Origin: Gracilibacillus ureilyticus
GTDB taxonomy: Bacteria; Bacillota; Bacilli; Bacillales; Amphibacillaceae
Assembly (NCBI RefSeq): GCF_900111195.1
Contig: NZ_FOGL01000001.1
Span: forward strand, 124,001 to 188,000
Reading direction: 5' to 3'
DNA: 64,000 nt
The notes under the pieces were generated by a model. It saw nothing but the letters and a program-made list of their open reading frames with translations, was not told the DNA's origin and made no database searches. The position numbers and the translations under genes were made by a program. Within the stretch, counting starts at the first letter, position 1, and each line of letters starts with the position of its first letter. This document shows positions 1 through 64,000 of the stretch, in pieces.

Positions 1-531
1 TCTACAGAAAACTGGAAAAGGCCCACATCAGAAATTGATTTTCTAATGAAATTACCTATTGATTTTCTTCAGCATTACCTACCGGAGTTGATGGAGGAAA
101 ATGTAAAAATCCAGACAATTGGTGAGGTCGATGATTTACCTGGTAATACTAAGTCGGCTATAATGAGAGCAATTGAACAAACAGAGAGTAATACCGGGTT
201 AATTCTTAATATTGCCATAAATTATGGCAGTAAATTTGAAATTGTCCAGTCAGTAAAATCAATTTATAAAGAAGTAATACATGGAAATTATTCCATTGAT
301 GAAATTACGGAGGATACGATTGCTGAACATTTATATACTTCCCACTTAACAGACCCGGACTTGTTGATCAGAACAAGCGGAGAATTAAGGTTAAGTAATT
401 TCCTGCTGTGGCAGTCTGCTTATTCGGAATTGTGGTTTACTGATACACTCTGGCCCGATTTTAATGAAGATGAATTTGAGCAAGCAATTAATGATTACCA
501 GAAAAGAAAACGTCGTTATGGCGGAATTTAA
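1..531 (+). CDS. uppS: Isoprenyl transferase (undecaprenyl diphosphate synthase), 5' truncated by window edge
   Basis: Cis-prenyltransferase that adds isopentenyl diphosphate units to farnesyl diphosphate to make the C55 lipid carrier for cell-wall synthesis. The open frame runs in from base 1, so the N-terminal part (about 75 residues by family length) lies outside; the ATG at 46 is internal. Visible family motifs are STENWKRP at the very start and RTSGELRLSNFLLWQ further on, which binds the IPP substrate and lines the active site. The gene ends 13 bases before cdsA, the usual Bacillales order. Family is certain; only the completeness is limited. Confidence 0.96.
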   Translation, partial: STENWKRPTSEIDFLMKLPIDFLQHYLPELMEENVKIQTIGEVDDLPGNTKSAIMRAIEQTESNTGLILNIAINYGSKFEIVQSVKSIYKEVIHGNYSIDEITEDTIAEHLYTSHLTDPDLLIRTSGELRLSNFLLWQSAYSELWFTDTLWPDFNEDEFEQAINDYQKRKRRYGGI

Positions 532-544
532 GGTGTGAATAATT

Positions 545-1327
545 TTGAAACTTAGAATAATTACAGCAATTCTTGCGATATTAATTTTCTTTCCAATTGT
601 ATTTATAGGAAACTGGCCATTTCAAATTATTATGTATGTTATTGCGACAATTGGTTTAGTCGAGTTATTACATATGCGAAAGACAACATCGTACCCTATA
701 CCGACAATTCTGACCATTTTCCTCTTATGGGGATTGCTTTATCAAGGTGAGAGCATCTTTTTTTCTAAAAGATTAGAGTTAATTATGTTTTTTGTCTTAT
801 TATTACTGGCATATACTGTATTGGTCAAAAACAAATTCACTTTTGAGGATGCGGGATTTCTGTTATTGTCTTCGATATATGTGGGGCTTGGTTTTTATTA
901 CTTTATGGAAACAAGAGCAGTAGAGAGTGGTCTTGTCTATATTTTTTATGCTATTCTAATCATACTGGCAACAGATACAGGTGCATATTTCTTTGGCAGG
1001 GCAATTGGGAAACATAAACTTTGGCCTCAAATCAGTCCGAATAAGACAATAGAAGGAGCTGTTGGAGGCATTGCAGTTGCTTGTATTGTAGCAATTGTTT
1101 ATCAAATCTTTTACCCCGTTCATGAATCATTAGTTGTAGTGATTATTGTCACAGTGTTAGCTTCCATTTTTGGTCAAATTGGAGATCTGGTGGAATCTGC
1201 AATTAAAAGGCATTACGATGTAAAAGATTCAGGAAAAATTCTTCCAGGTCATGGCGGAATATTAGACCGTTTTGACAGCTGGCTATTTGTTTTTCCCTTA
1301 TTGCATTTTATTCAATTTATCTCATAG
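545..1327 (+). CDS. cdsA: Phosphatidate cytidylyltransferase (CDP-diglyceride synthase)
   Basis: Integral membrane enzyme making CDP-diacylglycerol from phosphatidic acid and CTP, the entry point to phosphatidylglycerol synthesis (pgsA lies further along this window). 260 residues, almost entirely hydrophobic helices. The C-terminal signature is clear: DSGKILPGHGGILDRFDS near residues 225-245, followed by a last membrane segment. Start is TTG at 545, preceded by AAGGTGTG, 13 bases after uppS stops. It sits in the uppS-cdsA-dxr-rasP order and is probably co-transcribed. Confidence 0.95.
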   Translation: MKLRIITAILAILIFFPIVFIGNWPFQIIMYVIATIGLVELLHMRKTTSYPIPTILTIFLLWGLLYQGESIFFSKRLELIMFFVLLLLAYTVLVKNKFTFEDAGFLLLSSIYVGLGFYYFMETRAVESGLVYIFYAILIILATDTGAYFFGRAIGKHKLWPQISPNKTIEGAVGGIAVACIVAIVYQIFYPVHESLVVVIIVTVLASIFGQIGDLVESAIKRHYDVKDSGKILPGHGGILDRFDSWLFVFPLLHFIQFIS

Positions 1328-1353
1328 ACTACTTATATTGGGGCGTTTGATTA

Positions 1354-2508
1354 ATGAAAAATATAACACTATTAGGTGCTACAGGTTCAATCGGGGTTCA
1401 GACATTAGATGTAATAGAGGCGCATCCTGAACAGTTTCGTTTATTTGCGATTTCTTTTGGAGAAAATGTTGAAAAAGCTTTGCCGATTATTAAAAAGTTT
1501 CGACCAGAATGGATTGTAGTTAAAAACGATCAGGTTAAACAACATTTAAACTCCTTCCTTTCAGGTAACCATAATATAATTGCAGGAGAGACAGCTCTAG
1601 AGGAAATAAGTACACACCACAAGACCGACGTTGTGGTGAATGCGGTGATGGGGAGTGTTGGCTTAAAAGCGACATTGTCTGCAATTGAACAAAGGAAGCA
1701 AGTTGCCATTGCCAATAAAGAGACATTGGTAACTGCAGGTCACTTAGTAATGAATAAGGCTAAAGAACATCAGGTGAATTTACTTCCAATTGACAGTGAA
1801 CATTCTGCTATTTTTCAAGCATTAAATGGTGAATCCAGACAACAAATCGAAAAAATTATACTAACAGCATCTGGTGGGAGTTTTCGTGATAAATCCAGGG
1901 ACGAGCTTAAAAACGTTACAGTAGAGGATGCATTAAACCATCCTAACTGGAGTATGGGTGCAAAAATCACAATCGATTCTGCAACAATGATGAATAAAGG
2001 GCTGGAAGTAATAGAAGCCCATTGGCTGTTTAATATACCTTATGAGAAGATTGAGGTTATTCAGCATAAGGAGAGTATTATCCATTCAATGGTGGAATTT
2101 GTCGATTATAGTGTGATCGCACAGTTAGGAACACCGGATATGCGAGTGCCGATTCAGTATGCTTTAACCTACCCTGAGAGAATGAAATTGCCGCAATCTG
2201 AGCATCTGGACTTAGCAAAGATAAGTAAATTACATTTTAAAGAAATGGATTTTAGCAGATTTCCATGTTTAAAGTATGCATATGAGGCAGGGAAAACGGG
2301 TGGTACAATGCCTGCAGTCCTGAATGCGGCTAATGAAGTGGCAGTAGAGTTATTTCTAAAAGGAAAAATTAACTTTCTGGAAATTGAGCATCTCGTTGCA
2401 AAAATGCTGGAGAACCATGATGTAATTACAAACCCTGATTTAGAAACGATTCAGTCAATTGACAAGGAAACTAGAATGAAAGCTAGGAATATTTCCGGTA
2501 GCTTGTGA
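1354..2508 (+). CDS. dxr: 1-deoxy-D-xylulose 5-phosphate reductoisomerase
   Basis: NADPH-dependent enzyme of the MEP pathway converting DXP to 2-C-methylerythritol 4-phosphate, which supplies the isoprenoid units used by UppS two genes upstream. 384 residues, normal for the family. N-terminal nucleotide-binding motif GATGSIG at residues 8-14; the metal/substrate region [12 protein letters not shown] near residues 148-159; the conserved [20 protein letters not shown] stretch near 197-216. ATG start at 1354, 26 bases after cdsA. Confidence 0.96.
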
Positions 2509-2534
2509 AGTAAATTTGGGAGGAGTGTGCTTAT

Positions 2535-3791
2535 TTGAATACAATTATCGCTTTTATTTTGATGTTTGGCCTGCTTGTGTTCGTCCATGAGTTTGGTCAT
2601 TACATTTTTGCAAAAAAAGCTGGGATGTTAGTAAGAGAATTCGCGATAGGTTTCGGGCCGAAGATATTCTCAATAGTTAAAAATGAAACACTTTATACCA
2701 TCAGACTGCTGCCTATGGGCGGATATGTCAGAGTAGCTGGAGAAGATCCGGAAATTATTGAATTAAAACCAGGACAGCATATTGGTGTTACGTTTAATGA
2801 GGATGAGAAGGTTAATCAAATTATCGTAAACAATAAAGATAAACATCCTGATTGCCTAGTAATTGAAGTAGAAAATATTGATTTAGATCATAAACTTATG
2901 ATTGAAGGTTATGAAGTGGGTGAGGAACGCCCGTACTCCTTCCAGGTTGATGAAAAAGCTCATTTTATAATGGATGAAAAGGCTACGCAAATCGCTCCAT
3001 ATAATCGTCAGTTTGCATCAAAAACACTTGGCCAGCGCGGGATGCAGTTATTTGCCGGTCCAATGATGAATTTTGTTTTATCGATCGTTATATTTCTAAT
3101 TCTTGGCTTTATTCAAGGTATACCGGCAGATGAGATAAAGATTGGTTCGGTTATTGAGAACAGTCCTGCAGAAGAAGCTGGATTTCAAAAGGATGATACA
3201 GTAATTGAAATTAATGGTCAAAGCGTTAGTGAGTGGAATGACTTTGAAAGGTTTGTTCAGTCTAGTCCTGATGAGCAGGTAGATATGGTTGTTTTAAGAA
3301 ATGGCGAAGAAGTTTCCTTGGAAATTGTTCCAGCAGCGATCGAAACAGAACAAGGGGAGATTGGCCAGGCAGGTGTAACGTTGGCACTGGAAAAATCCTT
3401 TCTACGAACATTTCCATATAGCATACAGGAAACATATGAATGGTCAACATTAATCATAACAAATTTAGGTAAGCTTATCACTGGTCAATTTTCCATAGAC
3501 ATGCTTTCAGGGCCTGTTGGTATTTATGATGCTACAGATCAGGTAGTCCAGACCGGCTTTCTGAATTTTATGATGTGGACTGCGATTCTGAGTGTGAACT
3601 TAGGAATAATGAATTTAGTTCCATTGCCAGCACTGGATGGCGGAAGGCTGCTCTTTGTGGGGATTGAAGCTGTCAGAGGCAAACCAATTGACCCGCAGAA
3701 AGAAGGGGTTGTCCACTTTGTCGGATTTGCCTTACTTATGTTATTAATGATTGTTGTAACATGGAATGATATTCAGCGTCTCTTCTTATAG
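2535..3791 (+). CDS. rasP: RIP site-2 protease RasP/RseP (zinc intramembrane metalloprotease)
   Basis: Membrane-embedded zinc protease that cleaves anti-sigma factors and cell-division or signal-peptide remnants inside the bilayer; in B. subtilis RasP acts on RsiW and FtsL. 418 residues. The catalytic HEFGH motif is at residues 18-22 within the first membrane segment, a PDZ domain lies around 200-275, and the second zinc-ligand motif LDG is near residue 367 before the final membrane helix. TTG start at 2535 with GGGAGGAG upstream. Last gene of the cdsA-dxr-rasP block before proS. Confidence 0.95.
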   Translation: MNTIIAFILMFGLLVFVHEFGHYIFAKKAGMLVREFAIGFGPKIFSIVKNETLYTIRLLPMGGYVRVAGEDPEIIELKPGQHIGVTFNEDEKVNQIIVNNKDKHPDCLVIEVENIDLDHKLMIEGYEVGEERPYSFQVDEKAHFIMDEKATQIAPYNRQFASKTLGQRGMQLFAGPMMNFVLSIVIFLILGFIQGIPADEIKIGSVIENSPAEEAGFQKDDTVIEINGQSVSEWNDFERFVQSSPDEQVDMVVLRNGEEVSLEIVPAAIETEQGEIGQAGVTLALEKSFLRTFPYSIQETYEWSTLIITNLGKLITGQFSIDMLSGPVGIYDATDQVVQTGFLNFMMWTAILSVNLGIMNLVPLPALDGGRLLFVGIEAVRGKPIDPQKEGVVHFVGFALLMLLMIVVTWNDIQRLFL

Positions 3792-3929
3792 AAAACAGCA
3801 GGACGTTTAATCGGATATGTATAGATGTACAGGAGATATTCCAGGTTGTAATATTTGTATAATATATTGCCATTCAAGGGTTATCTCCAAGAATATTATT
3901 TATATAAAAAATTTGAGGTGAATGCAGAA

Positions 3930-5636
3930 ATGAAGCATAGTCAAACATTGATTCCTACTTTAAAAGAAGTACCTGCAGATGCTGAGATAAAAAGTCACCA
4001 ATTGCTCGTTAGAGCTGGATATATTAGACAAACCGCATCAGGTGTGTACAGTTTTTTGCCATTAGGAAATAAAGTGTTAAAAAATGTTGAAAAAATTGTT
4101 CGTGAGGAAATGGAAAAAGCAGGAGCAGTTGAAATGTTAATGCCGGCACTTCAACCGGCAGATTTATGGAAGGAAACAGGTCGCTGGTATAGCTACGGGT
4201 CGGAATTGATGCGTTTAAATGACCGCCACGATCGGGAGTTTGCATTAGGAGCAACACATGAAGAGGTTATTACAAGTTTAATTCGGGATGAAGTCAAGAG
4301 TTATAAAAAACTGCCGCTAACACTTTATCAAATCCAGACAAAATTCCGTGATGAAAAAAGACCGAGATTCGGTTTGCTCCGCGGTCGTGAATTTGTTATG
4401 AAGGATGCTTATTCTTTTCATGACTCACAGGAAAGTTTAAATGAAGCTTATGATAAAATGTTTACAGCTTATTCCAACATCTTTAAGAGATGCGGACTCA
4501 ATTTCAGGGCGGTTATCGCTGATTCAGGTGCAATTGGAGGGAAGGATACCCATGAATTTATGGTGTTATCTGAGATTGGAGAAGATACAATCTCCTATTC
4601 CGATTCTTCAGATTTTGCCGCAAATATTGAGATGGCCCCGGTAAATGTACAATATGAAAAAAGTACGGAGCCTTTAGCAGAAATAGAAAAAGTAGATACA
4701 CCGAATGCAAAAACGATGCAGGAGGTTTCTGATTTTCTTCAGCAGCCAACAGATAAAGGGATTAAAACATTATTATTTAAAGTTGACGAACAATTTGTAT
4801 TAGTATTATCCCGTGGTGACCATGAGATAAACGATATTAAATTAAAACATGCATTCAATGCAGCGAATGTCGAGCTGGCTACAGAAGAAGAGGCTAAACA
4901 ATTGCTAGGCGCAGAGGTTGGTTCCTTAGGACCTGTTAATGTTAAGGACATTGATGTAATAGCAGATCATGCTGTTGCCGCTGTAGTAAATGGATATTGT
5001 GGTGCCAATGAAACTGGTAAGCATTATATTAATGTGAATCCGGAGCGGGATTTTAAGATTGACCGTTACGAGGATTTACGTTTTATCCAGGAGGGAGACC
5101 CTTCTCCAGATGGTCAGGGTACCATTCAATTTGCAAAAGGGATTGAAGTTGGACATGTTTTTAAATTGGGAAATATTTATGCAGATAAGTTAGGTGCTGC
5201 ATATTTAAATGAACAAGGCAAACAAGATATAATGATAATGGGTTGCTACGGCATAGGTGTATCCCGGACAATTGCTGCAATTGTTGAACAGTTCCATGAT
5301 GAAAATGGAATCACTTGGCCGAAAGAGGTAACACCATATGATGTTCACTTAATTGCAGTGAACCCTAAAAATGACGAGCAGTATGCATTATCAGAGTCTA
5401 TTTATCAAAAATTAAAAGCTAACAATATATCTGTTCTTTTTGATGACCGAAAAGAAAGACCTGGTGTTAAGTTTGCGGACAGCGACCTTATTGGCTTACC
5501 TTTAAGAATTACTGTTGGAAAACGGGCAAATGAAGGATATGTAGAATGTAAATTACGCAAATCTGGCGAGCAATTCGACGTACATGAAACAGAATTAATT
5601 GATAAAATTAATCAGTTATTAACAGAACAGCTGTAA
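3930..5636 (+). CDS. proS: Prolyl-tRNA synthetase (bacterial type with editing insertion)
   Basis: Class II aminoacyl-tRNA synthetase charging tRNA-Pro, cytoplasmic. The frame is open from 3855, but ATG 3930 is chosen because GAGGTG sits 9 bases upstream and the protein then begins [15 protein letters not shown] like other ProS proteins; this gives 568 residues. Class II motif 2 is seen as [17 protein letters not shown], and the middle of the protein carries the YbaK-like editing insertion (about residues 220-380). The anticodon-binding domain forms the C-terminus. No T-box leader is visible upstream. Confidence 0.96.
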
Positions 5637-5650
5637 AATACCAATAATTT

Positions 5651-5684
5651 ATTCCCTTGTCTACTATTAATGTGGCAAGGGAAT
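5651..5684 (+). repeat. Hairpin between proS and polC
   Basis: A 9-bp perfect inverted repeat, ATTCCCTTG at 5651-5659 and CAAGGGAAT at 5676-5684, with a 16-base loop, between the proS stop and the polC ribosome-binding site. It is not followed by a T run, so it is a poor terminator; it may be an attenuator, an RNA-stability hairpin or nothing. Confidence 0.4.
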
Positions 5685-5710
5685 TACCATTTCGTAAAGG
5701 GGTGAAGCGA

Positions 5711-8700
5711 ATGGACAGTACGAACAGAGAGAGATTTAATTTACTGATGCAGCAAATTGGCATACCAGATGACATGAAAAATAAGTATTTACAGAATGGG
5801 ATGATTGAGAAACTTGAAGTATTCAGACAAACAAAGGTCTGGCAGTTTTCATTTCGGCTGGAAAAGTTACTTCCAGCAGATGTTTATCAGTTATTTGTAT
5901 TAAAGCTAACAGATGCTTTTTCCTCTATCGCAAAGGTCTCATGGAAGTTCTCTGCAGAAAATACTGCTTTGGAAGAAAATGAATGGTCAAAATACTGGTT
6001 CATTTTCTTGTCTGAACTTATTAATGAATCACCAAAATACAGAGTTCTTGAGAATAAGAAACCATTATTTAACGATAATAATATTATGTTAACTACAAGC
6101 AATGATATTGAACGCCAATCTTTAATGCAAGATCTTCAGAAAAGGTTTGATGAATTTTCCAGACATGTCGGTTTAACTAAGAGAATGATCCAAATAGATG
6201 TAGTTGAACAACAGGATGAAATTGAAAGATTCCAACAGGAAAAAGCATTAGAGGATAAAAAGCGGGTGGAGGAAGCTTTTAAGCAGCAAGCAGAGCGGTC
6301 CAAGGATAATAAAGACGAGAAAAGCAGTGGCCCTGTAATGATTGGCTATCCTGTCAAAGAAGAGCCTGTTCAAATGAGAGATATTATTGAGGAAGAGAAA
6401 AATGTAGTGTTCCAAGGATATTTGTTTGATGCAGAAATACGTGAACTACGTTCAGGAAGGCATTTATTAATGCTGAAAATGACTGACTACACAGACTCTT
6501 TTCAAATTAAAATGTTCTCAAAAGGTGACCAGGATGTTGAAAAGTTTAAGCAGTTAAAACAAGGAATGTGGCTAAAAACAAAAGGTATGATACAAACAGA
6601 TACGTTTTCCAATGAGCTTACAATGATGGCAAAAGATATTCAGGAAGTAAAAGCCAAATCGCGTGAAGATCATGGAATGGACGGTGAAAAACGTATTGAA
6701 CTGCACGCACATACCCTTATGAGTCAAATGGATTCTGTTGTTTCTGCATCTAAGCTTGTCGAACAAGCTGCTAAATGGGGACATAAAGCGATAGCTATAA
6801 CTGATCATGCTGTAGCACAAGCTTTTCCCGAAGCCTATGGTGCAGGGAAAAAGCATGGAGTAAAAGTGATTTACGGTGTCGAGGCAAATATTGTCGATGA
6901 CGGTGTGCCGATTGCTTATAATGTGCAGGACAGAGAGTTATTTGATGAAACATATGTAGTCTTTGATGTGGAAACAACAGGACTTTCAGCAGTATATGAT
7001 ACGATAATTGAATTAGCTGCAGTAAAGATAAAAAACGGAGAGATTATTGACCGCTTTGAATCATTTGCAAACCCGCACAAGCCACTGACCGAAACGATTA
7101 TTAATTTAACTAATATAACAGACGATATGCTCCGTGACGCTCCGGAAGTAGAGGAAGTGTTAACAGATTTCCAAAAATGGATGGGGGATCATATTTTAGT
7201 TGCACATAATGCTGATTTTGATATGGGTTTTATTAATACAGGTTTCAAGAAAATAGGACTGGAAGAAGCGAGTAACCCTGTAATTGATACACTGGAACTG
7301 GCACGCTTTTTATTCCCTGACATGAAAAACCACCGTCTGAATACAATGTGTAAAAAGCTCGATATTGAGTTAACACAACACCACCGAGCTATTTATGATA
7401 CAGAAGCAACTAGTTATCTCCTATGGAAATTTATCAAATTGTCTCATGAGAAAGGAATAACTAATCATAATCAATTTAATAAGCATATGGGCGAAGGTAA
7501 CAGTTATCAGAGATCTCGTCCTTTTCACGCTACTTTGCTGGCAAAAAATGAAGTCGGCTTAAAAAACCTTTTTAAACTTATTTCCCTTGCTCACATTGAT
7601 TATTTTTACCGGGTCCCTAGAATTCCGAGATCCAAATTACAGCAGCTGAGGGAAGGAATTCTTGTAGGTACGGCATGTGATAAAGGTGAAGTGTTTGAAA
7701 CAATGATGCAGAAATCTGCTGATCAGGCAGAAAAAGTGGCAAAATTTTATGATTATATTGAAGTACAGCCACCTGCCAATTATGTCCATTTAGTTGATAA
7801 GGAGCTCGTTCAGAATGAGGCACAGCTGCTCGATATTTTGAGGAAACTAGTTGACATGGCTGAGCGTTTAGGAAAAATATGTGTTGCAACTGGTAATGTC
7901 CATCATTTGGATGAAAATGATCAGATCTATCGGAAAATATTAATTGCATCACAAAGCGGTAATCCATTAAATCGACAGAAGTTGCCAAACACTTACTTCA
8001 GGACTACCAATGAAATGCTGGATGCCTTCAGCTTCTTAGGGCAAGAAAAAGCGATTGAAGTTGTTATCAAAAATCCACAGTTAATTTCTGATGAAATCGA
8101 CGATGTGAAACCGATAAAGGATGATTTATATACTCCAAATATTGACGGTGCTGAACAGGAAATCCGTGATTTAAGCTATAATTTTGCTAAGTCTATATAT
8201 GGTGACCCACTGCCGGAAATTGTCGAAAAGCGAATTGAGAAAGAGCTAAAGAGTATAATTGGCCATGGATTTGCTGTCATTTACTTAATTTCTCATAAAT
8301 TAGTAAAAAAATCTTTAAATGATGGCTACTTAGTTGGTTCCCGTGGTTCTGTAGGGTCCTCATTAATTGCGACATTTACTGAGATTACAGAAGTTAATCC
8401 TTTGCCGCCACATTATGTTTGTCCTAACTGTAAGCATAATGAATTCTTTAACGATGGGTCTGTTGGTAGTGGATTTGATTTACCTGACAAGAACTGTCCT
8501 GAATGCCAAACTCCTTATAAGAAAGATGGACAAGATATCCCGTTCGAAACGTTCCTAGGGTTCAAAGGGGATAAGGTACCAGATATTGATTTGAATTTCT
8601 CGGGGGAATATCAGCCAAGAGCACATAATTATACGAAAGTGTTATTTGGGGAAGATAATGTTTACCGTGCCGGAACAATTGGGACCGTTGCTGAAAAAAC

Positions 8701-10000
8701 AGCATATGGTTATGTGAAAGGTTATGCGGGTGATCATGACATGGTAATTAAGAATGCGGAAGTTGATCGTCTGGTAAAAGGATGTACTGGTGCAAAACGA
8801 ACTACCGGCCAGCACCCTGGTGGGATTATTGTTGTACCAGATGATATGGAAATTTATGATTTTACACCAATTCAATACCCTGCTGATGACAGGAATTCCG
8901 AATGGCGCACTACCCATTTCGATTTCCATTCAATTCATGATAATTTATTAAAATTAGATATACTGGGACACGATGATCCTACAGTAATAAGAATGTTACA
9001 GGATTTAAGTGGAATTGATCCACAGACGATTCCTACGGACGATCAGGAAACGATGAAGATATTCTCCGGACCAGAAGTACTAGGAGTGACTCCTGACCAA
9101 ATAATGTGCAAGACTGGAACATTAGGTGTTCCCGAATTTGGTACTAGATTTGTTCGGCAAATGCTTGAAGACACGAAACCAAAAACCTTTGGGGAACTTT
9201 TAATTATCTCTGGGTTAAGTCATGGTACGGATGTTTGGCTAGGTAATGCTCAGGACCTGATTAATGATGGTATCTGCAAATTACCCGACGTAATCGGATG
9301 CCGTGATGATATTATGGTTTATTTAATGCATAAGGGACTGGAACCTTCCCTTGCTTTTAAAATAATGGAGTTTGTCCGAAAAGGAAAAGGATTGCAGGAT
9401 GAGTGGATTGAAGAGATGAAGAAACATGACGTCCCTGACTGGTATATTGATTCCTGTAAAAAAATAAAGTACATGTTCCCAAAAGCGCACGCCGCAGCGT
9501 ATGTACTGATGGCAATTCGAATTGCCTATTTTAAAGTTCATTATCCAATTTTCTTCTATGCTGCTTATTTCACAGTAAGGGCGGATGATTTTGACTTGGA
9601 TACAATGGTGAAAGGTTCTGAAGCCATTCGAAACAGAATTAAAGATATCATTGCCAAAGGAAATGATGCATCACCGAAAGAGAAGAATTTATTAACTGTT
9701 TTAGAGCTTGCTCTGGAAATGAATGAAAGAGGATTTCATTTTCAAAAAGTGGATCTTTACAGATCTTCTGCTACAGAATTCATCGTAGAGGGAGATTCAC
9801 TCATACCTCCTTTCAATGCTGTTGATGGTTTAGGGACAAATGCTGCTATAAATATCGCAAAAGCCAGGGAAGACGGAGAATTTTTATCAAAAGAAGATTT
9901 ACGTGAAAGAAGCAGAATTTCCAAAACTGTTTTGGAATATTTAGATCAGCACGGATGTCTTGAAGGAATGGAAGAGAAGAATCAGTTATCTCTATTCTAG
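5711..10000 (+). CDS. polC: DNA polymerase III alpha subunit, PolC type
   Basis: Main replicative polymerase of Firmicutes with built-in 3'-5' exonuclease. ATG 5711 is used (AAAGGGGTGA just upstream), giving 1429 residues; the frame is open from 5657 but those codons lack a good start. Order of domains: N-terminal domain, OB-fold about residues 225-320, PHP domain starting [13 protein letters not shown] near 330, DEDD exonuclease inserted in PHP with FDVETTGL near 416 and HNADFDMGF, a CPNC...CPEC zinc-ligand pair near 903-945, and the polymerase catalytic motif PDIDLNF near 957. The C-terminus ends in NQLSLF, a beta-clamp binding peptide. Confidence 0.98.
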
Positions 10001-10021
10001 AAAGCTGCTCAATCAAAACTC

Positions 10022-10050
10022 TTGCATCTTTTCTCCAATCATGTTATATT
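10022..10050 (+). promoter_or_regulatory. Sigma-A promoter of the rimP-nusA-infB operon
   Basis: TTGCAT at 10022-10027, a 17-base spacer, and TATATT at 10045-10050 preceded by the extended -10 dinucleotide TG at 10042-10043. Transcription would start near 10056, giving a leader of about 220 bases before rimP. Confidence 0.65.
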
Positions 10051-10078
10051 TTATACAGATTTTATTTGATTGATCTTT

Positions 10079-10172
10079 CGAAGAGTGGGAAAACCCCACT
10101 CTTTCTTCGTAGGTACATCTACGTCATAGGGTTTAACACAATCCCTTGCCAATTCTGGCAAGGGATTTATAT
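10079..10172 (+). promoter_or_regulatory. Structured leader of the rimP-nusA operon with terminator-like hairpin
   Basis: Two hairpins lie in the leader. The first pairs AAGAGTGGG (10081-10089) with CCCACTCTT (10095-10103). The second pairs AATCCCTTGCC (10140-10150) with GGCAAGGGATT (10157-10167), 11 perfect pairs with a 6-base loop, followed by a U-rich TATATTTC tract. The second looks like an intrinsic terminator placed between promoter and first gene, that is, an attenuator. As I recall, B. subtilis NusA autoregulates its operon through termination in the leader, so the same control here is plausible but inferred. Confidence 0.55.
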
Positions 10173-10278
10173 TTCATCTTGGGTTAAACAACTAGGTGTA
10201 GGTATAAACCTTTCAGGGAAAAATAAAAACACCAATGAAGAAAACAGTGAAAATGTGGATATAAAAGGAGGCTTAGCA

Positions 10279-10749
10279 ATGAGTCAAAATATAGCAAAAC
10301 AGACGGAAGAACTGCTCCAACCTATTTTAGATGAACTTTCTTTGGAATTAGTAGATGTAGTATATGAAAAAGAGGGAAAAAACTGGTTTTTACGCGTGTA
10401 TCTTGATAAAGACGGTGGAATTGATATTGAAGAATGTGGGATTGTTTCTGAAAAGTTAAGTGCCAGACTGGACGAGGAAGATCCAATTGAGGGTGCTTAC
10501 TTTCTTGAAGTGTCTTCACCGGGAGTAGAACGTCCGTTGAAAAAAGAGGACGATTTTGTAAAATACACTGGTGAGAATGTGTATATTAAGTTATATGAAC
10601 CGATAAACGGTGAAAAGGAATTTACAGGGAAATTACTTCAATTTGATAACAATATTGCGAAAATTTCGTATAAAGATAAAACAAAAACAAAAGAAGTAGA
10701 AATACCATACGAGAAAATTGCTAAAGCGCATTTAGCTGTCATTTTTTAA
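10279..10749 (+). CDS. rimP: Ribosome maturation factor RimP
   Basis: Cytoplasmic factor needed for maturation of the 30S subunit; binds the S12 region. 156 residues from ATG 10279, chosen because AAAGGAGG lies 7-14 bases upstream and the protein then starts [12 protein letters not shown]; upstream in-frame codons belong to the structured leader. Conserved [20 protein letters not shown] segment in the middle marks the family. First gene of the nusA operon, 18 bases before nusA. Confidence 0.95.
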
Positions 10750-10767
10750 ATAAAAGGGGGAGAAATT

Positions 10768-11916
10768 GTGAATAAGGAATTGTTTGAGGCAATTAATTTT
10801 TTGGAGAAAGAAAAAGGAATAAATAAAGACATACTTATTGAAGCATTAGAAGCTGCACTTATTTCCGCTTATAAGAAAAATTTTAAATCTGCCACAAATG
10901 TCAGAGTTGATTTAAATGAAGAAGCAGGTAAGATGGCTGTTTTTGCCCAAAAAGAAATTGTGGAAGAAGTAGATGACCCGCAACAGCAACTGTCGTTAGA
11001 TGAGGCTCATCAGATCAGTCCAACCTATGAAGTTGGAGATGTAGTGGAGATTGAAGTGACCCCAAGAGACTTCGGCCGTATTGCTGCTCAGGCTGCGAAA
11101 CAGGTAGTTACACAGCGGGTTCGTGAAGCAGAGAGAGGTATAATTTATAACGAATACATCGATCGTGAAGATGATATTATGAATGGGACGATCCAGCGAA
11201 TGGACGGTCGCTTTATATATGTGAATTTAGGAAAGATAGAAGCTAAATTACCCGAGTCAGAATGTATTCCATCAGAAACATATAATATTCATGACAGAAT
11301 TAAGGTATATGTTACAAAAGTAGAAAATACGAGTAAAGGACCAAATATATTTGTTTCAAGAACACATCCAGGACTGTTAAAGCGTTTATTTGAAATGGAG
11401 GTACCAGAAATTTATGATGGTACTGTCGAAGTAAAATCAGTTGCAAGGGAAGCTGGTGACCGTTCTAAAATTTCTGTTTTCGCAAGAGACGAGGAAGTAG
11501 ATCCGGTTGGTTCATGTGTTGGCCAAAAAGGCCAGCGTGTTCAAACAATTGTTGATGAACTAAAAGGTGAAAAAATAGATATTGTGGAATGGTCAGAGGA
11601 TCCGGTAGTATATGTCTCCAATGCTTTAAGTCCTTCAAAGGTTGTCCGGGTAATTGTAGACGACGAAAATAAAGCAACAACTGTTATTGTTCCAGATTAT
11701 CAGTTGTCACTGGCAATTGGAAAACGCGGGCAGAATGCCAGGTTAGCTGCCAAGTTAACGGGATGGAAAATTGATATAAAGAGTGAATCAGAAGCAAAAG
11801 ATGAAGGTCTTTTGACAGAGGAAGACGGAGAAGAAAATATAGATACTCTTGATTACGATGACTCCGCTGACTATGAAGAATCCTTTGAAGAAATGGACGA
11901 AGATTTATTTAAATAA
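10768..11916 (+). CDS. nusA: Transcription termination/antitermination factor NusA
   Basis: RNA polymerase-binding protein that stimulates pausing and intrinsic termination. 382 residues from GTG 10768 with GGGGGAG upstream. N-terminal RNAP-binding domain (1-125), S1 domain about 135-200, then two KH domains (GSCVGQKGQRVQTI near 248-261 and LAIGKRGQNARLA near 315-327). The C-terminus is a short acidic tail and lacks the repeats found in E. coli NusA, as is usual for Firmicutes. Confidence 0.97.
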   Translation: MNKELFEAINFLEKEKGINKDILIEALEAALISAYKKNFKSATNVRVDLNEEAGKMAVFAQKEIVEEVDDPQQQLSLDEAHQISPTYEVGDVVEIEVTPRDFGRIAAQAAKQVVTQRVREAERGIIYNEYIDREDDIMNGTIQRMDGRFIYVNLGKIEAKLPESECIPSETYNIHDRIKVYVTKVENTSKGPNIFVSRTHPGLLKRLFEMEVPEIYDGTVEVKSVAREAGDRSKISVFARDEEVDPVGSCVGQKGQRVQTIVDELKGEKIDIVEWSEDPVVYVSNALSPSKVVRVIVDDENKATTVIVPDYQLSLAIGKRGQNARLAAKLTGWKIDIKSESEAKDEGLLTEEDGEENIDTLDYDDSADYEESFEEMDEDLFK

Positions 11917-11928
11917 GGGGGATTTCAT

Positions 11929-12198
11929 ATGTCTAAACAAAGAAAAGTTCCACTAAGAAAATGTGTAGTATCACAGGAAATGGTCCCAAAAAAATCTCTT
12001 ATAAGAGTAGTGAAAACAAAAGACGGAGAAATATTTGTTGATCCTACTGGCAAAAAGAATGGCAGAGGTGCGTATCTGTCCAGAGATGTGGATATAATCA
12101 AGAAAGCAGAGCAGACAAAAGCATTGGACAGACAGCTGGATATCGCGATTCCAAGTGAAATATATCAACAATTAATTGCGGAAGTAGAAGGGAACTAA
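11929..12198 (+). CDS. rnpM: YlxR / RnpM family RNA-binding protein
   Basis: Small basic protein of 89 residues. The YlxR family signature RKCVVSQEMVPKKSLIRVV is at residues 11-29 and GRGAYLSRD near 45-53. In B. subtilis this protein (RnpM, formerly YlxR) binds the RNase P RNA and modulates RNase P activity. ATG 11929 follows GGGGGAT and lies 12 bases after nusA; the stop abuts the next gene with no spacer, so translational coupling is likely. Confidence 0.9.
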   Translation: MSKQRKVPLRKCVVSQEMVPKKSLIRVVKTKDGEIFVDPTGKKNGRGAYLSRDVDIIKKAEQTKALDRQLDIAIPSEIYQQLIAEVEGN

Positions 12199-12519
12199 AT
12201 GAGCGATTCTAAGAAATATTTAAATATTCTAGGTTTAGCTACAAGGGCTGGCAAGTGTACATTCGGTGAAGAACAAATCATTAAAGAAATACAGTCAAAA
12301 AGGTCAAAAGTAGTTCTCATCGCAAACGATATTGGTGACCAGACAAAAAAGAAGTTAACAGATAAATGTAGTTATTATCATATTCCATATTATTTTATTG
12401 ATGATCGTGACACGTTATCGCAGGCAATTGGTAAGATCGGAAGAGTAGCTGTTTCGGTTAATGAGCATGGTTTTGCAAAGAAATTAATTGAGCTGCTTTC
12501 TAACAATAATCGGGGGTGA
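12199..12519 (+). CDS. rplGA: L7Ae-family K-turn binding protein (YlxQ)
   Basis: 106-residue member of the L7Ae/L30e family, which binds kink-turn RNAs. It begins at ATG 12199 directly after the rnpM stop codon. Family features: [20 protein letters not shown] at the N-terminus, the [16 protein letters not shown] strand-helix, and a C-terminal [10 protein letters not shown]. The cellular role in Bacillus is not well settled; its fixed position between rnpM and infB suggests translation or RNP work. Confidence 0.88.
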
Positions 12520-12523
12520 ACGT

Positions 12524-14575
12524 ATGTCAAAAGTACGGGTATACGAATATGCAAAAAAAGTGAACAAATCAAGTAAAGAAGTTATTGAGAAACTTAAGGA
12601 ATTAAATCAGCCTGTTTCCAATCATATGTCAACGATTTCGGATGATATGATTGGAAAATTAGATGCTGCTTTCCAACCTAAAAATCAGGATAAAAAGCAA
12701 AATCAAAATTCAACGAATAAAAAACAGGCAAAACCTAATAACAAACAGAACAACAATAGAAAGAAACAAGGAACCAATAATCAGGCTAATCAGCAGCAAT
12801 CACCGAAACAGAGTGAATCAGCTCCTGTTACCAAGATTACTTATTCGGGTACTATTAATGTAGGAGAGCTTGCAGAAAAATTAAATAAAGAAACAAATGA
12901 GATTATTAAAAAATTAATGTTTTTAGGTGTTATGGCTACTAAAAACCAGGATTTGGATGAGGATGCTGTTGAGTTAATTTGCGGTGAATATGGGGTAGAA
13001 GTAGAGCAGGAAGTGGAAATTGACCAAGCAGACCTTTCTGCATATATAGAAGAAGATAATCCTGAAAAATTAAAAGAGCGGCCACCAGTTGTTACAATTA
13101 TGGGGCACGTTGACCATGGGAAAACTACACTGCTTGACTCTATCCGTAACACAAAAGTTACAGAAGGGGAAGCGGGTGGAATTACCCAGCATATTGGGGC
13201 ATATCAAATTGAAGCAAATAATAAAAAGATCACATTTCTTGATACTCCCGGACACGCGGCGTTTACAAGCATGCGTTCAAGAGGGGCTCAGATTACGGAT
13301 ATCGCAATCCTTGTTGTCGCAGCGGATGATGGAGTAATGCCTCAAACAGTCGAAGCGATTAACCATGCAAAAGCAGCAGAAGTGCCAATTATTGTAGCGG
13401 TTAATAAAATAGATAAAGAAGGTGCAAATCCTGATCGTGTAATGCAGGAATTAACAGAGTATGAATTAATTCCGGAAGATTGGGGTGGCGAAACAATTTT
13501 CGTTCAGTTATCTGCACTGAAAGGTGAAGGAATTGATGATCTGTTAGAAATGATTCTGCTTGTTGCTGAGGTAGAAGAATTAAAAGCAAATTCCGACCGC
13601 TTAGCTGATGGGACAGTGATTGAAGCACAATTAGATAAAGGACGAGGATCTGTTGCATCATTACTAGTCCAAAATGGAACACTAAAAGTAGGGGACCCGA
13701 TTGTTGTGGGAAACACCTTTGGCCGTGTACGTGCAATGGTCAATGACCTTGGTAAGCGTGTAAAGCAGGTTGGTCCATCAACACCTGTGGAAATCACTGG
13801 TCTAAATGAGGTTCCTCTGGCGGGTGACCGTTTTGTTGTATTTAAAGATGAAAAACAGGCACGACAAATAGGTGAATTGAGACAGCAAAAAGAAATTGAA
13901 GAAAAACGTGGTGACAAAGCAAAAGTGAGTCTGGATGACCTGTTTGAAAGAATTAAGCAAGGTGAAATTAAAGATATCAATGTGATTCTCAAAGCCGATG
14001 TACAAGGATCTGTGGAAGCATTGGCAGCATCACTGCAGAAAATCGATGTAGAAGGTGTTAAAGTAAATATTATCCACACAGGTGTTGGGGCAATTAAAGA
14101 AACAGACATTAATTTAGCATCAGCTTCCAATGCAATTGTAATTGGATTTAATGTGCGCCCAGATACTAACGCTAAGAAAGCAGCAGATTCAGAAAATGTG
14201 GAAATCCGCTTACACCGAGTAATATACAAAGCAATTGAAGAAGTGGAAGCAGCAATGAAAGGGATGCTGGACCCAGAGTTTGAAGAAAAAGTAATTGGCC
14301 AGGTAGAAGTCCGGGAAATTTTCAAAGTATCAAAAATTGGGACAATTGCCGGAGGTTATGTTACAGATGGTAAAATTACAAGAGATGCCGGTGTTCGATT
14401 AATTCGTGACGGTGTAGTTATTTATGAAGGTGAAATTGACACATTAAAACGTTTCAAAGATGATGTCAAAGAAGTAGCGCAAAATTATGAATGTGGGATC
14501 ACCATCCAGAATTATAATGATATTAAAGAAGGCGATATAATTGAGGCCTATGTAATGGAGGAAATCGAAGTTTAA
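12524..14575 (+). CDS. infB: Translation initiation factor IF-2
   Basis: GTPase that brings fMet-tRNA to the 30S subunit. 683 residues from ATG 12524, with GGGGGTGA upstream; the frame is open a little earlier but within rplGA. N-terminal IF2 domain (1-50), a Q/N/K-rich linker about 50-105, second IF2_N domain, then G domain with GHVDHGKT near residue 195, DTPGHAAF and NKID, followed by domains II-IV. The first codons follow rplGA by four bases. Longest gene of this operon, and overlapped by ylxP at its stop. Confidence 0.98.
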
Positions 14576-14853
14576 TGATTTACTATGCAGAAGTAGAAGT
14601 TTTTCTCTATGAATGCCATTCATTAAAAGATAAACGGTCGATACTTCTAAAATTAAAGAATCGGCTTCGAAAGGAATTAAATATTGCAGTTGCCGAAATA
14701 GACTATCAGAACTTGTGGCAACGGGCTAAACTTGCTGTTGTGACAGTATCGGATTCAAAGGTAATAAATGAGAAGGTATTACAGCAATCCCTCTCACTTA
14801 TCGATTCTTTTCCTGAACTGGAAAGAGCTGCAACCAATTTGGAAGTGCGCTAA
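14575..14853 (+). CDS. ylxP: YlxP family protein (DUF503)
   Basis: 92-residue protein of the DUF503/YlxP family, recognised by its sequence features CHSLKDKRSILLKLKNRL near the N-terminus and its place between infB and rbfA. Start ATG shares a base with the infB stop (TAATG), so translation is coupled. Function is not established; the setting implies a role with ribosome assembly or translation. Confidence 0.85.
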   Translation: MIYYAEVEVFLYECHSLKDKRSILLKLKNRLRKELNIAVAEIDYQNLWQRAKLAVVTVSDSKVINEKVLQQSLSLIDSFPELERAATNLEVR

Positions 14854-14898
14854 TTATAAAATGATTTTTTGTTCGACTGGTAGAAAGAGGTGTCTGAC

Positions 14899-15255
14899 AT
14901 GAATGAATTACGTGCAAGCAGAGTAGCAGAACAAATGAAAAAAGAACTTGGTGATATAATTTCCAGAAAGATTAAAGACCCAAGGGTAGGGTTTGTTACC
15001 ATAACGGATGTAGAAGTAACAGGTGATTTACAGCAAGCAAAAGTCTTTATTTCTGTTTTAGGTGATGAGAAAAAAAGGCAGGATACACTAATTGGTTTGG
15101 CGAAAGCAAAAGGATTTATCCGGTCTGAAATCGGAAAACGGATAAGACTGCGAAAAACACCTGAATTATCATTTGATTTTGATGATGCAATGGAACGTGG
15201 AAACAGAATTGAAGATCTTTTGCGTCAAATCAATGATGATAACGAAACACCATAA
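14899..15255 (+). CDS. rbfA: Ribosome-binding factor A
   Basis: KH-like protein that binds the immature 30S subunit and is needed for 16S rRNA 5'-end processing and cold adaptation. 118 residues from ATG 14899; an alternative GTG at 14890 is in frame but overlaps the AGAGG ribosome-binding site. Family features: [16 protein letters not shown] at the start, [18 protein letters not shown], and [19 protein letters not shown] towards the end. Followed by a strong terminator. Confidence 0.95.
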
Positions 15256-15263
15256 TTTAACGG

Positions 15264-15300
15264 AGAAAACCCTTGTATATCTCAACAAGGGTTTTCTTTC
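15264..15300 (+). terminator. Terminator after rbfA
   Basis: Stem of 13 pairs, AGAAAACCCTTGT (15265-15277) with ACAAGGGTTTTCT (15285-15297), followed by TTC. It closes the rimP-rbfA operon. Confidence 0.85.
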
Positions 15301-15352
15301 GATATTTTTAATCATTCAATATATACTAGTAAAAGGAATTCAGGGGGTAATT

Positions 15353-16243
15353 ATGAACGGAATCTTACCATTATGGAAGCCAAAAGGAATGACTTCGCAC
15401 GATTGTGTCATAAAAGTCCGGAAACTTTTAAAGACTAGAAAAGTAGGACATACTGGTACATTAGATCCTGAAGTTGAAGGAATGTTACCAATTTGCATTG
15501 GTGAGGCAACCAAGATTGTTCCATTTCTTACTGATACTTATAAAACTTATGTGGCTACTGCTACTATAGGATTCGCAACAGATACGGAGGATCAGACAGG
15601 GGAAATTATTCGTAAGGATTCTCTTACTAAAGAAATAAATGAAAAGGAAATCAAACTGGCACTACAATCATTTGTTGGTGATATTATTCAGCAGGTGCCT
15701 TTATATTCAGCAGTGAAAGTAAATGGAAAGAAGCTATATGAATATGCCAGAAATAACGAACATGTAGAAAGACCGAAAAGAACAATCACTATTCGCCGAT
15801 TGGCGTATATCTCAACAGAATTCTCTGGCGGAAATGGTACTCAGGATATTTCTTTCGAAGTGGAATGCTCCAAGGGGACTTATGTAAGAACACTTTGTGT
15901 GGATATTGCAAAACATCTTGGATACCCAGGACATATGTCCAAATTGGTCAGAACTAAAAGCGGGCATTTTTCAAAAAAAGAAAGTATTACATTTACCCAG
16001 CTGGAAGCAGAGCTTGAAAACATAGAGTTACTTCCTATCTGTTCAGGGGTGACCCATTTAGATACAATAAAAGTGAATGAAGAAGATAAACAAAAAGTGA
16101 AAAACGGGCAAAAGTTACCGAGACCTGATAAATTGCCAAAAACAGCGTATTTCCGAATGGAGTATGAATCTGAATTATTAGCGATCTACCATCTTCATGA
16201 AAATAAACAACAAATTAAACCTGCGCGTGTATTTGTGAAGTGA
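15353..16243 (+). CDS. truB: tRNA pseudouridine(55) synthase TruB
   Basis: Converts U55 of tRNA T-arms to pseudouridine. 296 residues from ATG 15353, chosen because AGGGGG lies just upstream and the protein begins MNGILPLWKPKGMTSHD as in the family; the frame is open from 15173 but that segment overlaps rbfA and its terminator. Catalytic aspartate is in GHTGTLDPEVEGMLP near residues 36-50. C-terminal PUA-like region present. Spaced 23 bases before ribF. Confidence 0.96.
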   Translation: MNGILPLWKPKGMTSHDCVIKVRKLLKTRKVGHTGTLDPEVEGMLPICIGEATKIVPFLTDTYKTYVATATIGFATDTEDQTGEIIRKDSLTKEINEKEIKLALQSFVGDIIQQVPLYSAVKVNGKKLYEYARNNEHVERPKRTITIRRLAYISTEFSGGNGTQDISFEVECSKGTYVRTLCVDIAKHLGYPGHMSKLVRTKSGHFSKKESITFTQLEAELENIELLPICSGVTHLDTIKVNEEDKQKVKNGQKLPRPDKLPKTAYFRMEYESELLAIYHLHENKQQIKPARVFVK

Positions 16244-16266
16244 TTAAAGAAAGTAGGTGACAACAT

Positions 16267-17202
16267 ATGGAAATAATCTCATTGACATACCCGCATGAAT
16301 TGAATAAAGAAGACTTACCGCAAACTGTTGCAGCAATTGGTTTTTTTGACGGTATACATAAAGGACATCAAAAAGTCATTAATCAAGCTTTGAACATCGC
16401 AAAAAACGGACATAAACAATCAGCAGTAATTACATTTGACCCTCATCCTTCTGTTGTTTTACAAGGAAAAATGGAAGATGTTCAATACTTAACCCCATTG
16501 GATGAAAAAGCGGCACTTATCGAAAAGATCGGAATTGACAGACTGTACATTATTAGATTTGACCGTAAGTTAGCTCAGCTGTCTCCTGAGGGCTTTTTAG
16601 CACACTTTATCACAGGGTTAAATATCGATCACCTCGTCGCAGGCTATGATTTCACATTTGGATTTAAAGGTGCAGGCAATATGAAAAACATTCACCAAAT
16701 GTTACAAGAACCTGTAGAAGTATCGATGATTGATAAATTAAACTATAAAAGTGAAAAAATCAGTTCAACACGAATTCGCAATGCATTGCTTGCTGGCAAC
16801 ATCACTGAAGCAGAAGAATTGCTTGGCCGATCTGTGCAGATCAACGGGGAAGTGGTACATGGGGATAAAAGAGGCAGAACGATTGGCTATCCTACTGCAA
16901 ACCTCTCGTTGACTAAACCTCATTTTCTTCCTAAAATCGGTGTATATGCCGTGGAAGTAATCATTGACGGTAATACATATTACGGAATGGCAAATCTAGG
17001 GTATAAGCCAACCTTCTCTGATCAGAGATTAGATCCAAAGATTGAAGTACACATTTTCGATTTTGACGAAAATTTGTATGGTCGAGAAATACAAATTATT
17101 TGGAAACAATTTATCCGTGAAGAAGTGAAATTCTCAGGTATCGACCAGCTTATTAATCAACTAAAGCAAGACGAACGGAATATTCGTCAATATTTTTCAT
17201 AA
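16267..17202 (+). CDS. ribF: Bifunctional riboflavin kinase / FAD synthetase
   Basis: Makes FMN then FAD from riboflavin and ATP. 311 residues: N-terminal FAD synthetase nucleotidyltransferase domain with FFDGIHKGHQ near residues 27-36 and the SSTRIRNALLAGNI segment, then a C-terminal flavokinase domain beginning VVHGDKRGRTIGYPTANL near 197-214. The usual Firmicute order truB-ribF-rpsO is kept. No FMN riboswitch is visible upstream. Confidence 0.96.
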   Translation: MEIISLTYPHELNKEDLPQTVAAIGFFDGIHKGHQKVINQALNIAKNGHKQSAVITFDPHPSVVLQGKMEDVQYLTPLDEKAALIEKIGIDRLYIIRFDRKLAQLSPEGFLAHFITGLNIDHLVAGYDFTFGFKGAGNMKNIHQMLQEPVEVSMIDKLNYKSEKISSTRIRNALLAGNITEAEELLGRSVQINGEVVHGDKRGRTIGYPTANLSLTKPHFLPKIGVYAVEVIIDGNTYYGMANLGYKPTFSDQRLDPKIEVHIFDFDENLYGREIQIIWKQFIREEVKFSGIDQLINQLKQDERNIRQYFS

Positions 17203-17217
17203 AATACGATAAAACAC

Positions 17218-17246
17218 TTGCAATCTACCTGAAAAAGATGTAATCT
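17218..17246 (+). promoter_or_regulatory. Candidate sigma-A promoter for rpsO
   Basis: TTGCAA at 17218-17223, 17-base spacer, TAATCT at 17241-17246. Transcription from here would give an 80-base leader containing G-rich segments near 17296-17307; S15 leaders are autoregulatory in several Firmicutes, but I cannot fold this one with certainty. Confidence 0.5.
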
Positions 17247-17335
17247 TTAATACGGAACCATCCACTTGGCAAATCGATTCTCCGACGTTTGCTAGGGGAT
17301 TGGGGTTTCAAGCATATTAACAGGAGGTGAATAGG

Positions 17336-17605
17336 ATGGCTATCACACAAGAACGTAAAAATGAAATCATCAATGAATACAAAACACATGATAGTGACAC
17401 TGGTTCGCCAGAGGTTCAAATTGCTGTCCTTACAGAGGAAATCAATAATTTGAATAACCACTTACGTATTCATAAGAAAGATCACCACTCACGTCGTGGT
17501 CTATTGAAAATGGTAGGGAAACGTCGTAACTTGTTAAACTACTTACGTAACAAAGATGTATCACGTTATCGTGATTTAATCAAAAAATTAGGTTTACGTC
17601 GATAA
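17336..17605 (+). CDS. rpsO: 30S ribosomal protein S15
   Basis: Primary 16S rRNA-binding protein of the 30S platform. 89 residues from ATG 17336, with CAGGAGGTGA upstream; an in-frame GTG at 17327 overlaps that site and is not used. Conserved [20 protein letters not shown] and [20 protein letters not shown] segments. Monocistronic by appearance: own promoter and a tight terminator. Confidence 0.97.
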
Positions 17606-17613
17606 GCCACTAC

Positions 17614-17640
17614 AAAAAGCGGGAGTCATCCCGCTTTTTC
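17614..17640 (+). terminator. Terminator after rpsO
   Basis: AAAAAGCGGGA (17614-17624), loop GTCA, TCCCGCTTTTT (17629-17639): 11 perfect pairs ending in a T run. Confidence 0.92.
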
Positions 17641-17668
17641 TGTATGTAAAAAAAGATGATAAAATAAC

Positions 17669-17697
17669 TTGAAATTGTCAATACTAAACCATATAAC
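17669..17697 (+). promoter_or_regulatory. Candidate sigma-A promoter for pnp
   Basis: TTGAAA at 17669-17674, 17-base spacer, TATAAC at 17692-17697, about 100 bases before the pnp start. Confidence 0.55.
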
Positions 17698-17798
17698 TAA
17701 TGAATGATAGAAATAGTTACATATGCAAGCACATCATGGTAAAATAGGTAATAGTTTATGGAAAGCTCAGTTGCTTTTTGAGAGGAGTAAGGATATAA

Positions 17799-19904
17799 AT
17801 GGCAGATGAAAAAAAAGTATTTTCAACGGAAATAGCAGGCCAGGTTTTCCGTGTAGAAATAGGTGAGTTAGCAAAACAGGCAAATGGTGCATGTATGGTT
17901 CATTATGGCGATACAGCTGTTCTGGCAACAGCAACAGCTTCTAAAGAGCCAAAAGATTTACCATTTTTCCCGTTAACCGTTAATTATGAAGAGCGGCTAT
18001 ATGCAGTGGGTAAGATACCTGGCGGCTTTATTAAGAGAGAAGGCAGACCAAGTGAAAAAGCTATCTTAACATCGAGATTAATTGATCGTCCAATCCGTCC
18101 GTTATTTCCAGATGGTTTTAGAAATGAGGTACAAGTAATAAGTACTGTAATGAGTGTCGATCAGAATTTACCTTCAGAAATTGCTGCAATGATCGGTTCT
18201 TCCATTGCGCTTGGCATATCCAATATTCCGTTTAGCGGTCCAATTGCTGGTGTTGTAATAGGTCGTGTAGATGGTAAGTTTGTCATTAACCCGACGTTGG
18301 AAGAGCGGGAACGGAGTGACATTGATTTAACCGTAGCAGGTACTAAAGATGCTATTAATATGGTTGAAGCAGGTGCAAATGAAGTCCCTGAAGAAGTAAT
18401 GCTTGAAGCTATTATGTTTGGACATGAAGAGATTAAGCGGTTAGTTGCATTCCAGGAAGAAATAATTTCAGAATTAAATGTGGAAAAAATGGATGTAAAG
18501 CTATTTGAATTAGATAAAGAAATTGTGTCTGAAGTAGAAGGAAAAGCAAAGCAATCTCTTATCGAAGCAATTCAGGTACAGGAAAAACATGCCCGTGAGG
18601 AAGCAATTAATGCTGTGAAAGAACAGGTAATAACAAGCTATGAAGAAGCTGAGGCAGAAGCTGATGTCCTGAAACAAGTTGCCAATGTTTTGGACAAGAT
18701 CGTGAAAGAAGAAGTCCGGAGATTAATTACAAAAGAAAAAGTCCGTCCAGACGGAAGGAAAATTGATGAAATCAGGCCATTATCTTCAAGGATTGGAGTA
18801 TTGCCGAGAACTCACGGTTCAGGATTATTTACCCGTGGTCAGACTCAGGCATTGAGTGTATGTACATTAGGGGCATTAGGAGATGTACAGATACTTGACG
18901 GGCTGGATGCAGAAGAATCGAAACGTTTTATGCATCATTATAATTTTCCATCTTTTAGTGTTGGAGAGACAGGACCGATCCGCGGACCAGGACGTCGTGA
19001 GATTGGACATGGTGCCCTAGGTGAGCGTGCATTAGAAGTCGTTATTCCAGAAGAAAAAGAATTTCCATATACTATCCGTCTTGTATCGGAAGTATTAGAA
19101 TCGAATGGTTCTACTTCACAGGCTAGTATTTGTGCAAGTACATTGGCGATGATGGATGCAGGTGTACCGATAAAAGCACCGGTAGCAGGGATTGCAATGG
19201 GACTTGTCAAGTCAGGTGACGATTATACAATCTTAACAGACATTCAGGGGATGGAAGACTTCCTTGGTGATATGGACTTTAAAGTCGCTGGTACTGCTAA
19301 TGGAGTAACAGCTCTGCAGATGGATATTAAAATTGAAGGTCTATCAAGAGAAATTCTGGAGGAAGCGTTAATCCAGGCGAAAAAAGGAAGAATGCATATA
19401 TTGTCACATATGCTTGAAACAATCAGTGTACCGAAAAATGAACTTTCTAATTATGCGCCGAAGATTTTAACAATGGACATCAATCCAGATAAAATCCGTG
19501 ATGTTATAGGACCGAGCGGTAAACAGATTAATAAGATTATTGAGGAAACGGGAGTAAAAATTGATATCGAACAAGACGGTCATATTTTTATCTCGTCAAC
19601 AGATAACGAAATGAATCAAAAAGCAAAACAAATCATTGAAGATATAGTTCGTGAAGTAGAAGTTGGACAAATGTATCTTGGTACAGTTAAACGAATTGAG
19701 AAATTTGGAGCATTTGTTGAGCTGTTTAAAGGTAAAGAAGGTTTGGTCCATATTTCGGAACTTGCAGAAGAACGAGTTGGTAAGGTAGAAGATGTTGTAG
19801 CAATTGGTGATCAGATTATGGTCAAAGTGAAAGAGATTGATCGTCAAGGCCGAGTTAATCTGTCCCGTAAAGCAGTATTGGCTGAACAAAAAGAAAAGCA
19901 ATAA
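17799..19904 (+). CDS. pnp: Polynucleotide phosphorylase
   Basis: 3'-5' phosphorolytic exoribonuclease and part of the RNA degradation machinery with RNase Y (rny, 39366). 701 residues: two RNase PH domains (about 10-225 and 310-545) flanking an all-alpha linker, then KH ([15 protein letters not shown] near 568-582) and S1 domains ([20 protein letters not shown] near 627-646). ATG 17799 after GAGAGGAG. Ends at a strong terminator. Confidence 0.97.
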
Positions 19905-19907
19905 ATC

Positions 19908-19938
19908 AAAAAGAAGCTGGAAACCCAGTTTCTTTTTT
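19908..19938 (+). terminator. Terminator after pnp
   Basis: AAAAAGAAGCTGG (19908-19920) pairs with CCAGTTTCTTTTTT (19925-19938) with one mismatch; loop AAAC, T-rich end. Confidence 0.88.
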
Positions 19939-20008
19939 CAATCCAGTAAATCTTCGATCAGCCCGTAGATAAACTAAGCAGAATTATTCAAAGTAGGAGG
20001 AAAACTTT

Positions 20009-21223
20009 TTGATACATAGAAAAATATTAGGGAACGGACTGAAAATTGTCTTAGAACCGATTACAACAGTGAGATCGGTTGCTGTAGGGATATGGATTAA
20101 AACAGGTTCAAGGCATGAAAATAATGAAGAAAACGGCATATCCCACTTTATAGAGCATATGCTGTTTAAAGGAACTAGTAATTATAGTCCAAAACAAATA
20201 GCGGAAGCTTTTGACTCTATCGGTGGTGAAATTAATGCATTTACTTCAAAAGAATATACTTGTCTTTATGCAAAAGTGTTGGATAGTCATATAGATTTTG
20301 CCTTAAACATTTTAACAGATATGTTATTTGATTCTACTTTTTTGCAGGAAGAATTAGACCGTGAGAAAAAAGTAATTATGGAAGAAATAAATATGACGGA
20401 AGATACGCCGGATGATATTATCCATGATTATTTGGCAGAGGTAGCCTACACTTCCCATCCATTAGCCAATCCGATACTAGGTAGTAAAGCCAATATCCAG
20501 CTTTTATCGAGAGATAAGCTGATGCAGTACTACCATCATCATTATACCGCAGAAAACATTGTCGTATCAGTTGCAGGAAATGTTTCTGCAGGTTATTTAG
20601 ATCAATTGTCTGCAAGATTTTCAGACGTTCCATCAGGTAAGGTACAAGATGAGATTAAAAAGCCAGTGTTTCACCCGGGCAATCTGAAAAAAAGCAAAGA
20701 TACAGAACAGGCGCACTTATGTTTAGGGTTTGAAGGGGTTGGAATAACGGATAAGAACATTTATTCCTTCATGTTAGTAAACAATGTACTTGGGGGTAGT
20801 ATGAGTTCCCGTCTGTTTCAGGAGATCCGTGAAAAATACGGAATGGCTTATTCGATATATTCCTATCATAGTTCATTTATAGATACAGGTATGTTAACGA
20901 TTTATGCAGGTACATCCCCGAACCAGCTTGATGATGTTCAGCAGCTAATTAACCAGACATTGCTTGAGTTAAAAAAAGACGGAATAACGGAGAAAGAATT
21001 TCAGAATAGTAAAGAACAGTTAAAAGGATTGTATTTATTAAGCCTTGAAAGCACTAATAGCCGTATGAGTCGAAATGCCAGAAATGAATTACTCTTGGAG
21101 AAACATCCGACAATGGATGATGTTATAGATGAAATAGATCAGATGAAAATGGACCAGGTTGCTCAAGTCATAGATCAATTTGCTATAGATAAAGGCGCCA
21201 GTACGGTGATTACATCTAAATGA
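20009..21223 (+). CDS. mlpA: M16 family zinc peptidase MlpA (YmxG)
   Basis: Insulinase-family metalloprotease, 404 residues, cytoplasmic by lack of a signal peptide. Inverted zinc motif HFIEH at residues 46-50 with a downstream glutamate in the EEINM region, and the R/Y segment REKYGMAYSIYSYHS in the C-terminal half. TTG start at 20009 after AGGAGGAAAAC. In B. subtilis the gene lies after pnp and ylxY; here ylxY is absent and mlpA directly follows pnp. Substrates are not known from sequence. Confidence 0.9.
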   Translation: MIHRKILGNGLKIVLEPITTVRSVAVGIWIKTGSRHENNEENGISHFIEHMLFKGTSNYSPKQIAEAFDSIGGEINAFTSKEYTCLYAKVLDSHIDFALNILTDMLFDSTFLQEELDREKKVIMEEINMTEDTPDDIIHDYLAEVAYTSHPLANPILGSKANIQLLSRDKLMQYYHHHYTAENIVVSVAGNVSAGYLDQLSARFSDVPSGKVQDEIKKPVFHPGNLKKSKDTEQAHLCLGFEGVGITDKNIYSFMLVNNVLGGSMSSRLFQEIREKYGMAYSIYSYHSSFIDTGMLTIYAGTSPNQLDDVQQLINQTLLELKKDGITEKEFQNSKEQLKGLYLLSLESTNSRMSRNARNELLLEKHPTMDDVIDEIDQMKMDQVAQVIDQFAIDKGASTVITSK

Positions 21224-21244
21224 TTTGGAAATGAGGTGAGTAGA

Positions 21245-21481
21245 TTGCGCTTTCAGGATTTGAGCAATAAAGAGTTGATTGATTTGTCTACAGGCACCCG
21301 GCTTGGATTATTAGGTCAAACAGATCTGGAAATTGATGAAAAAACAGGTCAAATTATCAGCTTTACTATCCCTCAATACCGAATGTTCGGTTTGAAGAAA
21401 TCAGAAACCTATTCACGGATTGACTGGAAACAAATTAAGAAGATTGGTGATGACATGATTATAGTGGAAACAGATAGGTAA
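21245..21481 (+). CDS. ymxH: YlmC/YmxH family PRC-barrel protein
   Basis: 78-residue PRC-barrel protein. TTG 21245 is preferred because the product then begins MRFQDLSNKELIDL like homologues and GAGGTG lies 7 bases upstream; GTG 21236 is also in frame but is part of that ribosome-binding site. The GLLGQTDLEIDEKTGQI segment is typical. Linked to sporulation-era expression in annotation of relatives; precise function unknown. Twelve bases after mlpA, closed by a terminator. Confidence 0.82.
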   Translation: MRFQDLSNKELIDLSTGTRLGLLGQTDLEIDEKTGQIISFTIPQYRMFGLKKSETYSRIDWKQIKKIGDDMIIVETDR

Positions 21482-21482
21482 T

Positions 21483-21524
21483 AAGGAGAACACCTAATAG
21501 ATCATTAGGTGTTTTCCTTATTGT
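21483..21524 (+). terminator. Terminator after ymxH
   Basis: AAGGAGAACACCTAAT (21483-21498) pairs with ATTAGGTGTTTTCCTT (21504-21519), one mismatch, followed by ATTGTTT. Confidence 0.85.
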
Positions 21525-21549
21525 TTATTCAAAAATATCGAATCAATTC

Positions 21550-21576
21550 ACTTTACGATACAGTAAACATAAGATG
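21550..21576 (+). promoter_or_regulatory. Candidate sigma-K promoter of the dipicolinate synthase operon
   Basis: AC at 21550-21551, 16 bases, then CATAAGATG at 21568-21576, resembling the sigma-K consensus (AC, N16-17, CATAnnnTA). spoVFA is sigma-K dependent in B. subtilis, so position and role fit. Two similar sites precede cotE. Confidence 0.5.
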
Positions 21577-21616
21577 GTTTAGATGACAAATTAATGGGGA
21601 TTTGTGAGGTGAAAGA

Positions 21617-22495
21617 ATGCATAAAAGGATGAAAATCGCTATTCTAGGTGGAGATGCGAGATATTTACGATTAATCCATGCATTACAGCGAATAGATTGG
21701 CTAGATGTTGTATTAGTTGGATTTGATCAAGTCGAACAGAGTTATACAGGGGTTAAGCAATCTTCACTTGAAGAATTAACTCCAGGAGAATTAGATGCTA
21801 TAATACTGCCTATTCCGGGCATTCAGGATAATGGAAAAATTGAGACTGTTTTCTCAAATAAAGAGTGGAAGATCACAGAAGAATGGTTTAAAGAGTTACC
21901 AGATCATTGTATTATTTTCACAGGGATAACTAGTAAGACACTGGACTATTGGGTGAAAAAATATCACTATAAATTAGAAGAATTGATGGAAAGGGACGAT
22001 ACTGCCATTTATAATTCAATCCCAACGGCAGAAGGTGCAATCATGTTAGCAATTCAACATACAGATATTACTATCCACCATGCTAACATATTTATCTATG
22101 GTTTTGGCAGGGTCGGACAAACGGCCGCTAATAAGTTCGCAGGTCTCGGCGCAAACATAACCATTGTCTCGAAGAGTGAGGTGGAGCTTTCCAGGGCTTT
22201 TGAACAAGGGTACAGGGGTATTTTAATAAAAGACAGTACTAAATACATTGATCAATGTGAAATCCTCATCAATACTATTCCTGCTTTAGTGATCACAAGG
22301 CCAGTTCTCAATAATATGGAGAATAATAAACTTATCATTGACTTAGCATCTAAGCCAGGAGGCATTGATTTCGAGTTTGCTAAAGAGCGTGGGATTCAAA
22401 CAATCCATGCACTTGGGTTACCAGGTCTTGTTGCACCGAAGACCGCAGGGGAAATACTGGCAAATATTATTGTCAACAGATTGCAGGAAAATTAA
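21617..22495 (+). CDS. spoVFA: Dipicolinate synthase subunit A
   Basis: Subunit of the enzyme that oxidises the lysine-pathway intermediate (dihydroxy)tetrahydrodipicolinate to dipicolinic acid, the calcium-chelating solute of the spore core; made in the mother cell. 292 residues with a C-terminal Rossmann domain, GFGRVG near 161-166, and the ALGLPGLVAPKTAGEILANI segment at the end. ATG 21617 after GAGGTG. Followed by spoVFB, asd, dapG and dapA: the spore product and its precursor pathway lie together. Confidence 0.95.
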   Translation: MHKRMKIAILGGDARYLRLIHALQRIDWLDVVLVGFDQVEQSYTGVKQSSLEELTPGELDAIILPIPGIQDNGKIETVFSNKEWKITEEWFKELPDHCIIFTGITSKTLDYWVKKYHYKLEELMERDDTAIYNSIPTAEGAIMLAIQHTDITIHHANIFIYGFGRVGQTAANKFAGLGANITIVSKSEVELSRAFEQGYRGILIKDSTKYIDQCEILINTIPALVITRPVLNNMENNKLIIDLASKPGGIDFEFAKERGIQTIHALGLPGLVAPKTAGEILANIIVNRLQEN

Positions 22496-22531
22496 CCTCC
22501 ACTCAGCGCTTCCAAGTGTGTCACAATAATT

Positions 22532-22588
22532 ACCTCCCAACATATAATGGGCATTAGCACAGAACAAATGATTGTTAATTTGGGAGGT
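22532..22588 (+). promoter_or_regulatory. Hairpin pairing the spoVFB ribosome-binding site
   Basis: ACCTCCCAA at 22532-22540 is the exact complement of TTGGGAGGT at 22580-22588, which contains the spoVFB Shine-Dalgarno sequence GGGAGG. The 9-bp stem closes a 39-base loop and ends in TTTTAT just before the ATG. It could limit translation of subunit B or act as a weak terminator. Confidence 0.5.
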
Positions 22589-22594
22589 TTTATA

Positions 22595-23179
22595 ATGGAT
22601 TTAGCTGGTAAAAAAATCGGATTCGGCCTTACAGGGTCCCACTGTACGTATGCTGCTGTATTTCCACAAATTGAAAGATTAATCGAAATGGGTGCAGAAA
22701 TCGTACCTGTCGTTTCTTATACTTTTCAATCAACCGATTCAAAGTTTGGAAATGCAAGTGAACATATGGATAAATTGAGAGAAATTACCGGAAGAGAGCC
22801 GATTACTACTATTGTTGATGCAGAACCGTTGGGACCTGTCGAACCTTTAGATTGTATGGTCTTAGCCCCTCTTACGGGAAATTCAATGAGCAGATTAGCA
22901 AATGCAATAACTGATTCCCCTGTTTTAATGGCTTCTAAAGCAACAATCAGAAATGGAAAACCAGTAGTGATTGGTGTGTCAACGAATGACGCATTAGGCT
23001 TAAATGGGGTCAATTTAATGCGTTTAATGGCAACCAAACTAATGTATTTTGTTCCATATGGTCAGGATGATCCTGTAAAAAAACCAAATTCATTAGTTTC
23101 AGATATGACATTAATCCCTGACACGATAAAATTTGCACTGGAAAATAAACAAATTCAACCTGTTATTATTGCAAGATAG
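22595..23179 (+). CDS. spoVFB: Dipicolinate synthase subunit B (flavoprotein)
   Basis: 194-residue flavoprotein-fold partner of SpoVFA. ATG 22595 follows TGGGAGGTT and gives MDLAGKKIGFGLTGSHCTY, the family N-terminus; in-frame upstream codons from 22547 lie inside the paired leader. Central LAPLTGNSMSRLANAITDSP segment is the conserved flavoprotein loop. One hundred bases separate it from subunit A, unusually far for subunits of one enzyme. Confidence 0.94.
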   Translation: MDLAGKKIGFGLTGSHCTYAAVFPQIERLIEMGAEIVPVVSYTFQSTDSKFGNASEHMDKLREITGREPITTIVDAEPLGPVEPLDCMVLAPLTGNSMSRLANAITDSPVLMASKATIRNGKPVVIGVSTNDALGLNGVNLMRLMATKLMYFVPYGQDDPVKKPNSLVSDMTLIPDTIKFALENKQIQPVIIAR

Positions 23180-23199
23180 CTGTAAATGTGGTGAAATAA

Positions 23200-23228
23200 T
23201 TAAAGTATGCAATAATATATGTTAATAT
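23200..23228 (+). promoter_or_regulatory. Possible promoter for asd-dapG-dapA
   Basis: Weak TTAAAG (23200-23205), 17-base spacer, TAATAT (23223-23228) with an extended TG at 23220-23221 (counting TGT before TAATAT). A vegetative promoter is needed here because the upstream genes are sporulation-specific. Confidence 0.3.
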
Positions 23229-23284
23229 AGAAGAGATAATCAAATTAACTATTGTACAGAATAAGGGAAGGGGACAAAATAACA

Positions 23285-24334
23285 ATGACAACACAAGGAT
23301 ATAATGTAGCGGTAGTAGGTGCTACCGGAGCCGTAGGAGAAAAGATGCTGGAAACGTTAGAGAAAAAGAACTTTCCTATAAATGAACTGCATTTATTATC
23401 ATCAAAACGTTCTGCAGGTAAAGAAATTAACTTTAAAGGTGTAACCTATACCGTTAAAGAAGCAACTCCTGAAAGTTTTGAAAATATTCAAATTGCATTA
23501 TTTTCTGCCGGGGGATCTGTTTCAAAGGCATTAGCCCATGAAGCAGTAAAAAGAGGAGCGGTAGTTGTTGATAATACGAGTGCATTCCGTATGGATCCGG
23601 ATGTTCCGCTAGTGGTACCGGAAGTAAACGAAGAAGATATTGCAGAACATAATGGAATTATCGCTAATCCAAATTGCTCAACAATTCAAATGGTAGCAGC
23701 TCTGAAACCAATTCAGGATCAATTCGGATTATCACGAGTAATTGTGTCAACATACCAGGCAGTATCAGGTGCCGGAACAAAAGCTGTTAATGAATTAGAG
23801 GCTCAATCTCAAGCATTCTTAGAAGGCAAAGAGCTTGAACCGGAAATTCTGCCAGTCAGTGGAGAAAAACAGCATTATCCGATCGCATTTAATGCGCTGC
23901 CACAGATTGATGTTTTTCAGGAAAATGGATATACTTTTGAAGAAATGAAAATGATTAATGAAACAAAGAAAATTATGCACGATTCTGAAATTAAGGTTGC
24001 AGCAACTTGTGTAAGACTACCGTTCTTTACATCACATGCAGAGAGTGTGTATGTAGAGGTGGATAAAGACAATATAAGTGTGGAACAAGTACAGGAAGTA
24101 ATAAAAAATGCGGATGGCGTAGTACTGGAAGACGATGTTACGAACCAAGTATATCCTACACCATTGTCTGCAGCAGGTAAACCTGATGTATTTGTTGGTC
24201 GTGTACGAAAAGATTTAGACAACAGTAAAGGTTTCCACTTATGGGTAGTATCTGATAACTTGCTAAAAGGTGCTGCATGGAACTCTGTGCAAATTGCAGA
24301 ATCACTAATTAAAAATAACTGGCTACAAAAATAA
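23285..24334 (+). CDS. asd: Aspartate-semialdehyde dehydrogenase
   Basis: Second step of the aspartate family pathway, reducing aspartyl phosphate to the semialdehyde used for lysine, diaminopimelate, threonine and methionine. 349 residues from ATG 23285 (GGAAGGGG upstream); in-frame codons from 23252 lack a good start. NADP motif GATGAVG near residues 11-17, catalytic cysteine in NPNCSTIQM near 130. Followed 13 bases on by dapG. Confidence 0.96.
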
Positions 24335-24347
24335 TTGAGGTGAGCCT

Positions 24348-25583
24348 ATGAAGGTACTGGTTCAAAAATTTGGCGGAACGTCAGTTAGAGATGAAAAAAT
24401 CCGTCAGCATGCAGTAGACCATGTAAAAGATGCTCTTAATGATGGATATAAAGTGATTGTCGTAGTATCAGCTATGGGAAGATATCCCGACCCATATGCA
24501 ACAGATTCATTGTTACATCTGGTTGGTGAAAATACGACAAAGCTATCTGCAAAGGAAAAAGACTTATTGCTATCATGTGGTGAGACCATTTCTTCCGTTG
24601 TTTTTTCTCATGAACTATTAAGCCAAAATATTGAATCAATTGCCATTACAGGGGCACAAGCAGGTATTATTACAACAAGCGAATTTACTAATGCGCAAAT
24701 AAAAACAATGAATATACACCATCTTTCATCTTTATTAAATGAATATCAGGTAGTAGTCGTTGCAGGCTTTCAGGGCAGAAATGATCAATATGAAGTAACA
24801 ACTATTGGCAGAGGCGGTAGTGACACCTCTGCCACTGCTTTAGCTGCTGCAATTGGGGCAGAATATGTCGATATTTTTACAGATGTCAATGGAATTATGA
24901 CAGCAGATCCGCGACTTGTGTCGTCTGCACGGAAGCTCGAACAAATCAGTTATAATGAAGTATGTAATCTTGCATACCAGGGTGCAAAAGTTATTCATCC
25001 AAGAGCGGTTGAGATTGCCATGCAAGCGAACATACCGATTAGAGTACGCTCTACCCGGGAGAAGGATCCAGGTACGTTAATTACATCTGTTGAAATAGAG
25101 AAACATACAAATGCAGTTACAGACCGGCTCGTAACAGGAATAGCCTATGTTGATCACCTTACACAAATTAAAATAGATAATAAAATGGAATCTGAACAAT
25201 TGCATGTCAGTGTATTTAAAGCTATGGCTGAGGCCGGTATTTCAGTTGATTTTATTAATATCTCACCAGGCAGTATGATGTATACGATTTTTAATAAATA
25301 TGAGGATAAAGCATTAAATGTTCTAAAGAAACTGGATATAGAGCCAATGCTGAAACGTAACTGTGCGAAAATCTCATTGGTCGGTGCTGGCATGTCAGGT
25401 CTTCCCGGAGCAACATCGACTATTGTTCAAACATTGTCAAGTCACCATATTCCGATATTCCAATCAGCAGATAGTCACCGGACTATTTGGGTATTAATAA
25501 AGAGTGAACATTTACAGACTGCTATTAATGCTTTACACTTAGCATTTCAATTAGATAATAATGTTAGTATAAATGAGAATTGA
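24348..25583 (+). CDS. dapG: Aspartate kinase I
   Basis: Phosphorylates aspartate, first step towards diaminopimelate; in B. subtilis DapG is the meso-diaminopimelate-sensitive isozyme. 411 residues: kinase domain with KFGGTS at 7-12 and TTIGRGGSDTSATALAAAIG near 149-168, then two ACT domains at the C-terminus. ATG after GAGGTGAG. No lysine riboswitch is seen, as expected for dapG rather than lysC. Confidence 0.95.
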   Translation: MKVLVQKFGGTSVRDEKIRQHAVDHVKDALNDGYKVIVVVSAMGRYPDPYATDSLLHLVGENTTKLSAKEKDLLLSCGETISSVVFSHELLSQNIESIAITGAQAGIITTSEFTNAQIKTMNIHHLSSLLNEYQVVVVAGFQGRNDQYEVTTIGRGGSDTSATALAAAIGAEYVDIFTDVNGIMTADPRLVSSARKLEQISYNEVCNLAYQGAKVIHPRAVEIAMQANIPIRVRSTREKDPGTLITSVEIEKHTNAVTDRLVTGIAYVDHLTQIKIDNKMESEQLHVSVFKAMAEAGISVDFINISPGSMMYTIFNKYEDKALNVLKKLDIEPMLKRNCAKISLVGAGMSGLPGATSTIVQTLSSHHIPIFQSADSHRTIWVLIKSEHLQTAINALHLAFQLDNNVSINEN

Positions 25584-25622
25584 TGATCAGTATTAGTTGT
25601 TCGGAAAGGAGCTGGTTGTAAC

Positions 25623-26492
25623 ATGGATTTTGGCCGATTGCTTACTGCCATGGTTACACCGTTTGATGATAATAATCAAATGGATTTGGAAAAAACAACC
25701 GAGTTAATTGAATATTTACTTAGAAACGGAACAGATGGGCTAGTAGTTGCCGGGACAACTGGAGAATCTCCCAACTTATCTTTACAGGAAAAGCTAGCTC
25801 TCTTTGAGCATGTTATAAAAGTTGTCAATAAAAGGGTGCCAGTTATTGCAGGAACCGGCAGTAATAACACCAATGCATCAATACATCTAACAAAAGAAGC
25901 AGAAAAACTCGGTGCTGATGCTGTATTGCTAGTAACTCCATACTATAATAAGCCTAACCAGGATGGATTATTTCAACATTATAAATCAATCGCAGAGGAA
26001 ACGGATCTGCCGATTATGTTGTATAATATCCCCTCAAGAGCCGTAGTGAAACTGAACGTGGAAACAATAGTTGCGTTATCGCAAATAGAAAATATAGTAT
26101 CACTTAAAGACTCAACAGGCGATTTAGATGCGATTGCCTCTGTATTGGATCAAACAGACAATGGCTTTACAGTCTACAGTGGGGATGACAGTTTGACATT
26201 GCCAATCCAGTCAATTGGCGGTGCTGGGATTGTTTCTGTATCTTCTCATATAATTGGAAACGAAATGAAAGAAATGATGACATTATTTGAAGCAGGCAAA
26301 GTAAAACAAGCAGCCAGCCTCCACCGCAAATTATTACCTGTGATGAGAACGTTATTCATGGCGCCATCTCCTTCACCTGTAAAATCTGCACTTAAGTATA
26401 AACAAATTGATGTCGGATCAGTCCGGTTACCATTAGTCCCGCTGTCACCTTTTGAGGAACAGAACCTATACCGTGTGTTGGACAGTTTTTAG
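25623..26492 (+). CDS. dapA: 4-hydroxy-tetrahydrodipicolinate synthase
   Basis: Condenses pyruvate with aspartate semialdehyde; its product feeds both cell-wall diaminopimelate and, through SpoVFAB, spore dipicolinate. 289 residues, TIM barrel; AGTTGESPNLS near 43-53, catalytic tyrosine in LYNIPSR, and the Schiff-base lysine in SLKDSTGD near residue 162. ATG 25623 after GGAAAGGAG. In B. subtilis the next gene is the RNase J2 gene; here it is tepA. Confidence 0.96.
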   Translation: MDFGRLLTAMVTPFDDNNQMDLEKTTELIEYLLRNGTDGLVVAGTTGESPNLSLQEKLALFEHVIKVVNKRVPVIAGTGSNNTNASIHLTKEAEKLGADAVLLVTPYYNKPNQDGLFQHYKSIAEETDLPIMLYNIPSRAVVKLNVETIVALSQIENIVSLKDSTGDLDAIASVLDQTDNGFTVYSGDDSLTLPIQSIGGAGIVSVSSHIIGNEMKEMMTLFEAGKVKQAASLHRKLLPVMRTLFMAPSPSPVKSALKYKQIDVGSVRLPLVPLSPFEEQNLYRVLDSF

Positions 26493-26550
26493 TGATACCG
26501 GCTTTTCCTGCTTGTGTTTTAAACAACTTTGTAATATAGGTGTATGAAAC

Positions 26551-26597
26551 AAATCCCCTTGACCATACTAGAAATAGTTAGGTGAAAGGGGTTTTTA
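26551..26597 (+). terminator. Terminator-like hairpin containing the tepA ribosome-binding site
   Basis: CCCCTT (26555-26560), ACC, ACTA, loop GAAA, TAGT, GGT, AAGGGG (26586-26591) pair as a long interrupted stem, followed by TTTTT (26592-26596). The right arm AAAGGGG is also the only good Shine-Dalgarno sequence for tepA, whose ATG is at 26600. It can end the dapA transcript and also hide the tepA start. Confidence 0.6.
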
Positions 26598-26599
26598 TT

Positions 26600-27325
26600 A
26601 TGAATACAAACAAGCAGGAAACAGTAAAAGAAAAAGATGGTTCAACCTCTTCTTCTTTAGTTGAGAAAATTCAGCAGCTAGGCCAATCAAACATTCCTCA
26701 GGCACCAGATTCTAATATCCATGTTTTATCCATTATTGGCCAGGTAGAAGGGCATATACAACTCCCGCCACAAAACAAGACAACAAAATATGAACATCTA
26801 ATTCCGCAAATAATTGCAGTAGAACAAAATCCTAAAATTGAGGGGTTAGTAGTTGTTCTCAATACGGTCGGTGGAGATGTAGAAGCAGGGCTGGCGCTTG
26901 CTGAAATGATAGCATCATTGTCCAAGCCAACTGTATCAATCGTGTTAGGTGGAGGTCATTCAATTGGAGTTCCGATTGCTGTAGCAACAGATTATTCATT
27001 TATTGCTCCTTCAGCAACAATGACGATCCATCCAGTAAGGTTAACTGGATTAGTTATTGGTGTTCCACAAACATTTGAATATATAGATAAAATGCAGGAA
27101 CGGGTAATACAATTTGTGACAAGTCATTCCAATATAAAAGAATCAAAATTTAAAGAATTAATGTTTGAAAAAGGAAATTTAACCCGTGATATTGGTACAA
27201 ATGTTGTTGGTCAGGATGCAGTCGAATATGGACTAATTAATGAAGTAGGCGGGATTAGCGGCGCAATGGCCAAGCTGAATGAACTGATTAACCAGTTAAA
27301 TGGACCAGAGGAGTTGATTCAGTAA
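26600..27325 (+). CDS. tepA: ClpP-fold protease TepA (YmfB)
   Basis: Serine protease of the ClpP/crotonase superfamily named translocation-enhancing protein in B. subtilis. 241 residues from ATG 26600; in-frame GTG 26582 lacks a ribosome-binding site. The GGGHSIG motif near 117-123 carries the nucleophile, TIHPVR near 140 the histidine. An N-terminal S/Q-rich extension of about 35 residues precedes the fold. The last bases overlap ylzJ (TAATG). Confidence 0.88.
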
Positions 27326-27531
27326 TGATCTATACTCCGCTAATGCATGACGAAGTATTCCCAGGAAAACAAAACATGTGGGAGAATTACCAGTACATTA
27401 CCTATAATAATAAGCAATGTATAGTCGAAAAATTAGAAAATGGTGACTGGAGAATTGCTCAGCTGCTTTCAACAAATCCTAATGACTTTTTACTAGAAGA
27501 ATTTCTGCCAGGTACGGTCATTCAAATGTAA
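27325..27531 (+). CDS. ylzJ: YlzJ-like small protein
   Basis: 68-residue protein at the conserved ylzJ position between tepA and spoIIIE; start ATG overlaps the tepA stop by one base. Sequence begins [14 protein letters not shown], typical of the family. No known domain function; no membrane segment. Confidence 0.75.
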   Translation: MIYTPLMHDEVFPGKQNMWENYQYITYNNKQCIVEKLENGDWRIAQLLSTNPNDFLLEEFLPGTVIQM

Positions 27532-27542
27532 GGTTTTTTATC

Positions 27543-27562
27543 GATAGAATGTTCGTTCTATC
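27543..27562. repeat. Inverted repeat upstream of the spoIIIE promoter (LexA-like)
   Basis: GATAGAA (27543-27549) and TTCTATC (27556-27562) pair around TGTTCG. The core AGAATGTTCGTTCT (27546-27559) differs from the LexA palindrome GAAC-N4-GTTC by one base and sits next to the -35 position of the promoter at 27577. It may equally be the end of the ylzJ transcript. Confidence 0.35.
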
Positions 27563-27576
27563 CTGGCGCAATATGT

Positions 27577-27582
27577 TATAAT
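27577..27582 (+). promoter_or_regulatory. Extended -10 promoter for spoIIIE
   Basis: TATAAT at 27577-27582 with TG at 27574-27575, a strong extended -10 element; the -35 region is weak. Transcription would begin near 27589, just ahead of the hairpin at 27606-27634. Confidence 0.55.
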
Positions 27583-27605
27583 AGAATATATTACGAAAAT
27601 TCATT

Positions 27606-27641
27606 GCTCTCGCCATCAACCAGTGGCGTTGAGCGAATTTT
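27606..27641 (+). terminator. Terminator-like hairpin in the spoIIIE leader
   Basis: GCTC-T-CGCCA (27606-27615), loop TCAACCAG, TGGCG-TT-GAGC (27624-27634), then GAATTTTTTA. It lies downstream of the extended -10 promoter and upstream of the spoIIIE ribosome-binding site, so it behaves as an attenuator or ends a short leader RNA. Confidence 0.6.
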
Positions 27642-27686
27642 TTACTTGCAGATAATCTATTAAACTAGCTTTAGGAGTGAATGAAA

Positions 27687-30008
27687 TTGGCCCGTAAGAA
27701 AAAATCGAGAAAAAAACAGAAATTAAAAAACAACATAAAAGTAGAGTTAATTGGATTGTTAATGATTTTTCTGGCTATTTTTGGAAGTGGCGCTGCGATC
27801 ATTCAAAATGGGGCTATCTCAAAATTATTAGCTAATTCCTTTCGATTTTTCTTAGGGAACTGGTATTTTGTTGTACCTGCAATGTTACTGTATTTAGGTA
27901 TTTACCTTATGATAAAGCGGAATTGGCCAAATATTAATACAAGACGGTGGTATAGTACATATATTATCTTATCAGGTCTATTATTAATGACACATATCCA
28001 GCTTTTTGAGGCATTATATACTTATCCGGAAGATTATCCCTCTGTAATTGGTAAGACTTTTACTACCTTCTTTGAATACACTGATGGTGAAAAAACTGCA
28101 GATTATTTAGGCGGGGGATTAGCAGGAAGTATCCTATTTGCCGTATCATTTTTTCTGTTTTCGAATATTGGCTCCAAAATCGTTGCATTCTTCCTCATCA
28201 TTGTCGGAATTATTCTGTTTATAAACCTATCAATCGGAGATCTGCTGATTAAGTTGTCAAAGAAAACACGTAGTTATTTTTCAGGCAAGTGGGAAAACTG
28301 GTCAGAGAATAAAAATAGTAGAAAACAAAAAAAACAGGAAAGCGAAGAAATAGTGGAAGAAGTTGATGATAAGGAAATTTACCCGTCAATTGCATATGCA
28401 ACAAATCCGAATTTGGACAATGATCCGATTGAGGAAGTTTCTTTTGTGATGGACCAGGACAAAGAACAAGAGAAAGATCAGGAAGCTGAGGATACGAAGA
28501 GAGAGCCTGAAAATGGTGATTCGCCGGAGGAAGTATCAGTTACTGATAAACCTTTAGCAGTATCTAATTTTGAAAACGAAGACTATCAATTACCACCAAT
28601 TCAAATATTAGAGGCACCCAAACATCAAGGCAAACAACAGGAAAAATCATATATCCAAAGGGTTGTAAGGAAATTGGAAAAAACTTTTCAAAGCTTTGGA
28701 GTGAAAGCAAGGGTAACCAAAGTGCACGTTGGACCATCTGTGACTAAATATGAAGTATATCCTGAAGCAGGAGTGAAAGTGAGTAAAATTGTTAATTTAC
28801 ATGATGATCTAGCACTGGCATTAGCAGCAAAAGATATACGGATTGAAGCCCCGATACCAGGGAAATCTGCTGTTGGAATAGAAGTTCCAAATGAAGAAAC
28901 AGCAATGGTCACATTAAGAGAAGTATTAGAATCCAAAAAGGCTTTATCACAGAATAAGCTTGCTTTTGCCTTGGGTAAAGATATTTCAGGAGAATCAGTT
29001 GTTGCAGAACTAAATAAAATGCCACACCTTCTTGTTGCTGGTGCTACAGGGAGTGGAAAAAGTGTCTGTATCAACGGGATTATTACAAGTATCCTCATGT
29101 ATGCAAAACCTCACGAAGTGAAAATGATGATGATAGATCCTAAAAAAGTAGAGCTGAATGTTTACAATGGAATTCCGCATTTGTTATCACCTGTTGTAAC
29201 AGATCCTAAAAAGGCTTCCAGAGCATTGAAGAAGATTGTTGCAGAGATGGAAAGAAGATATGACTTGTTTTCAGATACAGGTACAAGGAATATGGAAGGG
29301 TACAATGATTATATAATAAGATACAATCAGGACAATGAAAACAAACAGCCGTTACTTCCGTATATTGTTGTCATCGTTGATGAATTGGCAGATTTAATGA
29401 TGGTTGCATCAAGTGATGTAGAAGACGCGATTACCCGGTTAGCTCAAATGGCAAGAGCTGCAGGAATTCACCTCGTAATTGCTACACAGCGTCCATCTGT
29501 TGATGTAATAACAGGGGTAATTAAAGCAAACATTCCTTCCAGAATTGCATTTAGTGTTTCCTCGCAAACAGATTCCAGAACCATCTTAGACTCAGGAGGA
29601 GCTGAAAAGCTGTTAGGCAGAGGGGATATGTTATTTATACCTGTCGGTTTATCGAAACCATTGAGAATCCAGGGAGCATTCCTGTCAGATGATGAAGTAG
29701 AACGAGTAGTGGATCATTGTATTGAACAGCAAAAAGCTCAGTATCAGGATGAAATGATCCCAGAAGAAGAGAATGAAGTATCAGAAGAGGTTGATGATGA
29801 TCTTTACCCAGAGGCAGTTTCTCTTGTAGTTGAAATGCAGAGTGCAAGTGTTTCCATGCTGCAAAGGAGGTTTCGTGTAGGGTATACGAGAGCGGCGAGA
29901 TTAATTGATGCAATGGAACAAAGAGGTATTGTAGGGCCATACGAAGGATCGAAGCCAAGAACAGTCCTGGTTAGTGATACGGAAAGTTCTCAGCCCGCTG
30001 CCGACTGA
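27687..30008 (+). CDS. spoIIIE: DNA translocase SpoIIIE/FtsK
   Basis: Membrane-anchored hexameric motor pumping the chromosome through the division or sporulation septum. TTG 27687 is preferred (AGGAG 9 bases upstream; product [11 protein letters not shown] matches homologues); ATG 27681 is in frame but only 3 bases from the site. 773 residues: basic N-terminus, four membrane segments to about 180, acidic linker to about 290, alpha and beta motor domains with Walker A GATGSGKS near 451 and Walker [13 protein letters not shown], and a C-terminal gamma winged-helix domain that reads SRS sequences. Confidence 0.96.
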
Positions 30009-30127
30009 CTATATTCCGGAAGAATCAATTCTTTCTGACTAATTTTTTCTTTATTATTCTAATTAAAAGTGTTATATTTGTTTGTAATAACAAATTTTAA
30101 GTGGATTTGAAATGGTTGGGGGAAGCT

Positions 30128-30850
30128 ATGCTATCTAATACGAATAATGGATCATCTACTTTAGTTTTGAATCAAATTAAATCATTAATTGAAGAAGGTC
30201 ATTATAAAGAAAAAGAGAAATTACCATCTGAATATGAGTTAGCTCAACAGTTTGGTGTGTCGAAAAAGGATGTAAAAGAAGCACTCACTATTTTAGAACG
30301 GGAGAATATTATCATTCGCCGGCCAGGTGTCGGGGTTTTTGTCCATTCGAAACCTATCTTGTCTTCCGGTATCGAACAACTTGGCAGTGTAACCGAAATG
30401 ATTAGGCAATCTGGTAAGAAACCGGGTGTCCAGTATATTTCAGCAGAATTAACAGCACCTACTGATGAAGATAGAAAACGTTTCGCTCCATTAGAAATTG
30501 ATACATTTGCGCAATTAGAAAGACTGAGAACGGCAGATGGTGATCCTGTTGTCTATTGTATTGATCGGGTGGATCATCGATTGCTGCCTTTAGAACTAAT
30601 TCACTCACAAGAATCCATCTTTGCTGCCTTAAAGGCATATGCAAAAAAAGATATCGACTATGCGGTAGCATATATCGAACCAATCGGCTATCATGAAAGA
30701 ATCTCACCATTACTGCATTGTGAGCCTGATCAGGCGTTGTTGTTATTAAGACAGATGCACTACACTAAAGATAATGAACCTGTACTTTATTCAGCTAATT
30801 TCTTTCGCGCTGATGTATTCAGTTTTTATGTATTAAGAAAAAGAAAATAA
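30128..30850 (+). CDS. ymfC: GntR-family regulator YmfC (HutC/UTRA type)
   Basis: 240 residues from ATG 30128 with GGGGGAAG upstream; in-frame codons from 30101 lack a start site. N-terminal GntR winged helix (SEYELAQQFGVSKKDVKEAL near 35-54), C-terminal UTRA ligand-binding domain with the typical LERLRTADGDPVVY and YSANFFRAD segments. Target genes and ligand are unknown; position between spoIIIE and ymfF is conserved in Bacillales. Ends at a terminator. Confidence 0.9.
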   Translation: MLSNTNNGSSTLVLNQIKSLIEEGHYKEKEKLPSEYELAQQFGVSKKDVKEALTILERENIIIRRPGVGVFVHSKPILSSGIEQLGSVTEMIRQSGKKPGVQYISAELTAPTDEDRKRFAPLEIDTFAQLERLRTADGDPVVYCIDRVDHRLLPLELIHSQESIFAALKAYAKKDIDYAVAYIEPIGYHERISPLLHCEPDQALLLLRQMHYTKDNEPVLYSANFFRADVFSFYVLRKRK

Positions 30851-30856
30851 AAAATG

Positions 30857-30887
30857 AAAAGATCCGGTTAACAGCCGGATTTTTTTA
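30857..30887 (+). terminator. Terminator after ymfC
   Basis: ATCCGG (30862-30867) pairs with CCGGAT (30875-30880) and the A run before it with the seven-base T run after it. Confidence 0.85.
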
Positions 30888-31061
30888 AATGGAGAAAATA
30901 TCTGTACTAACCTTACTTTGTGAAAGAGATGGTTTATTTTAAAGTAACTGTTGCGGTTTGTCAGCTGTAAAAGTGTATTCGTCGCATAAGCATAATATAA
31001 ATGATAAGATGATACAATATAGGTAAGTTATTTTAAAGATAAATTAAAAAGGAGCATGGTA

Positions 31062-32321
31062 ATGGAAAAGCTTATTCAAAAAAAAGGTTATGACTTACAT
31101 TTGTTACATACAAAAAAGTTTAAGACAATAAATATATCCTTTAAATTCACAGCAAATTTAAACAGAGATACTGTAACAAAGCGTGCACTGTTACCATATG
31201 TATTGCAGCAGGGTACTGAGAATTATCCGACGGCAACCAAGCTGAGACAGAAGTTAGATGAACTGTATGGTGCTATTTTACATATTGATAGCAGCAAAAA
31301 AGGAGAAAAAAGTATAACAACAATCCGGATGGAATTAGCAAATGAACGTTATCTTTCCAATAAGACTTCTTTACTGGACGATAGTTTGGCTCTGCTTCAG
31401 GAAGTAATCTATTCACCGAAAACGAAAGATGGTGGATTTGATCCTAAGATATTCGACCGGGAGAAGAAGACATTAAAAAGCAAAATGGACGCGTTAACTG
31501 AAGATAAAATGAGCCTCGCCAATACCAGATTGATTGAAGAAATGTGTGCAGACGAGCCATACCGATTAAGAGTGCACGGTTTTGAGGAAGATTTAGCTGA
31601 CATTACACCGGCTGATCTCTATAAGTATTATCAGTATATGTTACAAAATGACCATTTAGATGTTTTTGTCGTAGGGGATATAGAGAATCTGCCAATGGAT
31701 AGTAAAATTGACAGGATTGTATCACGGGAGAAACAGCCTAATTTGGAAAAGACTATCCCTTATTCAAAAAATAGCCAAGCAGATACGTTGATTGAAACGG
31801 ATAAAATTCAACAAGCAAAATTACATTTTGGTTATCGGACAAATATCTTATATGATGATACTGATTATGCTGCCTTGCATGTGTTTAATGGCCTTTTTGG
31901 AGGTTTCCCAAGTTCCAAACTGTTCATGAATGTCCGTGAGAAGCACAGCCTGGCATATTATGCAGCATCGAGAATTGAAAGCCATAAAGGATTATTATTT
32001 GTTTTTAGCGGTATTGCACCCGAACAATATGAGAAGGCAAAAGAGATAATTTTAGAGCAAATGGATCAGATGCAACAAGGTGAATTTACTGATCAGCAAG
32101 TTGATGAAACGAAAGAAATGACAATTAACCAGTTAAAAGAAACATTAGACAATCCTCAAGGAATGATCGAATTACATTACCAAAGAGTATTAGCTAAGTC
32201 CTCTCTGTTACCTGATCAATTAATTGCAAATGTAAAAAAGGTAACGAAAGAGGATGTATTAAAAGTTGCGGAAAAAATAAAATTAGATATGATCTATTTA
32301 TTAACAAGTGAGGGGGTATAA
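31062..32321 (+). CDS. ymfF: M16-like protein YmfF, catalytically dead, EF-P 5-aminopentanol modification
   Basis: Insulinase-fold protein, 419 residues. ATG 31062 has AAAAGGAG 7 bases upstream; ATG 31056 is too close. The HxxEH zinc motif of active members is missing at the expected N-terminal place (RALLPYVLQQGTENYPTA instead), so this is the inactive partner of YmfH four bases downstream; such pairs form heterodimers. In B. subtilis ymfF, ymfH and ymfI are needed for the 5-aminopentanol group on elongation factor P. The R/Y-like segment REKHSLAYYAAS is retained. Confidence 0.88.
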   Translation: MEKLIQKKGYDLHLLHTKKFKTINISFKFTANLNRDTVTKRALLPYVLQQGTENYPTATKLRQKLDELYGAILHIDSSKKGEKSITTIRMELANERYLSNKTSLLDDSLALLQEVIYSPKTKDGGFDPKIFDREKKTLKSKMDALTEDKMSLANTRLIEEMCADEPYRLRVHGFEEDLADITPADLYKYYQYMLQNDHLDVFVVGDIENLPMDSKIDRIVSREKQPNLEKTIPYSKNSQADTLIETDKIQQAKLHFGYRTNILYDDTDYAALHVFNGLFGGFPSSKLFMNVREKHSLAYYAASRIESHKGLLFVFSGIAPEQYEKAKEIILEQMDQMQQGEFTDQQVDETKEMTINQLKETLDNPQGMIELHYQRVLAKSSLLPDQLIANVKKVTKEDVLKVAEKIKLDMIYLLTSEGV

Positions 32322-32325
32322 GAAA

Positions 32326-33612
32326 ATGAAAGAACTATCTTATGAACAAATTGATGAAAAGATTTTTACAGAGACACTCCCAAATGGATTGCGTGTTTTT
32401 ATTTTACCAAAGCATGAAATGGCGAAAACATTTGCTATTTTTACCACAAATTATGGTTCGATCGATCAAAGTTTCGTGCCATTAGGAGAAAGTGATTATA
32501 TTACAGTCCCAGACGGGATCGCTCATTTCCTTGAACATAAGTTATTTGAAAAAGAAGACCGGGATGTTTTTCATGATTTTTCCAAATTAGGTGCATCTGC
32601 GAATGCTTTTACTTCTTTTACTAAAACAGCTTATTTATTTTCCGCTACATCACGGATAATGGAGAATTTAAAAATATTAATTGATTTTGTCCAGGATCCT
32701 TATTTTTCAGAGCAGTCTGTGGAAAAAGAGAAGGGCATTATTGGACAGGAAATTAAAATGTATGATGACCAGCCGGATTGGCGGGCATTTTTCGGTACAA
32801 TCAAAAGTATGTTCTCACAGCATCCTGTTCAAATAGATATCGCAGGAACTGTTGAATCAATCAAGGATATTACGAAGGACGATTTATATACATGCTACCA
32901 TACATTCTATCATCCAAGTAACATGGTGTTATTCGTTGCAGGAAATGTTGATGTGAAGGAAACAATGGAACTGATTAAAGAAAATCAGGCAGCTAAGACA
33001 TTTGAACAACCTGAACCGATCAAAAGAAACTTTCCTGAAGAACCGACAGAAGTAGCAAAGAAGGAATTACATGTCACAATGCCTGTTAATGTACCAAAAG
33101 CACTGGTTGGTGTGAAGGAAACAGACATACCATCAGATCCGAAAGCATTTATGGAAAAAGAATGGTTAATGGATATCTTGATGGATGCATTATTTTCTAG
33201 AAGTGGTGTAAGTTATGAAAAGCTTTATGAAGAAGGACTGATTGACCAGTCATTTAGTTGTGAAACACATTTAGAAAAAGGTTTTGGTTTTTCTATTATC
33301 GGCGGAAACACAAGTGAACCTGAAAAACTTGCTGAAACTATCAAAGCAGAGTTGCTTGGAATCAATGAGCAAAAAGTGGATCAGGAAACATTTGAGAGAA
33401 TAAAAAGGAAAAAACTTGGACATTTATTAAGGTCTTTGAATTCCTTGGAGTTTATTGCGAATCAGTATTCCCATTACCAGTTATTAGGGATTGATTTGTT
33501 CGAAAGCATACAATGGTTAGAGCAATTAAGGTATGAAGATTTACAGACCTTCCTTTCAACATGGATTGATGAGGAAAGAATTTCTTTTTGCTTTGTGCAG
33601 AATGAGGAATAG
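32326..33612 (+). CDS. ymfH: M16 zinc peptidase YmfH, EF-P 5-aminopentanol modification
   Basis: 428 residues from ATG 32326, with GAGGGGG upstream. Intact inverted zinc motif HFLEH at 67-71 followed by KLFEKEDRDVF, and GQEIKMYDD carrying the distal glutamate, so this is the active half of the YmfF/YmfH pair. Conserved HYQLLGIDLFE at the C-terminus. The start is four bases after ymfF stops, consistent with one operon and a fixed ratio. Confidence 0.9.
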   Translation: MKELSYEQIDEKIFTETLPNGLRVFILPKHEMAKTFAIFTTNYGSIDQSFVPLGESDYITVPDGIAHFLEHKLFEKEDRDVFHDFSKLGASANAFTSFTKTAYLFSATSRIMENLKILIDFVQDPYFSEQSVEKEKGIIGQEIKMYDDQPDWRAFFGTIKSMFSQHPVQIDIAGTVESIKDITKDDLYTCYHTFYHPSNMVLFVAGNVDVKETMELIKENQAAKTFEQPEPIKRNFPEEPTEVAKKELHVTMPVNVPKALVGVKETDIPSDPKAFMEKEWLMDILMDALFSRSGVSYEKLYEEGLIDQSFSCETHLEKGFGFSIIGGNTSEPEKLAETIKAELLGINEQKVDQETFERIKRKKLGHLLRSLNSLEFIANQYSHYQLLGIDLFESIQWLEQLRYEDLQTFLSTWIDEERISFCFVQNEE

Positions 33613-33627
33613 AACAGGTGATAAAAA

Positions 33628-34347
33628 TTGGGGAATACGTGTTTAATTGTAGGAGCTAGTGGTGAGATTGGTACAGCGATTGCAAAAAAGTTAGCAGGTC
33701 AGGGCTGCCAATTAATATTACATTATCACCAAAATGAAGCTTCGATAAGGAATTTGATCAATGAAATAAATGCAGATCAGATTATTAAATTAATACGGGC
33801 TGATTTAAGCAAACAAGAAGGATTACAGTTTTTTTTGTCCCAATTGCACATGGATATAAATAAAGTGGTTTTTGCTAGCGGCACCTCTACCATTGGATTA
33901 ATTCAGGATCTTAGCAATGAGGACATGGATCGTCTTCTACATTTACATGTGAAAGCATTATGGCGGATTACGCAGCATGTCCTTCCTGGAATGATTACCC
34001 TTAAGACAGGGCATATTGTATTAATTACTTCCATTTGGGGAGAAGTGGGAGCAAGCTGTGAAGTCGCCTATTCGACAGTAAAAGGTGCCCAGAATACATT
34101 TGTCAGAGCGTTAGCCAAAGAGACCGGCCCAAGCGGGATTCATGTAAATGGGGTTAGTCCCGGATTTATTGATACGAAGATGAATCACCATTTATCTGAA
34201 ATGGAAAAATTAGAGCTTGTTTCCGACATTCCTCTGCAAAAATCCGGACAGCCGGAAGATGTCGCAGATGCTGTTTCCTTTCTATTGAGCGATAGAGCGA
34301 AATACATTACCGGGGAGATCTTGCGGGTAAACGGAGGCTGGAGTTAA
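33628..34347 (+). CDS. ymfI: SDR reductase YmfI (EF-P 5-aminopentanone reductase)
   Basis: Short-chain dehydrogenase, 239 residues. NADP-binding GASGEIG at residues 9-15, serine in LITSIWGE, catalytic YSTVK at 148-152, and the C-terminal ITGEILRVNGG. In B. subtilis YmfI reduces 5-aminopentanone on EF-P Lys32 to 5-aminopentanol. TTG start 33628 after AGGTGAT, 15 bases from ymfH. On sequence alone it could be any FabG-like reductase; the neighbours decide. Confidence 0.87.
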   Translation: MGNTCLIVGASGEIGTAIAKKLAGQGCQLILHYHQNEASIRNLINEINADQIIKLIRADLSKQEGLQFFLSQLHMDINKVVFASGTSTIGLIQDLSNEDMDRLLHLHVKALWRITQHVLPGMITLKTGHIVLITSIWGEVGASCEVAYSTVKGAQNTFVRALAKETGPSGIHVNGVSPGFIDTKMNHHLSEMEKLELVSDIPLQKSGQPEDVADAVSFLLSDRAKYITGEILRVNGGWS

Positions 34348-34432
34348 ATGCTGTGATATTTCCTTAAATTAGGCGCATATTTTTCTGTAATTAACGAAAA
34401 ATATAATTGCATCTAAAAAAGGAGGTATGAAC

Positions 34433-34690
34433 ATGTCTGTGATTGATAATTTTGAATCATGGAAAGACTTTTTAGGCGACAGATTACACGAGGCGCAAGG
34501 TAATGGAATCAGTAATAAAGCAGTATCCGAATTAGCATATGACATTGGTAACTACTTATCAACAGAGGTTCAGGCAAAGAATGACCAGGAAAGAATTCTC
34601 CGGGATCTCTGGAACGCTGCAGATGAGAATGAGCAGCATGCCATTGCCAATATTATGGTGAAGCTTGTTCAAAACGAAGGATCAAAGTAG
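34433..34690 (+). CDS. ymfJ: DUF3243 family protein YmfJ
   Basis: 85-residue soluble protein, ATG 34433 with AAGGAGG 7 bases upstream (ATG 34427 is too close to it). Belongs to the DUF3243 family by its N-terminal NFESWKDFLGDRL and C-terminal ANIMVKLVQNEG. No known activity. In B. subtilis it follows ymfI as here; ymfK, next in B. subtilis, is absent. Followed by a terminator. Confidence 0.8.
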   Translation: MSVIDNFESWKDFLGDRLHEAQGNGISNKAVSELAYDIGNYLSTEVQAKNDQERILRDLWNAADENEQHAIANIMVKLVQNEGSK

Positions 34691-34709
34691 TAAGAAACAA
34701 ATGTGAAAT

Positions 34710-34757
34710 AAGCCCTAGATAGCATAGCTTTATTGTTGTGTATTTAGGGCTTTTTCT
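34710..34757 (+). terminator. Terminator after ymfJ
   Basis: AAGCCCTA (34710-34717) pairs with TAGGGCTT (34745-34752) across a 27-base loop, ending in TTTTT. The remaining 230 bases to rodZ show a possible promoter, TTGTGT (34931) and TAAGAT (34955), and no other structure that I recognise. Confidence 0.7.
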
Positions 34758-34985
34758 ATATTTATCTTCGGAAGAATAATTTTGAATTTTTATAAAATTC
34801 TCATGGGATTTCTCTTTTCATCAAGACCAATTTAAGATATGATTGTCATATGTGATAATTTAACAATTTCAATAAACAATATTAGTCATACATAGACATA
34901 TGCTAAGTGAATGTCAGTAAAGCTCGAAAATTGTGTATATTGAATTTTGATAACTAAGATAATAGATTGATGGATGGTGTTATAA

Positions 34986-35882
34986 ATGGGAATTGGAGAA
35001 AGGCTGAAACAAGAACGTGAAGCGAAAAATCTCACATTGAATGATATCCAGAAACAAACAAAGATTCAGACACGTTATTTAAATGCGATTGAAGAAGAGA
35101 AATTTAATGTAATGCCAGGTTCCTTTTATGTTCGTGCTTTTATAAAAGAGTATGCGACAGTACTCGATTTAGACCCGGAAGCATTAATGAGTGAGTATGA
35201 AAAAGACTTACCCTTTGATCAAGAGGAAAAAGTAGTACTTTCACGTGTGAATAGCAGCAAAAAGAATAAGGCGATAACAAAAACTCCAGCTGTTTTTTCT
35301 TTCCTTCCCTCTATCATTGTTATATTACTTGTGATAGGTATAGGTGTTGTCGTATGGTTATTTCAGCAGGGATTTTTTGATGGTAATGATAATACAGCAG
35401 ATCGGCCGGCTGAAACAGGAGAGGGACCTGGTGATGAGGTAAGAATGCCTCCGGAAAACTCAGATAATGACCAGCCTGATGAAAGTGATACGGAACAAAA
35501 TACAGATAGTGAAAGCGATGAGAACAATGAGGATCAGGAGGATGAGGAAGAGCCTGCGACTAATGTTTCCTTGGAGTCTTTTAATAATAATGAGTTAATC
35601 TATAATGTGGAATCAACTGACGAGGAGTTAATATTATCTTTTGAAACTACCGGACAAAACTGGCTGGAAGTATACAATGAGAGTGGTGAACGACTTGTAT
35701 TTGAGATGTTAACTACTTCTAATAGCCCTATTGAAGTAGCTATTACGGAGTTACAGCAAGTTAATGTTGTGTTTGGGGAACCTTTTTCTATCAGTATGAA
35801 TGTAAACGGAAATCCGATTGAGTTACCGCAGGAACTTAGTGATAGTACAACACCGCAGAATATGACGGTTAATATTAATTAA
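34986..35882 (+). CDS. rodZ: RodZ-like cell-shape protein (YmfM), HTH-TM-DUF4115
   Basis: 298 residues. N-terminal Xre-like helix-turn-helix (about 5-65, LKQEREAKNLTLNDIQKQTK), which in RodZ contacts MreB; basic linker; one membrane helix near 105-130; an acidic D/E/N-rich stretch about 130-195; and the extracellular DUF4115 domain at the C-terminus. Upstream of pgsA as in other Bacillales. ATG 34986; upstream sequence gives only a weak ribosome-binding site (GATGGTG). Confidence 0.88.
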   Translation: MGIGERLKQEREAKNLTLNDIQKQTKIQTRYLNAIEEEKFNVMPGSFYVRAFIKEYATVLDLDPEALMSEYEKDLPFDQEEKVVLSRVNSSKKNKAITKTPAVFSFLPSIIVILLVIGIGVVVWLFQQGFFDGNDNTADRPAETGEGPGDEVRMPPENSDNDQPDESDTEQNTDSESDENNEDQEDEEEPATNVSLESFNNNELIYNVESTDEELILSFETTGQNWLEVYNESGERLVFEMLTTSNSPIEVAITELQQVNVVFGEPFSISMNVNGNPIELPQELSDSTTPQNMTVNIN

Positions 35883-35892
35883 TAGGTGTCAT

Positions 35893-35928
35893 TGCCCTCT
35901 TTGTCTGGAGAATAAAGAGGGTATTTTT
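35893..35928 (+). terminator. Terminator after rodZ
   Basis: CCCTCTTT (35895-35902) pairs with AAAGAGGG (35914-35921), followed by TATTTTT. Confidence 0.8.
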
Positions 35929-36013
35929 ACTGAAAGAACCGATGAGTGTAGAATGAAATAATTGTTTCTGCATTACAGGCAGTAATATTTAATCTTTTAG
36001 GAGTGAAATAGAC

Positions 36014-36592
36014 ATGAATGTACCAAATAAGATTACGCTCTCAAGAATTATGTTAATACCTTTTTTTATCCTTATGCTATCATTTCCATTTGATTGGGGG
36101 ACTGTATCAGCTGGAGCTGCTGAAATCCCTTTGTCACATTTTGTTGCTGTTATTATCTTTGCAGTTGCTTCTGCTACTGACTGGTTAGATGGTTACTATG
36201 CAAGAAAGTATAACCTTGTGACAAATCTAGGGAAATTTCTTGATCCAATGGCAGATAAACTATTAGTTTCTGCTGCTTTCATTTTATTAGTTGCATTAGA
36301 AATGGCTCCTGCCTGGGTTGTAATTATTATTATCAGCAGGGAGTTTGCAGTAACCGGACTGAGACTTGTGGCAGCAGGTGAAGGCATCGTTCTGGCAGCA
36401 GGTAAAATGGGGAAATTAAAAACAGTGATTCAGATTCTTGCTATTATTATCTTATTACTGCACAACTTCCCTTTCAATGGAGCAGGTATTCCTATTGACG
36501 ATATATTGCTGTATGCTGCATTAATTATTACCGTGATATCAGGAGCAGAATATTTTGCTAAGAACTGGCATGTTATGGAGGATTCAAAATGA
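36014..36592 (+). CDS. pgsA: CDP-diacylglycerol-glycerol-3-phosphate 3-phosphatidyltransferase
   Basis: Makes phosphatidylglycerol phosphate from the CDP-diacylglycerol produced by CdsA (545-1327). 192 residues, polytopic. The CDP-alcohol phosphotransferase motif DG-x2-AR-x8-G-x3-D-x3-D is seen as DGYYARKYN...GKFLDPMADK near residues 60-85. ATG 36014 after TTTTAGGAGTG. Overlaps cinA by four bases (ATGA). Confidence 0.95.
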   Translation: MNVPNKITLSRIMLIPFFILMLSFPFDWGTVSAGAAEIPLSHFVAVIIFAVASATDWLDGYYARKYNLVTNLGKFLDPMADKLLVSAAFILLVALEMAPAWVVIIIISREFAVTGLRLVAAGEGIVLAAGKMGKLKTVIQILAIIILLLHNFPFNGAGIPIDDILLYAALIITVISGAEYFAKNWHVMEDSK

Positions 36593-37845
36593 CACGGCAG
36601 TTAAAAGCGGAAATTATTTCAGTTGGAACAGAGTTATTATTAGGGCAAATTTCCAATACAAATGCTGCCTGGATGTCGGAGAAACTGGCTGACAGCGGGA
36701 TACCTGTATATTATCATAGTGTTGTTGGTGATAATCTAGCACGGTTGACAAGTGTATTTACTCTGGCACACAGCCGGTCAGACATAGTTTTTGTAACAGG
36801 CGGGTTAGGGCCCACTGAAGATGATCTTACTCGCGAAGCTTTTCAGAATATGACTGGACTAGAGATAAAAGAAGATCAGAAAACAATTAAAAAAATGGAA
36901 GAATATTTTGCAAAGACCAACCGCCTGATGACTCCTAATAATCGGAAACAGGCAAATGTATTTACCGGATCAAAAGTCTTCCAAAATTCAACTGGTATCG
37001 CTCCAGGAATAGTTGTGGAGTATGATAATACGATTTACTTGTTTATGCCAGGTGTACCAAGAGAGATGAAATCCTTAATGAGGGAGCACATGCTGCCATT
37101 TTTAATGAATAAATTTGCATTAAGTAATGTAATATTTTCGAAGGTTTTAAGATTTATTGGTATTGGGGAATCTCAATTGGAGCATGAATTGCAGGATGTT
37201 ATATCAAATCAGACAAATCCGACCATCGCTCCTCTTGCTTCCGACGGAGAAGTGGCACTTAGAATTTCGGCTAACGCACCAGTTAAAGAACAGGCGAGCA
37301 GGCTAATTGATGAAACAGAAGCGAAAATTACTGCACGAGTCGGTCAATATTTATATGGGTATGATAGCGAGACTATTGAAAATAAAGTATTTAATTTACT
37401 AAAAGATAATCAGCTGACAATAGCTAGTGCTGAAAGCTTAACTGGCGGTGCATTTGCATCATCAATTGTTGATATGGAAGGCTCATCAGCCATATTCAAA
37501 GGAGCAGCAGTCGTTTATCAGGCAGATGCAAAAACGGACGTACTTCATATTTCAGAGGAATTAATCCGGCAGCATGGTACTGTCAGTAACGAATGTGCGG
37601 AGGCTATGGCCAGACAAGTGAAAGTGTTATATAAAAGTAATATAGGAATAAGTTTTACTGGAGTAGCAGGACCAGGTAAGCATGAAGATAATGATGCAGG
37701 AACTGTATATATATCAATAAACGACCATTTGCAAAGGGTCCATCAGTACAAGATGCACTTCAGCGGAGACAGAGATATAATCCGTAGAAGGTCAGTTAAG
37801 AAAGCCTTTGAGTTATTGTACTATCTTTTAATAAATTTAAAATAA
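36589..37845 (+). CDS. cinA: CinA family nicotinamide-nucleotide amidase / competence-damage protein
   Basis: 418 residues: N-terminal MoaB/MogA-like COG1058 domain (EIISVGTELLLGQISNTNA at 5-23, VFVTGGLGPTEDDLTR near 67-82) and C-terminal CinA amidase domain (ASAESLTGGAFAS near 280). Related enzymes hydrolyse NMN or ADP-ribose and repair NAD by-products. In many Firmicutes cinA precedes recA and is expressed with competence. The start overlaps pgsA, and a terminator separates it from recA. Confidence 0.93.
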   Translation: MTRQLKAEIISVGTELLLGQISNTNAAWMSEKLADSGIPVYYHSVVGDNLARLTSVFTLAHSRSDIVFVTGGLGPTEDDLTREAFQNMTGLEIKEDQKTIKKMEEYFAKTNRLMTPNNRKQANVFTGSKVFQNSTGIAPGIVVEYDNTIYLFMPGVPREMKSLMREHMLPFLMNKFALSNVIFSKVLRFIGIGESQLEHELQDVISNQTNPTIAPLASDGEVALRISANAPVKEQASRLIDETEAKITARVGQYLYGYDSETIENKVFNLLKDNQLTIASAESLTGGAFASSIVDMEGSSAIFKGAAVVYQADAKTDVLHISEELIRQHGTVSNECAEAMARQVKVLYKSNIGISFTGVAGPGKHEDNDAGTVYISINDHLQRVHQYKMHFSGDRDIIRRRSVKKAFELLYYLLINLK

Positions 37846-37847
37846 GC

Positions 37848-37893
37848 AAAAAAAGCACTTTCCTTCTTCAAAATAAGGGAAAGTGCTTTTTTA
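37848..37893 (+). terminator. Terminator between cinA and recA
   Basis: AAAAAAGCACTTTCC (37849-37863) pairs with GGAAAGTGCTTTTTT (37878-37892): 15 perfect pairs, 14-base loop. Being A-rich on the left it may work in both directions. Confidence 0.92.
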
Positions 37894-37939
37894 TAAACGG
37901 AGTTTAGTAGATTTCAATCAATTTTAATATTAAAAAAAG

Positions 37940-37990
37940 GGAACATTTATTCGTTTATTGCTTGTTAAATGTGTGAAAACATTGTAAGAT
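37940..37990 (+). promoter_or_regulatory. recA promoter with LexA box
   Basis: LexA box GGAACATTTATTCG at 37940-37953 (one mismatch to GAAC-N4-GTTC), then TTGTTA (37962-37967), 17-base spacer, TAAGAT (37985-37990). The box lies just upstream of the -35, the usual arrangement for SOS control of recA. Confidence 0.7.
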
Positions 37991-38021
37991 AGAACTAGTG
38001 ATATAAAGGAGGAATAATTGA

Positions 38022-39068
38022 ATGGGTGATAGAAAACAAGCCTTGGATCAGGCGTTAAAACAAATAGAGAAACAATTTGGTAAAGGTTCAATTATGAAAC
38101 TGGGAGAGTCGGCAGAACAAAAGGTAGCTACTGTTTCCAGTGGATCTGTTACTTTGGATGTTGCATTAGGCGTTGGCGGCTATCCACGTGGTAGAGTAGT
38201 AGAAATATATGGTCCGGAATCTTCTGGTAAAACGACTGTTTCACTTCATGCCATTGCAGAAGCACAAAGAGCAGGCGGGCAGGCAGCATTTATTGATGCA
38301 GAGCACGCTTTGGATCCCGTGTATGCAAGAAAACTGGGAGTAAATGTTGATGAACTGTTATTATCCCAACCTGATACCGGAGAACAGGCCCTTGAAATTG
38401 CGGAAGCATTAGTTCGCAGTGGTGCGATTGATATGGTTGTAATTGATTCGGTTGCAGCATTAGTACCAAAAGCAGAAATTGAAGGAGAAATGGGAGATTC
38501 CCATGTTGGTCTTCAAGCGCGGTTAATGTCTCAGGCATTGAGAAAACTGTCAGGTGCGATTAATAAATCAAAAACGACAGCTATTTTTATTAACCAGATT
38601 CGTGAGAAGGTAGGAGTAATGTTTGGTAATCCGGAAACTACTCCGGGTGGACGGGCACTGAAGTTCTACTCCTCTGTAAGACTGGAAGTACGTAGAGCAG
38701 AAACACTAAAAGTAGGCAATGAAATGGTAGGTAACAGAACAAGAATTAAAGTAGTGAAGAATAAAGTTGCGCCACCATTTAAGCAGGCAGAAGTGGATAT
38801 TATGTACGGGGAAGGAATTTCAAGAGAAGGTGAGATACTCGATATAGCTTCAGATTTAGATATTGTGCTAAAAAGTGGTGCATGGTACTCCTATAATGAA
38901 GAACGTCTTGGTCAGGGACGGGAGAACTCTAAACAATTTTTAAAGGAAAACCCGGAAATGGCTGAAGAGATCTATCTGGCTATTCGAGCACATTATGGTT
39001 TAGACGAAGAAGTACCCGTAAATGAGGAATTTGACGAGCAAGGGTCTCTTTTGGATGAAGAAGCGTAA
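38022..39068 (+). CDS. recA: Recombinase RecA
   Basis: ATP-dependent strand-exchange protein and the co-protease that triggers LexA self-cleavage (lexA at 56990). 348 residues; Walker A GPESSGKT near 64-71, Walker [12 protein letters not shown]1/L2 DNA-binding loops around [23 protein letters not shown] 38022 after AAAGGAGG. Preceded by a LexA box, so SOS-inducible; followed by a terminator. Confidence 0.98.
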
Positions 39069-39083
39069 GAAATATTGATTATG

Positions 39084-39128
39084 ATAGCTGGGTCTGGTAT
39101 CTATAGATATCCATATCCAGCTTTTTTA
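39084..39128 (+). terminator. Terminator after recA
   Basis: AGCTGG (39086-39091) pairs with CCAGCT (39117-39122), with an inner GGTATC/GATATC pairing, then TTTTTT. Confidence 0.8.
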
Positions 39129-39225
39129 CTAAGTGAAAATAAGGCGCTTACAGTAAGGTTTGCTTGTTTTTGACTGTATTAGAATTCTCCTTTATATATG
39201 AATAAGGAATAAAATCTTACAATCC

Positions 39226-39254
39226 TTGACATCACATGTATTGGAGATTAAAAT
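39226..39254 (+). promoter_or_regulatory. Sigma-A promoter of rny
   Basis: TTGACA at 39226-39231, 17-base spacer, TAAAAT at 39249-39254. Start site expected near 39261, about 100 bases before rny. Confidence 0.65.
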
Positions 39255-39290
39255 TATAATGTATAATTTAAAAAATTGTTATACATTATA
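39255..39290. repeat. 12-bp perfect inverted repeat at the rny start site
   Basis: TATAATGTATAA (39255-39266) and TTATACATTATA (39279-39290), separated by 12 A/T-rich bases. It straddles the expected transcription start, so a protein-binding site is as likely as an RNA hairpin. Both arms contain -10-like TATAAT sequences. Confidence 0.6.
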
Positions 39291-39365
39291 TTTTAAATTT
39301 AAGTATTCATTGTACATGCCGACTGAAAAAATTTGTACAAGTTTATAGCAAGAGGAGGTGAAAGT

Positions 39366-40928
39366 ATGGATACATTGTTAACAATTATCATCTCCATTTT
39401 GCTTACATTTGTCGGTATTGTTGTTGGTTATCTGATTCGAAAAAGAATTGCAGAGAAGAAGATTTCGAGTGCAGAGGAATTAGCAAAACAAATTGTTGAA
39501 GAAGGCTATAGAAATGCGGAAGTAGCGAAGAAAGAGGCGTTACTTGAAGCGAAAGATGAAAACCATAAAATTCGTCAACAAGCAGAACAAGAGCTTCGTG
39601 AGAGAAGATTGGAAATTCAGAAGCTTGAAAGTCGTCTCATGCAAAAAGAAGAAAATCTTAACCGAAAAGATCAAACGTTGGATAAGCGTGAGCTGATGTT
39701 AGAGAAGAAAGAAAGTTCGCTAACAGAAAAACAACAACAAATTGAAGAAATGGAAAGCAAAGTTGGAGCAATGTTAAGCGAGCAACAAGCAGAATTAGAA
39801 CGGATATCTGGATATACGACTGACCAGGCTAAGCATGTTATTTTACAACGTGTCGAAGAAGAAGTCACTCATGAAACTGCACTAATTATTAAAGAAGCCG
39901 AAAACAGAGCAAAAGAAGAGGCAGATAAGAAAGCCAAAAATATTCTTTCACTTGCCTTACAGCGCTGTGCTGCAGATCATGTCGCTGAAACAACTGTTTC
40001 TGTAGTAAATCTTCCAAATGATGAGATGAAAGGGCGCATAATTGGTCGTGAAGGCCGAAACATTCGAACACTTGAAACACTTACAGGGATAGATCTAATC
40101 ATTGACGATACCCCGGAAGCAGTCATTCTATCTGGTTTTGATCCGATTCGTAGAGAAATAGCACGAATTGCATTAGAGAAACTAGTTCAGGATGGACGAA
40201 TCCACCCGGCAAGAATCGAAGAAATGGTAGATAAGTCCAGGCGAGAAGTGGATGAATATATTCGAGATTTTGGTGAGCAAACTACTTTTGAAGTTGGTGT
40301 CCACGGACTCCATCCGGATTTAGTAAAGATTCTCGGCCGTTTAAAATACAGAACAAGCTATGGTCAAAACGTTCTAAAACACTCAACGGAAGTCGCCTAT
40401 TTATCCGGACTGTTGGCTGCTGAGCTTGGCGAAGATCAAACACTTGCAAAACGAGCTGGATTACTTCATGATATTGGGAAAGCAATCGACCATGAGGTGG
40501 AAGGCAGTCACGTTGAAATTGGTAAGGAGCTTGCAAGTAAATACAAAGAAAATGATGTTGTCGTAAATGCAATAGCGTCACACCATGGTGATGAGGAGCC
40601 AACATCAGTTATTTCTGTAATTGTTGCTGCAGCTGATGCTTTATCAGCAGCAAGACCTGGTGCCAGAAGTGAAACACTTGAAAACTACATTAAGCGATTA
40701 GAGAAACTTGAAGAAATCTCTGAATCCTATGCTGGTGTAGAGAAGTCTTTTGCTATTCAGGCAGGACGCGAAATTCGAATTATCGTCAAACCTGACGAGA
40801 TTGATGATCTGGAAGCATCGAAAGTTGCCAGAGATATTAGAAAGCGGATCGAAGATGAACTGGATTACCCGGGTCATATTAAAGTAACAGTTATCAGGGA
40901 AACAAGATCTGTCGAATATGCTAAATAA
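39366..40928 (+). CDS. rny: Ribonuclease Y
   Basis: Membrane-tethered endoribonuclease that starts mRNA decay in Firmicutes. 520 residues from ATG 39366 (AGAGGAGGTGAAAG upstream), the same length as in B. subtilis. N-terminal membrane helix (about 4-24), long coiled coil about 30-180 rich in E/K/Q, KH domain ([13 protein letters not shown] near 218-230), HD domain with [10 protein letters not shown] and [10 protein letters not shown], the metal-binding pair. Frame open from 39333 but without a start signal. Confidence 0.97.
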
Positions 40929-40956
40929 AGTGGCCATTTTTGGTCACTTTATTTAT
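40922..40956 (+). terminator. Terminator after rny
   Basis: AAATAAAGTGGCC (40923-40935) pairs with GGTCACTTTATTT (40942-40954) with one mismatch; it begins inside the rny stop codon region. Confidence 0.75.
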
Positions 40957-40990
40957 TATCAGATGTTTTTAAATAGAAAGGGTATGTTAC

Positions 40991-41788
40991 ATGAGAATTT
41001 TGTTTATCGGAGATGTTGTAGGTTCACCAGGCAGGGATATGGTGCAGGAATATTTACCAAAGTTAAAAGCAAAGTATCAGCCCCATATTTCCATAGTGAA
41101 TGGAGAAAATGCCGCGAGCGGAAAAGGTATCACGGAAAAGATTTATAAAAATCTACTTGAGTGGGGAGCAAATGCCATAACAATGGGCAATCATACTTGG
41201 GACAAAAAAGACATATTTCAATTTATTGATGATGCTCCTTATATGGTTCGACCAGGAAATTTGCCTGAAGGGACCCCGGGTAATGAGATAGTTTTTATCA
41301 AATCCAATGGAAAAGAGATAGCAGTTATCAATCTTCTTGGCAGGACTTTTATGAACCCTGTAGATGATCCTTTTAGAAAAGTAGAGGAATTAATTGAGAT
41401 TGCAAAAAGGAGAACAAACATTATTTTTGTAGACTTTCATGCTGAGGCAACCAGTGAGAAACTGGCATTTGGATGGTATATAGACGGAAAAGTAAGTGCA
41501 GTAGTCGGCACTCATACACATGTACAAACAGCAGATGACCGAATTTTGCCAAATCAAACAGCGTATATTAGTGATGTAGGAATGACAGGACCCTATGACG
41601 AAATATTAGGAACAAGTAAAGATGCAGTTTTGAAGAAATTTTTGACAGGATTACCTGTAAGATTCGAAGTACCGAAAGATGGAAGGAAGCAATTGAGTGC
41701 AGTAATTATAGATGTGGATTCCACTACTGGAAATGCAAGCAACATAGAGAGAATCCAAATTAATGACGACCATCCTTTCTTTTCATGA
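40991..41788 (+). CDS. ymdB: YmdB family metallophosphoesterase
   Basis: 265 residues, cytoplasmic calcineurin-fold phosphodiesterase; B. subtilis YmdB hydrolyses 2',3'-cyclic nucleotides and affects biofilm and motility choice and RNase Y-dependent regulation. Metal motifs: GDVVGSPGRD at 7-16, NGENA near 38, GNHTWD near 66, and DFHAEATSEK plus GTHTHVQTAD in the second half. ATG 40991 with AGAAAGGG upstream. Next to rny as in B. subtilis. Confidence 0.94.
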   Translation: MRILFIGDVVGSPGRDMVQEYLPKLKAKYQPHISIVNGENAASGKGITEKIYKNLLEWGANAITMGNHTWDKKDIFQFIDDAPYMVRPGNLPEGTPGNEIVFIKSNGKEIAVINLLGRTFMNPVDDPFRKVEELIEIAKRRTNIIFVDFHAEATSEKLAFGWYIDGKVSAVVGTHTHVQTADDRILPNQTAYISDVGMTGPYDEILGTSKDAVLKKFLTGLPVRFEVPKDGRKQLSAVIIDVDSTTGNASNIERIQINDDHPFFS

Positions 41789-41934
41789 ATGTTATTTAGA
41801 TCATGCTATACTAATGTTAAAAGGAGACTTTTGGTCAGTTTTAGTTTCAGATCCCCGCATGATGATTAGCAGCTTTTCAGAATGCCTCGCACTGTGATAA
41901 AATTTGAATTTTTACTAATAATCGTTCATAATAA

Positions 41935-41963
41935 AAAGGAATATCTTTCATATAGAAGAATAT
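41935..41963 (+). promoter_or_regulatory. Sigma-H promoter of spoVS
   Basis: AAAGGAATA at 41935-41943 and GAAGAATAT at 41955-41963, 11-base spacer: a full match to the sigma-H pattern RnAGGAwww-N11/12-RnnGAATww. spoVS is sigma-H dependent in B. subtilis. The 145 bases before it, after ymdB, show nothing else recognisable. Confidence 0.7.
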
Positions 41964-42006
41964 AGTAAAAGTGGGATAACAATAGGAATTGAAGGAGGTA
42001 CCAGGA

Positions 42007-42267
42007 ATGGACATATTAAAAGTTTCAGCAAAATCAAATCCGAATAAAGTAGCAGGCGCACTTGCAAATGTCGTACGAGAACGTGGCTCAGCAGAAGTTC
42101 AGGCAATTGGTGCGGGTGCACTAAATCAGGCAGTGAAAGCAGTTGCTATCGCACGTGGTTTTGTGGCTCCGAGCGGAGATGATCTCATTTGTATTCCAGC
42201 TTTTACTGATATTATGATTGATAATGAAGAACGTACAGCGATTAAACTAATTGTCGAACCGAGATAA
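42007..42267 (+). CDS. spoVS: Stage V sporulation protein S
   Basis: 86-residue Alba-fold protein, very highly conserved, needed for spore coat assembly and later sporulation. ATG 42007 with GAAGGAGGT upstream gives MDILKVSAKS like other SpoVS; in-frame codons from 41989 overlap that site. Conserved QAIGAGALNQAVKAVAIARG in the middle and TAIKLIVEPR at the end. Own sigma-H promoter and terminator. Confidence 0.97.
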   Translation: MDILKVSAKSNPNKVAGALANVVRERGSAEVQAIGAGALNQAVKAVAIARGFVAPSGDDLICIPAFTDIMIDNEERTAIKLIVEPR

Positions 42268-42284
42268 CCTGTTTTTTGTTAAGT

Positions 42285-42316
42285 AACCTGTTTGTATTGG
42301 ACAAACAGGTTTTTAA
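42285..42316 (+). terminator. Terminator after spoVS
   Basis: ACCTGTTTGT (42286-42295), loop ATTGG, ACAAACAGGT (42301-42310), then TTTT. Confidence 0.88.
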
Positions 42317-42340
42317 TTGGAATAAAAGAGGGGGATCAGA

Positions 42341-43258
42341 TTGATAGATTGCCATTGCGATGCATTATGGAAAATCTGGGAAAATCAATATGACTTTCAT
42401 AATGACCCGAGACTTGCAGTAAATTATTCAAAGTGGATGGATAGTAATGTGAAAATCCAATGTTTTGCTATTTTTGTTCCGCCAACTGTACCCTCTGAAG
42501 CTAAATTTGCAGCTGCCTTGCAGATGACTGATATTTTTTTCGAGAAAATAATAAAGCCTTATCCCAATGTGAAATTGATACTGAATAAAAGGGATATCCA
42601 TGGTCTGGAGGAAGCGGAAAAGGGAGCGATGCTCACAGTTGAAGGACTTGACTTAATCGGTTATGACCTTTTTAAATTGCGGACACTGATTCGTTTAGGA
42701 GTTCGAATGATTGGTCTGTCATGGAATGTGCCTAACCTTGTTGTTGACGGGATTATGGAAAGTCGTGGATCCGGTCTAACAGAGTTTGGCCGGGACGTAA
42801 TTCAATTGGCAAATCAGGAAAGGATTTGGATAGACCTTGCTCATGCGTCTTATAAAGGTTTTTTTGATGCTCTTGAAATTGCTGAATATCCGATTGTCTC
42901 ACATGCCAATGTCCATGCTGTTACTCAACATCCACGAAATCTAGATGATCAGCAAATCCTTGCTTTAATCAATAAAGAAGGTTTAATTGGTATAAATTTT
43001 GTTCGTGAATTTGTAACAGACAAAAACTATGCAAATTTCGAGGATCTCTTCTTACATATCAACTATTTGATAGAATCAGGATTAGAAGACTATATAATAT
43101 TTGGATCAGACTTTGATGGAAGCGATGACCTTGTTGATGGGCTTACATCTATCTCTGATTATCCTATATTTATAGACTACCTGAAAAAGAAGCTGCCGCA
43201 GGGTGTACTGAATAGGATAACATGTGATAATTTCATTAAAAAATCCCCTTTTAATTAG
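42341..43258 (+). CDS. Membrane dipeptidase (peptidase M19 family)
   Basis: 305-residue zinc dipeptidase of the renal dipeptidase family. Metal-binding DCHCDALW at residues 3-10 (DxHxD), bridging glutamate in TVEGLDLIG near 101-109, histidines in LSWNVPN/LAHAS and SHANVHAV near 189-196, and FGSDFDG near 250. No signal peptide is seen, so it is probably cytoplasmic; D-Ala-x or other dipeptides are possible substrates. TTG start at 42341 after AGAGGGGG. Found next to spoVS in several Bacillaceae. Confidence 0.88.
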   Translation: MIDCHCDALWKIWENQYDFHNDPRLAVNYSKWMDSNVKIQCFAIFVPPTVPSEAKFAAALQMTDIFFEKIIKPYPNVKLILNKRDIHGLEEAEKGAMLTVEGLDLIGYDLFKLRTLIRLGVRMIGLSWNVPNLVVDGIMESRGSGLTEFGRDVIQLANQERIWIDLAHASYKGFFDALEIAEYPIVSHANVHAVTQHPRNLDDQQILALINKEGLIGINFVREFVTDKNYANFEDLFLHINYLIESGLEDYIIFGSDFDGSDDLVDGLTSISDYPIFIDYLKKKLPQGVLNRITCDNFIKKSPFN

Positions 43259-43337
43259 CGAATGTCTTTGTAATTCGCCGGCATATCCCATATAATAGAT
43301 GAAGTAGTTTGATTAGGGGTAAGAAAGGAGACATAAT

Positions 43338-44915
43338 ATGAACGAAAAACAGAGATTAGAAAGTCAGCAAATTAGACAGGGAAATTCGCCGGACGTAAAA
43401 TCCGAGACGAATGAAAACCTGAACCGTCTAAAAAAATTATCAAGTGATGAATTGATATCAAAATATTTCCAAACAACATATGAACCGCCAAATTTAAAAA
43501 AAGCAAGAAGCCGCAGAAAAAAAGACGTTGATATACATTATGATTTTGATATTCCGCTGGAAATGAAAGCAGCGGGAAAAGGGAAAAAGTTTTTAATCCG
43601 TACTTATGGCTGTCAAATGAATGAACATGATACAGAAGTAATGGCAGGTATTCTAACTAATATGGGATATGAATCAACAGATGACACGAATGAAGCGGAC
43701 ATTATTTTATTAAATACGTGTGCAATCCGTGAGAATGCGGAGAATAAAGTATTTGGTGAAATTGGACACTTAAAACCACTTAAACTGGAGAAGCCAGATT
43801 TGATTCTGGGTGTCTGTGGCTGTATGTCGCAGGAGGAGTCAGTGGTAAACCGTATTCTGAAAAAACATCCATTTGTTGATTTGATTTTTGGTACACATAA
43901 CATTCACCGTTTACCAACATTAATCAATGAAGCTATGTTTGGAAAAGAAATGGTTGTAGAAGTATGGTCCAAAGAAGGCGACATCATTGAGAACTTACCA
44001 AAAGTAAGAAATGGAAAAATAAAAGCATGGGTAAACATTATGTATGGATGTGATAAATTCTGTACGTATTGCATTGTGCCATATACCCGTGGTAAAGAAA
44101 GAAGCAGACGTCCGGAAGATATTATTCAGGAGGTTCGTCATTTAGCAGCACAAGGTTATAAAGAGATCACCCTTCTTGGTCAGAATGTAAATGCATATGG
44201 CAAGGATCTGGATATTGACTATGGTCTTGGTGATTTGATGGACGAGATTCATAAAATCGATATTCCTAGAGTTCGATTTACTACATCACACCCTCGTGAC
44301 TTTGATGATCGCTTGATTGAAGTTCTTGCTCAAGGCGGAAACTTATTAGATCATATTCATTTACCTGTTCAATCCGGAAGTTCAGACATCTTGCGAGTAA
44401 TGGCAAGACGATATACGAGAGAAGATTATCTCAAATTAGTCCGAAAAATACGTGAGGCGATGCCGAATGCAACATTAACTACAGATATTATTGTCGGTTT
44501 TCCAAATGAAACGGATGAGCAATTTGAAGAAACGATGTCACTTGTGGAAGAAGTTGGATTCGAAAGTGCTTATACATTTATTTATTCACCAAGAGAAGGC
44601 ACCCCTGCTGCAAAATGGGAAGATAATATTCCTATGCAAGTGAAAAAAGCACGGCTGCAGCGTCTTAATGCGCTTGTAAATAAACAATCAGCAGAAGCAA
44701 TGAAAAAATATGAAGGTCAAATTGTAAAAGTATTAGTTGAAGGTGAAAGTAAGAAAGACCCGGAAGTTTTATCAGGTTATACAGAACGCAATAAGCTGGT
44801 AAACTTCAAAGGGCCGAAATCCATTATTGGAGAAATTGTAGAAGTGAAAATTACAAATACAAAGACTTGGACATTAGATGGTGAGTTGGTTGAGTCAGTA
44901 GTAGAGGTGAACTAA
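43338..44915 (+). CDS. miaB: tRNA-2-methylthio-N6-isopentenyladenosine37 synthase MiaB
   Basis: Radical-SAM methylthiotransferase completing the ms2i6A37 modification begun by MiaA (51025). 525 residues. N-terminal extension about 65 residues, UPF0004 domain with [13 protein letters not shown] near 87-99 holding the first Fe-S cluster, radical-SAM cluster CDKFCTYC near 238-245, C-terminal TRAM domain near 450-515. ATG 43338 after AGAAAGGAG. The following ricA gene begins directly after its stop. Confidence 0.96.
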
Positions 44916-45332
44916 ATGGCAAAGTATACAAGAAATGAAGTAATTGCTGAAGCACATAATTTAGCTAAAATGATGGCAAATATTGAGGAGATAGAACGTT
45001 TTAAACAATTAGAAGCAAAATTAAATGATAATAATAAAATTCAAGCAACGATTAAAAAAATTAAAGCATTACAGAAACAGGCAGTCAACTTCCAGGCATA
45101 CGGAAAAGAAGAAGCGTTAAAACGTGTTGAAAAAGAAATAGATCGACTGCAAGCGGAAATAGATGAGATTCCAGTGGTGCAGGAATTTAAAGAATCACAG
45201 GTAGTTATCAATGATTTATTACAACTTGTGTCTAACACCATTGCAAGAGAAATCACCAATGAAGTGATCCGCTCAACAGGCGGAGATGTATTGGCTGGAC
45301 AAACAGGTTCCAGCAAAGGACATCACTGTTAA
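44916..45332 (+). CDS. ricA: RicA family protein (YmcA), RicA-RicF-RicT complex
   Basis: 138-residue helical YlbF/YmcA family protein. In B. subtilis RicA, RicF (YlbF) and RicT (YaaT) form a complex with Fe-S clusters that specifies RNase Y cleavage and influences Spo0A phosphorylation and biofilm formation. The start directly follows the miaB stop, so the two are coupled. C-terminal GSSKGHHC ends in a cysteine, a possible cluster ligand. RNase Y itself is encoded 4 kb upstream. Confidence 0.9.
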   Translation: MAKYTRNEVIAEAHNLAKMMANIEEIERFKQLEAKLNDNNKIQATIKKIKALQKQAVNFQAYGKEEALKRVEKEIDRLQAEIDEIPVVQEFKESQVVINDLLQLVSNTIAREITNEVIRSTGGDVLAGQTGSSKGHHC

Positions 45333-45415
45333 TCCTTACTCCGCTAATTTTTTATGAGAATATTCATTTAATGGTAAGCTAATCGAATGATATGGAACTT
45401 CTCTTTCATTTATGT

Positions 45416-45513
45416 ACACAATTCTAGGCATTTGCATAGGATGGATTAGAATCTATAGCCTGTTAACTTTTAAGAAAGTTTAGGCACTATAGGTGAATAT
45501 CTCGCATATGATG
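45416..45513 (+). promoter_or_regulatory. Two candidate sigma-K-type sites upstream of cotE
   Basis: AC (45416-45417), 17 bases, CATAGGATGG (45435-45444); and AC (45486-45487), 17 bases, CATATGATGG (45505-45514). Both share CATA-n-GATGGATT and resemble the site before spoVFA (CATAAGATGG). cotE is transcribed by sigma-E and sigma-K in B. subtilis; which factor reads which site cannot be told by eye. Confidence 0.45.
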
Positions 45514-45542
45514 GATTGAAATGAAAGGGAGGTTAACATTCA

Positions 45543-46109
45543 ATGTCTTTTCTTGACCAGCAATACAGGGAGATTATTACAAAAGCGGTGATAGGTAAAG
45601 GGAGAAAGTTCAGCCAGGAAACGAATACCATTACACCATCTCACAGACCATCAAGTATATTAGGATGCTGGATTATTAATCATAACTATCAGGCAAAGTT
45701 AGTGAAAAAGGACGTAGTAGAGATTCATGGCAGCTATGAAGCGAATGTATGGTATGCTTTCAGTGATAATACTAAAACAGAAGTAGTATCAGAACGAGTA
45801 GAATACTGTGATACAGTTGCGCTCTCTATCCGTGACAAACATCAATTAGGTGACGATTGTGATGTAGTTGCCAAAGTAATTCAGCAGCCAAACTGTTTGG
45901 AATGTACAATTGATACAAGAGGAAACAAAATTAAAGTAGATGTTGAACGAGAATTCCTGGTTGAAGTGATTGGTGATACTAAAATTTGCGTAAAAGTAGA
46001 TCCAAAAGGGAAAGTTTATGAGGATGATGACTGGGATTTGTCAATCTCTGATGAAGAATTAGAGTCATTAGATCCAGATTTCCTGGCAAATAAAGATGAA
46101 GAGGAATAA
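45543..46109 (+). CDS. cotE: Outer spore coat morphogenetic protein CotE
   Basis: 188-residue scaffold that organises the outer spore coat on the forespore surface from the mother cell. Conserved features: LDQQYREIITKAVIGKGRKF at the N-terminus, SSILGCWIINHNY near 38-50, and an acidic tail (DEELESLDPDFLANKDEEE) as in other CotE. ATG 45543 after AAAGGGAGG. Own promoters and terminator. Confidence 0.95.
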   Translation: MSFLDQQYREIITKAVIGKGRKFSQETNTITPSHRPSSILGCWIINHNYQAKLVKKDVVEIHGSYEANVWYAFSDNTKTEVVSERVEYCDTVALSIRDKHQLGDDCDVVAKVIQQPNCLECTIDTRGNKIKVDVEREFLVEVIGDTKICVKVDPKGKVYEDDDWDLSISDEELESLDPDFLANKDEEE

Positions 46110-46112
46110 TAC

Positions 46113-46147
46113 TTACAGTGTGGAGAAGACCACACTGTATTTTTTTA
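46113..46147 (+). terminator. Terminator after cotE
   Basis: ACAGTGTGG (46115-46123), loop AGAAGA, CCACACTGT (46130-46138), then ATTTTTTT. Confidence 0.92.
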
Positions 46148-46295
46148 TCGATTTTAGTTATGAAAAGTTCTAGAATGTTAGTCTTTAAATAAGGATCAGT
46201 AATTTTAAGAAAATAAATTGAGATTATTACTCGGTGAGTATTAAGTGTGTGGAGCGCTGTGATAAAATAAAGAATAACAGATTGAGATTAGAACA

Positions 46296-46439
46296 AGGGA
46301 GAGTTTCGGGATGCAAATTAATGATCGGAAATATTGACTAGTGAAGATGATGAAAAATATCAATCCAGTGAATGAATGGAAATGCTGTTGGGTACAGCAC
46401 TGGATGTATCAAATAGTGTAACAAAACAAAAGTCACTGT
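46296..46439 (+). pseudogene. Possible gene remnant in the cotE-mutS gap
   Basis: The 397-base gap between cotE and mutS holds a terminator, the mutS promoter, and between them a stretch that looks coding but is broken. AAGGGAGAG (46296) precedes ATG 46311, which stops after 8 codons (MQINDRKY). A frame shift at 46334 leads on as LTSEDDEKYQSSE, a stop, then MEMLLGTALDVSNSVTKQK. I do not recognise the parent protein; it may be chance. Confidence 0.25.
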
Positions 46440-46464
46440 AGAATATATATCATAACTGATATGT

Positions 46465-46470
46465 TATAAT
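46465..46470 (+). promoter_or_regulatory. Extended -10 promoter of mutSL
   Basis: TATAAT at 46465-46470 with TG at 46462-46463; -35 region weak. Start expected near 46477, 30 bases before mutS. Confidence 0.55.
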
Positions 46471-46506
46471 GGTCGATGAATAGTTATAGATTTTGGAGGA
46501 AAGATA

Positions 46507-49110
46507 ATGGGTTATACGCCAATGATGCAACAATACTTAAAGATAAAAGCAGAGTATAAAGACAGCTTTTTATTTTTTCGTTTAGGTGATTTTTATGAAA
46601 TGTTCTTCGAGGATGCGGTAAAAGCTGCTGAGGAACTGGAAATCACTTTAACAAGCAGAGATGCTGGAAAAGATGATCGTATACCGATGTGTGGTGTTCC
46701 TCATCATTCTGCAGAAAACTATATAAAAACACTGATAGAAAAAGGATATAAAGTAGCAATTTGTGAACAAGTAGAGGATCCAAAAACCGCCAAAGGGGTA
46801 GTTAAGAGGGAAGTAGTCCAATTAATTACACCTGGAACAATAATGGAAGGCCAAATGCTAGAAGATAAAGAAAACAATTATCTGGCGGTATTGCATGCAA
46901 GTGATGAACAAATGTTTGGTTTTGCTTATACGGATATGTCGACAGGAGATACATTTGTTATGAAGATTGAAAATGATTGGTCTTCTGTTTTGAGCGAGAT
47001 TTATAATCGGCCGATCAAAGAAATAGTGATTGATGACAGTATTAATGAATCATTCAGAGATGATCTGAAAGAAAAAATGCAATTAACAGTGTCGTCTGCG
47101 ATTCATTCTAAGGAAATTCCTGACCAGATGGATTATTTAAATGAGAGTGTTAATGAACCATTATTACAATATGTTTGTAAATTATTGTTTCAATATATAT
47201 ATCATACGCAGAAGCGTTCGATCGACCATTTAAAGAAAGCGCAAGTGATCGAGTTACAAGAATATATGACATTAGATATGTATTCTAAAAGGAACCTGGA
47301 AATTACTCACTCGATGATGAGAAATGAAAAATATGGTAGTCTCCTATGGGTAATTGATCGAACTGTAACAGCAATGGGGGCAAGAAAATTAAAGAAATGG
47401 CTGGAGCGGCCACTGCTTTCCCGTCAGTTAATTGACAGAAGGCTAGAGATGGTTACCGGATTGTATGATCAGTTTATGGAAAGAGAAGGTGTTCGTGAAT
47501 CACTCCGGTCAATCTATGATTTAGAGCGTTTATCAGGCCGTGTTTCCTTTGGTAATGTAAATGCACGGGATCTCTTGCAATTGAGAAATTCATTATCAAA
47601 AATTCCTTATGTTAAACAATTACTAAAACAATTTAATCATACAACTTTACAGGAACTCGGTGATAAAATTGATCCATTGGAGGAATTAAGAGAGCTTTTG
47701 GATAGGAGTATTGCCGAAGATCCGCCTGTCTCAATAACAGATGGTGGTCTCTTGAAGGATGGTTATGATGAACAACTGGATCAGTACCGTCATACTTCAA
47801 GAAATGGGAAGAGCTGGATTGCAGAACTGGAGAGAAAAGAGAAGGAAAATACAAATATTAAATCATTGAAAATAGGTTACAACAAAGTGTTCGGCTATTA
47901 TATTGAAGTAACAAGAGCAAACCTGCACCTTGTCCCTGATGACCGGTATGAACGTAAACAGACACTAACTAATGCAGAAAGATTTATTACGAGTGAATTA
48001 AAAGAAAAAGAAGCACTAATTTTGGAAGCTGATGAAAAAAGTGTTGATTTGGAATACCGATTGTTCCTGTTAATTCGTGACAAGGTAAAAACATACATTC
48101 CGGCATTACAAAAACTGGCTGATATAATAAGTGAGATTGATGTGTTGCAAAGTTTCGCTACAGTGAGTGAAGAGAATAATTATGTAAGGCCAACTTTCAG
48201 TAAGGCGCATTCAGTCAGATTAGAAGAAAGCCGGCATCCTGTAATAGAGAAAGTAATGAAAAATGAGTCATTTGTACCTAATGATATTCAGCTTGATGAA
48301 GATAAATTTATGCTGTTAATAACAGGGCCGAATATGTCCGGTAAGAGCACATATATGCGTCAATTAGCATTGACAATCGTAATGGCACAGGTTGGCTGCT
48401 TTGTACCTGCAAAACATGCGGAGCTCGCAATCTTTGATCAGATATTTACCAGAATAGGGGCAGCTGATGACCTTGTGTCAGGGCAAAGTACATTCATGGT
48501 TGAAATGTTGGAAGCTAACCACGCTATTCATCATGCAACAAATAATAGCTTGATTCTTTTAGATGAAATAGGACGGGGTACTAGTACCTATGATGGTATG
48601 GCCCTTGCCCAGTCAATAATGGAATATATTCATGATCATATCCATGCCAAGACTTTATTCTCTACTCATTATCACGAATTGACCAGTTTAGGAGAAAGAT
48701 TGGCAGGTTTGAAAAACATCCATGTCAAGGCAGAAGAAATCAATGGAGAAGTTGTATTTCTACACCAAATTCACCAAGGTGCAGCTGATGAGAGTTATGG
48801 TATTCATGTAGCTAAACTTGCTGGATTACCTGATGCCCTTATCGATCGGGCGCAGCAAATTCTGACACAACTGGAGACAAAAAATGTTGAACCAACCGAG
48901 TCACAACAAAAGAGGGAAACCAACCTTCAGGAGGAGCAGATGACGTTTTTTGTTGAAGAAAAAAACAACACCCGTAAACAATCAAAAGCAGAAGAGAATG
49001 TTGTTGCATTAATAAATCAATGGAACATCCTTGAAATGACTCCAATGGAAGCAATGAATAAACTATACGAACTGCAGAAAAAAGTGAAAGGAATGAAGGG
49101 GCGAAATTAG
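46507..49110 (+). CDS. mutS: DNA mismatch repair protein MutS
   Basis: Recognises base mismatches and small loops. 867 residues. N-terminal mismatch-binding domain with FFRLGDFYEMF near 22-32 (Phe-x-Glu wedge), connector, lever and clamp domains, ATPase with GPNMSGKSTYMRQ near 607-619, ILLDEIGRGTSTYDG and STHYHEL. The C-terminal tail is Q/E-rich and carries a short MTFFVEE segment resembling a beta-clamp binding site. Stop codon abuts mutL. Confidence 0.97.
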   Translation: MGYTPMMQQYLKIKAEYKDSFLFFRLGDFYEMFFEDAVKAAEELEITLTSRDAGKDDRIPMCGVPHHSAENYIKTLIEKGYKVAICEQVEDPKTAKGVVKREVVQLITPGTIMEGQMLEDKENNYLAVLHASDEQMFGFAYTDMSTGDTFVMKIENDWSSVLSEIYNRPIKEIVIDDSINESFRDDLKEKMQLTVSSAIHSKEIPDQMDYLNESVNEPLLQYVCKLLFQYIYHTQKRSIDHLKKAQVIELQEYMTLDMYSKRNLEITHSMMRNEKYGSLLWVIDRTVTAMGARKLKKWLERPLLSRQLIDRRLEMVTGLYDQFMEREGVRESLRSIYDLERLSGRVSFGNVNARDLLQLRNSLSKIPYVKQLLKQFNHTTLQELGDKIDPLEELRELLDRSIAEDPPVSITDGGLLKDGYDEQLDQYRHTSRNGKSWIAELERKEKENTNIKSLKIGYNKVFGYYIEVTRANLHLVPDDRYERKQTLTNAERFITSELKEKEALILEADEKSVDLEYRLFLLIRDKVKTYIPALQKLADIISEIDVLQSFATVSEENNYVRPTFSKAHSVRLEESRHPVIEKVMKNESFVPNDIQLDEDKFMLLITGPNMSGKSTYMRQLALTIVMAQVGCFVPAKHAELAIFDQIFTRIGAADDLVSGQSTFMVEMLEANHAIHHATNNSLILLDEIGRGTSTYDGMALAQSIMEYIHDHIHAKTLFSTHYHELTSLGERLAGLKNIHVKAEEINGEVVFLHQIHQGAADESYGIHVAKLAGLPDALIDRAQQILTQLETKNVEPTESQQKRETNLQEEQMTFFVEEKNNTRKQSKAEENVVALINQWNILEMTPMEAMNKLYELQKKVKGMKGRN

Positions 49111-50955
49111 ATGAATATAATCGAACTGCCTGATTACTTAGCAAATAAAATAGCTGCAGGTGAAGTTGTCGAGCGACCAGCCTCTGTAGTAAAGGAGCTT
49201 GTCGAAAATAGTGTTGATGCGAAAAGTGACTGGATTAAAGTCGAAATTGAAGAAGCAGGGCTGCAGTCGATTAAAATAACAGATAATGGGAGCGGCATTC
49301 CCCATAGTGAATGTAAAAAGGCTTTTCTGCGTCATGCAACAAGTAAAATAAAGAATGAGTCTGACCTTTTCCATGTAAGAACACTAGGATTTCGCGGGGA
49401 AGCATTAGCTAGTATCGCTGCCGTCAGCCGTTTGCGAATACAAACCTCAACAGGAGAAGAAGCTGGAACTGTTTTAGAATTTGAAGGTGGGCATTTACAA
49501 TCGGAGAGCAGAAGTGATGCGAGAAAAGGGACGGAGATTCATGTTCAGGATATCTTTTTTAATACACCCGCCAGATTGAAATATCTAAAAACAGTGCATA
49601 CAGAATTAGGCCACATAACTGATATTATTAATCGAATCTCACTTTCTCATCCAAAAATAAGATTTGAATTAATTCATAACGGGAGGAAAATATTCCAAAC
49701 TACTGGAAAAGGGGATCTAAGACAAATTGCTGCAGCAATCTATGGTATGTCTGTGGCAAAAAAAATGATCCCAGTTTCAGCACAAACAACAGATTACTCG
49801 ATTCACGGCTTTATAGCCAAACCGGAGATAAACCGTTCTTCCAGGAATTATATAACCACAGTAGTCAATGGGAGAATAATTAGAAATCTTGGACTTGCAA
49901 GGGCAATTGCTGATGGTTATCACACATTATTGCCAATTGGACGGCAACCTATTGTTATACTGAATATTGAAATGGACCCGATACTGATTGATGTGAATGT
50001 TCATCCGACTAAGCTTGAAGTAAGATTCAGTAAAGAAAAAGAACTATTTTCAGCAATTGAACAAATGATAAAAAAAGCATTTCACAAGGAGACCCTCATA
50101 CCTTCAGGTAGTCAGCCAAAAGTGGAGAAGCAAAAGTCTGCCCAACACAGCTTTAATTTTGAGCAAACCACCTGGGAGCCGACAGCAGAAAAAAATGCCG
50201 TTGAAGATACTAATAAGAAAGAAAACCGGTTTTATGAACAGGATATAGTGTTGGCAAATGTAAATGAGGTTAATGAGCCTACTGGTGAAGGCGCAGTTAA
50301 TTCTATGAACACTGTTGAAGCACTTAGTAATTCTGAAGAAATAAATATACCAGAACATACTCTCGAAAAAGAACGAATTCCAATTCTCTATCCGATTGGT
50401 CAGCATCATGGCACATATATAATTGCCCAAAATGAAGAAGGTCTATATATAATAGACCAGCATGCTGCTCAGGAAAGAATAAAATATGAATATTTCAAAG
50501 AGAAAATTGGCGATGTGGATAGTATTTTGCAGGACTTATTAGTGCCAATAACATTTGAATTTACCTCACAGGAAGCATTAATTATCAGCCAGTATGAAGA
50601 TGAACTGAAAAAGGTAGGATTATTTTTTGAAAACTTTGGCCAAAATGCTTATATTGTAAGAACACACCCTGCATGGTTCCCTAAAGGTGATGAGGAAGAA
50701 ATCATTCGTATCATGGTTGATCAACTTATAAGAGAACAAAAGATCAATATTCATAAACTGAGGGAAGACGCTGCCATTCTCATGTCATGTAAAAAATCAA
50801 TTAAAGCGAATCACTATTTAAATAACAACGATATGGAACGATTACTGGATGATTTACGAAAATGTGAAGAACCTTTCACATGTCCTCATGGCAGACCGGT
50901 TATCATACAATTTACGAAATATGAAATGGAGAAGATGTTTAAACGCATTATGTGA
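49111..50955 (+). CDS. mutL: DNA mismatch repair endonuclease MutL
   Basis: 614 residues; begins at the base after the mutS stop. GHKL ATPase at the N-terminus ([21 protein letters not shown] near 17-37; [10 protein letters not shown] near 94-103), a variable linker about 335-430, and a C-terminal endonuclease domain with [12 protein letters not shown] near 447-458 (the DQHA-x2-E-x4-E nicking motif), SCKKSIKAN, and CPHGRP. The endonuclease motif is intact, as expected in a bacterium without MutH. Confidence 0.97.
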
Positions 50956-51024
50956 CAGATGAATTTAAACGCTCATTCATGTATACTTAAGGATGAAGCT
51001 TCCAACACGTGAAAGGACTTAAGT

Positions 51025-51957
51025 ATGAGAAAAAAGATCATTGTTATTGTTGGACCGACAGCAGTCGGCAAAACAGCATTAAGTATTGAAGCAGCAAAGA
51101 AATTTGATGGTGAAGTAATCAGTGGTGACTCGATGCAGGTATACCGTCACCTGAACATTGGGACTGCTAAAGTAACAAAGGAAGAGATGAAAGGAATCCC
51201 ACATCATTTAATTGATATTTTACATCCGGGAGATAATTTTTCTGTTGCAGATTTTCAGCATCGAGTGCGAGAGTGCATCGATGACATTTACTCACGTAAC
51301 AAAACGGTCATTATAGCCGGAGGGACAGGGTTATATATTCAGTCAGTTCTCTATGATTATAACTTTAGTGACCAAGCCAGAAGTATGGACTATCAAGAAG
51401 AAATAGAAAAGGAAATCAAAGAAAAGGGAATAGAGTCAGCGTATAACAGACTTAAAACGGTTGATCCTGATCAGGCAGCCAAGATTCACCCCAACAATGA
51501 AAGAAGACTGATAAGGGCGTTAGAAGTTTACGACCGTACTGGGTTTACAATGACTGAACAGCAACAGCGGCAACATGAGTCACGTTATGATCCTTATATT
51601 GTTGGACTTGAAATGGAAAGAACCATACTTTACAACAGAATTAATCGCAGGGTAGAAGCAATGCTGGAACAAGGATTACTTGAGGAAGTAAGGCGGATGG
51701 TTGATCAAGGGCTGGAGTACTCCCAGGCAATGCGGGGAATTGGTTATAAGGAACTTTTACCCTATATTAAAGGGGAAATCTCACTTGACCAGGCCGTAGA
51801 GTTATTAAAGAGGAATTCCAGGAGATTTGCAAAACGGCAATACACTTGGTTCCGTAATAAAATGTCAGTACACTGGTATGGAATACTGCCAGAGACTAAG
51901 GATCAAGTTTTTGAAAATATTTTAAAAGATTTAGAAGGATTCTTAAGAAAAAAATAG
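51025..51957 (+). CDS. miaA: tRNA dimethylallyltransferase MiaA
   Basis: Transfers an isopentenyl group to A37 of tRNAs reading UNN codons; its product is the substrate of MiaB (43338). 310 residues; P-loop GPTAVGKT at 10-17, SGDSMQVYRHLNIGTAK near 33-49, GGTGLYIQ near 98-105. ATG 51025 preceded by GTGAAAGGAC. Followed after 40 bases by hfq, a pairing common across bacteria. Confidence 0.96.
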   Translation: MRKKIIVIVGPTAVGKTALSIEAAKKFDGEVISGDSMQVYRHLNIGTAKVTKEEMKGIPHHLIDILHPGDNFSVADFQHRVRECIDDIYSRNKTVIIAGGTGLYIQSVLYDYNFSDQARSMDYQEEIEKEIKEKGIESAYNRLKTVDPDQAAKIHPNNERRLIRALEVYDRTGFTMTEQQQRQHESRYDPYIVGLEMERTILYNRINRRVEAMLEQGLLEEVRRMVDQGLEYSQAMRGIGYKELLPYIKGEISLDQAVELLKRNSRRFAKRQYTWFRNKMSVHWYGILPETKDQVFENILKDLEGFLRKK

Positions 51958-51996
51958 AATTAGTATTCTATAGAGAAAAAATGAGGAGGATACATA

Positions 51997-52221
51997 ATGT
52001 CTCAATCAGTAAATATTCAAGACCAGTATTTAAACCAGCTTAGAAAAGAAAGAATTCCTGTTACGGTTTTCCTTGTTAATGGATTTCAGGTACGAGGAAT
52101 TGTGAAAGCATTTGATAATTTCACTGTACTTATTGAAGTGGAAGGAAAACAACAACTCATTTTCAAACATGCGATATCTACATTTGTTCCAGCTAAAAAT
52201 GTTAATTTAGATAAAGAATAG
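51997..52221 (+). CDS. hfq: RNA chaperone Hfq
   Basis: 74-residue Sm-like hexameric RNA chaperone. Sm1 motif in [20 protein letters not shown] and Sm2 motif IFKHAISTF are clear. ATG 51997 after GAGGAGGAT. Its own terminator follows, so it is the last gene of the miaA-hfq pair; hflX comes next as in proteobacteria but under separate expression. Confidence 0.95.
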
Positions 52222-52223
52222 AA

Positions 52224-52261
52224 CAATGGCGCTATTACCATCTAATAGCGCCATTTTCTTA
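52224..52261 (+). terminator. Terminator after hfq
   Basis: AATGGCGCTATTA (52225-52237) pairs with TAATAGCGCCATT (52243-52255), then TTCTT. Confidence 0.88.
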
Positions 52262-52326
52262 TACTGTAATTATGGATTCATAATCAATGTACTTTTAACA
52301 GAAGCTAAACCAAATAAAAAAAGAAG

Positions 52327-53580
52327 GTGATCCAAATAGAGAGGGTATTAATCATTGCAGTAATGAAAGATAAATCAGATGAAGAAAGATTTCACTACTC
52401 TATTAGTGAATTAGAGGCATTGGCTAATACAGCTAATGGAACGATAGTTGAATCGATTATTCAAAAACGACTTACACCTCATAGAGCAACATACCTCGGT
52501 GAAGGAAAATTACAGGAAGTTAAAGAGCTGACAGAAGATGAAGATATCGATGTTGTTATCGCCAACGAAGAATTATCGGGCAGTCAAATTAGAAATCTGC
52601 AGGAAGAATTACAAGTACGTGTAATAGATCGAAGTCAGCTTATCCTGGATATCTTTGCAAGCAGAGCAAGAACAAAGGAAGGAAAATTACAAGTAGAATT
52701 AGCGCAGTATGCCTATATGTTACCAAGACTTCATGGGCAAGGTACTGAATTATCCCGGTTGGGCGGTGGTATAGGAACCAGAGGACCAGGGGAAACGAAG
52801 TTGGAAACGGATCGGCGTCATATCCAGCGGAGAATGGATGAAATTAAGCAAAGATTAAAATCTGTCGTTAATCAAAGAGAACAATATAGAGATAACCGAA
52901 GAAAAAACCAATTGTTTCAAATTGCAGTGGTAGGTTATACAAATGCAGGTAAATCAACGATGTTTAATAACTTAACAAAAAGTGAATCATTACAGGAAGA
53001 CAAATTATTTGCGACATTAGACCCGTTAACTCGCAAAATGCACCTGCCGAGTGGGTTAGAGGTAATTATTACAGATACAGTAGGATTTATACAGGATTTA
53101 CCGACAGCATTAATTGCAGCATTCAGGTCCACATTAGAGGAAGTGAAAGAAGCGGATTTAATATTGCATGTTATTGATGTTGCCGCACCTGACAGAGATA
53201 ATCATGAATCAACTGTATTGAACTTACTGGATGAATTGGATGCAAGTAGTATTCCAGTAATTACTTTATATAATAAGAAAGATTTAATTAATGGGGAAAA
53301 TTTTGTGCCGAACAGCCATCCATATATGCTGTTGAGTGCATTGGAGGAAAAGGATCTAATGCAGCTTAAATGCGATATTGAAAAGGTGATCCAGAATTTA
53401 TGGGAATCTTACCATTGTGTTATTCCTGAAGGTAATGGCAAAGTTTTGTCAAAGCTGAAACAATATACGATTATGGATAAAGAAACATACCAGGATCATT
53501 TATTGGGTTATGAGGTTAGCGGCTTTGTTGATCCTAATCATCCGATAATGAAAGAGATAAAGGAGTACCATCAAGAATGA
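52327..53580 (+). CDS. hflX: GTPase HflX (YnbA)
   Basis: Ribosome-associated GTPase that splits stalled 70S ribosomes. 417 residues: N-terminal HflX domain with LTPHRATYLGEGKLQEV near 49-65, glycine-rich LGGGIGTRGPGETKLETDRR near 146-165, G domain with GYTNAGKST near 203-211, DTVGFI and NKKD. The GTG start at 52327 is uncertain: it is part of AAGGTGAT, and no better in-frame start is present before residue 13 (ATG). Overlaps ynbB by four bases. Confidence 0.93.
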   Translation: MIQIERVLIIAVMKDKSDEERFHYSISELEALANTANGTIVESIIQKRLTPHRATYLGEGKLQEVKELTEDEDIDVVIANEELSGSQIRNLQEELQVRVIDRSQLILDIFASRARTKEGKLQVELAQYAYMLPRLHGQGTELSRLGGGIGTRGPGETKLETDRRHIQRRMDEIKQRLKSVVNQREQYRDNRRKNQLFQIAVVGYTNAGKSTMFNNLTKSESLQEDKLFATLDPLTRKMHLPSGLEVIITDTVGFIQDLPTALIAAFRSTLEEVKEADLILHVIDVAAPDRDNHESTVLNLLDELDASSIPVITLYNKKDLINGENFVPNSHPYMLLSALEEKDLMQLKCDIEKVIQNLWESYHCVIPEGNGKVLSKLKQYTIMDKETYQDHLLGYEVSGFVDPNHPIMKEIKEYHQE

Positions 53581-54800
53581 TATCAGTAAATAAATTGCGA
53601 GAAACAGAAAAGGCGATTTCTCCAATCTTTAGTGAAATCGCTGAAACAGAAATATATAATCAGGAAAAAGTTCTGAAAGCTTTTCGGGAGAACAAGGTAA
53701 GTGACAGTGATTTTAATCCAACAACCGGTTACGGATATGATGACTATGGAAGAGATAAGTTAGAAGCAGTATATTCCACAGTATTTAAAGCTGAGGATGC
53801 GTTAGTCAGACCCCAGATAGCTTCAGGTACACATGCAATTACTACAGCACTCTTCGGAATACTCCGACCAGGCGACCAGTTATTATATATAACGGGTAAG
53901 CCTTATGATACTTTGGAAAGTGTTATCCAGTCAAATGGAGATGATATGGGATCACTGACGGATTTCGGGATAGAATATCAATCAGTTCCTTTAAAGAACG
54001 GAAAAGTGGATATGGAGATGGTGAGAGCAACTATGAGTAACAACACCAAGGTTGTTGCATTACAACGTTCAAAGGGTTATGATAACCGCCCGTCCATCTC
54101 CATAAATGAAATGCAGACAATTATTTCGGAAGTCCGTGAATTAAGCAGTGATGTCGTAATATTTGTGGATAATTGTTATGGAGAGTTTGTAGAGAAAAGG
54201 GAACCAATTGAAATTGGTGCAGACCTTATTGCAGGATCACTAATTAAGAATCCCGGCGGCGGGATCGCCAGAACAGGTGGATATGTTGCAGGGAATAAGC
54301 TGCTTGTTGAAAGGGCTGCAAATCGGTTAACCGCGCCCGGGATAGGAAAAGAGATAGGAGCAAGTTTGGGGATGCTTCAGGAAATGTTTCAAGGACTTTT
54401 TCTTGCACCGCATATTGTTAGCGAAGCTCTTCGGGGAGCGATATTCACATCTAAATACTTATCAGACCAAGGCTATGAAACTACACCGCATTATAAAGAA
54501 AAGAGAACTGATTTAATCCAGTCTGTGACTTTCCCTGCAGCAGATCAAATGATTGCTTTCTGTCAGGCTATTCAGACACAATCTCCGGTTAATGCCCATG
54601 TAACACCATATCCTGCACCAATGCCCGGATATAATGATCAGGTCATAATGGCGGCAGGGACATTTATGCAAGGTGCAAGCCTAGAGCTGACAGCAGACGG
54701 ACCGGTAAGGCCGCCATACACCGTATACGTGCAGGGCGGCTTGACTTATGCGCATGTAAAACTGGCAGTAATGAACGCCTGTGAAGCATTAAATAAATAA
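53577..54800 (+). CDS. ynbB: PLP-dependent protein YnbB, linked to EF-P modification
   Basis: 407 residues of the aluminium-resistance/methionine gamma-lyase-like family of fold-type I PLP enzymes. Phosphate-cup ASGTHAITTALFG near 81-93, aspartate in FVDNCYGEFVE near 196-206, Schiff-base lysine in GSLIKNPGGG near 220-229. In B. subtilis YnbB is one of the proteins required for the 5-aminopentanol modification of EF-P, like YmfF, YmfH and YmfI encoded at 31062-34347; the reaction is not settled. ATGA overlap with hflX. Confidence 0.87.
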   Translation: MISVNKLRETEKAISPIFSEIAETEIYNQEKVLKAFRENKVSDSDFNPTTGYGYDDYGRDKLEAVYSTVFKAEDALVRPQIASGTHAITTALFGILRPGDQLLYITGKPYDTLESVIQSNGDDMGSLTDFGIEYQSVPLKNGKVDMEMVRATMSNNTKVVALQRSKGYDNRPSISINEMQTIISEVRELSSDVVIFVDNCYGEFVEKREPIEIGADLIAGSLIKNPGGGIARTGGYVAGNKLLVERAANRLTAPGIGKEIGASLGMLQEMFQGLFLAPHIVSEALRGAIFTSKYLSDQGYETTPHYKEKRTDLIQSVTFPAADQMIAFCQAIQTQSPVNAHVTPYPAPMPGYNDQVIMAAGTFMQGASLELTADGPVRPPYTVYVQGGLTYAHVKLAVMNACEALNK

Positions 54801-54823
54801 ATTAGTTTAGATATAAGACCTGA

Positions 54824-54874
54824 TGTAAGTTTTCCTAACATCCCTTGACAACTAAGTTGCATCCCGGTTATAAT
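54824..54874 (+). promoter_or_regulatory. glnRA promoter with GlnR/TnrA box
   Basis: TGTAAGTTTTCCTAACA at 54824-54840 is a perfect TGTnA-N7-TnACA GlnR/TnrA site. It ends four bases before TTGACA (54845-54850), which is followed after 18 bases by TATAAT (54869-54874). This predicts autorepression by GlnR under nitrogen excess. Confidence 0.85.
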
Positions 54875-54906
54875 ATAACTATAAGTTAATAGAAAGAGGT
54901 GAGGAT

Positions 54907-55299
54907 GTGAGCGACATAGATAGACGTTCAATGCCACTATTCTCTATTGGGGTTGTAAAATCATTAACAGATTTAACTGCAAGACAAATTCGCTATTATG
55001 AGCAGCATCAACTCATTCATCCTTCACGTACTGAAGGAAATCAAAGACTTTTTTCCTTTAATGATGTTGATCGACTTCTGGAAATAAAAGAGTTGATCGA
55101 AAAAGGTATTAACTTAGCAGGCATAAAACAAGTATTATTAATGAAAGAAATGCCTAAAACAGTAGAGAAAGAAGCAGTAGAAACTCCTGAATTATCTGAA
55201 AAGGAATTGCGTAAAATGCTGCATAAGGAATTATTCGATGCTGGCAGGTTAGGTAAAACATCGTTAAGACAGGGAGAATTATCACGATTCTTCCATTAA
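54907..55299 (+). CDS. glnR: Glutamine synthetase repressor GlnR
   Basis: MerR-family repressor, 130 residues from GTG 54907 (AAAGAGGTGAGG upstream). N-terminal winged helix [20 protein letters not shown] near 26-45; C-terminal tail [10 protein letters not shown] that senses feedback-inhibited glutamine synthetase in relatives. Followed after 23 bases by glnA, and preceded by its own binding site. Confidence 0.95.
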
Positions 55300-55322
55300 A
55301 ATATAAAGGAGAGGTAATGATC

Positions 55323-56654
55323 ATGGGATTTACAAAAGAAGAAATTAAAAAAAGAATTGAAGAAGAAAATGTTAAATTTATACGTCTGCAGTTCACAGAT
55401 CTTCTGGGAACTATAAAGAACGTCGAGATTCCATTAAGTCAGTTAGATAAAGCGCTGGACAACCAGATGGTTTTTGACGGTTCATCTATTGAAGGTTTTG
55501 TGCGTATCGAAGAATCTGATATGAAGTTGTATCCGGATTTAGATACATTCGTAGTATTCCCTTGGACATCTGAAAAAGGGAAGGTTGCTCGTTTCATTTG
55601 TGATATCTATAATACAGATGGTACACCTTTTGAAGGTTGCCCGCGTTATAACTTAAAACGCAATTTGAAAAAGGCGGAAGAATTAGGTTTTACTACATTT
55701 AATATTGGTACAGAGCCGGAATTTTTCTTATTCAAACTTGATGAAAAAGGTGAGCCAAGTTTAGAGTTGAATGATAAAGGCGGTTATTTTGATCTTGCAC
55801 CTACCGATTTAGGTGAAAACTGCCGTCGTGATATTGTATTAGAGTTAGAGGAAATGGGATTTGAAATCGAAGCATCGCACCATGAGGTTGCTCCAGGGCA
55901 GCATGAGATTGATTTTAAATATTCTGAAGCTGTTAAACACGCAGATGATATTCAAACATTCAAACTGGTTGTTAAAACTATCGCTCGTAAACATGGTCTG
56001 CATGCAACATTTATGCCAAAACCATTATTCGGTGTTAACGGCTCTGGAATGCATTGTAATATGTCATTATTCAAAGGGAAGACTAATACATTCTTAGATG
56101 AAAATGGACCATTAGAATTAAGTGAGACAGCTTATCAGTTTATTGCAGGTATTATTAAACACGCATTATCATTTACTGCAGTGACAAATCCGACAGTAAA
56201 CTCTTATAAACGACTTGTACCTGGGTATGAAGCACCATGTTATGTTGCATGGTCTGGTGCTAACCGAAGTCCGTTAATCCGTGTACCGGCTTCACGCGGA
56301 TTAAGTACTCGTGTTGAGGTGCGTAGTGTTGACCCTGCTGCCAATCCATATTTAGCTTTATCCGTATTGCTTGCATCTGGTTTAGATGGAATTGAAAATA
56401 AATTAGAAGCTCCTAAAGCGGTTGACCGTAATATTTATATTATGGATAAAGAAGAGAGAGAAGCAAACGGAATTGTTGATTTACCGGCAACCTTAGCAGA
56501 TGCACTGGAAGAATTGAAGAAAGACGAAATAGTGATAGAAGCACTTGGTGAACATTTATTTGAACATTTTGTTGAATCAAAAGAAATTGAGTGGGACATG
56601 TTTAGAACACAAGTTCACCCATGGGAAAGAGAACAATATATTCAGACATATTAA
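55323..56654 (+). CDS. glnA: Glutamine synthetase, type I
   Basis: Makes glutamine from glutamate, ammonia and ATP; in Bacillus it also controls GlnR and TnrA by direct contact. 443 residues from ATG 55323 (AAAGGAGAGG 8 bases upstream; ATG 55317 is too close). Signatures: [17 protein letters not shown] near 50-66, [16 protein letters not shown] near 232-247, and [10 protein letters not shown]. It is the short GSI-alpha type without the adenylylation site, regulated by feedback. Confidence 0.97.
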
Positions 56655-56658
56655 TTGA

Positions 56659-56690
56659 TAAAAACCCCTTCACGAAGTGAGGGGGTTTTT
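56659..56690 (+). terminator. Terminator after glnA
   Basis: AAAAACCCCTTCAC (56660-56673), loop GAA, GTGAGGGGGTTTTT (56677-56690). The next 260 bases up to the lexA terminator hold no gene that I can support; the only structure seen is the palindrome AGTAACGGGTTACT at 56799-56812. Confidence 0.88.
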
Positions 56691-56947
56691 ATATTTCAAT
56701 AGAGTAATAAAATCTATCGCTTTATGAATTTACAAAACTGCTAATATTTTTGTTGAATACAAAAAGGATAACCGTGTAAGTAGAAATAATTTTATAGGAG
56801 TAACGGGTTACTGTCTTCCCCACAGAAACTTTTGCATTTAAATTGTGATTTTTCATTTCAAAGAATGTGTTTTATTTGAATGAGGAAATAGTTTACAAAT
56901 GGCATCCTGTTTCTAAAGCAATGAATGATATTCTCACTACATTCAGT

Positions 56948-56980
56948 TAAAAAATTCTACATATTTCTATGTAGAATTTC
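56948..56980 (-). terminator. Terminator of lexA
   Basis: Perfect 11-bp stem, AAATTCTACAT (56952-56962) with ATGTAGAATTT (56969-56979); on the minus strand it is followed by a T run (the A run at 56949-56954). Confidence 0.85.
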
Positions 56981-56989
56981 ACTATCAAT

Positions 56990-57610
56990 CTATAAATGAC
57001 GGTATAACCCTACTACTTTTCCTAAAATACTTACATTATCATAAATTAGGGGTTCCATCGTCGCGTTTTCCGGCTGCAGTCTGATATGATCTTTCTCTTT
57101 AAAGAAGCGTTTAACAGTAGCCTCACTATCTTCTGTCATTGCCACTACAATATCTCCATTCACTGCAGTATTCTGCTGTTTTACAATAACTTTGTCTCCA
57201 TCAAAAATGCCTGCTTCTATCATACTGCTTCCTTCAATTACCAGTACGAATAGCTGATCGCCGCTATGTACATCTGTGCTGGGAATAGGTATATATTCTT
57301 CAATGTTTTCCACTGCTGTTATTGGCAGTCCTGCAGTAACTTTCCCGATAACAGGTGCAAAAGCAGCTTCAGGCTTAGGGATATCGATTTCATTGTCCTG
57401 TGTCAATACTTCAATTGCTCTAGGTTTCGTAGGATCTCTTCGAATGTATCCCTTTTTCTCCAGTCTAGCAAGGTGACCGTGCACTGTCGAACTGGAAGCT
57501 AGACCTACTGCTTGCCCAATTTCCCGAACAGAAGGGGGATATCCTTTTAAATCTACTTGTTCTTTAATATAAGCAAGGATCTGTTCCTGTCTTTTTGAAA
57601 GATTTGTCAT
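56990..57610 (-). CDS. lexA: SOS repressor LexA
   Basis: Represses the DNA-damage regulon and cleaves itself when stimulated by RecA filaments. 206 residues from the ATG whose first base is 57610, with AAAGGAG upstream; in-frame codons further up cover its own operators. Winged helix 1-65 ([20 protein letters not shown] near 25-44), cleavage site Ala93-Gly94, catalytic Ser129 in EGSSM and Lys167 in EATVKRF. Four LexA boxes lie in the gap to the divergent operon. Confidence 0.97.
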
Positions 57611-57646
57611 AATCGTTACTCCTTTAACGTATGATTTGTTAGAAAT

Positions 57647-57686
57647 ATTATAACATATGTTCGCCAGAATAACAAACACTCGTTCG
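57647..57686 (-). promoter_or_regulatory. lexA promoter with two LexA boxes
   Basis: Read on the minus strand: TTGTTA (57670-57675), 17-base spacer, TATAAT (57647-57652). Box CGAACATATGTTAT (57650-57663) covers the -10 and spacer; box CGAACGAGTGTTTG (57673-57686) touches the -35. Predicts tight autorepression. Confidence 0.8.
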
Positions 57687-57694
57687 AAAAACAC

Positions 57695-57743
57695 TTGACA
57701 AGAACCTTTGTTCGTATATAATAGAGGTACGAACAAAGGTTCT
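57695..57743 (+). promoter_or_regulatory. SOS promoter of the yneA-like/yneB/ynzC operon with two mirror LexA boxes
   Basis: TTGACA (57695-57700), 16-base spacer, TATAAT (57717-57722). LexA box AGAACCTTTGTTCG (57701-57714) fills the spacer, and CGAACAAAGGTTCT (57730-57743), its exact reverse complement, begins at the expected start site. Both fit the Bacillus consensus CGAAC-N4-GTTCG closely. Confidence 0.85.
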
Positions 57744-57757
57744 ATGGAGGGGTAATA

Positions 57758-57853
57758 ATGTTAAAAAAAATGTCTAAAATTGATCTATTCTATTTGATTT
57801 CTTTTGTAGCTGGTATAATCTTTTTATACAGCTCATTTATTTTTAATGTATAA
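57758..57853 (+). CDS. 31-residue SOS-controlled membrane peptide at the yneA locus
   Basis: First gene after the SOS promoter. ATG 57758 has GGAGGGG 5 bases upstream; the frame runs 31 codons to TAA at 57851. The product starts MLKKMSKID, then is hydrophobic from about residue 10 to the end ([19 protein letters not shown]): a short basic N-terminus and one membrane helix. B. subtilis yneA lies exactly here and encodes about 100 residues, a membrane helix plus a LysM domain, an SOS division inhibitor. The LysM part is wholly missing: only 26 bases separate the stop from yneB. Probably a miniature division inhibitor; inference. Confidence 0.7.
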
Positions 57854-57858
57854 AATGA

Positions 57859-58545
<687 letters not shown>

Positions 58546-58546
58546 A

Positions 58547-58580
58547 GAAAGTATACAAATTAATATGTATACTTTTTTTA
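58547..58580 (+). terminator. Terminator after yneB
   Basis: AAAGTATAC (58548-58556) pairs with GTATACTTT (58567-58575), then TTTT. ynzC follows 27 bases later, so it may depend on readthrough. Confidence 0.8.
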
Positions 58581-58606
58581 TTTAGTTAACGTAAAGGAGT
58601 ATAATA

Positions 58607-58831
58607 ATGCTTTCTAAAGATAAAATAGCAAGGATTAATGAACTGGCAAAAAAGGCGAAAATAGAGGAACTTAGTCAGGAAGAGAAGAAGGAACAGCAGA
58701 CATTAAGGCAGGAATATTTGAAAAATGTGAGAAAGTCATTTAAAAACCATATGAAAGGAATGACAGTTATTGATCCAAATGGGAATGATGTAACCCCTGA
58801 TAAATTAAAGCAACTTAAATCGAAGAAATAG
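58607..58831 (+). CDS. ynzC: DUF896 family protein YnzC
   Basis: 74-residue helical protein of the DUF896/YnzC family ([20 protein letters not shown] at the start). In B. subtilis it is the third gene of the yneA SOS operon; its role is not known. ATG 58607 after AAAGGAG. The stop codon lies inside the stem of the following terminator. Confidence 0.87.
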
Positions 58832-58852
58832 TGCACACTATTTCTTCGATTT
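58817..58852 (+). terminator. Terminator overlapping the end of ynzC
   Basis: AAATCGAAGAAATAGTG (58817-58833) is the exact complement of CACTATTTCTTCGATTT (58836-58852): 17 pairs with a nominal 2-base loop. Long and symmetrical, hence possibly bidirectional. Confidence 0.8.
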
Positions 58853-58979
58853 TCATACATTATTGTGCAATTAATATAAAAAATTAGCTTTTTTTGATAG
58901 AGATACTTGTCTAATCTTCATTTTCGTTATAGGATTATAGATGTGCGTACATATATTGTTTTTTGAAAGGGGAACTAAA

Positions 58980-60977
58980 ATGTCAACTCAAATTGAACAA
59001 ATGTCTATAAATACAATTCGTACATTGTCAATAGACGCAATTGAAAAAGCTAACTCAGGTCATCCGGGTTTACCGATGGGTGCTGCACCTATGGCATACA
59101 CATTATGGACTGAGCATATGAATCAAAACCCTAAAAACTCTAAGTGGTTTAATCGCGACCGTTTTGTCCTTTCTGCAGGTCATGGTTCCATGTTACTTTA
59201 CAGTTTATTGCACCTTGCAGGGTACGATCTGTCAATCGATGAACTTAAAAATTTCCGTCAGTGGGGATCTAAAACACCAGGTCACCCAGAAGTACACCAC
59301 ACTGACGGAGTAGAAGCGACAACTGGACCTTTAGGCCAGGGGATCGCTATGAGTGTTGGTATGGCTATGGCTGAAAAACACTTATCAGCAAAATATAATA
59401 AAGATGATTTCAATGTTGTCGATCATTATACTTTTGCCCTTGTAAGTGACGGTGATTTAATGGAAGGTGTCTCTCATGAGGCTGCATCTCTTGCTGGCCA
59501 CTTAAAATTAGGTAAATTAGTTGCGCTTTATGACTCTAATGATATTTCATTAGACGGCGAGTTAAATAAAGCATTTTCTGAAAATGTAGAAAACCGATTC
59601 AAAGCCTATGGTTGGCAAGTAATTCGTGTAGAAGATGGAAACGATACAAAAGCAATCTCTAAAGCAATTGCAGAAGCGAAACAAAATACAGATCAGCCGA
59701 CACTGATTGAAGTGAAAACGGTAATTGGTTATGGTTCACCTAACAAATCTGGTTCTGCAGCATCACATGGTGCACCACTTGGAGCTGACGAAGTTACTTT
59801 AACTAAAGAAGCTTATAAATGGGGACATGAGCCATTTGAAGTACCTGAAGATGTATATGCTGATTTTAACACAAAAGTCGTAGAGAGAGGTCAGTCAGCA
59901 GAAAAAGAATGGAACGAACTATTTGATGCATATAAAAATGCACATCCTGAACTTGCTAATGAATTATCAGCAGCAATTGATAATAAATTACCAGAAGGAT
60001 GGGATAAAGACTTACCTGTTTATGAGACAGGTAGCAGTGCGGCGACTCGTGCAACTTCTGGAGAAGTATTGAATGCCATTGCTAAAACTGTTCCTTCTTT
60101 ATTTGGAGGAAGTGCCGATTTAGCTGGTTCCAACAAAACTAACTTAAAGGATGCAGGAGATTTCTCAGCAGCTGAGCCTGATAAACGTAATATTTGGTTC
60201 GGTGTTCGTGAATTTGCTATGGCTGCTGCATTAAACGGAATGGCGCTTCATGGTGGATTGAAAGTATTCGGAGGAACTTTCTTCGTATTTAGTGATTACT
60301 TACGTCCTGCTGTGCGTCTGTCTGCTATCCAAAACTTACCAGTAACTTATGTGCTAACACATGATTCTATCGCTGTTGGGGAAGATGGTCCGACACACGA
60401 ACCTGTTGAACAATTAGCGGCTTTCCGTGCAATGCCGAATCTTTCTGTAATTCGCCCTGCTGACGGTAACGAAGTTCAGGCTGCTTGGCGCTTAGCAATT
60501 GAATCAACTAATCAGCCAACAGCACTTGTATTAACTCGTCAAAACCTTCCTACACTTGAAGGAACAGCTGAAAATGCTTATGAAGGTGTTAAAAAAGGTG
60601 GTTACGTTGTTAGTCCGTCATCGAAAGAAACCCCTGATGCAATTCTTGTTGCTACTGGTTCTGAAGTACAGTTAGCTGTTAAGGCACAGGAAAAGCTGAA
60701 AGAAGAGGGCAAAGATGTAAGTGTAGTAAGTATTCCTTCATGGGACCGTTTTGATAAACAAGATGCGTCATACAAAGAACAAGTGCTGCCAAGTGCTGTT
60801 AAGAAACGTGTTGGAATTGAAATGGCTTCATCTCTAGGTTGGGAACGCTATGTTGGTATAGAAGGGAAAATTCTTGCTATCGATACTTTTGGTGCTTCTG
60901 CTAATGGAGATAAAGTTATCGAAGAATATGGATTTACAGTGGAGAATGTAGTAAAACACGTAAATGACTTATTTTAA
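58980..60977 (+). CDS. tkt: Transketolase
   Basis: Thiamine-diphosphate enzyme of the pentose phosphate pathway. 665 residues from ATG 58980 (GAAAGGGGA upstream); in-frame codons from 58941 lack a start signal. TPP motif [19 protein letters not shown] near 154-172, N-terminal [13 protein letters not shown], central [12 protein letters not shown] near 377-388, and [13 protein letters not shown] near 463-475. Codon use is that of a highly expressed gene. In B. subtilis sirA follows; it is absent here. Confidence 0.97.
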
Positions 60978-60980
60978 TGA

Positions 60981-61023
60981 AGTAGAAATCCTTAGCAACT
61001 ATGCTAGGGATTTCTTCTTTTCC
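60981..61023 (+). terminator. Terminator after tkt
   Basis: AGAAATCCTTAGC (60984-60996) pairs with GCTAGGGATTTCT (61003-61015) with one mismatch, then TCTTTTC. Confidence 0.85.
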
Positions 61024-61097
61024 TACAAAGATTGCTTGTATTATGATTCGACATTTACTATACTGTATGAGAGAGAATTTGAAGGAGGAACAAACGG

Positions 61098-61322
61098 ATG
61101 AGCACTATTCTATGGATTATTTTCATCGTGGTTGCACTTCTGGCCGGAGTCGCTCTCGGCTTTTTTATCGCGAGAAAATATATGATGAACTATTTAAAGA
61201 AAAACCCGCCAATTAATGAGCAAATGCTAAGAACATTAATGATGCAAATGGGACAAAAACCATCGCAGAAGAAAATCAAACAAATGATGCGCGCGATGAA
61301 TAACCAGGTGGATAATAAATAA
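61098..61322 (+). CDS. yneF: UPF0154 family membrane protein YneF
   Basis: 74-residue protein with one N-terminal membrane helix ([20 protein letters not shown], about residues 4-23) followed by a basic cytoplasmic tail rich in K/Q/M ([20 protein letters not shown]). The UPF0154 family is widespread in Firmicutes and of unknown role. ATG 61098 after GAAGGAGG. Last gene of the conserved chromosomal order in this window. Confidence 0.9.
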
Positions 61323-61344
61323 TGTAACATAATTGTTGAAATAG

Positions 61345-61374
61345 AATCCTTGCTTATTTAAAGCAGGGGTTTTA
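61345..61374 (+). terminator. Terminator after yneF
   Basis: CCTTGCTT (61348-61355) with AAGCAGGG (61361-61368), one mismatch, followed by GTTTT. Confidence 0.6.
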
Positions 61375-61431
61375 TGGGGCATATTAGGGATTATAAAAAC
61401 TATGTAAACTTAATAGGCTAATTTTACAAAG

Positions 61432-61476
61432 CCACTCTTTCTGTTAGAAAAATTAAAGCAGAAAGGGTGGTTTTTT
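61432..61476 (+). terminator. Terminator-like hairpin containing the integrase ribosome-binding site
   Basis: CCACTCTTTCTG (61432-61443) pairs with CAGAAAGGGTGG (61459-61470), 11 of 12 positions, followed by TTTTTT (61471-61476). The right arm holds AAAGGGTGG, the Shine-Dalgarno sequence of the integrase, whose TTG start lies in or just after the T run. Confidence 0.65.
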
Positions 61477-62383
61477 GTTGTTGGAAGATGCATTAAGCGA
61501 ATATAAGTTCTACTGTCTTGCAAGAAACTATACGGAAAAAACGATGAAGAATAAAGGTCAAGAATACAAGCAATTGAAAAGATACTTGGTAGAGAAGAGA
61601 GGAATTCAAGAACTTGAAAGTATTACATATCATGATATGCGTTCCTACCTCTATCAAAAGCAAAAAGCTGGCTTACAACCTCAAAGTATTCAAAGTATGG
61701 CGAAACAGATTATTGCTTTTTTTAATTGGTGTATTAAAGAAGAATATTTAACTGAAAATCCAATGGATAAAGTTACTTTACCGAAAATACCGAAGAGGTT
61801 AAAAGAAGGTTTTACAAAGGATGAAGTATACAGAATGATACGTTGTTGGAGTGATAAAACTTTTCTGGAAGCAAGGAATAAAACGCTTATTGCAATGATG
61901 AGTGATCTTGGCTTGCGAGCAATGGAGACTAGAACATTAACCATCGAAGATATAAAAGACACCACTATACTTATCCATGGTAAGGGTAACAAAGATAGAG
62001 TTGTGTTTGCTTCTTATCAGTTAAAAAGAATAATGATGAAATATGAACGATTGAGAAAACAATACCTTGAGGTTAAGGGATACGATGATCCACATTATTT
62101 CCTGAATTATAAGGGTGATCCAATTACTCATGCTACTGTTCACAATGTGGTAAAAGAGGCAGCCACGAGAGCAGGAGTTAAGGACGCACATCCTCATAAA
62201 TTTCGTCATTTCTATGCGGTTGAGGTAATCAGCAACGAAAAGGCAAATATTGATTTATTTAGTGTTAGCAAACTTTTGGGGCATTCTCAAGTATCTACTA
62301 CCCAGATATATCTACAATCATTAACTAATGAACAATTAAAAATAAAAGCAAATAACTCAAGTCCATTGGCTAAATTCAAATAA
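61475..62383 (+). CDS. Tyrosine recombinase / integrase of a mobile element
   Basis: 302-residue phage-type integrase. N-terminal SAM-like core-binding domain about 1-105 (YTEKTMKNKGQEYKQLKRYL), catalytic domain about 115-295 with the first arginine in DLGLRAMETRTL near 148, HKFRHF (HxxR) near 241-246, LGHSQVSTTQIYLQ with the second histidine and nucleophilic tyrosine near 267-280. Start is one of three consecutive TTG codons (61475-61483). It marks the left end of an inserted element: nothing from here on belongs to the conserved order. Confidence 0.9.
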   Translation: MLLEDALSEYKFYCLARNYTEKTMKNKGQEYKQLKRYLVEKRGIQELESITYHDMRSYLYQKQKAGLQPQSIQSMAKQIIAFFNWCIKEEYLTENPMDKVTLPKIPKRLKEGFTKDEVYRMIRCWSDKTFLEARNKTLIAMMSDLGLRAMETRTLTIEDIKDTTILIHGKGNKDRVVFASYQLKRIMMKYERLRKQYLEVKGYDDPHYFLNYKGDPITHATVHNVVKEAATRAGVKDAHPHKFRHFYAVEVISNEKANIDLFSVSKLLGHSQVSTTQIYLQSLTNEQLKIKANNSSPLAKFK

Positions 62384-62455
62384 AAAATAGAGGGCAGGAG
62401 TTAGCGGCTCCAAACCCTCATTGGCACACGTGTAGAAAACGTGTCATCTAAACTA
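62382..62455 (-). ncRNA. Candidate small RNA on the minus strand between integrase and HTH gene
   Basis: Read on the minus strand: extended -10 TG-T-TATAAT (62461-62466), start near 62455, a hairpin ACACGT/ACGTGT (62426-62444), then a terminator GAGGG...GGAG / CTCC...CCCTC (62390-62419) followed by TATTTTTTA (62381-62389). On the plus strand that hairpin has no T run, so it is a terminator only leftwards. This gives a ~70-base RNA without a credible reading frame. No -35 match, so unproven. Confidence 0.45.
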
Positions 62456-62521
62456 ACTATATTATAACAACTCTTTTCCAAAATGTATAGTTAAAAAATT
62501 CTGCACGTCTGCCCATTTTAT

Positions 62522-62535
62522 AGAACAAACGTTCT
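62522..62535. promoter_or_regulatory. LexA box of the mobile element
   Basis: AGAACAAACGTTCT is a perfect GAAC-N4-GTTC palindrome with the preferred R-N-R-Y spacer (AAAC). It lies 22 bases before the ATG at 62557, next to a possible -10 (TATAGA, 62519-62524). Confidence 0.75.
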
Positions 62536-62556
62536 TATATAGGGAGGCGGATCACT

Positions 62557-63366
62557 ATGTATCAATCCAAGATAGAATCGTTTAAATCTTATTCCAATTT
62601 TAAGTCTTTAAAAGACTTTAACAATAACGTCGAAATGTTTTTAGCCTGCCATAAGCAAGATTTTACTAAATCAGAATATATCGCTTTTAGAAGATTAACT
62701 AAGTTTTGCGCAAAAATATTTGGTGTGTCCAATGCGCGTATAGATACTATTGTACAAGCTACCAAAGACGATAATGGTGGTATTAGCCGATCTACGTTTA
62801 AACGTATGGTAAAAAAAGCGAAGAAATTGGGTATCTTATCAGTTCATGAGTTGAAACGTGCTAATCAATCGCAATCATCCAATCTTTATGTATTTGAATC
62901 TTTTCGGACTTCAATTGAACCACCGATTGAAAATGCAAAGAACGACCAAAATGCTATTTTATCAATGGCTGTAACAACTCGAATAAATGAGCAATTGAAC
63001 CGCCATAAAACTAGCAATAATTCTAAAACTAATAATCTATTAATTAATACGTATTATGCAAAGCCATATCAGGCTATCTCAGAGGCTATAAGAATATTTT
63101 TAGGTTATGACTCTAAAAAGATAGCAAGTCGGTTGTATGGGGTTTATTTAGGGCAAACAAAGTCACTTAGAGCAACAGAATATTACACCAATGAGGGACA
63201 AGCTGAATTAATTGAAGTGGCTATTTCCGCAATACAGACAACATTTCTTGCGAGTAAAAGAAAAAGCATCCAGAACATTGCTGGATACTTTAATGGAGTT
63301 TTAAGTAAGATGCTTGATGATTTAATGACATTAGATATGTGTATTATAGGTTCCGATTATCCGTAG
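62557..63366 (+). CDS. HTH-domain protein of the mobile element (possible replication initiator or regulator)
   Basis: 269 residues from ATG 62557 with AGGGAGG upstream. The N-terminal 110 residues form a predicted winged helix (GISRSTFKRMVKKAKKLGIL near 87-106). It resembles a family of Bacillaceae HTH proteins on plasmids and integrated elements that often begin MYQS; no function is established, and replication initiation is only a guess from domain type and context. The C-terminal half is helical (SRLYGVYLGQTKSLRA). Preceded by a LexA box; its 3' end overlaps the convergent repressor gene by 23 bases. Confidence 0.7.
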   Translation: MYQSKIESFKSYSNFKSLKDFNNNVEMFLACHKQDFTKSEYIAFRRLTKFCAKIFGVSNARIDTIVQATKDDNGGISRSTFKRMVKKAKKLGILSVHELKRANQSQSSNLYVFESFRTSIEPPIENAKNDQNAILSMAVTTRINEQLNRHKTSNNSKTNNLLINTYYAKPYQAISEAIRIFLGYDSKKIASRLYGVYLGQTKSLRATEYYTNEGQAELIEVAISAIQTTFLASKRKSIQNIAGYFNGVLSKMLDDLMTLDMCIIGSDYP

Positions 63367-63568
63367 GTACAAATTCAATTATGTCTACTGTTTGGCACTT
63401 AAATATATGGCATAGATGCTCTAATGTCTCAAACTGTATACCTTTTACTTTATCGTTTAATAAATTACTAATGGTATTACGATGCAATTCATTATTCGAT
63501 TTTCTGACAAGATCAGAAGTGGTCATATCGTGCTTATCCATTAGTTCTTTTAATTTAACTTTTATCAT
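63344..63568 (-). CDS. Cro/CI-type (Xre family) repressor
   Basis: 74-residue protein consisting of one HTH_3 domain (MIKVKLKELMDKHDMTTSDL..., helix-turn-helix about 17-50, with a C-terminal FKCQTVDIIEFVP typical of short Xre repressors). Starts at the ATG read leftwards from 63568, GGGAG 8 bases upstream. Divergent from the small gene at 63699 with three operator copies between, convergent with the HTH gene. Confidence 0.85.
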   Translation of the reverse strand: MIKVKLKELMDKHDMTTSDLVRKSNNELHRNTISNLLNDKVKGIQFETLEHLCHIFKCQTVDIIEFVPTDNRNL

Positions 63569-63579
63569 TTAATCATCTC

Positions 63580-63613
63580 CCTATATAAAATATACAACAT
63601 ACTGTGCAAAAAT
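63580..63613 (-). promoter_or_regulatory. Leftward promoter of the repressor
   Basis: On the minus strand TTGCAC, 16-base spacer, TATATA; operator 1 overlaps the -35 and spacer, which predicts repressor autoregulation. Confidence 0.45.
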
Positions 63614-63678
63614 AAAATATTTTATTGACGTGCACAACATAGTGTGCAATAATAATACCATGCACAACATGGTGTGCG
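63591..63678. repeat. Three 18-bp operator copies between divergent element genes
   Basis: TATACAACATACTGTGCA (63591-63608), TGCACAACATAGTGTGCA (63631-63648) and TGCACAACATGGTGTGCG (63661-63678): consensus TGCACAACATrGTGTGCA, an almost perfect palindrome. Starts are 40 and 30 bases apart. The first overlaps the repressor promoter, the second fills the spacer of the rightward promoter, the third covers its start site. Confidence 0.8.
63625..63653 (+). promoter_or_regulatory. Rightward promoter of the mobile element
   Basis: TTGACG (63625-63630), 17-base spacer, AATAAT (63648-63653). Operator 2 (63631-63648) lies exactly between the two hexamers, so bound repressor would exclude RNA polymerase. 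Confidence 0.65.
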
Positions 63679-63698
63679 AATGAAGGGGAGGAAAATAA

Positions 63699-63935
63699 AT
63701 GAAAGTATCTGAGAAGTGGATCATATTCACAAGTGATCAAGATTATTTTTTATTTGACATTCATGAAGTATCTAAACAAGAAGATTATTTGCGGCAAGAG
63801 AATCAGAAGTATCGCACAATTTTTTATCTAGATAATGTTGCCACTAGCTATAAAGCTGGCAAGGGGTTAATCCCTATGACAAAAGAAGAAGAGCAGGCAA
63901 TTATACAAAGCATTAAAGGTGATTGCAATGTCTAA
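63699..63935 (+). CDS. Hypothetical small protein of the mobile element
   Basis: 78 residues, ATG 63699 after GGGGAGG. Not recognised. It is acidic-to-neutral and soluble, beginning MKVSEKWIIFTSDQDYFLFD, with no known motif. First gene of the rightward, repressor-controlled transcript, the place of early phage or element genes; its tail overlaps the next small frame. Confidence 0.6.
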   Translation: MKVSEKWIIFTSDQDYFLFDIHEVSKQEDYLRQENQKYRTIFYLDNVATSYKAGKGLIPMTKEEEQAIIQSIKGDCNV

Positions 63936-63990
63936 GTCGCTAGCTGACTATCTGATGTTGATCTTATTCGTCTCAGCCATATCAATTTGA
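63928..63990 (+). CDS. Possible 20-residue hydrophobic peptide
   Basis: ATG 63928 with AAAGGTGAT upstream opens a 20-codon frame to TGA at 63988, overlapping the preceding gene by 8 bases. The product has a polar start (MSKSLADY) and a hydrophobic end (LMLILFVSAISI). A further ribosome-binding site (GAAGGTGA) at the window edge suggests the transcript continues. Could be a coupled leader or chance. Confidence 0.35.
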   Translation: MSKSLADYLMLILFVSAISI

Positions 63991-64000
63991 AAGAAGGTGA

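What the first reader, a model, noticed from the sequence alone, without database searches (positions are those of the whole stretch)
57758..57853. Miniature SOS membrane peptide in place of YneA
Where B. subtilis has yneA (membrane helix plus LysM, a LexA-controlled division inhibitor), this genome has a 31-codon gene for just a basic tip and one membrane helix, with a strong ribosome-binding site and two LexA boxes. No LysM remnant fits in the 26 bases before yneB. The Caulobacter division inhibitor SidA is also a LexA-controlled single-helix peptide of about 29 residues, so a LysM-free SOS inhibitor is credible. Genes this short are usually missed in annotation.
Basis: partly seen in the sequence, partly recalled or inferred. 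Interest (0 to 1): 0.75.

Follow-up and report, generated by a model that had tools for sequence, protein, structure and literature searches.

The report
Thirty-residue SOS membrane peptide replacing YneA
Where common Bacillus species carry YneA, a DNA-damage-induced protein that halts cell division, this bacterium and most sampled members of its family carry only a conserved peptide of about 30 amino acids, and relatives of that peptide also sit beside early genes of prophages.

Summary
A 31-codon ORF (57758-57853) lies between divergent lexA and yneB, behind a 12/12 promoter match with two perfect LexA boxes. It belongs to a conserved family: 136 of 148 yneB loci of the same GTDB family carry an intact 30-35-residue version. 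It evolves as protein: pN/pS 0.21 (0.16-0.26) over 56 disjoint pairs, against 0.94 and 1.96 in the other frames. Of 397 genomes of the order, 49 have the peptide and 246 have LysM-bearing YneA; none has both.

Its profile resembles the YneA membrane helix beyond 100 of 100 column permutations, though few single YneA sequences stand out, so it is probably a YneA reduced to its helix. Unexpectedly, 18 further copies lie outside the locus, 13 clearly and one weakly beside prophage early genes.

Division inhibition is inferred. In B. subtilis the YneA helix alone localises but does not inhibit (PMC13396833), so this clade evolved either a self-sufficient helix or a partner. New variant of a known kind.

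The parts
57758..57853 (+). 31-aa LexA-controlled membrane micropeptide gene, stop included
   Evidence: ORF; conserved in 136 of 148 family loci; pN/pS 0.21; one predicted helix 7-30
57695..57722 (+). promoter-like site TTGACA-16-TATAAT
   Evidence: 12 of 12 consensus match
57702..57713 (.). LexA box 1, GAACCTTTGTTC, in the promoter spacer
57731..57742 (.). LexA box 2, GAACAAAGGTTC, after the -10 element
57746..57752 (+). ribosome-binding site GGAGGGG
   Evidence: read
56990..57610 (-). lexA, divergent
   Evidence: TIGR00498 E 5e-73
57880..58545 (+). yneB, resolvase-like, TTG start
   Evidence: NF049883 E 5.6e-105
58607..58831 (+). DUF896 (YnzC-type) gene
   Evidence: PF05979 E 1.6e-30

Best explanation
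The gene encodes a LexA-repressed membrane micropeptide, a YneA stripped to its N-terminal helix. After DNA damage LexA is cleaved, the promoter fires, and the peptide inserts with its basic end inside. Its helix then docks on the septal wall-synthesis complex, most likely FtsW, and delays division until LexA re-accumulates. Shown by computation: the gene, its operators, protein-level selection, one predicted helix, replacement of LysM-YneA across a clade, copies beside prophage genes. Inferred: common origin with the YneA helix (moderate support), translation, division inhibition, FtsW as target. Because the B. subtilis helix alone is inactive, the clade must have evolved either direct inhibition by the helix or a partner in trans.
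For: Same slot and neighbours as yneA. Two perfect LexA boxes in and after the promoter, and such boxes in 135 of 136 loci. pN/pS 0.21, other frames 0.94 and 1.96. 49 genomes with the peptide, 246 with YneA over its cut-off, 0 with both, of 397; compared handle by handle. Profile-profile score with 54 YneA N-termini 19.0, 0 of 100 column permutations as high. First eight residues net positive in 133 of 136, no charge after the aspartate in 135 of 136. Copies beside early phage genes suggest a host-directed function acting in trans. A 29-residue SOS peptide, SidA, inhibits division by interacting with FtsW (PMC4211646, passages seen).
Against: YneA without LysM and SosA without its extracellular part do not inhibit (PMC13396833; PMC6851548). 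hhalign probability is only 34%; 49 of 54 single YneA N-termini score at or near shuffles, and the five that stand out come from one lineage. FtsW TM7, the YneA contact, differs in the peptide genomes. Conservation does not mark one helix face (p 0.12). Eleven of 148 loci have lost the ORF and one has it out of frame, so it is dispensable in some lineages. LexA boxes are not enriched genome-wide, and I did not check recA or uvrB as a regulon control.
Confidence: 0.6

Rival explanations
1. A TisB/DinQ-like SOS toxin: a hydrophobic peptide that depolarises the membrane and lowers ATP, with no target in the divisome.
For: Short, SOS-controlled, single helix, like DinQ (PMC3567139, abstract and outline seen).
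Against: It occupies the yneA slot, has invariant residues F16 and Y24, a charge-free helix and resemblance to the YneA helix. No Rfam antisense family in the window, though unknown RNAs are not excluded.
Confidence: 0.15
2. A docking peptide that does not inhibit by itself: it binds the divisome as the YneA helix does, and another protein supplied in trans blocks wall synthesis.
For: B. subtilis YneA helix alone localises but is not toxic (PMC13396833). The genome has 13 LysM matches in other proteins.
Against: None of the 13 LysM loci of about 3.1 kb has a perfect LexA box. No partner is known, and the prophage copies have no common LysM neighbour that I saw (by eye).
Confidence: 0.13
3. A leader ORF or coupling element that sets yneB translation; the peptide itself is irrelevant.
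For: Its stop lies 60 nt or less before yneB in 125 of 136 loci, median 25.
Against: pN/pS 0.21 and invariant residues; spacing reaches 1043 nt; copies occur in prophage regions without yneB.
Confidence: 0.05

Closest known systems
YneA of Bacillus (NCBIfam NF010723)
   Same: Position and neighbours, LexA control, single N-terminal membrane helix
   Different: No linker, no LysM, no C-terminal tail; about 30 against 94-120 residues
SidA of Caulobacter
   Same: SOS-controlled membrane peptide of 29 residues; a possible functional parallel (PMC4211646, passages)
   Different: Other phylum; sequence kinship not tested
SosA of Staphylococcus
   Same: Beside lexA, one helix, no LysM (PMC6851548, passages)
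   Different: 77 residues with an extracellular part that is needed for activity (section 9 read)
TisB and DinQ of E. coli
   Same: SOS-controlled short membrane peptides
   Different: Depolarising toxins with antisense RNAs (DinQ: PMC3567139 abstract; TisB details recalled)
Gp11 of phage PhiNM1
   Same: Small early phage membrane protein that blocks host division (PMC11237401, passages)
   Different: 53 residues, two predicted helices, targets MurG and DivIC; sequence kinship not tested

Membership tests
YneA | Gene between divergent lexA and yneB | tested here: met
YneA | LexA boxes at the promoter | tested here: met
   by sequence only
YneA | Single N-terminal membrane helix | tested here: met
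   predicted helix 7-30; charge pattern
YneA | Extracellular LysM domain | tested here: not met
   31 residues, no Pfam match; 26 nt left before yneB
YneA | NCBIfam NF010723 over its cut-off | tested here: not met
   no NCBIfam match to the peptide
YneA | Helix homologous to the YneA helix | tested here: inconclusive
   profile score beyond 100 of 100 permutations, but probability 34% and 5 of 54 single sequences stand out
YneA | Inhibits septal wall synthesis through FtsW | not testable with these tools
   needs experiment or multimer prediction
SosA | About 77 residues with an essential extracellular part | tested here: not met
   30-35 residues in 136 of 136 intact members
SidA | Binds FtsW/FtsN and stops division | not testable with these tools
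   -
TisB/DinQ type I toxins | Antisense RNA regulator | tested here: inconclusive
   no Rfam match in the window; unknown RNAs not excluded

The most novel reading that the evidence does not exclude
A whole clade runs its SOS division checkpoint with a self-sufficient helix of about 30 residues, a minimal natural FtsW inhibitor derived from YneA by loss of LysM. Prophages of the same hosts have repeatedly captured it as an early gene to halt host division.
Probability: 0.4. Interest if true: 0.85.

Novelty: new variant of a known kind. Interest (0 to 1): 0.72.

Why it matters
How YneA stops FtsW once its helix has docked is unresolved in B. subtilis, and LysM is needed there (PMC13396833). 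A clade that keeps the gene, its operators and a helix but has no LysM is a natural experiment on exactly that point. If active, the peptide would rank with SidA among the shortest known SOS division inhibitors and would show what part of a helix suffices to stop FtsW. The prophage copies open a second question, phage control of host division with the host's own checkpoint peptide.

Tried and rejected
Full-length YneA elsewhere in this genome: rejected. NF010723 matches in G000 are weak (best 6.9e-8; none at 1e-14). Its 13 LysM matches lie in loci of about 3.1 kb without a perfect LexA box; these have 0-2 boxes with one mismatch. In the family search 9 of 159 genomes exceeded the YneA cut-off; the only such row displayed is a 653-aa frame that passes with its neighbouring repeats, the other eight were not displayed.

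A conserved helix face: not significant (p 0.12), so none is claimed. Mapping the B. subtilis critical residues onto the peptide residue by residue: dropped, the register is uncertain.

FtsW co-variation: the segment matching B. velezensis FtsW 188-217 is 23-24 residues in 9 of 9 peptide genomes and 26-31 in 12 of 12 YneA genomes. The peptide genomes are related, the alignment beside the gap is uncertain, and FtsW was told from SpoVE by search rank only; the best-scoring hit in G000 proved to be SpoVE-like. An orthology check by neighbouring pyc failed: no pyruvate carboxylase over the cut-off in G000.

Phage and plasmid collections: no match to three peptides in four searches, E limit 10. Class-wide search: 7 of 398 genomes match, all of this family; the kinship of 371 non-matching ones was not displayed.

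In print: nothing on a short YneA in this clade was found in the listings (open-licence papers only). PMC2901685 is not held.

Rows dropped or added: the search pattern required [DE]xF[YF], so columns 9, 11 and 12 are partly selected; four intact ORFs it missed were added by reading. The start taken is the one giving the shortest ORF of at least 29 aa, so start-codon and length counts can be off by one codon. Four of 136 without D at column 9 in gapless register were left out of column counts. The out-of-frame copy L204 counts as not intact. The output was cut. The LexA tree used 87 of 189 rows; three of 192 loci gave too short a LexA; its bootstrap had not settled. Of 30 YneA loci, 15 entered the YneA set.

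Full report
What is in the sequence. The ORF at 57758-57853 is as described: 31 residues, GGAGGGG before the ATG, stop 26 nt before the TTG of yneB. Its promoter matches TTGACA-16-TATAAT at 12 of 12 positions; one perfect LexA box sits in the spacer and a second just after the -10 element. The neighbours are lexA (TIGR00498), yneB (NF049883), a DUF896 gene and a transketolase (the last read by eye). Two annotated Bacillus records show the same order with yneA in the place of the peptide. The window peptide matches no Pfam, NCBIfam or PHROG family at E up to 1.

Conservation. In the genus 16 of 17 genomes, the window's own included, match the single sequence at E<=7.1e-5; the other carries a diverged copy found with the profile. 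YneB was found in 148 of 159 genomes of the family. I took the lexA-yneB interval of all 148 and scanned it by script: 136 have an intact ORF (31 aa in 78, 30 in 55, 35 in 2, 33 in 1 by the start rule used), one has it out of frame, 11 lack it. A profile search agrees: 136 of 159 genomes at E<=1e-4. 135 of 136 intact loci have a perfect GAACN4GTTC within 150 nt upstream, 136 of 136 one with at most one mismatch; mononucleotide shuffles predict 5.3 for the latter. Against this, CGAACN4GTTC is no commoner in the whole genome than its backward control (13 against 15), so LexA control rests on conserved position.

Selection. Pooled over all within-genus pairs pN/pS is 0.33. Over 56 disjoint within-genus pairs it is 0.21 (bootstrap 0.16-0.26), while the two other frames give 0.94 and 1.96; differences fall 186, 81 and 410 on codon positions 1, 2 and 3. 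Against the closest genome the window shows 10 synonymous and 2 nonsynonymous differences. In 132 gapless members F16 and Y24 are invariant, K7 is kept in 123, L20 in 122, F22 in 121; D9 (132), F11 (128) and Y12 (131) are also kept, but those columns helped to find the members. A 44-row alignment that includes divergent and longer members also has D9, F16 and Y24 invariant. The frame is under protein-level selection and is not a remnant.

Distribution. Among 397 genomes of the order 49 match the peptide profile at E<=1e-5; the next best genome is at 0.0018. They are 16 of the 17 sampled genomes of the window's family and 33 in four other families. LysM-bearing YneA exceeds its curated cut-off in 246 of 397; none of the 49 is among them, and 102 have neither (handles compared). 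I fetched 13 of the 33 loci from the other families; all 13 have lexA and yneB beside the peptide and at least two perfect LexA boxes. Of 44 named loci, six carry the peptide (Gracilibacillus halophilus, Oceanobacillus limi, Oceanobacillus halotolerans, Lentibacillus sediminis, Virgibacillus halodenitrificans, one Bacillales MAG) and 38 a YneA. In a LexA tree of 87 of 189 rows the 19 YneA loci fall on one side of one branch (100/99); loci with neither arise at least three times, among them a group of eight genomes close to the window's genus. That fits one switch between YneA and peptide followed by losses; the root is not fixed. Listeria YneA resembles that of B. subtilis (PMC6851548, passage seen), which makes loss of LysM the likelier direction.

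Kinship with YneA. hhalign of the peptide profile against 54 YneA N-termini scores 19.0, probability 34%; 100 column permutations average 10.6 (sd 1.1, maximum 16.5). The best single bridge is the LysM-bearing YneA of Alkalihalobacillus sp. CinArs1 (L018): 14.0 bits on its first 40 residues, reached by 0 of 1080 shuffles, and 10.0 bits when searched full-length. Four relatives score 9.0-10.2 (1-2 of 1080 shuffles as high). The other 49 do not stand out: the next is 3.7 bits, reached by 19 of 1080. Common origin is likely, not proven. AlphaFold2 on a seven-row alignment gives one helix, residues 7-30, mean pLDDT 87. The first eight residues are net positive in 133 of 136 and no charge follows the aspartate in 135 of 136, so an N-inside orientation is expected.

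Prophage copies. Outside the lexA locus the profile finds 14 copies in 13 of 159 family genomes at E<=1e-4 and four more in three genomes of other families (two at E<=3.9e-6, two at 5.2e-4 and 8.0e-4). I looked at all 18. Thirteen have neighbours matching PHROG families of phage early regions: anti-repressors, regulators (phrog_1124), excisionase-like HTH proteins, Erf or RecE recombinases, an SbcC-like protein, a replication terminator, a phage methyltransferase; a fourteenth (L342) has only a PHROG of unknown function. Contig G063:C31 has the length (29,983) of an IMG/VR viral contig that holds an identical neighbouring protein and the same copy. Another IMG/VR contig (L348) holds a weaker copy beside phrog_1124 and RecE-like genes. 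Of the other four, three lie within 2 kb of a serine recombinase matching phrog_125 (L336, L337, L347) and one (L343) had no PHROG match for the two proteins tested. Caldibacillus phage CBP1, whose regulator is 30% identical, has no such peptide in the 4-kb stretch scanned; one phage is no test. One copy (L318) matches phrog_12200, function unknown, at E 1e-4. The weakest copies may be chance frames, but no genome outside the five families reached 1e-4.

How it probably works. In B. subtilis the YneA helix brings the protein to the division site by binding TM7 of FtsW; the LysM domain then blocks septal wall synthesis, and without LysM the helix localises but does not inhibit (PMC13396833; abstract, Results parts 1-2 of 3, Discussion read). 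SosA needs its extracellular segment (PMC6851548, section 9 read). SidA, 29 residues, inhibits by interacting with FtsW (PMC4211646, passages seen); that paper's models place YneA, SosA and SidA all on FtsW TM7 according to PMC13396833, with low confidence and SidA on the other side. My favoured reading is a self-sufficient helix that works like SidA and descends from YneA. That the peptide only docks and a partner blocks is open. In an exploratory comparison the end of FtsW TM7 is 2-8 residues shorter in 9 of 9 peptide genomes than in 12 of 12 YneA genomes, and the proline whose change gives YneA resistance is kept in 4 of 9 against 11 of 12. This fits co-evolution but is confounded by kinship and uncertain orthology, and it can also be read against a shared contact.

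Verdict. Real, conserved, absent from the family libraries tried, and a new variant of the SOS membrane proteins encoded beside lexA. Its function is inferred.

Noticed in passing
L316-L321, L336-L347, L348, L349: Relatives of the peptide outside the lexA locus: 18 copies, 13 clearly and one weakly beside phage early genes, three near serine recombinases, plus two IMG/VR viral contigs (one the same contig as a genome copy).
   Followed up: partly
L393, L397-L404 against L405-L416, L417: FtsW of peptide-bearing genomes is shortened at the end of TM7 (23-24 against 26-31 residues); confounded by kinship, orthology by rank only.
   Followed up: partly
window 62523-62534: A further perfect LexA-type box (GAACAAACGTTC) lies 22 nt before a 269-aa ORF (62557-63366), downstream of a recombinase-like ORF (61475-62383, by eye); the window holds 4 such boxes against 0.84 expected.
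   Followed up: no
L246, L247, L248, L252, L254, L256: Six of the 13 CGAACN4GTTC sites of the genome precede near-identical ORFs that look like a TnpB-type transposon protein (by eye), so many boxes there are not SOS operators.
   Followed up: no
order-level genomes: 102 of 397 genomes have neither YneA over its cut-off nor the peptide; other SOS inhibitors may sit there, or none.
   Followed up: no
L204 (G070): One family member carries the peptide frame interrupted, as read from the printed interval; decay or sequencing error cannot be told apart.
   Followed up: no
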